Shown: positions 1-35,379 of the stretch, one piece after another
Layout of the letters: every line of letters starts with the position of its first letter
Position numbering within the stretch: position 1 is the stretch's first letter
Source of the DNA: an uncultured Clostridium sp.
Lineage (GTDB): Bacteria; Bacillota; Clostridia; Lachnospirales; Lachnospiraceae
DNA: 35,379 nt
Assembly (NCBI GenBank): GCA_947644195.1
Contig: CANRZB010000042.1
Span: 1-35,379, forward strand
Direction of reading: 5' to 3'
The notes under the pieces: model-generated
What the model saw: the letters and a program-made list of their open reading frames with translations, nothing else
Database searches by the model: none
Told to the model about the DNA's origin: nothing
Made by a program: the position numbers and the translations under genes

Positions 1-473
1 GGTCGTTCCTCACCAGATGTCGTTCTATAACCTACCACCATATCCTCTTTAATAATCGGAGATTCTGCATCATAAACAAAATCTATGAAATCGGTAGGAT
101 CTGGATTGGGTATAGGATAAAGTGTTATACTATCAGAAATTGGCGTTAAATCATAACTAAACCAAGTTATAGTATTATCATGCTTATCCACAATCCAAAT
201 CTCACCATAACTACCTGGTCCTGCTTGTAAATCACCAGACCAAATTCCAAAAGGAGCCATATCCCCAATTTTTAAATATACAACAATTGTTCCATCGTCT
301 CTCTGAGTTATTATTGTTTCCCGTTCAACACCATTTACAGAACCAGTATAAGTATTAATTACTGTTTCTGTAGATGGTATCTCTTCTGCCTTTGCCGTCT
401 TAAGAATTAATCCACCTACTAAGACTATTGTCAATAGTAACATCGAAAAAATTTTCCATACTCTATTTGCCAT
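1..473 (-). CDS. secreted protein, N-terminal part (cut by window edge)
   Basis: The reading frame opens at an ATG at 473 behind a GGAGG-type site (485-481) and runs off the left edge, giving about 157 residues. It begins MANRVWKIFSMLLL and continues as a clear Sec signal peptide ending near AKAEE. The mature part shares a pattern with the neighbour at 711-1733: a Y-x-G-x-VNG start, a YLKIGD/E segment, W-x-YDL-x-P, and GYxTxSGE. The two are therefore probably tandem paralogues on the same strand. I recognise no enzyme domain; an extracellular or cell-surface role is inferred from the signal peptide only. The C-terminus is outside the window, so it is not known whether it has the Pro/Thr linker and basic tail of its neighbour. 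Confidence 0.75.
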   Translation of the reverse strand, partial: MANRVWKIFSMLLLTIVLVGGLILKTAKAEEIPSTETVINTYTGSVNGVERETIITQRDDGTIVVYLKIGDMAPFGIWSGDLQAGPGSYGEIWIVDKHDNTITWFSYDLTPISDSITLYPIPNPDPTDFIDFVYDAESPIIKEDMVVGYRTTSGEER

Positions 474-508
474 TTTTAAGCCTCCATTTTCTCATTTTAA
501 TTCAATTA

Positions 509-654
509 AGCAAAATCCTAAAAATTCCTAAAACGAATTTGGTGAGACCTACAGGGCTCGAATTTGCGATCCTCTACTTGTATGGATATTCTTTCAACTA
601 AACTAAGATTTTTGACAAGGTAGAGCCTTGTTAAACCTGTTTTAGGATTTTGCT
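509..654. repeat. 15-bp perfect inverted repeat enclosing a tRNA remnant
   Basis: The 15-mer AGCAAAATCCTAAAA at 509-523 returns as its exact reverse complement at 640-654. The 116 bp between contain a tRNA-like remnant and a perfect 6-bp hairpin (615-631, loop of 5). The arrangement could be a small non-autonomous inverted-repeat element, an integration scar, or a terminator for the minus-strand gene that ends at 711. A second candidate terminator hairpin (TTTTGAT / ATCAAAA, 680-700) lies nearer that gene. Confidence 0.5.
540..613 (-). pseudogene. degenerate tRNA-Val(UAC)-like remnant
   Basis: Read on the minus strand, the last 52 bases align without gaps to the 3' two thirds of my recollection of a clostridial tRNA-Val: a TACAAG anticodon segment, a TTCGAGCCC T-loop, and a terminal CACCA. 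Further 5' a TTAGTTTAGTTG segment resembles a D arm. The anticodon stem has only one Watson-Crick pair and one wobble, position 33 is A instead of U, the T stem has two mismatches, and no 5' strand complementary to AGGTCTC is present. It is thus unlikely to be a working tRNA. The intact 3' end with CCA is what an integration event into a tRNA gene could leave, but that is inference. Confidence 0.45.
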
Positions 655-710
655 ATCAAAAGTTACTTGTTGCTACTAGTTTTGATTTTTGTTATCAAAA
701 AGCTAGCTAT

Positions 711-1733
711 CTACAGGTTCTTGATAGGAATTTTCTTGCCAGAAGTTAGTATGATTCTTTCAGCAGACCCGTTTTTACACTTGATGCCTTTAACTTTTTT
801 GAATCGCTTTATTCGTTTCCCTGTTTTGTAGGATATGATATCCACAACTCCTTTTTTTGACAGGTAAACCAAATTTTTGCTCTTCAAGATAAGGGCAGAA
901 CTCTTTACACCTTTATAAGTCTTAGTCTTATAACGCTCAGTCTTTTCTACCCATCTCTTCCAAGTAAGAGTGCCTTTGTTTAAGGTAGTCTTACTTACTA
1001 CTTTTCCTCCTTCTTTAATCACAGTTGTTTTTTTGCTTTTCTTGATAGAACGAGGAGCAAGTGCTTTCTTGACCGACTTTGGCACAACAGTAGGTTCTGT
1101 TGTTGGTACAGGTGTTGGGGTTGACAGCATGGGCGGTTCTGTGGTTACTGGAATCGGTGTTGGACTAGACAATTCAGGCGTTTTTGTCGGAATTGGTGTT
1201 GCATCTGGAGTAGAAGCATAAAAAGGTTCTGGAAAAGAAGGATCTACACCTTCAATAAACTTTATGGTGTCAAATGATGGAAGCGAACAAATTTCTCCAG
1301 ATAAGGTTTTATATCCTGTAACAATTTTTTGAGTACCAGTCCCTTTAAAAATCAATGATTCTACATTTTCATCATATAATGTGAAGGTTATAGCATCAAG
1401 ATCAGGAGCTAAATCATAACTCCAATATCCTATAATTGTAGTATCAATGGCCTCAGTCATATTCCAAATGACAGAGTAGCAATCTGGTCCCGAACTTATG
1501 CTAGAAATACTTATAAGTTCGAAATCTTTTTCCCCTATTTTAAGGTATGTGTTAAGACCAAAAGTGTCAGAAGTTAACACTATAGTCCGCTTAATTCCAT
1601 TTACATAACCTTCATACTGAGCAACAATTGGTTCTTCTGGAGGCAGAGCTGCTTTAGTTGTAATTGGCAATGACACAAATGTTAGTACCAATGTCATTAA
1701 CAAAGCTAAAATGTTACGATGTTTTTTTATCAT
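711..1733 (-). CDS. secreted protein with Pro/Thr linker and basic C-terminal domain
   Basis: The product is 340 aa from an ATG at 1733 placed after a good GGAGG. A longer frame from 1799 exists, but its first ATG lacks the signal peptide at its start. Residues 1-30 form a Sec signal peptide (MIKKHRNILALLMTLVL... ending TKA). Residues ~30-165 resemble the truncated neighbour at 1-473 (VNG, YLKIGE, YDLAPD, GYKTLSGE). Residues ~170-225 are a repetitive Pro/Thr/Ser linker (TPxPT units), and the last ~110 residues are very rich in Lys and end near KKIPIKNL. No catalytic motif is recognised. A surface protein with a flexible linker and a cationic domain, perhaps binding wall polymer, is a guess. 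It is preceded by an unusual duplicated start region. Confidence 0.75.
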   Translation of the reverse strand: MIKKHRNILALLMTLVLTFVSLPITTKAALPPEEPIVAQYEGYVNGIKRTIVLTSDTFGLNTYLKIGEKDFELISISSISSGPDCYSVIWNMTEAIDTTIIGYWSYDLAPDLDAITFTLYDENVESLIFKGTGTQKIVTGYKTLSGEICSLPSFDTIKFIEGVDPSFPEPFYASTPDATPIPTKTPELSSPTPIPVTTEPPMLSTPTPVPTTEPTVVPKSVKKALAPRSIKKSKKTTVIKEGGKVVSKTTLNKGTLTWKRWVEKTERYKTKTYKGVKSSALILKSKNLVYLSKKGVVDIISYKTGKRIKRFKKVKGIKCKNGSAERIILTSGKKIPIKNL

Positions 1734-1783
1734 AGTAATTCCTCCTTTATGTGTGTTGCATTTTTTATCATAGTAATTCCTCC
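1723..1783 (-). repeat. duplicated ribosome-site/start block with a 13-codon upstream ORF
   Basis: A 23-bp block containing GGAGG, a short spacer and ATGATAAAAAA occurs twice, 38 bp apart (1723-1745 and 1761-1783). The downstream copy starts the secreted protein at 1733. The upstream copy opens a 13-residue ORF (MIKNATHIKEELL, 1771-1730) whose TGA overlaps the true ATG as ATGA. This could be translational coupling through a leader peptide, or only a recent tandem duplication. Confidence 0.6.
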
Positions 1784-2025
1784 CTTTTTGTATGTTCACA
1801 TTTGCTCTTCCATGATCAATTCAGCATATATCGCTCCTTTTTTCATTCATCCCTGTCTTTCTGCCTGAATATCGAAGTTGTACAGTAAAATGAAATGGAT
1901 CTCATCTATATGTATTTCTGAATTAATGGGACTATTTAAATATATCATAAAATACTTTTAAAAGAAACACTTTTTTATTATTAGTCTTTGTTTCTTTTCT
2001 TCTCTTTCCTTCTTTTTCAAGGGGT

Positions 2026-2142
2026 GTTGCCAATGTTGCTGATACTTTTAGTTTTTTATTTATTATATTATTTAGAAGAGAATATATAGAAAAAAAGGGA
2101 TCAGGATAAGAAAGATGGGACAGTATCGGCAACATCGGCAAC
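2026..2142. repeat. iteron-like inverted repeat upstream of the replication-like operon
   Basis: At 2125-2142 a 9-mer ATCGGCAAC is present twice in tandem. At 2026-2043 the reverse-complement form appears twice with small changes (GTTGCCAAT, GTTGCTGAT). The full 21-bp arms (2026-2046 and 2122-2142) match at 19 of 21 positions and are about 75 bp apart in AT-rich DNA. The placement 150 bp before a VapE-type operon fits an origin or operator, but I cannot tell which. The 1734-2290 stretch holds no convincing gene: the 69-aa minus-strand frame here is low-complexity, and a short plus frame ending at a TGA near 2167 could be a gene remnant. Confidence 0.4.
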
Positions 2143-2214
2143 TGGAAAAGTAGCAGATAAAAAATGACAATCTTTTCAAAATATTTGACAATTTTGTTGT
2201 ATCATTTTGGCGGC

Positions 2215-2220
2215 TATAAT
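2215..2220 (+). promoter_or_regulatory. candidate -10 box of the island operon
   Basis: A perfect TATAAT lies 70 bp before the first operon gene. The only good TTGACA (2185-2190) is 24 bp upstream, too far for a normal sigma-A promoter; TTGTTG at 2194-2199 gives a short 15-bp spacer. The promoter may therefore need an activator, or the real start may be elsewhere. Confidence 0.3.
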
Positions 2221-2290
2221 AAAGGCAGTTAGAGAAGCAAAGGTTCCTATTAGATCAGTATTTGCCATTCAGGCAGAAAGGCGGGGATGA

Positions 2291-2548
2291 ATGAAAAAAG
2301 GAGCGATATACGCAGAATCGAGGTATCCTGGCATGAGGTTTTTTTACAAAGGAGAGAATGGAATCTATGAAATGTTCCAGACAAGATGGCGGAAGACAGT
2401 ATATGAATATTTTCGTTATGGGAAAAGTGAAAAACAGATTCATAGTGATAAAAGATGGCGCAAACATAGATTCCTTTCTATACTGATTGAAGGAAGGCTT
2501 CAAAAGGAGATCAGAAGAGTGAGAAAGGAGGATGCAAATGTCGGATGA
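2291..2548 (+). CDS. small basic protein, first gene of the island operon
   Basis: The product is 85 aa. The ATG at 2291 follows an AAAGGCGGGG ribosome site. It is rich in Arg/Lys and Tyr/Phe (for example TRWRKTVYEYFRYGKSEKQ) and ends with a charged helix-like segment. I do not recognise a family. Its 3' end overlaps the next small gene by 11 bp, which argues for co-transcription and translational coupling. Small basic proteins at the head of phage-like replication modules often bind DNA, but nothing in the sequence proves that here. Confidence 0.6.
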   Translation: MKKGAIYAESRYPGMRFFYKGENGIYEMFQTRWRKTVYEYFRYGKSEKQIHSDKRWRKHRFLSILIEGRLQKEIRRVRKEDANVG

Positions 2549-2675
2549 AGTAATGAAAGATTTCATTGAGCAAGTGATTGAATGTATGGAAGGTATTTCC
2601 GATGCACTTCAGTTAGTTTTACAACATTATCATGTGAACATTGCGGAACAGAAAATGGAAAACTGTCAGAAGTAA
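2538..2675 (+). CDS. small 45-aa protein
   Basis: An ATG at 2538 follows a strong AAGGAGG (2525-2531) and opens a 45-codon frame (MSDEVMKDFIEQVIECMEG...) that ends at a TAA at 2673-2675. It is acidic at the N-terminus and predicted to be helical. It overlaps the previous gene by 11 bp. A longer frame starting at 2582 crosses this gene in another register; it lacks a ribosome site and its real protein begins at 2726. The function is unknown. The ribosome site and the operon position are the main support. Confidence 0.55.
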   Translation: MSDEVMKDFIEQVIECMEGISDALQLVLQHYHVNIAEQKMENCQK

Positions 2676-2725
2676 GGACAGAAGATTTTCAAGAATTTTA
2701 TCGTATGGTAAAGGAGGATACATAT

Positions 2726-3256
2726 ATGGCGAAAAAAAATAGGATTATTATACCATGCAGATTAGCATATTTGAATTGCTGGCGGCCGGTTTCGGTATAC
2801 GGTGGACAGAAATATTCCCTGTTGGCATTGATTCCAAAGGGGGATAAGGAAACTATTGAGACGATACAGAATGTGATTGCTTATGTCAAGGAAAAATCAA
2901 TTGATAAGTGGGGCGGAAGGATACCAGTCAATCTTAAGATTCCACTTCACGATGGGGATGAGGATAAGCCGGATAACCCTATTTTTCGGAACAGTTATTA
3001 TTTAAATGCAAAGAGCAAGGAGGCACCGCAGATTGTAGACTGCAATGTGCAGCCAATTACGGATCAGACGGAGTTGTACTCCGGATGCTATGGCAAAGTC
3101 AGTCTGACATTTTATGCCTATAACTGTAGTGGCAATAAAGGAATTAGTGTGTGGCTAGGGAATATACAGAAGATTAAGGATGGTACGCCGCTTGCTGGCA
3201 GGGTGGTTGCCTGTGATGAGTTTACTCCGATATCTTCCGAAAAAGATCTTCCGTAG
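2726..3256 (+). CDS. DUF2815-family phage protein (probable ssDNA-binding)
   Basis: The product is 176 aa. I chose the ATG at 2726 because it follows AAGGAGG (2711-2717) and gives MAKKNRIIIPCRLAYLNCWRP, a typical family start. Supporting features are GKYSL-like (GGQKYSLLALIPKGD), KIPLHDGDEDKPDNPIF, and YSGCYGKVSLTFYAYN followed by NKGISVWLGNIQKIKDGTPLAGR, which is the layout of DUF2815 proteins. These occur in phage replication modules next to DNA polymerase, VapE and SNF2 genes and are thought to bind single-stranded DNA. Here the polymerase normally found nearby is absent. Family assignment is from memory of the family pattern; the biochemical role is inferred. Confidence 0.8.
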   Translation: MAKKNRIIIPCRLAYLNCWRPVSVYGGQKYSLLALIPKGDKETIETIQNVIAYVKEKSIDKWGGRIPVNLKIPLHDGDEDKPDNPIFRNSYYLNAKSKEAPQIVDCNVQPITDQTELYSGCYGKVSLTFYAYNCSGNKGISVWLGNIQKIKDGTPLAGRVVACDEFTPISSEKDLP

Positions 3257-3303
3257 GCAGAGCTATGAAGCGTTTATGAAAATTTTTTCTTATGGAGGCA
3301 GTT

Positions 3304-4572
3304 ATGGTAATACTGGAAGGAACAAAAGAATGGATGAGCAAGCTGAACTATGATGCAAAGGGGAGAATACTTTGTACCATGCCAAATATTGCAATGATAG
3401 TGGAAAATGACAGAAATTTACGGCATATTGCATATAACGAAATGCGTGGTTGTATTGATATTACTGGAGAAGTGCCCTGGGTGCGCAGTGGAAGTGGATG
3501 GCGGCAGACCGATTTGGCATGTTTTGAGTTATATCTAGAACAGAAATATAATCTGTATGCGCCTAATAAATGCAAGGATGTATTATATGCTGTTTTAAGC
3601 TCCAAGAGAAGATATCATCCCATCAAGAACTATCTGGATACTTTGGCATGGGATGGAACGAAACGGCTGGACAGCCTGCTGGTAGATTACCTTGGCGCAG
3701 AGGATACAGATTATGTTAGGACAGTAACGAGAAAAGCTTTTACTGCCGCTGTAGCCAGGGTTTATCAGCCCGGAATAAAATATGACGCAATCCTAGTGCT
3801 CTGTGGGGCTCAGGGGATTGGGAAAAGCACATTATTTTCCAAGATGGGTGGGAGGTGGTATTCCGATTCTATGACCATTGCGGATATGAAAGATAAAACT
3901 GCAGCAGAGAAATTGCAGGGGATCTGGCTGATGGAGCTCAGTGAGTTAGCGGGTTTGAAAAAGGTTGACGTGGAGACGGTAAAATCCTTTTTGTCAAGAA
4001 CAGATGACCAGTATAGGGTACCATATGGTACTTATGTGGAAGCCCATCCCAGAAGGAGTATCTTAGTTGCTACAACGAACACCATGGATGGCTTTTTGCG
4101 GGACATTACGGGAAACCGGCGATTTTGGCCGGTTATGGTAAGAGGGGATGGAGAAAAGAAAGCATGGAACCTTACTGTGGAAGAGATTGATCAACTATGG
4201 GCTGAGGCATGTATGTATTTTCAAGAAAAAGAGACATTATATCTGGATAATACCGCAGAGCAGGAGGCAGAGATCCAACAGCGGATGGCAATGGAATCAG
4301 ATCCAAGACAGGGACTGGTGGATGAATATCTGGAAAACAGTGACACGGATCGAATCTGCCTGATGGAGCTGTGGTGTGAGTGCTTGGGGAAGGAAAGACA
4401 GGATATGAGGAGAAGCGATGCGTTTGAGTTGGAGGCAATTCTCAGACAAATCGGAGGCTGGGAGGTATATGCCGGCAATACAACCGGTAAGATGCGTTTG
4501 CCAGGGTATGGAGTACAGAAGACATTTGTGAGAATAGAGGATAAAAGAGGGGGGCAGTTTGATGGAATTTAG
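3304..4572 (+). CDS. VapE/VirE-type superfamily 3-like ATPase
   Basis: The product is 422 aa. The start at 3304 is preferred because GGAGG lies 5 bases before it. Family markers appear in order: a short N-terminal region with LAWDGTKRLDSLLVDYLG (about 114-131), Walker A GAQGIGKST (168-176), Walker B WLMELSEL (208-215), then ATTNTMDGFL, DITGNRRFWPV and IDQLWAEA, and a C-terminal winged-helix-like tail. All ATPase residues look intact. Such proteins are helicase/primase-helicase-like components of phages and satellite elements. There is no separate primase domain. It overlaps the next gene by 11 bp, so the pair is probably made together. This is the best evidence that the island came from a phage-like replicon. 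Confidence 0.88.
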   Translation: MVILEGTKEWMSKLNYDAKGRILCTMPNIAMIVENDRNLRHIAYNEMRGCIDITGEVPWVRSGSGWRQTDLACFELYLEQKYNLYAPNKCKDVLYAVLSSKRRYHPIKNYLDTLAWDGTKRLDSLLVDYLGAEDTDYVRTVTRKAFTAAVARVYQPGIKYDAILVLCGAQGIGKSTLFSKMGGRWYSDSMTIADMKDKTAAEKLQGIWLMELSELAGLKKVDVETVKSFLSRTDDQYRVPYGTYVEAHPRRSILVATTNTMDGFLRDITGNRRFWPVMVRGDGEKKAWNLTVEEIDQLWAEACMYFQEKETLYLDNTAEQEAEIQQRMAMESDPRQGLVDEYLENSDTDRICLMELWCECLGKERQDMRRSDAFELEAILRQIGGWEVYAGNTTGKMRLPGYGVQKTFVRIEDKRGGQFDGI

Positions 4573-5914
4573 ACCATACAGCTATCAGAAGGAAGCGATA
4601 GATTTTCTCTTTGGCAGGAAATATGCCATACTTTTGATGGAAGAAGGACTGGGGACCCGGATTGTAACGCTTTCCGTAATTTTTAAAAGACAACAGGAAA
4701 ACAGAGAGGAGAAAACGCTTATTGTTACAGCAGCAGACGATATCACAGAAAAGTGGATTCCAGAGATAGAAAAATGGAATCATTTGCAAAAGATGACATT
4801 CTCTGTGGTTCATGGTAATAAAAAGAAAAGGCGGGAAGGAATAGAAAAAGAGGCATCCGTTTACTTTGTTTCTTATGACAATCTTTCCTGGATACATGAG
4901 AATCACTTATGGAAATTTTCCAACCTGGTTATTGATCATTTGTCCGTTTATAAAAATGAAAAAACAAAACGTTCTCAGACAATAATGGCTGTACGGGAAT
5001 ATGCTGATAGAATCATAGGAATTACTTCTTTTCCCGCACAAAATCAATTATCGGATCTTCATGGAGAACTCAAGGCAGTGGATGGAGGAAGGCGGTTGGG
5101 TCAAAGCATGCTAGGATTTTATGAGCGCTATTTTTTTACTAATTATATCTGGAATGGAAGCATTACAAAGTATTATCGGGAGTTAAAGCAAGGAGCGGTA
5201 GAGGCTATTTGGAATAAGATATCAGATATCTGTTTTATACCAGATCCCAAGCAGTATCCTGACATGCCGAAAGTGGTTTTCAGAAATCAAATTTTGGAGC
5301 TGGATCTGAGGGAACATTCCAAATACCGTTATGTGAAGGCGGGATCGCTTTTTGCAACGGATGGGGAAGAAGTACGGGAGAGCAGTGATGTTATCAGGCT
5401 GATGCAGATGTCAAATGGGACAATTTGTAATGAACAGGGAAAGATACTAATATTTCACACAAAAAAATTGGATGCGTTAAAGAGGATATTAAGAGAAACA
5501 GAGGAAAATGTTTTAGTGGCATATTGGTTTGTGCATGACAGGGATATTATAAGCGAAATATATTCAGAAGCCAGGGCATTGGAAACCGATCAAGACTATA
5601 GGGATTGGAATGACGGGAAAATCCAGTTAGGATTGTTAAATCCTGCGGCTGGAAAGGGGTGGAATCTTAGCTGCGGTGGAAACTGTTTGGTATGGTTTTC
5701 CCTTCCCTGGTCGGCTGCCCTTTATAAACGTACAATCTGCCGCATGCAGCCTGTACATGCAGGCCTCACGCTTTTTGTTACACATTTGCTGGTAAGAGAC
5801 ACCATGGATGAAGTGATTATGGGGAAACTGAGGGAAAACAAAGCTTGCATGGATTCTTTGGCTGGCAGAGGGAAGGGAGGAAATTATGATTCCGGTAATG
5901 GCCAATATGGATGA
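4562..5914 (+). CDS. SNF2-family helicase-like protein with degraded ATPase motifs
   Basis: The product is 450 aa starting MEFRPYSYQKEAIDFL, the usual start of phage SNF2 helicases; an AGAGGGGGG site precedes it. The scaffold aligns along its length, including the region reading QLSDLHGELKAVDGG and then LG...YERYF. The catalytic motifs are broken: motif I reads GLGTRI (29-34) where GLGKTI is expected, so the Walker A lysine is lost; motif II reads VIDH (122-125) instead of VIDE; motif III reads TSFPAQN instead of TGTPAPN; the arginine-finger region has become CRMQPVHAG. The frame is otherwise open and in a tight operon (29-bp overlap with the RT gene), so it looks like a retained pseudo-enzyme and not a dead gene. 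Confidence 0.8.
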   Translation: MEFRPYSYQKEAIDFLFGRKYAILLMEEGLGTRIVTLSVIFKRQQENREEKTLIVTAADDITEKWIPEIEKWNHLQKMTFSVVHGNKKKRREGIEKEASVYFVSYDNLSWIHENHLWKFSNLVIDHLSVYKNEKTKRSQTIMAVREYADRIIGITSFPAQNQLSDLHGELKAVDGGRRLGQSMLGFYERYFFTNYIWNGSITKYYRELKQGAVEAIWNKISDICFIPDPKQYPDMPKVVFRNQILELDLREHSKYRYVKAGSLFATDGEEVRESSDVIRLMQMSNGTICNEQGKILIFHTKKLDALKRILRETEENVLVAYWFVHDRDIISEIYSEARALETDQDYRDWNDGKIQLGLLNPAAGKGWNLSCGGNCLVWFSLPWSAALYKRTICRMQPVHAGLTLFVTHLLVRDTMDEVIMGKLRENKACMDSLAGRGKGGNYDSGNGQYG

Positions 5915-7082
5915 TCTTCTATCTAATGATGTAATTTGCAAAGCCTTAAGACATGTCAGGAGGAAAAAAGGTATATTAGGCGGGGAACAGTTATCGGGGA
6001 AAGATCTGCCGAAATACTGGAAAAAACATAAACGAAGGATTAGAGAACAGATTAGGAGGGGAAACTACAGGCCGCAGCCGGCACTGAAGCGATTAATTGA
6101 TAAACCTGGGAAAAAAGAGAAAAGGTCCATTGAAGTTCCCGATATGATGGATAGGATGCTGCAATATGCCTGCTATTTAGTATTGGCGCCATTTTATGAA
6201 GCTGCTTTTTGCGATCACAGTTTTGCGTTCCGTCCGGATTATGGAGGAGATGCAGCACTGATGGCATGCCATGATTATATCAATGCAGGGTACGACTATA
6301 TTGTGGATTTGGATATCAAAAGTTTTTTTGATACCGTACAACATGGCTTGATGTTTGGGATGCTGGAACAGGATGTAAAAGATGCTGCCCTGTTACAGCT
6401 GATGATAAATTTAATAAAAACAAAAGTTATATTTAAAGGAAAAATTTATCAAAAAAATATTGGACTCTCCCAGGGGTCTGCATTAAGCCCGCTGTTAGCC
6501 AATCGTTTTTTGCATTTCTTTGATTGTTATTTGGAGCAGTGTAAACTATGTTATGTTCGTTTTGCAGATGATGTGGTTATATTTTGTAAAACTGAAAAGG
6601 AAGCGGAGGAATTGTTATGTATGGTGGAGAGTTTTCTGCAAAGAGAATTGTGCCTTCAACTGAATCAGGAAAAAACAAAAATTGTACGCCCGGAACAGCT
6701 GTGTTATCTGGGGTACAGCTTCCAGAAACTGGAAAATGGACAGTATGGATTTGCACTAAGTGATCTGGTAAGGGAGAGGATGTTAGAGCGGATGCGGAAG
6801 AATATCCAAAAAGGAGATTTTGTTTCAGAGCGATGGTGGGATAGGATGGGATCTTTCAACAGAGGCTGGATCAATTATTATAAGCATATAGAAATAGGGA
6901 TGCTGGAATTTATGGAACAAGCAGAGTTGCTCCAAACTATGCTGATTCGTAAAAAGATAGAGGAGATAACGAAAGAGATGGATCAGTGTGCATGTATAGA
7001 TGCTTTATATAGCAGTAAAGTGTTTGTACTGCCCACAGATTGGTATCGGCATTGTATAGAGAAGAATATGATAGGAAACTAA
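5886..7082 (+). CDS. group-II-intron-like reverse transcriptase
   Basis: The product is 398 aa. The ATG at 5886 sits 5 bases after AGGGAGG. The RT core is complete: VPDMMDRMLQYACYLVL and FAFRPDYGGDAAL (84-125), motif A DLDIKSFFD (catalytic D143), SQGSALSPLLAN (195-206), motif C FADD (226-229, where group II RTs usually have YADD), and EKTK...YLGYSF. RGWINYYK (326-333) matches the maturase thumb/X region. There is no HNH endonuclease domain, and I saw no group II domain V-like sequence around the gene, no DGR-type template/variable repeat and no retron-type RNA. It is thus a stand-alone group-II-like RT in an operon with VapE, a degraded SNF2 and an unknown protein. Possible roles are defence, element replication or repair; none is proven. 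Confidence 0.9.
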   Translation: MIPVMANMDDLLSNDVICKALRHVRRKKGILGGEQLSGKDLPKYWKKHKRRIREQIRRGNYRPQPALKRLIDKPGKKEKRSIEVPDMMDRMLQYACYLVLAPFYEAAFCDHSFAFRPDYGGDAALMACHDYINAGYDYIVDLDIKSFFDTVQHGLMFGMLEQDVKDAALLQLMINLIKTKVIFKGKIYQKNIGLSQGSALSPLLANRFLHFFDCYLEQCKLCYVRFADDVVIFCKTEKEAEELLCMVESFLQRELCLQLNQEKTKIVRPEQLCYLGYSFQKLENGQYGFALSDLVRERMLERMRKNIQKGDFVSERWWDRMGSFNRGWINYYKHIEIGMLEFMEQAELLQTMLIRKKIEEITKEMDQCACIDALYSSKVFVLPTDWYRHCIEKNMIGN

Positions 7083-7097
7083 AAGAAAGAGGTGGAA

Positions 7098-8003
7098 ATG
7101 GCAAATAAATATTCGCATTGGTACAATAATGATTTTTACGGCGATAAAGTTATCCTTGCACAGCAGTATAGGGAATTATTAGAACTGCCTTTTTATTATG
7201 GGAAACACGGTGCCTTAAAAATAGAAACTTATCGGAAACCACCTGCCAATTTAGGCAGGAAAATGATTGAGTATGTGGAGTGGATGATGATTGGAATTTT
7301 TGCAACTGGGCAAAACATGACGATGTGTCAATTGAATTCTTATCTTTTATTGAAAAATATAGTTATTAGAAATGAATCATTGAAAGATAAGATAGAACAT
7401 TTGATACATAATGGGGTGCTGGAGAGAAATATGATATGTGCTGGCGAAGGTTTCACGCAATGGGAGAGTGGCAGGAAAACAGCTAAGGTGGTTAGTTACC
7501 GGCCAACACGGAAAGGATATGCCATGGCAAAATCTCTCGGGCTGCCCAAATATAATTTCAAAAAGTATTGTCAATTAACAAACAGCCTTAGAGGAAAATT
7601 ATTGCTATCCATGAGAGCCATATTATGGAATCAGATTGTATTAAACCAGATGCTGTATAATCCAGGTTTGTTATGGTTTCGCATGGGAGAATTTTACAGG
7701 CTGGATCAGGGAAGATTTATGGAACTTCCGTTATATGTAAAAACAAAGGATGGTGAGTATTATTTTGAATATCTGCATGTTATGGCAGATGCAGTGATTG
7801 AGCATACATTTTCTTTATGGATACAATATGTAATGCAGAAAGGAAGACCATTTACCTTTGTTCTGGTAACGGATGAATATCATGTGGCTTCCATTGTGGG
7901 CAGGCATGTGAACCGTGCAAGGGAAGCTGGTATCAAGGTTGCAACAACCGTTGCCAGTGATTGGTTCGGGGAGGAGGCTGGTATCATTAAAATGTTAATG
8001 TAG
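7098..8003 (+). CDS. unknown protein, last gene of the RT operon
   Basis: The product is 301 aa. The ATG at 7098 follows AGAGGTGG and lies 15 bp after the RT stop codon. I do not recognise the family. Residues ~55-155 are helical with a segment ending SYRPTRKGYAMAKSLG, which looks like the wing and final helix of a winged-helix fold. The C-terminal third (YYFEYLHVMADAVIEH then FTFVLVTDEYHVASIVGRHV) reads as alternating strands and helices ending with an acidic WFGEE. This general plan recalls replication-relaxation-type proteins, where a winged helix precedes a nuclease-like fold, but the resemblance is weak. Position argues for a function with the RT. Confidence 0.8.
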   Translation: MANKYSHWYNNDFYGDKVILAQQYRELLELPFYYGKHGALKIETYRKPPANLGRKMIEYVEWMMIGIFATGQNMTMCQLNSYLLLKNIVIRNESLKDKIEHLIHNGVLERNMICAGEGFTQWESGRKTAKVVSYRPTRKGYAMAKSLGLPKYNFKKYCQLTNSLRGKLLLSMRAILWNQIVLNQMLYNPGLLWFRMGEFYRLDQGRFMELPLYVKTKDGEYYFEYLHVMADAVIEHTFSLWIQYVMQKGRPFTFVLVTDEYHVASIVGRHVNRAREAGIKVATTVASDWFGEEAGIIKMLM

Positions 8004-8049
8004 GTGTCTTATTCTATTTCTTTTCAAACAGACTGTTTTTGAAGGATCG

Positions 8050-8078
8050 TTGACATACTAAGTGGAATTTGTTAACAT
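8050..8078 (+). promoter_or_regulatory. sigma-A-type promoter for the nucleosidase-splB-SDR operon
   Basis: TTGACA at 8050-8055, a 17-bp spacer and TAACAT at 8073-8078, about 57 bp before the likely start codon. It lies right after the RT operon, so the following genes need not depend on read-through from the island. Confidence 0.55.
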
Positions 8079-8134
8079 ACGGTGTATCAATTTGATGGTG
8101 TGGTGTGAACCAGGAAGGAAAGGAGCAGGCACAA

Positions 8135-9106
8135 ATGATCTATTTATTTACTGCTCTATATGAGGAAGCAGAACTTTTAATTAAGAAGTTTTCTCTGAAA
8201 AAAAACTTGGAAAATTCACGTTTTCAAGAATTTTATCATCAAGAGTCTGGTATCCGGCTGACAATTACCGGCGTCAGTGAGATCGCAGCTGCTTCGGCGG
8301 TAAGCAGCATATGTACCCAGTACAAACCGAAGGAGGGGGACATACTCCTAAATATTGGTACTTGTGCCAATATCGCAGGATATAACGGCGTCTTTGTGTG
8401 CCATAAAATCATAGAGCAGGCAACGGGGAAAACGTTTTATCCCGATCTTTTGTATCAACATGGTTTGCGAGAAACAACATTAATTACGGGAATGTTGCCT
8501 TTTAATCGGAGCGAAGGTAAGTCAGTGAAAATGCAGTCCTACCGTACCGAAGAATTTACCAAGACAGAAAAAGCACGCTCTCATTGCAAAGAACAAAGTG
8601 CGCCGAATTCATTTTCTGGTTACGTTGAAAATCGTGGAGGAGTGTTGTTAGAGGATTTTGGTAAATCTCTTTATGATATGGAGGCAGCCGCAATGTATCA
8701 GGCAGGTGCTTATTTTTTTGGGCCCCATCAAATGATATTTTTGAAAGTGGTTTCGGATGCGGGGACGGCAAAAACGGTTTCTAAAGAAAAAGTCAAACAT
8801 TGCATGGAAACCCATCAAGATATTTTGTTTGATGTTATCGAAAAGATTTCAACCATATCACTGCTGAATCGGCGGGAGGAATCTTTGGTTCCACAGGGGG
8901 AGAAACTGTTTGAAACCCTCTGTGAGGATTTGCATTGCTCCAAGGTTATGAGGGATTTGTTGGGACAACATATACATTATTGGAAACTGGTAGGATCGGA
9001 TTATGTGTCCGTAATACAGGACATGTACCGGGAGGAATTACTTCCCTGCAAGGATAAAAGAGAAGGGAAAGATTGTTTTGAAGAACTCAAAAAAAGACTA
9101 TTTTAA
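8135..9106 (+). CDS. MTA/SAH nucleosidase-like (PNP/UDP phosphorylase family) protein
   Basis: The product is 323 aa from the ATG at 8135, behind an AAAGGAG with a rather long 13-base gap; a GTG at 8105 would add 10 residues. The N-terminus MIYLFTALYEEAELLIKKF, a GVSEIAAASAVSSI segment, GDILLNIGTCANI, and SLYDMEAAAMYQAG correspond to the nucleoside phosphorylase/nucleosidase fold, with the M-E-A-A-A motif that contacts ribose. Residues ~220-323 are an extra C-terminal helical part not found in the basic ~230-aa enzymes. The gene overlaps splB by 29 bp. One possibility is removal of 5'-deoxyadenosine or related by-products of radical-SAM chemistry; that link is inference from the neighbourhood. 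Confidence 0.72.
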   Translation: MIYLFTALYEEAELLIKKFSLKKNLENSRFQEFYHQESGIRLTITGVSEIAAASAVSSICTQYKPKEGDILLNIGTCANIAGYNGVFVCHKIIEQATGKTFYPDLLYQHGLRETTLITGMLPFNRSEGKSVKMQSYRTEEFTKTEKARSHCKEQSAPNSFSGYVENRGGVLLEDFGKSLYDMEAAAMYQAGAYFFGPHQMIFLKVVSDAGTAKTVSKEKVKHCMETHQDILFDVIEKISTISLLNRREESLVPQGEKLFETLCEDLHCSKVMRDLLGQHIHYWKLVGSDYVSVIQDMYREELLPCKDKREGKDCFEELKKRLF

Positions 9107-10097
9107 TCCTTTTTTTTCACATATTTATGTCGAAAAGCTGGTATGGAATCATCCACGGACACAGGAGATTCTGGCAAGATTTCCCTCGGCAAATGTGATT
9201 GAAATTGATCATTACAAAGATGTGTTTTGCCGGAGTAAACAGAGCTATTCGTTGCAGCATCGTTCGCAGAATCTGATTTTGGCCGCCAAACAAGGTAGTT
9301 TGCTCTATGAAGGGGCTCCGGTGTGTCAGAATTTTGGTAATTCCTATTTTTATTATACTTCCTGCATGATGAATTGTGTTTTTGATTGTGAATACTGTTA
9401 TCTAAAGGGGATGTATCCCTCGGCAAATATTGTAATTTTTGTGAACCTGGAGGACATCTTTCTTGAGGTGGAGCAGATGTTAAAACGCCATCCGTTGTAT
9501 CTTTGCGTTTCCTATGATACCGATTTATTGGCATTGGAGAAAATCCACGGATATGTCAGGGAATGGTGCCTGTTTACAGAAAAGCATGAGGATTTCAAAA
9601 TAGAGGTACGAACCAAATGTGCCAATCAACAATTCTTTCGAAATCAGAAAGCAATTCCGGGCGTGATTTATGCATTTACACTGTCTCCACAGGCAGTTGT
9701 GGAAGCCTATGAGCTTGGTACGCCATCCCTTTCGGAGCGTATTTCCTGTGTAGCTGAGGCAGTTCAGGTGGGGCACCCGGTCAGGCTTTGCTTTGATCCG
9801 ATGATTTACTTACCTGCGTGGCAAAGACATTATGCAGAAATGATAGAACAGGTGTCAGATGTAATAGATATGAACAAACTAATGGATATCAGTGTTGGGA
9901 CTTTTCGAATTTCCAAGGACTATTTAAAGAAAATGAGAAAACAGGAACCAAACTCAGCGGTGGTTTCGTTTCCCTTTCAAAGAGAAAATGGAATTTATCA
10001 TTATCCAGATCCATTCATGGAACAGATGGAGTGCTTTTTGGTAGAACAGTTGGAGAAAACAATTTCTAAGGAGAAGATATTTCGATGGAGAGAGTGA
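9078..10097 (+). CDS. splB: spore photoproduct lyase (radical SAM)
   Basis: The product is 339 aa, the usual length. It starts at a TTG (9078) after GGGAAAG and overlaps the upstream gene. N-terminal FNPFFSHIYVEK is typical. The radical-SAM cluster motif is C100-VFD-C104-EY-C107, followed by the conserved tyrosine in CYL. YLCVSYDTDLLALE carries Cys143, the equivalent of the cysteine that donates hydrogen in the Bacillus enzyme. The enzyme repairs the spore photoproduct (5-thyminyl-5,6-dihydrothymine) during germination, so the host is very probably an endospore former. The neighbouring nucleosidase and SDR genes overlap it on both sides, forming a three-gene unit. Confidence 0.93.
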   Translation: MKNSKKDYFNPFFSHIYVEKLVWNHPRTQEILARFPSANVIEIDHYKDVFCRSKQSYSLQHRSQNLILAAKQGSLLYEGAPVCQNFGNSYFYYTSCMMNCVFDCEYCYLKGMYPSANIVIFVNLEDIFLEVEQMLKRHPLYLCVSYDTDLLALEKIHGYVREWCLFTEKHEDFKIEVRTKCANQQFFRNQKAIPGVIYAFTLSPQAVVEAYELGTPSLSERISCVAEAVQVGHPVRLCFDPMIYLPAWQRHYAEMIEQVSDVIDMNKLMDISVGTFRISKDYLKKMRKQEPNSAVVSFPFQRENGIYHYPDPFMEQMECFLVEQLEKTISKEKIFRWRE

Positions 10098-10801
10098 GAA
10101 AGAACGCGGCAATTGTAACCGGAGCGTCTTCTGGCATAGGGTGTGCAATCAGTAGAAAACTTTGTGAGATGGGATACGAGGTCTTTGGGATAGGAAGAGA
10201 TTTTAGCAAAGTGCCGATTGTGGAAGAGAGCTTTCATCCGGTAGTCTGCGATTTGCTAGACACCGATCAATTATGTGCCTGTGTCAAACAGATTATCTCA
10301 AAATACCAGATCCATGTTTTAGTGAATAATGCGGGCGTGGGATACTATGGGCTTCATGAAGAATTAAATCCAAAAAAAATTAAAGAACTAGTGCGGACAA
10401 ACCTGGAAGTGCCTATGATAATGACCCAGCAGCTTTTGCGACATTTGAAGAAAAATGCAGGCTATGTGATCAATATTTCTTCTGTGACGGCATGTGAATC
10501 CAATCCCCACGGCTGTGCCTATGGTGCAACGAAAGCGGGGCTTGCCAGTTTTTCCCACAGTCTGTTTGATGAGTCGCGCAAATATGGCGTTAAGGTAATG
10601 ACGATTTTCCCGGATATGACAAAGACGAACCTATACCGCAATGCGGATTTTCAGGAAAGTGATGAGACCGAAGCTTATCTGGTTCCCGAGGAAGTAGCGG
10701 CAGCTGTGGAATTTATGATCAGCCAGCGGGAGGGCATGATCGTATCAGACCTTACCTTAAAGCCTCAAATTCGCCGTATGAAAAGGAAAAACAAAAAATG
10801 A
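10085..10801 (+). CDS. short-chain dehydrogenase/reductase (SDR)
   Basis: The product is 238 aa, a typical classical SDR length. The cofactor loop is TGASSGIG (12-19), followed by NNAGVGYYG; the catalytic centre is a Ser in INISSVTA and Y-G-A-T-K in AYGATKAG. The C-terminus is basic (RRMKRKNKK). The ATG overlaps the end of splB by 13 bp, so the gene is in the same transcript. The substrate cannot be read from the sequence. A role in spore metabolism is suggested only by position. Confidence 0.85.
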   Translation: MERVRKNAAIVTGASSGIGCAISRKLCEMGYEVFGIGRDFSKVPIVEESFHPVVCDLLDTDQLCACVKQIISKYQIHVLVNNAGVGYYGLHEELNPKKIKELVRTNLEVPMIMTQQLLRHLKKNAGYVINISSVTACESNPHGCAYGATKAGLASFSHSLFDESRKYGVKVMTIFPDMTKTNLYRNADFQESDETEAYLVPEEVAAAVEFMISQREGMIVSDLTLKPQIRRMKRKNKK

Positions 10802-10866
10802 TGTAGAAAGAGGAGCAAATCATTTTTCTATGTACACGGCAGTTGCATTGATAGAAACAACCGGAA

Positions 10867-10902
10867 AACACCTGAACCGGCAGTTTTCCGGTATCAGGTG
10901 TT
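10867..10902 (-). terminator. terminator for the collagen-like gene
   Basis: AACACCTGA (10867-10875) pairs with TCAGGTGTT (10894-10902), with an inner CCGG/CCGG pair. On the minus strand the stem is followed by TTTTCC, so it probably ends transcription of the gene that stops at 10921. It may also serve the plus-strand SDR gene. Confidence 0.6.
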
Positions 10903-10920
10903 CGATATCAACGATGCGGA

Positions 10921-11655
<735 letters not shown>

Positions 11656-11912
11656 TTAGACATGAAATATAGTGTTTTCTATCTATGTGTGATTACACTA
11701 ATGCATCTTATGCAGGTTTTTTCCGTCTGTGCAAGAAACGCGAAAAACGATCTTTCTTGACGAAGGAACCGTAGAATTTTATAATGAATTATCAGAATAC
11801 TGGTTTTGTGTAATTTAATAACTAACGATGATTTGTGGATGATGGAAGATCTACATATAGAATAAGATGCTGTGGATCTTTTGATCATCAGAGAGAATCT
11901 ATGGAGGGGAAG

Positions 11913-12560
11913 ATGAAAAAGGGCATTGTGTTTGATTTCGATTATACGCTGGGAGATTCTACAGAGGGTATTGTTCTCAGTGTCAATGATGCGTTGGAGC
12001 AATTGGGATACGAGAGAAAGTCCGTGGAAGAAATCAAACAGACAGTTGGGTTGTCATTAGAGAAAACCTATCAGGTGCTAACCAGGAAAAATAATTCTGA
12101 GGAAGCTGCGCAGTTTTCCTCGTTATTTCGGAAAAAAGCAGATGAGGTCATGGTCGCAAATACCTGTTTATATTATGGGATTCTGGAAATATTAACGAAA
12201 TTAAAGAAGGATGGATTGCAAATCGGAATTGTTACCACAAAATTTCATTATCGGATTGAACAGATTTTAGAAAAATTTCATGCAGAAGACCTCATTGATT
12301 TCATAATAGGCGCCGAGGATGTGCAGAAAGCAAAACCAAGCCCAGAGGGATTGCTGCATATGGTAAAACGAATGGGTTTGAATCCCGAAGATATTTTGTA
12401 TGTCGGGGATAGTGTGGTGGATGCAAAGACAGCAGAGCGGGCAGGAATTGCGTTTGCTGGGGTGTTGACGGGAACTACAACGAGGCGGGATTTTAGCACC
12501 TATCACTGTGCTATGATCGGAGAATCAATGCAGGAAATATATGTGTATATGTGTATATGA
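11913..12560 (+). CDS. HAD-family phosphatase (phosphoglycolate phosphatase-like)
   Basis: The product is 215 aa. I start at the ATG at 11913, which follows GGAGGGGAAG and gives MKKGIVFDFDYTLGDST; the longer frame from 11835 has no such support. Motif I is D8-F-D10-Y-T, motif II is VTTK, the motif III lysine is in KAKPSPEG, and motif IV is VGDSVVDAKTAERAG. The cap is a small helical domain (about 15-80). It resembles the Gph/PpaX/beta-phosphoglucomutase branch. The substrate is not predictable. A 12-residue tail ends in aromatic and Met residues (EIYVYMCI). Confidence 0.85.
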   Translation: MKKGIVFDFDYTLGDSTEGIVLSVNDALEQLGYERKSVEEIKQTVGLSLEKTYQVLTRKNNSEEAAQFSSLFRKKADEVMVANTCLYYGILEILTKLKKDGLQIGIVTTKFHYRIEQILEKFHAEDLIDFIIGAEDVQKAKPSPEGLLHMVKRMGLNPEDILYVGDSVVDAKTAERAGIAFAGVLTGTTTRRDFSTYHCAMIGESMQEIYVYMCI

Positions 12561-12769
12561 GTATTTGCCAATTCTGAAAGAGATGATTCAATCACATCAG
12601 AGGAAAAAAGAAAAATAAAATATACCCGATCGATGGTTATCCATTGCTATCTTCTGTTTATAATGTTAGAATGATAGATGAGTTTTGGTATTGTAATGGC
12701 CACGGTTGTTAGCAATGCCAATGCTCGGATATGTGTTGATACTTTAATAGAAAGGGAGGTATTTGAATT

Positions 12770-13987
12770 ATGGCAAGGTTTACGTTACCAAGAGATTTAT
12801 ACCATGGGGCTGGTTCACTGGCTGCTCTGAAGGATTTTCAGGGAAAACGAGCGATGATTTGTGTGGGCGGCGGTTCCATGAAAAAGAACGGCTTCCTGGA
12901 TAAGGCGGCGGGCTATCTGAAAGAGGCTGGCATGGAAGTAGAAGTATTTGAAGGAATTGAGCCGGATCCCTCTGTAGAGACAGTAATGAAAGGTGCCGAG
13001 GCAATGCAGAAGTTTGAACCGGATTGGATCGTTGCCATGGGTGGAGGTTCTCCGATTGATGCGGCAAAGGCAATGTGGATTAAGTATGAATATCCAGAGA
13101 CAACGTTCGAGGATATGTGTAAGGTATTTGGTTTGCCAAAGCTTCGCACTAAGGCACATTTCTGTGCGATCTCTTCTACCTCTGGAACAGCAACCGAGGT
13201 AACAGCGTTTTCCATTATTACGGACTATCAAAAGGGAATCAAATATCCAATTGCGGATTTTGAAATCACACCAGATGTAGCGATTGTGGATCCAGAGCTG
13301 GCAGAGACCATGCCGAAAAAGCTGGTGGCACATACCGGTATGGATGCCATGACTCATTCTGTAGAGGCTTATGTTTCTACTGCCAATTGTGATTATACGG
13401 ATCCTTTGGCACTACATTCCATCAAGATGATTCAGCGGGATTTGGTTGGCTCTTATCATGGTGATATGGAGAAACGGCACAGTATGCATAATGCCCAGTG
13501 TCTGGCAGGGATGGCATTTTCCAATGCACTGTTGGGGATCGTACATTCTATGGCCCACAAGACCGGAGCCGCTTTTGCGGATCATGGTGCACATATTATC
13601 CATGGCGCTGCCAATGCTATGTATCTGCCGAAAGTGATTGCTTTTAATGCCAAAGATGAGACAGCAAAGAAGCGTTATGCGGAGATTGCCGATTTTATGG
13701 ATCTGGGCGGTAACAGTGTAGATGAGAAAGTAAGATTACTGATTGACTATCTGCGTGGGATGAATGATGATTTGAATATACCACATTGTATTAAGAATTA
13801 TGGTGCTGACAGCTATCCGGCAGAGCAGGGATTTGTGCCGGAAGAGGTATTTTTAGAGAGACTGCCGGACATTGCGGCTAATGCACTTCTGGATGCCTGC
13901 ACAGGATCCAATCCGAGACAGCCGTCTCAGGAGGAGATGGAGAAATTGCTGAAGTGCTGTTATTATGACACCGAGGTGGATTTCTAG
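12770..13987 (+). CDS. iron-containing alcohol dehydrogenase
   Basis: The product is 405 aa, slightly longer than the usual ~385. AAAGGGAGG precedes the ATG. GGGS and MGGGSPIDAAKAMW form the NAD(P)-binding part; STSGTATEVTAF, then AHTGMDAMTHSVEAYVS, and HSMAHKTGAAFADHGAHIIHGAANA carry the metal-binding Asp/His residues of the group III (Fe) dehydrogenases. It is closest in style to butanol dehydrogenase and the C-terminal half of AdhE. It probably reduces aldehydes to alcohols in fermentation to re-oxidise NAD(P)H. The 209 bp upstream contain TATAAT-like sequence but I did not settle a promoter. It is not obviously co-transcribed with the phosphatase. Confidence 0.92.
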   Translation: MARFTLPRDLYHGAGSLAALKDFQGKRAMICVGGGSMKKNGFLDKAAGYLKEAGMEVEVFEGIEPDPSVETVMKGAEAMQKFEPDWIVAMGGGSPIDAAKAMWIKYEYPETTFEDMCKVFGLPKLRTKAHFCAISSTSGTATEVTAFSIITDYQKGIKYPIADFEITPDVAIVDPELAETMPKKLVAHTGMDAMTHSVEAYVSTANCDYTDPLALHSIKMIQRDLVGSYHGDMEKRHSMHNAQCLAGMAFSNALLGIVHSMAHKTGAAFADHGAHIIHGAANAMYLPKVIAFNAKDETAKKRYAEIADFMDLGGNSVDEKVRLLIDYLRGMNDDLNIPHCIKNYGADSYPAEQGFVPEEVFLERLPDIAANALLDACTGSNPRQPSQEEMEKLLKCCYYDTEVDF

Positions 13988-14090
13988 TGTAGCGGATATT
14001 TCGTTTCTGAGATAGGCAATAAGACAAAAGAGAATATTCGTTATTGGTTACGATGGTTGCCGTTAAATATTGATTACCAGGGAGGAGCAT

Positions 14091-14339
14091 ATGCATGAGG
14101 ACAATTGTATATGCTTCTCTCTGTATTGTTTCATATATATTCAGAATGAGGTAATGAAAAAACAGCAAAATCAATATATAATGACCTATCAGGAAATCTG
14201 CCTGTGTCGCTTGGAAATGATTTTTCTGTCGGAGGGAGAGAAGGTTTCTTATCTGTCATGCCTTCCGAAAATACTAAGTTTAACAGGAAACAACTTTACT
14301 AAGTTTTTAACTTGTACACGAAGGACAATCAGGGTATAA
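14091..14339 (+). CDS. possible small hypothetical protein
   Basis: An 82-codon frame starts at an ATG at 14091, 5 bases after GGGAGGAGCAT-type sequence. It contains several Cys residues and an aromatic stretch (CFSLYCFIYIQ) but no recognisable domain. Its 3' end overlaps the promoter of the MscS gene. The ribosome site is the only real support. Outside this frame, 13988-14438 shows only that promoter. Confidence 0.3.
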   Translation: MHEDNCICFSLYCFIYIQNEVMKKQQNQYIMTYQEICLCRLEMIFLSEGEKVSYLSCLPKILSLTGNNFTKFLTCTRRTIRV

Positions 14340-14340
14340 T
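14312..14340 (+). promoter_or_regulatory. sigma-A-type promoter for the mscS-like gene
   Basis: TTGTAC at 14312-14317, a 17-bp spacer and a perfect TATAAT at 14335-14340, about 99 bp before the start codon of the channel gene. Confidence 0.6.
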
Positions 14341-14438
14341 GATACCGTTATGGAAAGAGATAACTGGGAACCGAGATCTTTTTCTATGGTTTTCCGGTTT
14401 ATGATCAAATTTAATAGGTAAAAGTGAGGGAAAAAACG

Positions 14439-15260
14439 ATGGATATTATGTCTTACATACAGGGCAAGGTTCCTGCGGCATTGGATGTCTGCCTGCATAT
14501 CATTATTGCGTTAATTATTTATTTCGTGGGCAAAAAAATCATGGGATTGATTTTGAACTTGTTGCACAAGTCTTTTCAAAAGAGCAGCATGGAGGAAGGG
14601 GTAGTGGAATTTCTTACCTCGATTATCCGTTTTGCGTTGTATTTTGTCCTGGTTCTCATTATTTGTCAGTTCTTAGGGCTGGCGACCAGCTCCATTATCG
14701 CTTTGCTGGGATCGGTAGGTCTTGCGGTCGGTCTGGCATTGCAGGGAAGCCTGGCAAATTTTGCCGGAGGCGTACTGATTCTGGTGTCCAAACCTTTTGT
14801 GGTGGGAGATTATATTATTGTGGGGGATAAAGAGGGAAAGGTTATCAACATTGATATTATTTATACCAGGTTACAGATGGTGGATAACAAGATCGTCATT
14901 ATGCCGAATGGAACGCTTGCCGATTCGAATATTATCAATGTTACGGATCAGGATAAGAGGCGGATTGATATTACCGTAGGGGTGGATTATTCGGAAAATA
15001 TAGGAAAAGTACGGGATATTCTGGCGGCAATTATCCAGGAACAGGAGCAGGTTCTGACGGACGAGCCGGTGGATATCGTGGTAGGAGAACTGAATGCCAG
15101 CTCAGTAGATATGCTGATCCATGTCTGGGTGCGCAAGGAGGATTACTGGAAAGTCCGTTGGGCGATGTTGGAGGAAATCAAGGAGAAATTTGATGAAAAT
15201 AATGTAGTCATCCCATTTAACCAGTTGGATGTAAATTTGAAGGAACCAAGCAAGGAATAG
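14439..15260 (+). CDS. mscS: small-conductance mechanosensitive channel (MscS family)
   Basis: The product is 273 aa, close to E. coli MscS. The ATG at 14439 follows GTGAGGG. Three membrane helices lie in the first ~115 residues; the third carries the Gly/Ala-rich pore-lining pattern (LGSVGLAVGLALQGSLANFAGG). It is followed by the beta domain (KPFVVGDYIIVGDKEGKV...IMPNG) and the alpha/beta vestibule domain. It should act as an emergency valve on hypo-osmotic shock. The next gene starts only 10 bp after its stop, so it may share a transcript with the two-component pair. Confidence 0.92.
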   Translation: MDIMSYIQGKVPAALDVCLHIIIALIIYFVGKKIMGLILNLLHKSFQKSSMEEGVVEFLTSIIRFALYFVLVLIICQFLGLATSSIIALLGSVGLAVGLALQGSLANFAGGVLILVSKPFVVGDYIIVGDKEGKVINIDIIYTRLQMVDNKIVIMPNGTLADSNIINVTDQDKRRIDITVGVDYSENIGKVRDILAAIIQEQEQVLTDEPVDIVVGELNASSVDMLIHVWVRKEDYWKVRWAMLEEIKEKFDENNVVIPFNQLDVNLKEPSKE

Positions 15261-15270
15261 GGGGAGTTGC

Positions 15271-15972
15271 ATGCGGATTGCAGTATGTGATGACGAGGAA
15301 CAATATTGTATGCAGATGCAGTCACGAATAGAAGCATGGTATCACAGTCTGGATGTGGTGGTGGACACCTATCTGTCTGGAAAAGATTTGTTAAAACGGT
15401 TTGACAGACAGGGATATGATCCGGTTTTTTTGGATATTGAAATGCCTGGTGTGGATGGGATTTCCCTGGCAAAGAAACTGAGGGAACGGGATGAGGAAAT
15501 CGTCTTAGTTTTCTTAACGTCCCATGTGGAATACGCGTTGAAGGGTTATGGGATGAATGTTTTGCGCTATCTGACGAAACCGGTCAGAGAGGAAACATTA
15601 AAAGAAGTGCTTTGTTATGTGATGGAGAAAATGCAATCAAAACGCAGACTTTGGTTAAAGACTGAAACCGGGGAAGAAGGGGTTGCACTTTCTGAAATTC
15701 TATATCTGGAAGCGCAGAATCAGAATGTATCCGTAGTTACCGCAGAACAATCCTATTTGATTCGTTATAATTTGGGAGACTTTGAACGGGAGTTACGGGA
15801 GGACGGATTTATCCGAATCCACCGGGGATATCTGGTTTCCCTTGGAAAGGTTATCGGAGTGCAGAAAAATGAGGTGGTCTTAACGGGGGATATTCGTCTT
15901 CCCTTGAGCAGAACCAGGGAAAAGAGCTTTAAGGAAGCGCTGTATCATTATATCAAAGGGGAGGCATTTTAA
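15271..15972 (+). CDS. LytTR-family response regulator (AgrA-like)
   Basis: The product is 233 aa. The N-terminal receiver has the acidic pocket CDDEE (6-10), phosphoacceptor D55 in FLDIEMPG, and K in LTKPV. The C-terminal LytTR DNA-binding domain (about 130-230) contains EILYLEAQNQNVSV, IRIHRGYLVSLG and LPLSRTREKSFKEAL. These proteins bind direct repeats upstream of target genes. The stop codon and the next start overlap as TAATG. It belongs with the sensor kinase that follows. Confidence 0.9.
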   Translation: MRIAVCDDEEQYCMQMQSRIEAWYHSLDVVVDTYLSGKDLLKRFDRQGYDPVFLDIEMPGVDGISLAKKLRERDEEIVLVFLTSHVEYALKGYGMNVLRYLTKPVREETLKEVLCYVMEKMQSKRRLWLKTETGEEGVALSEILYLEAQNQNVSVVTAEQSYLIRYNLGDFERELREDGFIRIHRGYLVSLGKVIGVQKNEVVLTGDIRLPLSRTREKSFKEALYHYIKGEAF

Positions 15973-17306
15973 TGGAGTTCCTGATGTTGGCAGCCTGGTC
16001 TTTGCTTTCTATTCTATTTAATTTTTATGTGGTGGCGTCTGTCATGATATTGTCCCACTGTTTTCTGGATCATAATATTGTCTGGAACCGGCAGAAAAAA
16101 TGGATGTTGTTCGGTCTTTCTATTTTTGATGAGATCATCGGCAGTCTCTGGGATCACCAGCTGATAGCAGTTCTGATTATTATTCTAAATCTTTTTGTCT
16201 TTGCCTATGGATGCGAGAGAAAGCTGATTAGTGTAGGCAAGATCTTTGTAGTGTTATGCTATCTTCTCAGTTGCTTTCTCATTCTTTGCGACATTGGTGG
16301 ATACTATGTTTTGCAGGAATATTCTCTGTTGTCCATACATGAACATTATTACAGTATGGTTGGCGTGCTGCTTTTTACGCCGCTTTACTATTATTTAAAA
16401 ATACGCTTTCTGGACAAGGACGTGTTTATTCCCTTTCGTAGGCGGGAAAAATGGTTCTTTGCTTTTTATGGATTCTATTTATTTAGTTTTTTTGCTTTCC
16501 TTCTGTTAATGGAGGAAGACCGGAGTATGATACAGAAAGTTTTGCAGACGGCACTCGTTTTTACAATGCTACTCTTTAGTATTGGATTTCCAGCCTATCT
16601 TTTTCAGAACAGGATTCACAGTTACGATAGAGACCGTCAGGATTACCAGGAAGCATTGATGCAGACGGAATTGGCATACTTTCAACAGTACAAGGAGAAG
16701 CAGAAGGAGACAAGACGGTTCCGCCATGATATCAGGAATCATCTTCTGTGTCTGCAAATGCTGTTGGAGGAACATAAGGAAAACGAGGCAGCAGAATATC
16801 TGGACAGCCTGTTATCTCATGTCCGGCTTTTGTCAGCGGATGTGGTTACAGGAGATGAAATGTTGGACGGGATCTTTTCTGCTAAATGCAGCTTGATGAA
16901 ACAGAATGGGATTACTTTCTCAGTGGATGGTGTGCTGGACCACAGTTTGCCGTGGAAACCGATTGATCTCTGTTCGGTCTTTGCCAATGCGCTGGATAAT
17001 GCAATAGAAGCCTGCCAGAAGATCTCTGTGGGGCAGAGGCGGGAAATTCAGGTATCAATTAAAATGGCGGAACAGTTTTATTGTATAGAAGTCAAAAATA
17101 CGGTCAGTGAGAATGTGGATTGTATGAAATTATTGGATTCCGAACATTCCATGACAACCAAACAGCATCGGGAATTTCATGGTATTGGCGTGCAGAATAT
17201 AAAACGGACCATGGAAAAATACGGCGGCATGCTGCAAATAGATTGCGAAGATGGTGTGTTTACGCTGTCTCTATTGATTCCCCGTTCATTCACGACACAA
17301 AGATAA
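15972..17306 (+). CDS. GHKL-type sensor histidine kinase (AgrC-like)
   Basis: The product is 444 aa. About six membrane helices fill residues 1-215. A coiled stretch (EALMQTELAYFQQYKEKQKE) leads to the phosphoacceptor region RRFRHDIRNHLLCLQ, then the N box SVFANALDNAIEAC and a G-rich lid HGIGVQNIKRTMEKYGG. This is the AgrC/ComD-like arrangement that senses peptides outside the cell. No agrB or agrD gene is visible nearby, so the signal is either made elsewhere or is not an autoinducing peptide. The adjacent M48 protease could affect a peptide signal, but that is speculation. Confidence 0.88.
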   Translation: MEFLMLAAWSLLSILFNFYVVASVMILSHCFLDHNIVWNRQKKWMLFGLSIFDEIIGSLWDHQLIAVLIIILNLFVFAYGCERKLISVGKIFVVLCYLLSCFLILCDIGGYYVLQEYSLLSIHEHYYSMVGVLLFTPLYYYLKIRFLDKDVFIPFRRREKWFFAFYGFYLFSFFAFLLLMEEDRSMIQKVLQTALVFTMLLFSIGFPAYLFQNRIHSYDRDRQDYQEALMQTELAYFQQYKEKQKETRRFRHDIRNHLLCLQMLLEEHKENEAAEYLDSLLSHVRLLSADVVTGDEMLDGIFSAKCSLMKQNGITFSVDGVLDHSLPWKPIDLCSVFANALDNAIEACQKISVGQRREIQVSIKMAEQFYCIEVKNTVSENVDCMKLLDSEHSMTTKQHREFHGIGVQNIKRTMEKYGGMLQIDCEDGVFTLSLLIPRSFTTQR

Positions 17307-17488
17307 CCATTGACGACAAATAGGATCTTTTTTCTCTGTTTTATGATATCCTGAAATTGGTTCTGGTACAGGGCAGAACATATTTTAGGCAGTTTGGCGC
17401 CAGGCTGTCAGGAAGTATGGATAAAAGATTTCGGGGCGGAAATGAGACATGCCGTTCCATACGGGATCATTTCGGAATGGAGGAAACG

Positions 17489-18550
17489 ATGAGGAAGCAT
17501 ACAGATTATATTCAGAAATTATCGGATGGGGAAAAGAACGAGGAGAGAGGTTTGGATGGAAGTGTGTTATCCAGGCGGGAAACAGAAGCGTGCAGGCACC
17601 GTCTGGAAAAAAGATGGTATCGGCGTTTGGCAGTCATAAATATCCTTTTAGTTGTGGTTGTCTGTGCGGCGGTCATCATGCATGCCGGGGAATACCCGAA
17701 ATGGGCGAAACAGACATGGCAGCGGGTTCAGGATGAGCTTCAGGATGAAGTTCATTCTGAAGCTCAGATGGGGATACAGGATGATACGAAACAACAATCA
17801 GTGGGAAAGGGGGCGGCAGAGACAGAGAACGGTAAGATTAATGAGGAGAATCGGGAAGGGAGCATGGATGACGCTCCTCTGGAATTGCAGTTATTGCTCT
17901 ATGGGATTTTTCTATTCGTGTTCGTCTATCTGGCTTTATATTATTTTTATGCCAAAGTTCGTTCCATGAGTTTGCGTATTACAGAACATAATTTTCCGGA
18001 AGTGTATGCGATGATTCGCAGGTATGCCGTGAGGTTAAACATGAAGCAGGTTCCCAAGGCATATGTGATGCAGTCGAATGGCGTGTTAAATGCATTTTCA
18101 AGCTTTCTGTTCCGAAAACAATATATTGAAATTAATGCAGAAATTTTTGAGGTTGCCTATCGGGAGTTTCATGATATGGATGCCCTGGGATTTGTGATTG
18201 CCCATGAAATGGCGCATATTTACTACGGGCACGCTACTCTGCGCTATCATTTGCTGATTTGGTTTACCATGGGGTTTCCTCTGCTGGGCGCTATTGCATC
18301 CAGAACCAGGGAATACAGCGCAGACCGTCTGGCGCAGAAAGTATCTGGAACCGATGGTGTGGAGGCTATGTTTATGCTGATGGTAGACCGGCATCTGTAC
18401 AAAATGGTGGACCGGGAAGACTATCTGGAGGAAGCTGCCGGGCAGAAAGGATTTTTTCTATGGCTCGTTAATTTGCTGGCAGATCATCCGGTTCTCTGTA
18501 AACGTATCCGTGCGCTCTCGCAGGGAGAGGGCAGTGGAGAGCTGTATTGA
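17489..18550 (+). CDS. membrane M48-family zinc metalloprotease
   Basis: The product is 353 aa. I chose the ATG at 17489, directly after GGAGGAAACG; an upstream in-frame ATG at 17417 would add 24 residues but has no better site. Two membrane helices (about 46-64 and 134-154) flank a 70-residue charged extracytoplasmic region rich in Gln/Glu. The protease domain carries HEMAH (H239, E240, H243) and the third zinc ligand E275 in REYSADRLA, as in HtpX/M48 enzymes. Distance from the kinase gene is 182 bp with no terminator seen. The gene ends before a strong terminator at 18613. Possible roles are membrane protein quality control or peptide processing. Confidence 0.85.
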   Translation: MRKHTDYIQKLSDGEKNEERGLDGSVLSRRETEACRHRLEKRWYRRLAVINILLVVVVCAAVIMHAGEYPKWAKQTWQRVQDELQDEVHSEAQMGIQDDTKQQSVGKGAAETENGKINEENREGSMDDAPLELQLLLYGIFLFVFVYLALYYFYAKVRSMSLRITEHNFPEVYAMIRRYAVRLNMKQVPKAYVMQSNGVLNAFSSFLFRKQYIEINAEIFEVAYREFHDMDALGFVIAHEMAHIYYGHATLRYHLLIWFTMGFPLLGAIASRTREYSADRLAQKVSGTDGVEAMFMLMVDRHLYKMVDREDYLEEAAGQKGFFLWLVNLLADHPVLCKRIRALSQGEGSGELY

Positions 18551-18612
18551 TCCTGCTGCTGTGAAATGGTGTCTATCGCAGGTACGGTTATTGCATAAAG
18601 AAATCACTTTGG

Positions 18613-18661
18613 AACTATAGGGGGTTATAGGAAGAGACTATAACCCTCTGTAGTTTTTTTT
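18613..18661 (+). terminator. strong intrinsic terminator
   Basis: An 18-bp stem (18613-18630 with 18638-18655, two G-U pairs) with a 7-nt loop, followed by eight T. It insulates the protease gene from the cysteine region. Confidence 0.9.
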
Positions 18662-18664
18662 GAT

Positions 18665-18714
18665 TAGACAAAGAGCAGAAAAGGAGTTACTATAAACCTA
18701 TCAACCTACTAGGA
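18665..18714 (+). promoter_or_regulatory. promoter with Rrf2-type operator ahead of the tRNA-Cys-like element
   Basis: TAGACA (18665-18670), a 17-bp spacer and TACTAT (18688-18693) form a promoter. Just after the -10 box come AACCTAT, AACCTA and TAGG half-sites (18695-18714). The position and half-sites match the better operators at 23520-23540 and 25077-25097. Repression by the rrf2 product of this window is inferred. Confidence 0.55.
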
Positions 18715-18724
18715 AAATAAAACG

Positions 18725-18794
18725 GATGCCGTGGCCGCAGGAATGGCATAAGCTTGCAAAGCTGAAGTTGTGGGTTCGAGTCCCATCGGTATCG
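18725..18794 (+). tRNA. tRNA-Cys(GCA)-like element in the operon leader
   Basis: Seventy bases fold as a cloverleaf. Acceptor GATGCCG pairs with CGGTATC over 7 positions (one G-U). The D arm is GCC-G...T-GGC with GG in the loop. The anticodon loop TTGCAAA has GCA at 18756-18758 in a 5-bp stem with one A-G mismatch. The T arm is TGGG-TTCGAGT-CCCA. It departs from a normal tRNA-Cys: base 73 is G and not the U needed by cysteinyl-tRNA synthetase, no CCA is encoded, position 14 is not A, and the D loop is short. It lies 31 bp after a regulated promoter and 86 bp before the amidotransferase gene. It could be a divergent tRNA, or a tRNA mimic acting in cis or on cysteine enzymes. Confidence 0.65.
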
Positions 18795-18880
18795 TTTCTG
18801 GTGTTTTTTGAAAAATACTACATGTTGCGATAGGTTGTAGAAACCTGTGATGTGGGTATCGGAAAGGGAGGGTTGCCGTT

Positions 18881-19657
18881 ATGTGTGAATTATTTGGAGT
18901 AAATACTCCCGAAAAAATACCATTAAATCATTTACTGGATGTGTTTTTTTCGCATGGAAACCAGCATCCACATGGATGGGGGATGGCTTTCTTTGATGGA
19001 AATAACACGGTACGGGTGGAAAAACAGGCAGTGAAATCCACAAAAAGTGCGAGACTGCGTGAATATCGCAGACAGCAGATTATGGCAGACCGGATGATTG
19101 CCCATATCCGGCTCGCAACCAAGGGGAATATGGAATATGAGAACTGCCATCCCTTTGTCAGAAAAGATCAGACAGGGCGGATCTGGACACTGGCGCATAA
19201 TGGAACCATATTTGAGGGGGAAATGACGGATCCCTATTTTTATGTGCAGGATGGACAGACGGATAGTGAAAGGATCTTGTACCTGCTTATAGACCGGATG
19301 AATGACAGGTACACAGAAACCGGAAAGCCGCCGGATGCCCCGGCTCGTTTTCGGATTTTGGATGAGATGATTTGCGGGATTGCTGATGGGAATAAACTAA
19401 ATCTGCTGTTTTATGATGGAGAATATTTTTATGTCCATACGAACTGCCGGGACAGCTTGTATTTATCGGAACGGCAGGGAGGATATGTATTTAGCACTGT
19501 CCCATTAGATGGACAGAAATGGAAAGCGCTGCCGTTAAATACCTTATTGGCTTTTCAGGACGGGGAGCTGGTGCAGACCGGGACAGATCACGGATATGAA
19601 TATGCGGAAGATCCTGACAAAATGAGGCTGCTTTTTCTGGATTATTCTACTTTATAG
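18881..19657 (+). CDS. class II glutamine amidotransferase-like hydrolase (EgtC/YafJ type)
   Basis: The product is 258 aa, with GGGAGGG before the ATG. It starts MCELFGVN, so removal of Met would expose the nucleophilic Cys of the Ntn fold. Other markers are HPHGWGMAFF, HIRLATKGN, NCHPFV and LAHNGTIF. It has no synthase domain, so it should act as a stand-alone amidohydrolase like EgtC, which cleaves a gamma-glutamyl amide in ergothioneine synthesis. The next gene makes gamma-glutamyl bonds to cysteine. A role in removing gamma-glutamyl from a thiol adduct is therefore attractive, but no egtB or egtD is visible and the role is inferred. Confidence 0.82.
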   Translation: MCELFGVNTPEKIPLNHLLDVFFSHGNQHPHGWGMAFFDGNNTVRVEKQAVKSTKSARLREYRRQQIMADRMIAHIRLATKGNMEYENCHPFVRKDQTGRIWTLAHNGTIFEGEMTDPYFYVQDGQTDSERILYLLIDRMNDRYTETGKPPDAPARFRILDEMICGIADGNKLNLLFYDGEYFYVHTNCRDSLYLSERQGGYVFSTVPLDGQKWKALPLNTLLAFQDGELVQTGTDHGYEYAEDPDKMRLLFLDYSTL

Positions 19658-19728
19658 GCAGTGTGAGGCGATGCGTTACATCCTTTATCACAAGGTATGC
19701 CGCCAAGGGCGGCGGAATGGAGATTATT

Positions 19729-21045
19729 ATGTTACAGATAGAGAATGCACAGATCAGAGAACATATCATGGATGGCATGTTTGGTTTGGAAAAAGAAAGC
19801 CTGCGGGTGCTGGAGGATGGAACATTTTCCCATACAAGGCAGCCGTTTGAGGATACGGATTTTATTGTCAGGGATTTTTGTGAGAACCAGACAGAAATCA
19901 ATACCAAGGTTCACAGCTCGGCAGAGGCGGCATTACAGGAATTACAGGAACATTATGGCACAATACAGAAAGCAGTATATGCTCTGCCTGTCCGGGAATA
20001 TATCTGGCCGTTTTCCAATCCGCCATATATCAGAAATGAAAATGACATACCAGTGGCAGCTTTTGACGGGCAGGAACAATTTAAGACGATTTACCGGGAT
20101 TATCTGTCAGACAAATATGGGAGATACCGGATGACGTTTTCCGGCATCCATGTGAATTTTTCTTTTTCCGAAGAATTGTTGCGGCATAGTTTTCGGATCC
20201 ATGGCGGCGACAGTTTCCAGGATTATAAAAATAAGCTGTATTTGAAACTTGCCGCTTCACTGGCTGTCTATGGCTGGATACTGACGGCGGTTACGGCGGC
20301 AAGTCCATTGCTCGACAGTTCCTTTGTGGAGAAAGGCGTGTGCGGCGGCGATGTTTTTATGGGGCTTGCATCCGTAAGGTGCAGTGAGCTGGGGTATTGG
20401 AATGATTTCGCCCCGGTGTTTGATTATCAATCCATCGGAGCCTATGCAGACAGTATAGAACAATATGTGCTTCAGGGACTGCTAAAAGCACCGTCAGAAC
20501 TCTATTATCCAATCCGTTTGAAGCCGGCAGGCGAAAACAATCTGGAAAGCCTGAAGAAAAACGGTGTCAATCATATTGAATTGCGGATGTTTGATTTAAA
20601 TCCCTTACGTGCAGAAGGATTGGAAATAAAAGATGTGCTGTTTGCACAATTATTGATGATCTGGCTGTTGTGCAGGCCGGAGGAAGAATTATCGGTCAAG
20701 CATCAGGTACATGCCGTACAGAATTTTAAGAATGCGGCGCATTACGATCTGAAAACCGTGAAAATTGCACTGCCAGACGGCAGGATTTGTTCTGTGGCGC
20801 AGGCCGCCATGAATATCATAGATGAGATGAAAAACTTTTTTGCGCAAATACAGACGGATGCGCAGGAAATTTTGGATTTTCAATATCGAAAATTTGAGGA
20901 TGCAGATAACCGCTATGCCTGGAACATCAGAAAACAGTTCCAGGATGGATTTGTCAGGAAAGGAATGGATCTGGCGATAAAGAGGCAGGAGGAATGTATC
21001 GGCGTACACAGTGGCAGAAAAGAAGAGAGGAGAGGTGTAATATGA
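19729..21045 (+). CDS. gshA: glutamate-cysteine ligase
   Basis: The product is 438 aa from ATG 19729 (GGAG 6-7 bases before); an ATG at 19717 is possible. FGLEKESLRV and DFCENQTEINT match the GshA/GshAB N-terminal ATP-grasp-like fold, followed by WPFSNPP, YGRYRMTFSGIHVNFSF, ASPLLDSSF and HIELRMFDLNP. It joins glutamate and cysteine into gamma-glutamylcysteine. At this length there is no fused glutathione synthetase domain, and no separate gshB is present here, so the final product may be gamma-glutamylcysteine itself. Its stop overlaps the next ATG as ATGA. The unusual N in CENQTE is a change from the more common E/A-Q-L-E pattern. Confidence 0.9.
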   Translation: MLQIENAQIREHIMDGMFGLEKESLRVLEDGTFSHTRQPFEDTDFIVRDFCENQTEINTKVHSSAEAALQELQEHYGTIQKAVYALPVREYIWPFSNPPYIRNENDIPVAAFDGQEQFKTIYRDYLSDKYGRYRMTFSGIHVNFSFSEELLRHSFRIHGGDSFQDYKNKLYLKLAASLAVYGWILTAVTAASPLLDSSFVEKGVCGGDVFMGLASVRCSELGYWNDFAPVFDYQSIGAYADSIEQYVLQGLLKAPSELYYPIRLKPAGENNLESLKKNGVNHIELRMFDLNPLRAEGLEIKDVLFAQLLMIWLLCRPEEELSVKHQVHAVQNFKNAAHYDLKTVKIALPDGRICSVAQAAMNIIDEMKNFFAQIQTDAQEILDFQYRKFEDADNRYAWNIRKQFQDGFVRKGMDLAIKRQEECIGVHSGRKEERRGVI

Positions 21046-22202
21046 TGAGAGAAATAGAGACCAGATGCCTGCATTTGGAGGAGACCGAGGGACGCAGTGA
21101 CCATTATGGGGCGATCAGTTATCCGATTTACCAGACGGCTACCTATGCCCATCCGGGTGTCGGGAAAAGTACGGGGTACGATTATAGCAGGCTGCAGAAC
21201 CCGACCAGAGAACATCTGGAACAGACTGTGGCATCCCTGGAAAATGGCATGGATGCTTTGGCATTATCGACCGGAATGGCCGCCATCACATTAATGATGG
21301 AATTATTTGAACCGGGGGATCATCTGATTGTGGATTCTGATCTCTATGGGGGGAGCATCCGGTTATTTCAGCATATATCAGCCAAAAATGGTATTTCTTT
21401 TTCAAGGGTTGATTGTTACAAAGAAGATGTGGAAACGTATGTGAATGAAAAGACGAAGGCTGTTTTCATCGAGACACCAACAAATCCCATGATGCATGTG
21501 ACCGATATTGCAGCGCTTGCAAAGATCACGAAGAAGCATCGACTTCTGCTCATCGTGGATAATACGTTTCTTTCGCCATATTTTCAAAATCCACTGGAAT
21601 TAGGTGCTGACCTTGTGGTACATAGCGGTTCCAAATACTTGGGCGGCCACAATGACACGCTGGCGGGATTTTTAGTGACGGATCGGGAGGATCTCAGCGA
21701 GAGGCTACGTTTTTTGATAAAGACAACGGGAGCGGGGTTGGCGCCATTTGACTGTTTTCTGCTTCTCCGTGGAATCAAGACTTTGGGGATTCGGATGGAG
21801 AAGGCGCAGGAAAATGCAATACGGATTGCAGAATGGTTGTCTGGGCAGGACGCGGTCACGAGAGTAATTTATCCGGGACTTGCAGAGCATCCGGGACATG
21901 AAATTATGAAAAAACAGGCGAGAGGATTTGGGGCAATGCTGACCTTCCAGTTAAAGAACAAGGAGTTTGCATTGGCAATTTTAGAAAAGGTTAGAATGAT
22001 TAAATTTGCGGAAAGCCTGGGTGGTGTGGAGACGTTAATTACCTATCCGGTCACACAGACGCATGCGGATGTACCGCAGGAAATCCGGGAACGGAATGGG
22101 ATTACGGACAATACCCTGCGCTTGTCGGTGGGCATTGAACATAGTAAAGATCTATTAGGGGAATTGGAGCAGGTATTCCATGCAATCGAAACTGGTTTGT
22201 AG
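21042..22202 (+). CDS. cystathionine gamma-synthase/gamma-lyase family PLP enzyme
   Basis: The product is 386 aa starting at the ATG at 21042, which overlaps the previous stop; GGAGAGGTG precedes it. The start REIETRCLHLEE, the YDYSRLQNPTREHLE segment, GDHLIVDSDLYGG, FIETPTNP, and the PLP lysine K198 in SGSKYLGGHND identify the Cys/Met metabolism PLP family. Sequence alone does not separate the synthase (O-acyl-homoserine plus cysteine) from the lyase (cystathionine or homocysteine to cysteine). The setting beside cysteine synthase and gshA favours cysteine supply by transsulfuration. Confidence 0.9.
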   Translation: MMREIETRCLHLEETEGRSDHYGAISYPIYQTATYAHPGVGKSTGYDYSRLQNPTREHLEQTVASLENGMDALALSTGMAAITLMMELFEPGDHLIVDSDLYGGSIRLFQHISAKNGISFSRVDCYKEDVETYVNEKTKAVFIETPTNPMMHVTDIAALAKITKKHRLLLIVDNTFLSPYFQNPLELGADLVVHSGSKYLGGHNDTLAGFLVTDREDLSERLRFLIKTTGAGLAPFDCFLLLRGIKTLGIRMEKAQENAIRIAEWLSGQDAVTRVIYPGLAEHPGHEIMKKQARGFGAMLTFQLKNKEFALAILEKVRMIKFAESLGGVETLITYPVTQTHADVPQEIRERNGITDNTLRLSVGIEHSKDLLGELEQVFHAIETGL

Positions 22203-22249
22203 GATAGTAGTGCATGGATTTATAGAAAGATAGGATGGAGGCTGGGAAG

Positions 22250-23431
22250 ATGGAACGACATTTAGATTTTGATACGGTAATTGATCGAAGGAATACGAAA
22301 TGCCTGAAATATGATTTTGCAAAGGCGCGCGGCATGCCGGAGGATGTTTTGCCGATGTGGGTGGCGGATATGGATTTTAAGACTTCTTCCTATGTGGAAG
22401 ATGCCCTTGCAGAATGGGCGAGATTCGGCATTTTTGGATATAGTGAAGTACAGACGCCTTATTTTGAAATTGTCCGGGATTGGATGAAAGAGCATCATGG
22501 CTGGGCGCCACAGGAAGAGTGGCTGGTTAAGACGCCAGGAGTCGTCTTTGCGCTGGCGATGTCGGTCAGGGCATATACGGAGCCGGGCGATGCCGTGCTG
22601 ATCCAGCAGCCCGTTTATTATCCGTTTGCAGAAGTAGTCAGGGATAATGGCAGGAACGTGGTAAGCAGTGATCTGGTACTGGGGGAGGATCGGAGATACC
22701 ACATGGATTTTGAAGATTTGGAGAAAAAAATTAGGGAGAAAAAGATTCGCTTATTTTTGTTGTGCAGTCCGCATAATCCAACAGGAAGAGTGTGGACGGG
22801 AGAGGAACTGATCCGTCTGGGGGATCTCTGTGTCAAATATGGGGTAACGGTGGTGAGTGATGAGATCCATCATGATATTATTTTCCATGGGAAACATCAT
22901 GTATTTGCCGATCTGAAAGAGGAATACCAGGAGATCAGCGTGATCTGTACCTCTCCCAGCAAGACATTTAACCTGGCGGGCATGATGCTTTCTAATATCT
23001 TTATTCCAAATCAGGCACTGCGCAGAAAATTTAGGAAGGAACTGGATGCGGCAGGGATCAGCCAGCTTGGTATTATGGGACTGGCAGCCTGTGAGGCGGC
23101 ATATACGAAAGGCGGGGAATGGTATCAGGCGATGCTCTCCTATGTAAAAGACAATATTGCGTTTACCAGACAATTTGTGGAAGAACATATCCCCGGTATG
23201 GCTATGGTGCAGCTGGAGGGAACCTATTTGGTTTGGTTGGATTGCAGAGGGTTGGGCTGGAATGTGGATGATCTGGACCGCCTGATTACCCATCGGGCAA
23301 AATTATGGTTGGATCGTGGCGGGATGTTTGGAAAGAGCGGCCGAGGATTTCAGAGAATGAATGTGGCATGTCCTAGGAGTGTCCTAAAAGAGGCTTTGCG
23401 GAGGCTGGAAGAACTCTGTAGAAGCAGGTAA
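22250..23431 (+). CDS. patB: MalY/PatB-type PLP C-S lyase (cystathionine beta-lyase-like)
   Basis: The product is 393 aa. The ATG at 22250 is preferred over 22235 because MERHLDFDTVIDRRNT is the family's normal start and GGAGGCTGGG precedes it. DVLPMWVADMDF, CSPHNPTGRVW, VSDEIHHDI and the PLP lysine K238 in TSPSKTFNLAG are typical. These enzymes cleave cystathionine or cysteine to thiol, pyruvate and ammonia, and can produce sulfide. It is 47 bp after the previous gene and probably in the same transcript. As both a C-S bond maker/lyase and this beta-lyase are present, the operon can move sulfur in both directions. Confidence 0.9.
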   Translation: MERHLDFDTVIDRRNTKCLKYDFAKARGMPEDVLPMWVADMDFKTSSYVEDALAEWARFGIFGYSEVQTPYFEIVRDWMKEHHGWAPQEEWLVKTPGVVFALAMSVRAYTEPGDAVLIQQPVYYPFAEVVRDNGRNVVSSDLVLGEDRRYHMDFEDLEKKIREKKIRLFLLCSPHNPTGRVWTGEELIRLGDLCVKYGVTVVSDEIHHDIIFHGKHHVFADLKEEYQEISVICTSPSKTFNLAGMMLSNIFIPNQALRRKFRKELDAAGISQLGIMGLAACEAAYTKGGEWYQAMLSYVKDNIAFTRQFVEEHIPGMAMVQLEGTYLVWLDCRGLGWNVDDLDRLITHRAKLWLDRGGMFGKSGRGFQRMNVACPRSVLKEALRRLEELCRSR

Positions 23432-23479
23432 TAGGATATTCCTATCAGATATGATAGAAAAAATCAGAAAGCTATTATA

Positions 23480-23540
23480 TTGACAAATCTTGGAACTGTG
23501 AATATAATAGGAACTCATAAACCTACTACATAAGTAGGTT
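23480..23540 (+). promoter_or_regulatory. cysK promoter with perfect Rrf2-type operator
   Basis: A textbook sigma-A promoter (TTGACA 23480-23485, 17-bp spacer, TATAAT 23503-23508) is followed after 11 bp by a palindrome: AACCTACT (23520-23527), 5-base centre, AGTAGGTT (23533-23540). The operator covers the likely transcription start, so bound repressor would block cysK. The 140-bp leader up to the cysK start shows no other gene. Confidence 0.75.
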
Positions 23541-23660
23541 GGAAAGGAGCGGAGGATGGAATGGATAGTATGAATCATAGGAAACAGAAACGAAAGTTGG
23601 TTAAAGTCAAAACAATAGTTGGTTAGAGTCAATATTTAAAAATAGTAAAGGAGAATTATT

Positions 23661-24593
23661 ATGAGTCAAATAAAAGAAAGTGCATTGGAGTTGATTGGAA
23701 ACACACCGTTATTAAAACTGAATCGTTACAGCAGTCAGGCAGGAGTAAAAGATGCTGTACTTCTTGCGAAATTGGAGTATCTGAATCCGGCGGGATCTGT
23801 GAAAGACCGTATCGCCCTTGCCATGATTGAAGATGCGGAAAAGAAAGGAATTTTAAAGGAAGGTGCAACCATCATTGAACCAACCAGTGGTAATACGGGA
23901 ATCGGCCTGGCAGCAGCTGCAGCGGCAAAGGGATATCATGCCATTCTGACGCTGCCGGATACCATGAGTGTGGAGCGGAGGAATCTGTTAAAGGCATATG
24001 GCGCTGAACTGGTTCTGACAGAAGGGGCAAAAGGGATGAAGGGTGCGATCGCTAAAGCAGAAGAACTCCAACAGGAGATTGATGGAGCAGTGATCCTGGG
24101 GCAATTTGTGAATCCGGCAAACCCGGCAGTGCATAAGGCGACAACGGGGCCGGAAATCTGGGAGCAGACCGATGGAAACGTGGATATTTTTGTTGCCGGG
24201 GTTGGAACTGGTGGAACGATCACCGGTGTTGGAGAATATCTCAAGGAGCAAAATCCAGATGTGAAAATTGTGGCCGTGGAACCGGCGGACAGCCAGGTAT
24301 TGGGAAAAGGAACACCGGGACCACATAAGATTCAGGGAATAGGAGCAGGTTTTGTGCCAGATACCTTAAATACAGAGATCTACGATGAAATTATCGCCAT
24401 TGAAAATGAGGATGCCTTTGCAGAAGGCAGGGCATTTGCAGTGAGCGAAGGGATCCTAGTGGGAATTTCTTCGGGTGCAGCGTTAAAGGCGGCCGGGATT
24501 TTAGCAGACAGACCGGAAAACAAAGGAAAGACCATCGTGGTACTGCTTCCTGATTCCGGGGACAGATATTTGTCTACAGCGTTATTTGCATAG
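23661..24593 (+). CDS. cysK: cysteine synthase A (O-acetylserine sulfhydrylase)
   Basis: The product is 310 aa, the standard length, with AAAGGAG before the [16 protein letters not shown], the PLP lysine K48 in NPAGSVKDR, the substrate loop [22 protein letters not shown] for the phosphate cup, [13 protein letters not shown] and the C-terminal [11 protein letters not shown] are all present. It makes cysteine from O-acetylserine and sulfide. No serine acetyltransferase gene lies nearby. It has its own operator and is convergent with rrf2. Confidence 0.96.
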
Positions 24594-24616
24594 AAAAATG
24601 AAAACAGATTGGATAC

Positions 24617-25018
24617 TTATTTTTCAGCCAGTTCTGCAAGGGTAATTCCATAAAAGAAATCATGGGATAACTGGTTGAATTTCTTCCACATCTCTATGGT
24701 AGGACAGATCCTTTCCCTGTCACAACGTTCTGCATCCGGCAGCAGGCAGGATACAGGGGCAAGCTGCTCCCCCACAGCTTCTAGGATCTCACCTGCCGAA
24801 TAATTGGCGGCACTGCGTAAAAGCTGGTAGCCGCCTCCTTTTCCCCGAACTCCACGGATCAGTTTGTGTCTTACCAGTTCTTTGATAATAATTTCCATAT
24901 ATTTTTCCGATATTCCCTGTCTTTCCGAAATATCTTTTAGTGGGGTGTAGCTGTCTTTTTCCTGTCCGGCCAGGTCAATCATCAGGCGCAGGGCATACCT
25001 TCCTCTGGTTGAAATCAT
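24617..25018 (-). CDS. Rrf2-family transcription regulator (CymR/IscR-like)
   Basis: The product is 133 aa. I start at 25018 (MISTRGRYALRLMIDLA), which follows AAAGGAGGG; the frame is open 12 codons further but the family begins here. The winged-helix part includes DISERQGISEKYMEIIIKELVRHKLIRGVRGKGGGYQL. The C-terminal region has three cysteines (C-x7-C-x5-C) like the [2Fe-2S] cysteines of IscR; B. subtilis CymR has none. It may thus sense an Fe-S cluster as well as, or instead of, a cysteine enzyme partner. Operators near rrf2, cysK and the tRNA-Cys promoter suggest that it is the local regulator and controls itself. Confidence 0.88.
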   Translation of the reverse strand: MISTRGRYALRLMIDLAGQEKDSYTPLKDISERQGISEKYMEIIIKELVRHKLIRGVRGKGGGYQLLRSAANYSAGEILEAVGEQLAPVSCLLPDAERCDRERICPTIEMWKKFNQLSHDFFYGITLAELAEK

Positions 25019-25039
25019 GAGATCCCTCCTTTTTTTCAA

Positions 25040-25103
25040 AGTATAGCGTATCATAGAGAAAAAAACAATACCTATTAACCTATTGACTTGATAGGTTTAT
25101 AAT
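25040..25103. promoter_or_regulatory. divergent rrf2/lysR promoters with shared operator
   Basis: The operator is AACCTAT (25077-25083), 7-base centre, ATAGGTT (25091-25097). It exactly fills the spacer of a plus-strand promoter (TTAACC 25075-25080, TATAAT 25098-25103), so the LysR gene should be repressed. On the minus strand, TTGTTT (25068-25063), 17 bp and TATACT (25045-25040) form an rrf2 promoter; the operator lies just upstream of its -35. Confidence 0.65.
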
Positions 25104-25161
25104 GCTAAGATAATAAACGTACAGTACAACGTATTCATGCTAGTACAATGAAAATTAAGTT

Positions 25162-25232
25162 TTGGATAGTTTGACGCAGAAGATTTTTCTGGGAGTCGTG
25201 CTCCCAGGAAAATCGACAAGTCAAACTGCCAA
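25162..25232 (+). ncRNA. long leader hairpin upstream of lysR
   Basis: The hairpin has a 14-bp inner stem with one G-U (25182-25195 with 25201-25214, loop TCGTG), an internal loop, AGTTTGAC/GTCAAACT (25168-25175 with 25220-25227), then TTGG/CCAA. No T-run follows, so it is not a simple terminator. TGCTAGTA occurs on each side (from about 25138 and 25250). It could be a cis-regulatory leader, a small RNA or a small inverted-repeat element. Confidence 0.45.
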
Positions 25233-25285
25233 TTACTAATATTGGTTGTGCTAGTAGCAGGAACGGAATGAGGGGAGAAGGAAAC

Positions 25286-26197
25286 ATGACACTGACTCAG
25301 TTAAAATATGCTGTCTGTGCAGCGGGGGAAAATTCATTCAATGATGCAGCGAAAAAGCTGTTTATTTCTCAACCCAGCCTGTCAGGAGCGATTGCTACTC
25401 TGGAAAAAGAATTGGATATCGCTATTTTTCATAAATCGAAAACGGGAATTTCTTTGACGGCCGAGGGGGAGGAATTTATTGGGTATGCGAGGCAGGTATT
25501 AGAGCAGTTTGAATTGTTGGATGCGAGATATATTACCAAAAAGGAATCCAAAAAGAAATTTAGTGTTTCGATGCAGCACTATACCTTTGCGGTACAGGCA
25601 TTTATTGAAACCATCAAACAGTACGGTATGGATACTTATGAGTTTGAAATTTATGAGGACACGACCTACACAGTGATCGAGAATGTCAGGAATTGTAAAT
25701 CTGAGCTGGGCATTTTATACTTAAATGATTTTAATCGAAAGGTATTACAGAAAATATTTGGGGAATTTCGTTTGGAGTATCATCCGATGTTTGATTGTGG
25801 GCTTTACGTTTATCTGGCAAAAACGCATCCGTTGGCAGGAAAGAAGCAGATTGCACTGGAAGAGTTGATGGATTTTCCCTGCCTTTCCTTTGCACAGGGA
25901 TCGCATAATTCTTTTTACTTTGCAGAAGAGGTTTTCAGTACGATACCCTACAAGAAAATAATTAAAGCGAGCGACAGGGCAACACTCCTTAATTTAATGG
26001 TTGGGATTGATGGCTATACAATCTGTTCCGGCATCATCTGTGAGGAGCTCAACGGTGAAGAATATGTTGCAGTGCGCCTGGATTCCAGGGAGGAAATGAC
26101 GATTGGCTATCTTACCAGGAAAGACAGTAAGATCAGTAGGATCGGAATGGATTATCTGGAGGCGTTAGGAAAATTTAAGGATAAGGCAATGTTGTAA
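25286..26197 (+). CDS. LysR-family transcription regulator
   Basis: The product is 303 aa from the ATG at 25286 (GGAGAAGG before it), giving the normal MTLTQLKYAV start; an ATG at 25268 is less likely. The N-terminal HTH contains NSFNDAAKKLFISQPSLSGAIATLEKELDIAIFHKSKTG and the linker helix. Residues ~90-300 form the effector-binding domain. By position it should respond to a sulfur compound such as O-acetylserine, as CysB-type regulators do, but no effector residue can be assigned. It is 30 bp before the iscS-like gene, which is likely in the same transcript and so linked to the Rrf2 site. Confidence 0.87.
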   Translation: MTLTQLKYAVCAAGENSFNDAAKKLFISQPSLSGAIATLEKELDIAIFHKSKTGISLTAEGEEFIGYARQVLEQFELLDARYITKKESKKKFSVSMQHYTFAVQAFIETIKQYGMDTYEFEIYEDTTYTVIENVRNCKSELGILYLNDFNRKVLQKIFGEFRLEYHPMFDCGLYVYLAKTHPLAGKKQIALEELMDFPCLSFAQGSHNSFYFAEEVFSTIPYKKIIKASDRATLLNLMVGIDGYTICSGIICEELNGEEYVAVRLDSREEMTIGYLTRKDSKISRIGMDYLEALGKFKDKAML

Positions 26198-26227
26198 CAT
26201 TCCATAGTACAGGGGAGGTAATTATTG

Positions 26228-27412
26228 ATGAATCGTTTGATTTATTTAGATAATGCAGCGACGACAAAACTTGACACAGAAGTATTCCATGCGATGGTTC
26301 CTTATTTTCAGGAGGATTATGGGAATCCTTCTTCCATTTATAGTTTTGCAGAAAAAGGAAAAAAAGCAGTTGATGATGCCAGGGAGCAGGTGGCGAAACT
26401 GATCCACGCTGCACCAGAAGAAATATATTTTACGGGCAGTGGAAGCGAGGCTGATAACTGGGCGTTGAAAGCGACAGTGGAGGCGTATGCGGGAAAAGGG
26501 AGTCATATCATAACCACTAAGATAGAGCACCATGCGATTTTGCATACCTGTGAATATTTGGAGAAACAGGGATGTGAAATTACTTATTTGGCTGTAGATG
26601 AAGACGGGAAAATTAATTTGGAGGATTTAAAGGCTGCCATTCGTCCTGACACGATATTGATTTCAATCATGATGGCAAATAATGAGATTGGAACCATTCA
26701 GGAAGTGGCTGAAATTGGGAAGATTGCAAAGGAACATGGGGTGTTGTTCCATACAGATGCGGTACAGGCATATGGACATATTCCCATTTATGTAGATGCA
26801 ATGAATATTGACATGCTTTCCGCAAGTGCCCATAAACTTTATGGTCCCAAGGGAGTTGGGATGTTATATATCCGTAAGGGGATTAAAATCCGCTCTTTCA
26901 TACATGGTGGCGCACAGGAGAGAAACCGGCGTGCAGGAACCTTAAATGTGCCAGGGATTGTCGGTTTTGGAAAGGCGGCGGAACTGGCGGAAAAGACAAT
27001 GGAGCAGAGGATGGCGAAAGAATCTGCTATAAGGGATGAATTGATAGAAAGAATATTGGCGGAGATTCCTTTTTCCAGACTGAATGGACATAGGACAGAC
27101 AGGCTGCCGGGGAATGTTAATTTTTGTTTTCGCTTTATTGAAGGAGAATCCATGTTAATTCTATTAGACCAACTTGGAATTTGTGCTTCCAGTGGTTCTG
27201 CCTGTACCTCTGGTTCCCTGGATCCGTCCCATGTGTTGCTTGCCATCGGCTTGCCGCATGAAATTGCACATGGTTCCCTGCGACTTTCCTTATCATCGGA
27301 AACAACCAGGGAAGAAATTAATTTTGTGGTAGAAGAATTAAAACAATTGATAGAGAGATTGAGAAATATGTCACCGTTATATGAAGATTTTATCAAGAAT
27401 TCTTGTAAATAA
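26228..27412 (+). CDS. cysteine desulfurase (IscS/NifS family)
   Basis: The product is 394 aa; the ATG at 26228 follows GGGGAGG. LIYLDNAATTKLD, TGSGSEADNWAL, the PLP lysine K203 in SASAHKLYGPKG, and the mobile persulfide-forming C326 in SGSACTSGSLDPSHVL are intact. It removes sulfur from cysteine and delivers it for Fe-S cluster or other sulfur transfer. The following gene is its scaffold partner. A short duplicated tail with AAGAATTCTTG sequence is found in the last codons and in the gap after it (27398-27452). The pair gives cysteine, made by the upstream genes, a direct outlet. Confidence 0.93.
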   Translation: MNRLIYLDNAATTKLDTEVFHAMVPYFQEDYGNPSSIYSFAEKGKKAVDDAREQVAKLIHAAPEEIYFTGSGSEADNWALKATVEAYAGKGSHIITTKIEHHAILHTCEYLEKQGCEITYLAVDEDGKINLEDLKAAIRPDTILISIMMANNEIGTIQEVAEIGKIAKEHGVLFHTDAVQAYGHIPIYVDAMNIDMLSASAHKLYGPKGVGMLYIRKGIKIRSFIHGGAQERNRRAGTLNVPGIVGFGKAAELAEKTMEQRMAKESAIRDELIERILAEIPFSRLNGHRTDRLPGNVNFCFRFIEGESMLILLDQLGICASSGSACTSGSLDPSHVLLAIGLPHEIAHGSLRLSLSSETTREEINFVVEELKQLIERLRNMSPLYEDFIKNSCK

Positions 27413-27480
27413 AAAATTTATGTAAGAAAGAATTCTTGTAAATCAAGAATTTAGGGAGATCAAGAATGGGAGGAAGACAG

Positions 27481-27918
27481 ATGTATAGTGAAAAAGTAAT
27501 GGATCATTTTAATCATCCAAGGAATGTGGGGGAAATTGAAAACGCCAGTGGAGTGGGAACGGTAGGAAATGCAAAGTGCGGGGATATTATGCGGATGTAT
27601 TTCGAGATTGACCAGCAGGGCGTGATCCGGGATGTTAAATTTAAGACGTTTGGCTGCGGAGCTGCCATCGCAACCAGCAGCATGGCAACAGAACTGGTAA
27701 AGGGAAAAACGGTACAAGAAGCGCTAACGGTTACCAATCAGGCCGTTATGGAAGCGTTAGACGGACTGCCTCCTGTGAAAGTGCATTGTTCGCTTTTGGC
27801 AGAAGAAGCAATTCATGCAGCCCTTTGGGATTATGCAGAGAAGAATCATATTGTGATTGATGGATTGGAAAGGCCGGTCAATGATATTGCTGAAAAAGTA
27901 GAGGAAGAAGAATATTGA
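27481..27918 (+). CDS. Fe-S cluster scaffold protein (IscU/NifU N-terminal type)
   Basis: The product is 145 aa. I start at 27481 (MYSEKVMDHFNHPRNVG), behind GGGAGGAAG; an ATG at 27466 is possible. The three cluster cysteines are C33 in GNAKCGDI, C59 in TFGCGAAIA and C103 in VHCSLLAEEA, with the conserved Asp after the first. A short acidic C-terminus (EKVEEEEY) ends the protein. It should assemble clusters with the desulfurase encoded 68 bp upstream. The gene faces the lipoprotein gene that ends 2 bp away. Confidence 0.93.
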   Translation: MYSEKVMDHFNHPRNVGEIENASGVGTVGNAKCGDIMRMYFEIDQQGVIRDVKFKTFGCGAAIATSSMATELVKGKTVQEALTVTNQAVMEALDGLPPVKVHCSLLAEEAIHAALWDYAEKNHIVIDGLERPVNDIAEKVEEEEY

Positions 27919-27919
27919 T

Positions 27920-29065
27920 TTAAGAGGATTCCTCTTGCTTGATTTTCTCTGTCTGGATATCAACAGCGCCGTCTTCTGACAGGAGGTAGCGCACATCTAT
28001 AGGATCCCAGCTTTCGTCCTCGTTATCCCTGCCCTTAGAATAGAGTTCATGTTTACGGTCAAAGGCTGTCGTATCGAAATCCGATTCCGCATCGTAGGAT
28101 CCCAAAAAAGATTTATTGCGGTCTGCGGACAACACGTTACAGCATTTTCCATCTAGATCAACTTGGAAGTAGTGTCCGGCTGTTTTACCGGTTCCTGCTC
28201 CGTAATAATAGCTATATCCATATAGAAATCTGCCATAGGTACCAATCACGGCAGCTCTTTCGTCAAAGTCATCGAACCAGGTGCAGATTTTATGGAATTT
28301 TTCAAGAGTATGGTGTCTGTTTAACAGGAACCTCATCTGATATACGCCCCGATCCGTCAGCAGATATCCCTCGTCCTGCAGGCAGATGTCCAGAATATCT
28401 GCGCTGTCTTCTAATGTAACCGCAGCCATTTCCTGTAGGGAGAGATCCAGAACAAGCAGTTTGCCTCCTCTGCTCAACCAGAGCGTGCCAGACTCCGGGT
28501 CAGCAGCCCAGATCTGGTACGAGATTTCAGCATTATCCTGTTCTGTGGTAAGAAGCATATATTGCTGGTCGATTTGTAATGTCTCTAAATTGATGCGGCA
28601 GAGCAACGCATTCCCCCAGTCAAGGGAAGATCCTTCTCCTCCATTTTCATCTTCGGGATAAATTGTTTCAATACATTCCTGGAAGGAGTAAAAGAAGTAG
28701 CCAGAGAGAAAAAATCCCTGATCCAGAAGATATTTTGTCTTGGGATTCCTTTCTTTCTGTGGGGTTACGAGAGAGACCTCCTGCGCAGTTTTTTGGTCGA
28801 TCAGAGATGGTGTCTGCCCGTCGTCTTTGATCTGGTAGGTGTGATCCCGATAAGAAAAGGGTTGGTTTTCCCAGAGAGACTCTTCGGCTAGGGAAAATGT
28901 AGCAATCTCCTGCGGGATTTTGGTGGATGGTATTTGAACTGCCTGGGCAGTAGCTATATGGGAGCTATTGTCTGTGGCCGGAGAGCCGGAAGATACATTG
29001 CCGCAGCCCGTGCACGCCATCAGAAAAAAAGCGGCGGCCATGAGTTTGATGATTGTACTTTTCAG
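27920..29065 (-). CDS. lipoprotein with beta-propeller-like repeats, probable CTG start
   Basis: The first ATG (29041) would give MAAAFFLMACTGCGN, too short and uncharged for a signal peptide. A CTG at 29065, placed 9 bases after GGGAGG, adds MKSTIIKL and gives a normal lipoprotein signal with the lipobox LMAC; I use this start (381 aa). The mature protein contains several blade-like segments of about 40 residues (for example GTLWLSRGGKLLVLDL and DICLQDEGYLLTDRGVYQM), suggesting a folded propeller outside the membrane. No enzymatic motif is seen. It lies 74 bp after another lipoprotein gene on the same strand, so they may be co-expressed. Confidence 0.7.
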   Translation of the reverse strand: MKSTIIKLMAAAFFLMACTGCGNVSSGSPATDNSSHIATAQAVQIPSTKIPQEIATFSLAEESLWENQPFSYRDHTYQIKDDGQTPSLIDQKTAQEVSLVTPQKERNPKTKYLLDQGFFLSGYFFYSFQECIETIYPEDENGGEGSSLDWGNALLCRINLETLQIDQQYMLLTTEQDNAEISYQIWAADPESGTLWLSRGGKLLVLDLSLQEMAAVTLEDSADILDICLQDEGYLLTDRGVYQMRFLLNRHHTLEKFHKICTWFDDFDERAAVIGTYGRFLYGYSYYYGAGTGKTAGHYFQVDLDGKCCNVLSADRNKSFLGSYDAESDFDTTAFDRKHELYSKGRDNEDESWDPIDVRYLLSEDGAVDIQTEKIKQEESS

Positions 29066-29139
29066 GTGGTATGTCCTCCCAATCTGCTTGACTTTGCCTG
29101 TCTCTGGTTGTAAGACGGGCCGTTTCCTAAGGTTTTATT

Positions 29140-30339
29140 CTAATTCCATTCCTCAAAGGTTTTAAATTCTTTTTCTGCTTTTTTTGCATTGACATATTTC
29201 GCCTTTTTCGGGATCATCCGGTCTGTTTCCGCATCATATTGCAAAAATAGGTGCATGTTGCCGATCGTTTCTGCCCGGTGTCTGATACAAATGGCACGTA
29301 CCAGCTCTAATTGCGGTTTTCCCGATGTTCCGGTGGGATAATCTACATGGTCCAGGGTATATAAAAATACGGGATCATCTTCGTCTTTGTTTAATTGCTT
29401 TTTTTGTAATTTTCCCTCTTTCCATAGCGTTACAACGTTGTTGGTAGCGCGCCCAGTTGCTTTGGATCCGGCCTGTAAGGCTTTCTTCGGGTAACCGCCG
29501 TCTCGGATCATGGATACGGTTTTAGAATATCCGATCTCTGGAAATTCCAGGACAACTTGATAATCATCTTCTAAGTGTCCCCGGAACCAGGAACGGTCGG
29601 GATAATCGGTTTCTTCTGTGACATCATCTAATGTGGAGAACAGGGGGATCAGGCGGTGGCTTGGTTTATCGCAGCGGAAGACACCCACTTCCACACTTCT
29701 ATTGTAGATATGGGAAACCACTAACTCCTGCACACCGTCTCCAGTCAGGTCTCTGGTGGCTAAGTTTACCCAAGTACCCCAGGAGTGTAAGAAGAAAGCT
29801 GTTTCTGTACGATAGTAGGTGCTATTGCCGTAATCCAGGACCAAAAAATAATTTTTTTTCTGTTCCGTTTCTGGATTTTCATGGACAAATAGTGCCAGAC
29901 AATCTTTGGAATGGGAATCAGGATCGGTCAGGTTGCCGGTAGTGTAGGCGCTGACCATGGTATCTGTTCCCAATCCTGCAAACGAGAGGTCTGCGCGGTA
30001 GCGTTTATTCAACGGAGAGCTTTCTGCGTCCTCTGTATCCGAATCATATAGTTCATCCTCTTCCGCTTCCGTCTGTAATGCAATCGACACGGTTTCTTCA
30101 GTGACTTCTGCCGGATTAGGGATCTGGATTTTGTTTTCACTGCTGCTGTGGATCTCTAAGGAAACCGGTTTCCGTTTTTTAGGAACCATAGCAGCAGAAG
30201 TATTGCTGGATTTGGGATCCATAGAAGAGGATGCCATTTTGGATGCAGGATCTGTTTCCGTGGCAGGGATGGCTCCACAGGAGCATAAAACCAGCGCCAG
30301 CAGGGTGACTTGCAGTAACAAGAGTAATTTTCCTTTCAT
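29140..30339 (-). CDS. lipoprotein with FG-GAP/VCBS-like segment
   Basis: The product is 399 aa. The ATG at 30339 follows GAGG and gives MKGKLLLLLQVTLLALVLCSCG, a lipobox signal with Cys as the lipidated residue. Residues ~20-110 are Ser/Glu-rich and poorly structured. Further on, NLATRDLTGDGVQELVVSHIY is an FG-GAP/VCBS-like calcium loop, and the rest is beta-rich. It is likely anchored on the outer face of the membrane. The function is unknown. The upstream region has a strong promoter with palindromic operators. Confidence 0.75.
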   Translation of the reverse strand: MKGKLLLLLQVTLLALVLCSCGAIPATETDPASKMASSSMDPKSSNTSAAMVPKKRKPVSLEIHSSSENKIQIPNPAEVTEETVSIALQTEAEEDELYDSDTEDAESSPLNKRYRADLSFAGLGTDTMVSAYTTGNLTDPDSHSKDCLALFVHENPETEQKKNYFLVLDYGNSTYYRTETAFFLHSWGTWVNLATRDLTGDGVQELVVSHIYNRSVEVGVFRCDKPSHRLIPLFSTLDDVTEETDYPDRSWFRGHLEDDYQVVLEFPEIGYSKTVSMIRDGGYPKKALQAGSKATGRATNNVVTLWKEGKLQKKQLNKDEDDPVFLYTLDHVDYPTGTSGKPQLELVRAICIRHRAETIGNMHLFLQYDAETDRMIPKKAKYVNAKKAEKEFKTFEEWN

Positions 30340-30365
30340 CGTTCTACCTCGTTTCAAAGGGATTT

Positions 30366-30415
30366 ATGGTTTACTGTATAAACCATATGATAGCAAAAAG
30401 GTTTACTATTGTCAA
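30366..30415 (-). promoter_or_regulatory. promoter with palindromic operator for the lipoprotein operon
   Basis: On the minus strand TTGACA (30415-30410), 17 bp and TATCAT (30392-30387) form a good promoter. Immediately downstream is a perfect palindrome: ATGGTTTA (30366-30373), 5-base centre, TAAACCAT (30379-30386). A related half-site pair (GGTTTAC...GTCAACC) overlaps the -35. This is what a TetR-like or similar dimeric repressor uses. No such regulator is encoded in the window. Confidence 0.6.
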
Positions 30416-30583
30416 CCGAAGTTTCTGGTTGCTACTTGCCTTATATTTCAACAGAAAATCATCCTTCTGCCAGTAACGATAAATAATAACAAGTAAATAC
30501 GGTTGCCCTGTTGATTGGCCGGAGCCTTGTCTCCATTTCGGATATAGATTCCCAACATCATGACAGATACATAACCACATTTT

Positions 30584-30805
30584 TCAATAAATTTTCTTGA
30601 TTTCCTTTACTCCATATGTCTTTTGAAAAAGATTTAGGTCAGAATCGTTTTGGATCAACATGACTTCTTGAAATTTTCCGGTTTCTTTGTCTTGAAATCC
30701 GGCGGTCTGTTCCCCGTTACAGATACTGCATTTTAGAACGGCAGTTTGTCTCGCCGGATCATAAGAAATTGTTTGGATGGCAGTTTTCTTTCGCTTCCAC
30801 AGCAT
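30584..30805 (-). CDS. small conserved-type protein with CxxC
   Basis: The product is 73 aa. The start at 30805 follows GAGGAG; the frame is open to 30835. It begins MLWKRKKTAI and has a KCSICNGEQTAGF segment with a CxxC pair, then VMLIQNDSDLNLFQKTYGV. From memory, similar small proteins of about 70 aa are common and unnamed in Lachnospiraceae. There is no second CxxC in the chain, so a metal site would need another partner. The function is unknown. Confidence 0.65.
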   Translation of the reverse strand: MLWKRKKTAIQTISYDPARQTAVLKCSICNGEQTAGFQDKETGKFQEVMLIQNDSDLNLFQKTYGVKEIKKIY

Positions 30806-30933
30806 GGCAATTCTCCTCGCTTTGATACATGACATTTATTGTTTTGTTCCTCTTATCGCTTTTCTTCTTCCTCTATTTTATCATATTGCATCTGATAGCA
30901 ATAGATAAAAAATGGATGGGGTGCAAAAGAGGA

Positions 30934-30979
30934 ACTCCGCCTTTAGAGTATCATAGCTTTCGATCTCTAGAGACGGAGT
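30934..30979 (-). terminator. stem-loop after the BclB-type gene
   Basis: ACTCCG (30934-30939) pairs with CGGAGT (30974-30979), with an inner TTTAGAG/CTCTAGA helix. On the minus strand the stem is followed by TCCTCTTTTG. It lies 20 bp after the stop codon of the collagen-like gene that ends at 30999, so it probably ends that transcript. Confidence 0.5.
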
Positions 30980-30998
30980 CAGTGAAATAAAAATTATT

Positions 30999-32729
30999 TT
31001 AATTAATGCTCAATCCGGCACTAGCGTATCCGGTTATAGTATTGATTAAAGTCACTCCGCTTGCAGTTGCTGAGAAAACAAGCATCAGTCTTGTTTGCGT
31101 TGTCACAGGAATATTGAGACCTGTGACGGCACCGTTTAATAATGTTCCAACAGATACGATTCCGGAAAGTGATGGTGTCAAACTGATTAACGTTCCGGGA
31201 ATAGGAGAGAAAACATTATTAGGTGTTGTGGACTGGTATATTTGTGCATTTACAGTAACAGTAGAACCGACTAACGAAAGAGCTACGGTTGTACTGAAAA
31301 ATGCACTAAATGAAGTAATGGTACCAGCGCGGGGAACTTGAAACGCAAAGTTGGAAAGTGTACCACTGGCATTTGTGATATCAATGGTGGAGCCTAAAAG
31401 TGTAAGCCCTTGGGCACTGCTTCCAAAACCGACAAAAGCGGGTAATCCGGCAAGACCGCCGGCTATTGTGGTCAGGGCAACCGGAAGTCCAGAGGCAAAT
31501 GGAATGATCGCTCCAGTACCGGCAACACCGGTAGGGCCCGTAGCTCCGGTAATGCCCGTAGCACCCGTCGGTCCAATCAGGCCATCGGCGCCGGTCGGTC
31601 CTGTTGGTCCAATCAGGCCATCCGCGCCAGTAGGTCCCGTAGGGCCAGTTGGTCCGATCAGGCCATCCGCGCCGGTCGGTCCCGTAGCCCCGGTCGGTCC
31701 AATGAGCCCATCCGCGCCAGTAGGTCCGGTCGGCCCGGTAGCGCCAGTCGGTCCAATGAGCCCATCGGCCCCGGTCGGTCCCGTAGCCCCGGTCGGTCCT
31801 GTTGGTCCAATGAGCCCATCCGCGCCAGTAGGTCCCGTAGGGCCAGTTGGTCCAATGAGCCCATCGGCCCCGGTAGCCCCCGTCGGTCCGGTCGGTCCAA
31901 TCAGGCCATCTGCGCCAGTAGCCCCGGTAGCCCCCGTCGGTCCGGTCGGTCCAATCATACCGTCAGCCCCGTTAGGTCCCGGAGCCCCCGTCGGTCCGGT
32001 AGGGCCGGTAGGTCCAATCAGGCCATCCGCGCCAGTCGGTCCGGTTGGTCCAATGATCCCGTCAGCCCCGGTAGGCCCAGTTGGTCCCGTAGGCCCGGTA
32101 GCCCCCGTTGGTCCGGTCGGTCCTTCCTCTCCTGGGCATCCTTTCGGTCCCTGGATACCTATCGGTCCGGTCTCTCCCTGAATCCCTTGCGCACCAGTTA
32201 CGCCCTGAGGTCCCATTGGTCCGGTAGCACCTGTGGGACCAGTTATACCCGGAATTCCTCGTGGTCCCTGAGGGCCAATATCTCCTTGTGGACCAATCGG
32301 CCCGGTGGGTCCGGTATTTCCGACAGGTCCTTGCGGACCAATCTCCCCTTTTGGTCCTTCACAGCCGGGATCCCCTTTCGGTCCGATATCTCCCCGAACA
32401 CCTTGTATTCCTTGAATTCCCTGAGGCCCAGCATATCCTCTGGGACCTTCAAATCCTCTTGGTCCGGTATTACCAGTGGGCCCAACAGGACCGGTATTTC
32501 CTCGTGGACCTCTGGCACCAGGGACACCAGGGATACCCTGAGGCCCCATGGGGCCCTGTTCCCCTCTGTCCCCTTTTGGTCCAGGACAGCCAGTATCTCC
32601 TTTGATACCTTGAGGTCCTGGTTCTCCCTGGTCCCCTTTTGGCCCGGCAGGACCAGGTTTACAGCAGGAAGGATAATATTGATTCTCACACTGATTGGAA
32701 CAGCAATGATAAGATTTATTCTGATTCAC
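30999..32729 (-). CDS. large collagen-like protein with BclB C-terminal domain
   Basis: The product is 576 aa from a GTG at 32729 after GAGAGGATG; this gives [10 protein letters not shown], like the protein at 10921-11622. The longer frame from 32777 has no good site. Residues 1-25 are Cys-rich. Residues 26-403 are 126 Gly-X-Y triplets; the first half is varied with charged residues, the second half is [12 protein letters not shown]-type repeats. Residues 404-576 (starting [18 protein letters not shown], ending YASAGLSIN) match the BclB exosporium C-terminal domain as I know it. It is probably a spore-surface filament protein. Many Thr in the Y position are possible glycan sites, and a glycosyltransferase gene lies just upstream. 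Confidence 0.9.
31521..32654 (-). repeat. collagen-coding tandem repeat region
   Basis: The region encodes 126 Gly-X-Y triplets. From 31550 to about 32120 the DNA is an almost regular array of 9-bp units (GGTCCNACN-type) broken by a GADGLI-coding block. It is much richer in GC than the surroundings. Such arrays change length by slippage, so the size may vary between strains and be hard to assemble. Confidence 0.8.
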
Positions 32730-32867
32730 GTAAACACATCCTCTCAATCGTATTCGCAAAAACAAGTTAGGAAACATAAAAATGTTTTTACTACAAATAT
32801 TGTATGAGTCTTTGGTATATCTGTTACAATTAAAAGACCTTTTGTGCCTACACCAGAATAAAAATAG

Positions 32868-33944
32868 TCAGGATATTTGCAATTGTTCAAAATACTGTTT
32901 GTTATATAGATATGCTTTGGAGAAGGGTTTACAGACTCCGGCACGATCGTTGTATTCCTTTGCCTTTTGCCTGTCGCCTATTTTGTCGTAACACACACAT
33001 AACTGTAATAGTGGGATATAATCGTAGCAGTCCGGCAGAATAAATCCTCCGGAATATTCATTTTTTGTTGCTTTTAGCGCAGCTTCGTACCAGAAAATGG
33101 CATTGTGGTAGTTATCGTGTTCCAAAAAGTGCTTTCCAATCTGACAGCACAATTCTGCTCTTGGCAGATCAAAACAAAGGCTGTGCAGGAGAGTCAGCAG
33201 TGCAGATTCTTCCTGTCCCAACTGGTAATAGCAATCGGCACAGACAGAACATGCCTCTATTTTATTTTCAATCCATCCCTCCGGTGAAGCCAGGAAATCC
33301 TCAAAAATCGAAATGGCCTTTTGGTATTGATGATGATAGTAGAGTTCACGGCCATAATAATATTGCTGCCTTGTGTCCAGTTTTTTTCCAGATGCGAGCA
33401 TCTTTTGATATATTTTCAAATTGCGGTCTGGATTTCCGGCGGTTATTTTTTTGTGGCTGAAGGAAATATCGGAATAAATTACGTTGCCTTTTGGTGGAAT
33501 GATTTCGTGGACAGCGCCAACCCAGCGGTAGGTAGAATCATTTTTGATCCATCGTTCCCGAAAATAGGAAAAGGAAGGATTGCCAGCTTCATCAAAGGCT
33601 GTATTATATTTCATCATTACAATATCGGTATCCAAGGCAAGGGTACTTTTTAATTGTAGAAACTTTTCCCATTCTTTTTCTTCCAGAATATCATCAGCGT
33701 CCATCCACATACAGTAATCCATGGATGCCTTGGAAAATGAATAGTTTCTGGCATCAGAAAAATCATCAATCCATGGGTGGGAATAGATTTTTGACGTATA
33801 CCTCGATGCAATTTCTACGGTTCGGTCCGTGGAACCGGTATCCACAATAATAATTTCTTCTACAAGTTTTGCTACACTGTCAAGACAGCGTGCAAGGTGT
33901 TTTTCTTCATTTTTGACAATCATACAAAGGCTTATAGTTGTCAT
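32868..33944 (-). CDS. family 2 glycosyltransferase with TPR tail
   Basis: The product is 358 aa with GGGAGGATCC before the ATG. The N-terminal GT-A domain has ISLCMIVKNEE, EEIIIVDTGSTDRT (35-40 DTGSTD) and the metal-binding MDADD (81-85). WVGAVHEII is a further conserved part. Residues ~190-350 are TPR-like helices (YYYGRELYYHHQYQKAISIFEDFL, then YHNAIFWYEAALKAT). It lies between two collagen-like genes, 25 bp after one and 138 bp before the other. In C. difficile, a glycosyltransferase (SgtA) beside bclA3 glycosylates that spore protein, so a similar role is probable here, but not shown. Confidence 0.87.
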   Translation of the reverse strand: MTTISLCMIVKNEEKHLARCLDSVAKLVEEIIIVDTGSTDRTVEIASRYTSKIYSHPWIDDFSDARNYSFSKASMDYCMWMDADDILEEKEWEKFLQLKSTLALDTDIVMMKYNTAFDEAGNPSFSYFRERWIKNDSTYRWVGAVHEIIPPKGNVIYSDISFSHKKITAGNPDRNLKIYQKMLASGKKLDTRQQYYYGRELYYHHQYQKAISIFEDFLASPEGWIENKIEACSVCADCYYQLGQEESALLTLLHSLCFDLPRAELCCQIGKHFLEHDNYHNAIFWYEAALKATKNEYSGGFILPDCYDYIPLLQLCVCYDKIGDRQKAKEYNDRAGVCKPFSKAYLYNKQYFEQLQIS

Positions 33945-33969
33945 GATGGATCCTCCCGTTACCTTCGTT

Positions 33970-34818
33970 TTATTCTCTGCAAAGTTTTTGTACTATAATA
34001 TTCATATTGATTTTGCAGGTACTTCCAGAAGAATGCCATATAAAAGACAGAGAGGAAGCTTCTGGGATTTCAACTAAAAAATATCTTGATAGTTCAATGC
34101 TTTCCATCTTTTTTTGTGTTGTGACATATTCGGCAAATACAGGCTGCATACAGTCATTAAAAACAGGGACAAGGTTTACAAAACCAGGTTTGTTCATTAC
34201 AGTAGAGAAGTAATAATAGATTAGATAATGTCCGGGTTCTAGCAGGGCAGAGTGGCTATCACAGAGGGAGATATTTCCGGTGGTATCCGGAATATCTAAT
34301 TTTAAGGGAACAGTAGCGTTTTCTGACAAAAAGAGTTCTGAGTCTAAAAACGACGCAAAAATACTGTTTTGCGGATAGCCAGGAGGTCCCGCAGGCCCTC
34401 TGGCACCAGGCTCACCCTTTGGACCCATTGGTCCGGTAGCACCCTGTGGTCCTTGTGGTCCGGTTACCCCTTGTGGCCCTGTTTCACCGCGTTCCCCAGG
34501 GCATCCGGGAGGTCCGGGTTCCCCTCTTGGTCCCATTGGTCCTGGCTCACAACAATAGGTAGCAGTGTTGTTTGTCTCCATGGCTCTCGGTTCATCAGGA
34601 GAAAATGGTGAATTCACCAACGGTTCCGCTTCAATAGCGGAATCTTTTGCTTCAGAGAATATGGCTTCTGATTCAATACTTTGAGAGGGGTCAGGCATAA
34701 ACATGTTATTGACAGCTCCCATATTTTGTAGGTTCCAGGCGTTGTTTGGATTACAGGTTCTATTTGGATTGAGTAAATTTTGTAAAATAAACATCAAATT
34801 AGGATTAAAATTGTTCAA
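33970..34818 (-). CDS. collagen-like protein with extended N-terminal region
   Basis: The product is 282 aa. I prefer a TTG at 34818, six bases after GAGGTGG; a GTG at 34833 is also in frame but lies inside that site. Residues 1-88 are a long Asn-rich then acidic region (NNFNPNLMF..., [16 protein letters not shown]). A CC pair precedes about 18 Gly-X-Y triplets (93-147, [13 protein letters not shown]...). Residues ~150-282 form a C1q/TNF-like beta domain with [17 protein letters not shown]. It is followed at 25 bp by the glycosyltransferase gene, so both are likely in one transcript. The N-terminal extension is not seen in the other two collagen-like proteins and may be the spore-anchoring part. 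Confidence 0.8.
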
Positions 34819-34997
34819 TGGAAACCACCTCACTTTTTATTTTATATGGATTGGTATATGATTCATTATATGCAGAAAAATCTACTTTGTTTTTTCATGA
34901 ATGAATGATAAAATAAATTTGGATTAAACTATCATTCCCTACCAAAATCCCCATTTTACGCAATCTATCAAACCCATTACATCATCAAATCAACCAT

Positions 34998-35038
34998 TTT
35001 CCCTTGTTTTTGCCCTCATAGGACCAAAACAAGGGAAA
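34998..35038 (+). terminator. hairpin next to the recombinase gene
   Basis: A perfect 13-bp stem (34998-35010 with 35026-35038) with a 15-base loop. On the plus strand five T follow, on the minus strand only AATGG, so it could stop plus-strand transcription into the recombinase gene or mark the end of a mobile element. The 34819-35042 stretch contains no gene that I can support. Confidence 0.5.
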
Positions 35039-35042
35039 GTTT

Positions 35043-35379
35043 TTAATTACCGCCCACCACCTTATCCAAAAGCCTTGCGGAAGTCCGTTTCGCCTCTCTG
35101 GTGGCATGGGCATAAACATTCATTGTGGTACTTACATCAGAGTGTCCCAGAAGTTCCTGCACATCTTTCGGGGCTGCCCCGTTTGATAACAGATTGCTCG
35201 TATAGGTGTGCCGCAACTGGTGGAAGTGGAAATTTTCAAGCCCCTCTACGTGTTTCTGAATCAGCCTGCATACATTGGAGAGGGTTGCGGTTGATTCATA
35301 GGAACCATCCTGACGTAAACATACAAAAGACAGTTCTTCGTAATCGTCCGGTATCTCCTCCGTACTTTGCAAAGAATAC
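35043..35379 (-). CDS. tyrosine recombinase/integrase, C-terminal part (cut by window edge)
   Basis: The frame is open to the right edge, so only about the last 112 residues are present. The catalytic part shows H-Q-L-R-H-T-Y (HxxR), LLGHSD and the nucleophile tyrosine in TTMNVYAHA, as in Tn916/phage integrases. It therefore probably marks a mobile element extending to the right of the window. The catalytic residues seen are intact. Confidence 0.88.
   Translation of the reverse strand, partial: YSLQSTEEIPDDYEELSFVCLRQDGSYESTATLSNVCRLIQKHVEGLENFHFHQLRHTYTSNLLSNGAAPKDVQELLGHSDVSTTMNVYAHATREAKRTSARLLDKVVGGN

Follow-up and report, generated by a model that had tools for sequence, protein, structure and literature searches.

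A tRNA-Cys-like RNA family with a purine at position 73 among sulfur-metabolism genes of Lachnospiraceae

The thrS operator of Escherichia coli controls the synthetase's own gene through anticodon-like hairpins. In Bacillus cereus, tRNA-Other is a tRNA-like element within a larger iron-regulated RNA, and its role apparently lies outside translation (PMC3399842). SepRS-SepCysS operons carry a tRNA-Cys which serves RNA-dependent cysteine synthesis (PMC5424206, PMC8762117). The element described in this study is filed with the pseudo-tRNAs, and tRNA-Other is its nearest precedent. No description of a tRNA-Cys-like family of this kind was found in the literature, with most subscription papers outside the scope of the search. 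Since ARAGORN labels 21 of the 33 copies as tRNA-Cys and the general tRNA model of Rfam matches as well, a conserved and apparently non-decoding RNA can be overlooked under a routine label.

The element and its operon in the window

The window, i.e. the whole stretch of 35,379 nucleotides that was analysed, comes from an uncultured Clostridium sp. (Lachnospiraceae). An earlier note on its sequence had described a tRNA-Cys(GCA)-like cloverleaf which lacks U73, an encoded CCA, and a normal D loop, and this description proved correct. ARAGORN calls tRNA-Cys(GCA) at 18725-18794 on the forward strand, and the Rfam tRNA family RF00005 covers the same span with 47.8 bits against a gathering threshold of 29. 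The acceptor stem reads GATGCCG/CGGTATC and is followed by G73 and by TTTC in place of CCA, the D arm (GCC/GGC) closes a loop of 8 nt (GCAGGAAT), and the anticodon stem has an A.G mismatch at its second pair. Because U33 and GCA are kept in a normal loop of 7 nt, this copy may still decode; that it does not would follow from the behaviour of the family. An ordinary tRNA-Cys gene with U73, of the kind which the earlier note had proposed to count, lies elsewhere in the same genome (L008). The features of the locus are as follows.

18611..18657 (+): intrinsic-terminator-like hairpin with a T run, 3' of the upstream M48 peptidase ORF
18665..18693 (+): sigma-70-like promoter, TAGACA-17-TACTAT; one found against 0.6 expected in shuffles of the region
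18697..18713 (+): exact CCTA-N9-TAGG palindrome, predicted as a probable Rrf2-family operator near the transcription start
18725..18794 (+): tRNA-Cys-like element; 7-bp acceptor, 3-bp D stem, GCA loop, 5-bp T stem, G73, CCA absent
18881..19657 (+): class II glutamine amidotransferase (GATase_4); resemblance to EgtC weak, below its cut-off
19663..21045 (+): glutamate-cysteine ligase (GshA family); coordinates are those of the ORF, and translation may begin further downstream
20994..22202 (+): PLP enzyme of Cys/Met metabolism (cystathionine lyase/synthase family); of the matches listed (25 families), none reaches an equivalog cut-off
22235..23431 (+): PatB family C-S lyase, above cut-off
23522..23538 (+): exact CCTA-N9-TAGG palindrome, cysK promoter
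23661..24593 (+): cysteine synthase CysK, above cut-off
24617..25054 (-): divergent regulator of the Rrf2 family; above the superfamily cut-off, below the equivalog cut-offs of CymR and IscR
25079..25095 (+): exact CCTA-N9-TAGG palindrome, rrf2 promoter

The exact palindrome occurs three times in the window, at the promoters of the element/gshA operon, cysK, and rrf2, so that the Rrf2-type sites which the earlier note had seen at the promoter of the element are found in exact form and are repeated at two further promoters; the first copy ends 11 bases 5' of the element. When one mismatch is allowed, nine matches are found in the window against 9.1 expected, which is not above chance. Support for the predicted Rrf2-type control of the operon therefore comes from the three exact copies and their places. 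The gamma-glutamylcysteine and cysteine context was likewise seen correctly in that GATase, GshA, the Cys/Met PLP enzyme, and PatB are present; gshA, however, does not define the context of the element, being one of several sulfur-related settings in which it occurs. A second copy of GGTATCG is present at 18855-18861, as is the AGGTT/AACCT hairpin, in which AACCT ends at 18846. Downstream of the Rrf2 and LysR regulators, genes for a NifS-type cysteine desulfurase and a NifU-type scaffold lie at 26225-27918.

A discrete RNA family and its departures from tRNA-Cys

BLAST against 250 genomes of the family gave matches in 65. Eight of these were strong, namely the window and those in seven other genomes, and the weaker matches which were inspected are ordinary tRNAs. 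A covariance model (R1) was built from ten copies, aligned without gaps, which score 92.1-96.9 bits, against at most 49.3 bits for ordinary tRNAs in the searched loci. Among 397 genomes of the family (G000 included), 16 scored 90.6-97.9 bits, followed by G147 with 60.3 and then by values of at most 54.9. Searches at the level of the order (295 genomes) and of the class (391 genomes) added G662, G600, and G543, and G946, respectively, the last from another family, and a pattern scan of public genome contigs returned four stretches, two of them true copies (Lachnospiraceae C77 and an uncultured bacterium). The search samples overlap, and in the three large searches the best 12-17 first-look candidates per genome were scored. 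In total, 33 copies were collected, one found in each of 31 genomes and two in public contigs, with R1 scores of 70-98 bits for family members; as the best 12-17 candidates were scored, a diverged second copy in a genome could escape. G147, a borderline relative with a different core, is a possible 34th copy.

The element is a member of a discrete RNA family, which was found in a minority of Lachnospiraceae and lies among sulfur-metabolism genes. It occurs in 12 of 29 genomes of genus g154 and in four of five of genus g15; the other genome of the window's genus among the 397 (G192) has no copy. In family f50, its presence in one of 11 genomes suggests perhaps an import, and the G946 copy, the only one among the 11 genomes of its family, was perhaps imported together with a nif-like cluster and may be decaying. 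Plasmids searched for the element and viral contigs searched with two patterns gave no match. In an Rfam scan of 22 other loci, including that of G147, RF00005 alone reached its gathering threshold (34.6-53 bits), and no riboswitch or other family did.

Position 73 is a purine in all 33 copies, and in 34 of 34 with G147 (24 A, 10 G); the U73 of a functional tRNA-Cys is thus missing throughout. In ordinary tRNA-Cys genes, T73 is found in 19 of 19. G147 and 17 of the 31 element genomes supplied these genes, with two in G297; 20 element genomes were examined for them, of which G276 and G662 gave no BLAST match and G279 a match that is not tRNA-Cys. An encoded CCA is absent from all 33 copies. U stands at position 74 or 75 in 33 of 34, which suits RNase Z. 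The A.G mismatch at the second anticodon-stem pair is found in 33 of 33 copies, and A26-U27-A28/G42-A43-A44 could be read as loop-E-like.

The anticodon loop has seven bases in 22 of the 33 copies: 18 with U33 and GCA (the window included), two with C33 (G153, G112), one with ACA (G365), and one with GAA (G946). In the remaining 11, all from g154 (11 of its 12 element-bearing genomes), a longer stem and an invariant GGCA tetraloop replace the anticodon loop, and ARAGORN calls none of these a tRNA-Cys. Overall, decoding features are lost in 15 of 33 copies, 11 by the tetraloop and four by the loss of U33 or GCA, and GCA itself is retained in the loop of 31. In the G946 copy (L109:5995-6064), U8, the second G of the D loop, and T54 are lost along with GCA.

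When the ten copies are aligned on the cloverleaf, all pairs form in all sequences and seven pairs vary on both sides. The conservation and covariation in relatives which the earlier note had proposed to examine are seen in 29 aligned copies, where 99.8% of 551 cloverleaf cells pair, eight of 19 pairs vary on both sides, and sliding the pair partners abolishes the covariation signal. In the long stem of g154, the three variable pairs all covary (eight distinct sequences, no broken cell in the arm). Since every change in these pairs is compensated, the g154 RNA is under selection even without an anticodon loop. Folded alone, single elements do not have unusual energies relative to shuffles (z from -1.3 to -2.1); for G600 and G543, energy minimisation returns the cloverleaf, which for G153 comes close to the minimum, and for the window copy, G946, and the ordinary tRNA-Cys used in comparison the minimum is another fold. 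The acceptor stem and T arm are kept across the family. Therefore, at the family level a tRNA-like fold is conserved without decoding features, as in a pseudo-tRNA, and by extension the window copy would belong to the same class.

Operon contexts and control of the transcripts

A sulfur-type operon lies 3' of the element in 31 of the 33 copies. Contexts were assigned by scanning representative proteins against protein families, and the others by BLAST clusters or short sequence markers. The genes 3' of the element are the following.

GATase-gshA: 3 loci
nifB: 12 loci; nifX and nifH come next wherever the stretch is long enough to tell
nifH and nitrogenase-like subunits: 1 locus (G946)
yezD, then metK: 12 loci, all g154; no metK marker was seen in the short stretch of G1044
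metK and ABC transporter: 1 locus
M20 amidohydrolase and a match to aminothiazoline-carboxylate hydrolase just below cut-off: 1 locus
cysK-JAB-ThiS/ThiF-encapsulin: 1 locus

In the nifB-type loci, a cysK-like gene follows nifH in eight, and nitrogenase-like subunits are present in most of the long ones; a methylthio-alkane reductase is one possibility for the nitrogenase-like cluster behind the element. Nitrogenase-like nifB-nifX-nifH-nifDK clusters with an internal cysK-like gene, beside cysK, are seen in L090, L093, L094, L096, L097, and L101, and several nitrogenase-like clusters 3' of the element also adjoin the small protein DUF2292/YezD. Behind the G365 element and the G147 relative (L104 and L105, same BLAST clusters), JAB and ThiS/ThiF-rhodanese genes come first and then the gene for a family 2A encapsulin shell. 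The context is not cysS for any of the 33 copies.

No sulfur gene follows the element in two genomes. In G662 an HD domain gene comes after the element, which starts 5 nt behind an ABC transporter gene, and in G339 gshA, GATase, and cysK precede the element. Both copies (L106:5916-5985 and L091:5847-5916) have fully paired folds, and compensated changes in the acceptor stem of L106 suggest that the RNA itself is under selection.

Since Rrf2-type palindromes and Cys-rich leader ORFs occur upstream, cysteine supply plausibly controls several element transcripts, by two routes. The palindromes start 28 bases 5' of the element in the window and in G150, and one with a single mismatch lies upstream of the element in L005. 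All 12 g154 loci have an exact or one-mismatch palindrome 254-311 bases 5' of the element, with the match in G1052 off the usual register. No palindrome was found within 450 bases of the element in L003 and the nif-type loci.

A Cys-rich leader ORF with a hairpin is present in all 12 element-bearing g154 loci, and the hairpin ends 1-5 bases 5' of the element in ten of them and 12 and 39 bases 5' in the other two. Among g154 yezD loci without the element, the leader ORF is found in one of eight (G1042; Fisher p = 1e-4 against 12 of 12, relatedness ignored). Such ORFs also occur before cysK in three nif-type loci (G182, G112, and G334), and upstream of cysK they were noted in L101, L103, and L092. 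In L108 and other g154 loci, the Cys-rich ORFs lie 172-230 bases 5' of the element, as for ribosome-mediated Cys-codon attenuation, a mechanism which has been proposed before cysS in Rhodobacterales (PMC8632094).

Possible modes of action and comparison with known systems

The earlier note had offered a translational switch in which the 5' acceptor strand pairs with either copy of GGTATCG. This is not conserved: an unusual partner in the leader was found in one of 29 loci (p < 0.05; median p 0.675), and in the window p is 0.11 by letter shuffles. Of the 33 loci, G339 (no start codon found) and G543, G1051, and G1057 (wrong start assigned) were left out, and G279, given a wrong start (+1), is counted among the 29 with p = 1. 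With the switch in one of 29 loci and leaders down to 21 nt, no conserved riboswitch or attenuator platform was recognised behind the element, platforms of other types being judged by eye.

For T-boxes, 20 cysS-region stretches were scanned. Four T-boxes were found, each before cysE of an element genome (G276, G278, G047, and G662), and the other 16 stretches, several of them short, have none at the gathering threshold. All four carry TGGA, the partner of U73 and not of A73 or G73, and TGC is visible in the specifier region of two (L162 and L164; the others are L169 and L176). This suggests that the purine at position 73 keeps the RNA from charging by CysRS and from the cell's own Cys T-boxes. 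On the minus strand of L110, the ordinary tRNA-Cys locus of G150, a T-box-like pattern about 112 bases in has TGGT, which would fit A73. Near cysS of G147, a Clostridiales-1 RNA is present (RF01699, 136 bits; L171:2341-2506).

The reading tentatively preferred in this study is that, under sulfur limitation, the element gives rise to an uncharged tRNA-Cys mimic which RNase P and RNase Z excise and which acts in trans; it appears to be the best reading because a cis-acting switch finds no support and a T-box effector role is disfavoured. The tRNA mimic which the earlier note had named as an alternative to a tRNA-Cys gains support, as do the departures from tRNA-Cys which it had listed. The element would then be a gene for a small tRNA-Cys-derived RNA inside sulfur-limitation transcripts. 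A shortage of cysteine or sulfur would switch the operon on, in the window through the Rrf2-type operator and in g154 also through the Cys-rich leader ORF and terminator, and the RNA would be made along with it. Conservation of the acceptor stem, the T arm, and U74/75 makes excision by RNase P and RNase Z probable. The purine 73 of the RNA should prevent both charging by CysRS and a match with the Cys T-boxes of the cell. The mimic, with GCA at the tip of an L-shaped body, would act in trans, and a first guess for its partner may be CysRS or another factor that binds tRNA-Cys.

There is no indication for CysRS in particular, as a survey of 24 genomes (20 element carriers, G147, and three genomes that lack the element) gave exactly one cysS above cut-off in every genome and no second one which could be a paralogue. 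Mimicry of the acceptor stem of the cell's own tRNA-Cys was also rejected outside g154, where the element shares 4.6 of 14 letters with it against 5.3 for others (14 genomes, two of which, G150 and G339, entered with the register shifted by one base); in g154, 12-13 of 14 letters agree in three genomes. Since one copy was found per genome and the operons differ between genomes, the element may be an RNA gene riding in whichever sulfur operon is available, and in the window there is a single element though the palindrome is common to three promoters. A single copy in each genome could also result from inheritance of a cis-element together with its operon.

The strongest rival, possible though on the unlikely side, is a cis-acting processing or stability element: cleavage by RNase P and RNase Z would leave a 3' hairpin on the upstream cistron and give the sulfur mRNA a short, clean 5' end, freed of a leader with stalled ribosomes. 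Its strength lies in a hairpin that is more stable than those of letter shuffles (p up to 0.05) within 90 nt 5' of the element in 26 of 34 loci, G147 included (12 of 12 in g154 and 11 of 13 nif-type loci), which lacks a T run in G112, G297, G278, and G1061. The kept acceptor stem, T arm, and U74/75 also agree with this rival, and in g154 the start codon is 21-36 nt downstream. However, an invariant D arm, core, and GCA would be needless for processing, the window element has its own promoter beyond the terminator of the upstream gene, and the folds of G662 and G339 are fully paired though no sulfur gene follows.

Rather improbable is a cis-acting operator, in which CysRS or another protein would bind the tRNA-like leader and block translation until uncharged tRNA-Cys competes, in the way that ThrRS acts on thrS. 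The position of the element in a 5' leader, GCA at the tip in 31 of 33 copies even where the loop is rebuilt, and a purine 73 which should prevent charging all agree with it; but the start codon lies anywhere from 21 to about 147 nt behind the element, no conserved leader sequence was seen downstream of the element, a single operon per genome was found with it, and in G662 it lies directly behind a transporter gene.

That the element is an extra tRNA-Cys isoacceptor, under sulfur control and used in translation, is distinctly improbable. The ARAGORN labels and the 18 copies with U33 and GCA are what such a tRNA would have, but U73 is found in none of the 33 copies, and ordinary tRNA-Cys is present in 17 of 20 element genomes examined and in G147. 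For the family, the special tRNA-Cys suggested in the earlier note is unlikely, given that the anticodon loop is missing from 11 copies and that four more have lost U33 or GCA (two with C33, and one each with ACA and GAA). A permanently uncharged effector that would switch on Cys T-boxes in trans, for which the elbow, acceptor, T arm, and mostly kept GCA and the precedent of tRNA-Other, tested with a Trp T-box (PMC3399842), could be cited, is least probable of all, as the TGGA of all four cysE T-boxes is mismatched to A73 and G73.

To return to the trans-acting mimic, the element may take part in the response to cysteine shortage. In g154, where it lies directly behind a putative Cys-codon attenuator, the mimic could lower charging, so that stalling on the leader, and with it read-through, would increase and yield more mimic. 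The wider proposal, that these are previously unrecognised tRNA-derived riboregulators in which a purine-73 uncharged mimic is made at cysteine or sulfur shortage and acts in trans on tRNA-Cys or CysRS, with positive feedback in g154, is doubtful when taken as a whole. The series within g154 (C33 loop, tetraloop, element absent) amounts to a natural experiment in the retention of tRNA features after decoding has been abandoned, and the element is a testable link between tRNA shape, cysteine shortage, and the control of gshA-type, metK, and nitrogenase-like sulfur genes.

Compared with ordinary tRNA-Cys (RF00005), the element shares the cloverleaf, the T loop, and, in most copies, GCA; it differs in a D loop of the GCWGGAAT type against AAGUGGUAA, and in purine 73, the A.G mismatch, the absence of CCA, and the tetraloop variants. 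Like the thrS operator, it resembles a tRNA, lies in an mRNA leader, and is linked to the matching amino acid; unlike it, the element is a full cloverleaf before metabolic operons and not before a synthetase gene. T-box leaders also link tRNA charging to cysteine genes, and ordinary ones precede cysE in four element genomes; however, a T-box leader binds tRNA, whereas the element is itself tRNA-shaped. With the SepRS-SepCysS operons it has in common a tRNA-Cys gene placed with sulfur genes, but those tRNAs serve RNA-dependent cysteine synthesis, a different pathway (PMC5424206, PMC8762117), and neither SepRS nor SepCysS is among the genes annotated at the element loci. Like the element, tRNA-Other is tRNA-like, lies within a larger stress-regulated RNA, and is apparently non-translational (PMC3399842); it has a Trp anticodon and is under Fur/iron control, whereas the element is Cys-like, is known in 33 copies, lies in sulfur operons, and has its loop rebuilt in one genus.
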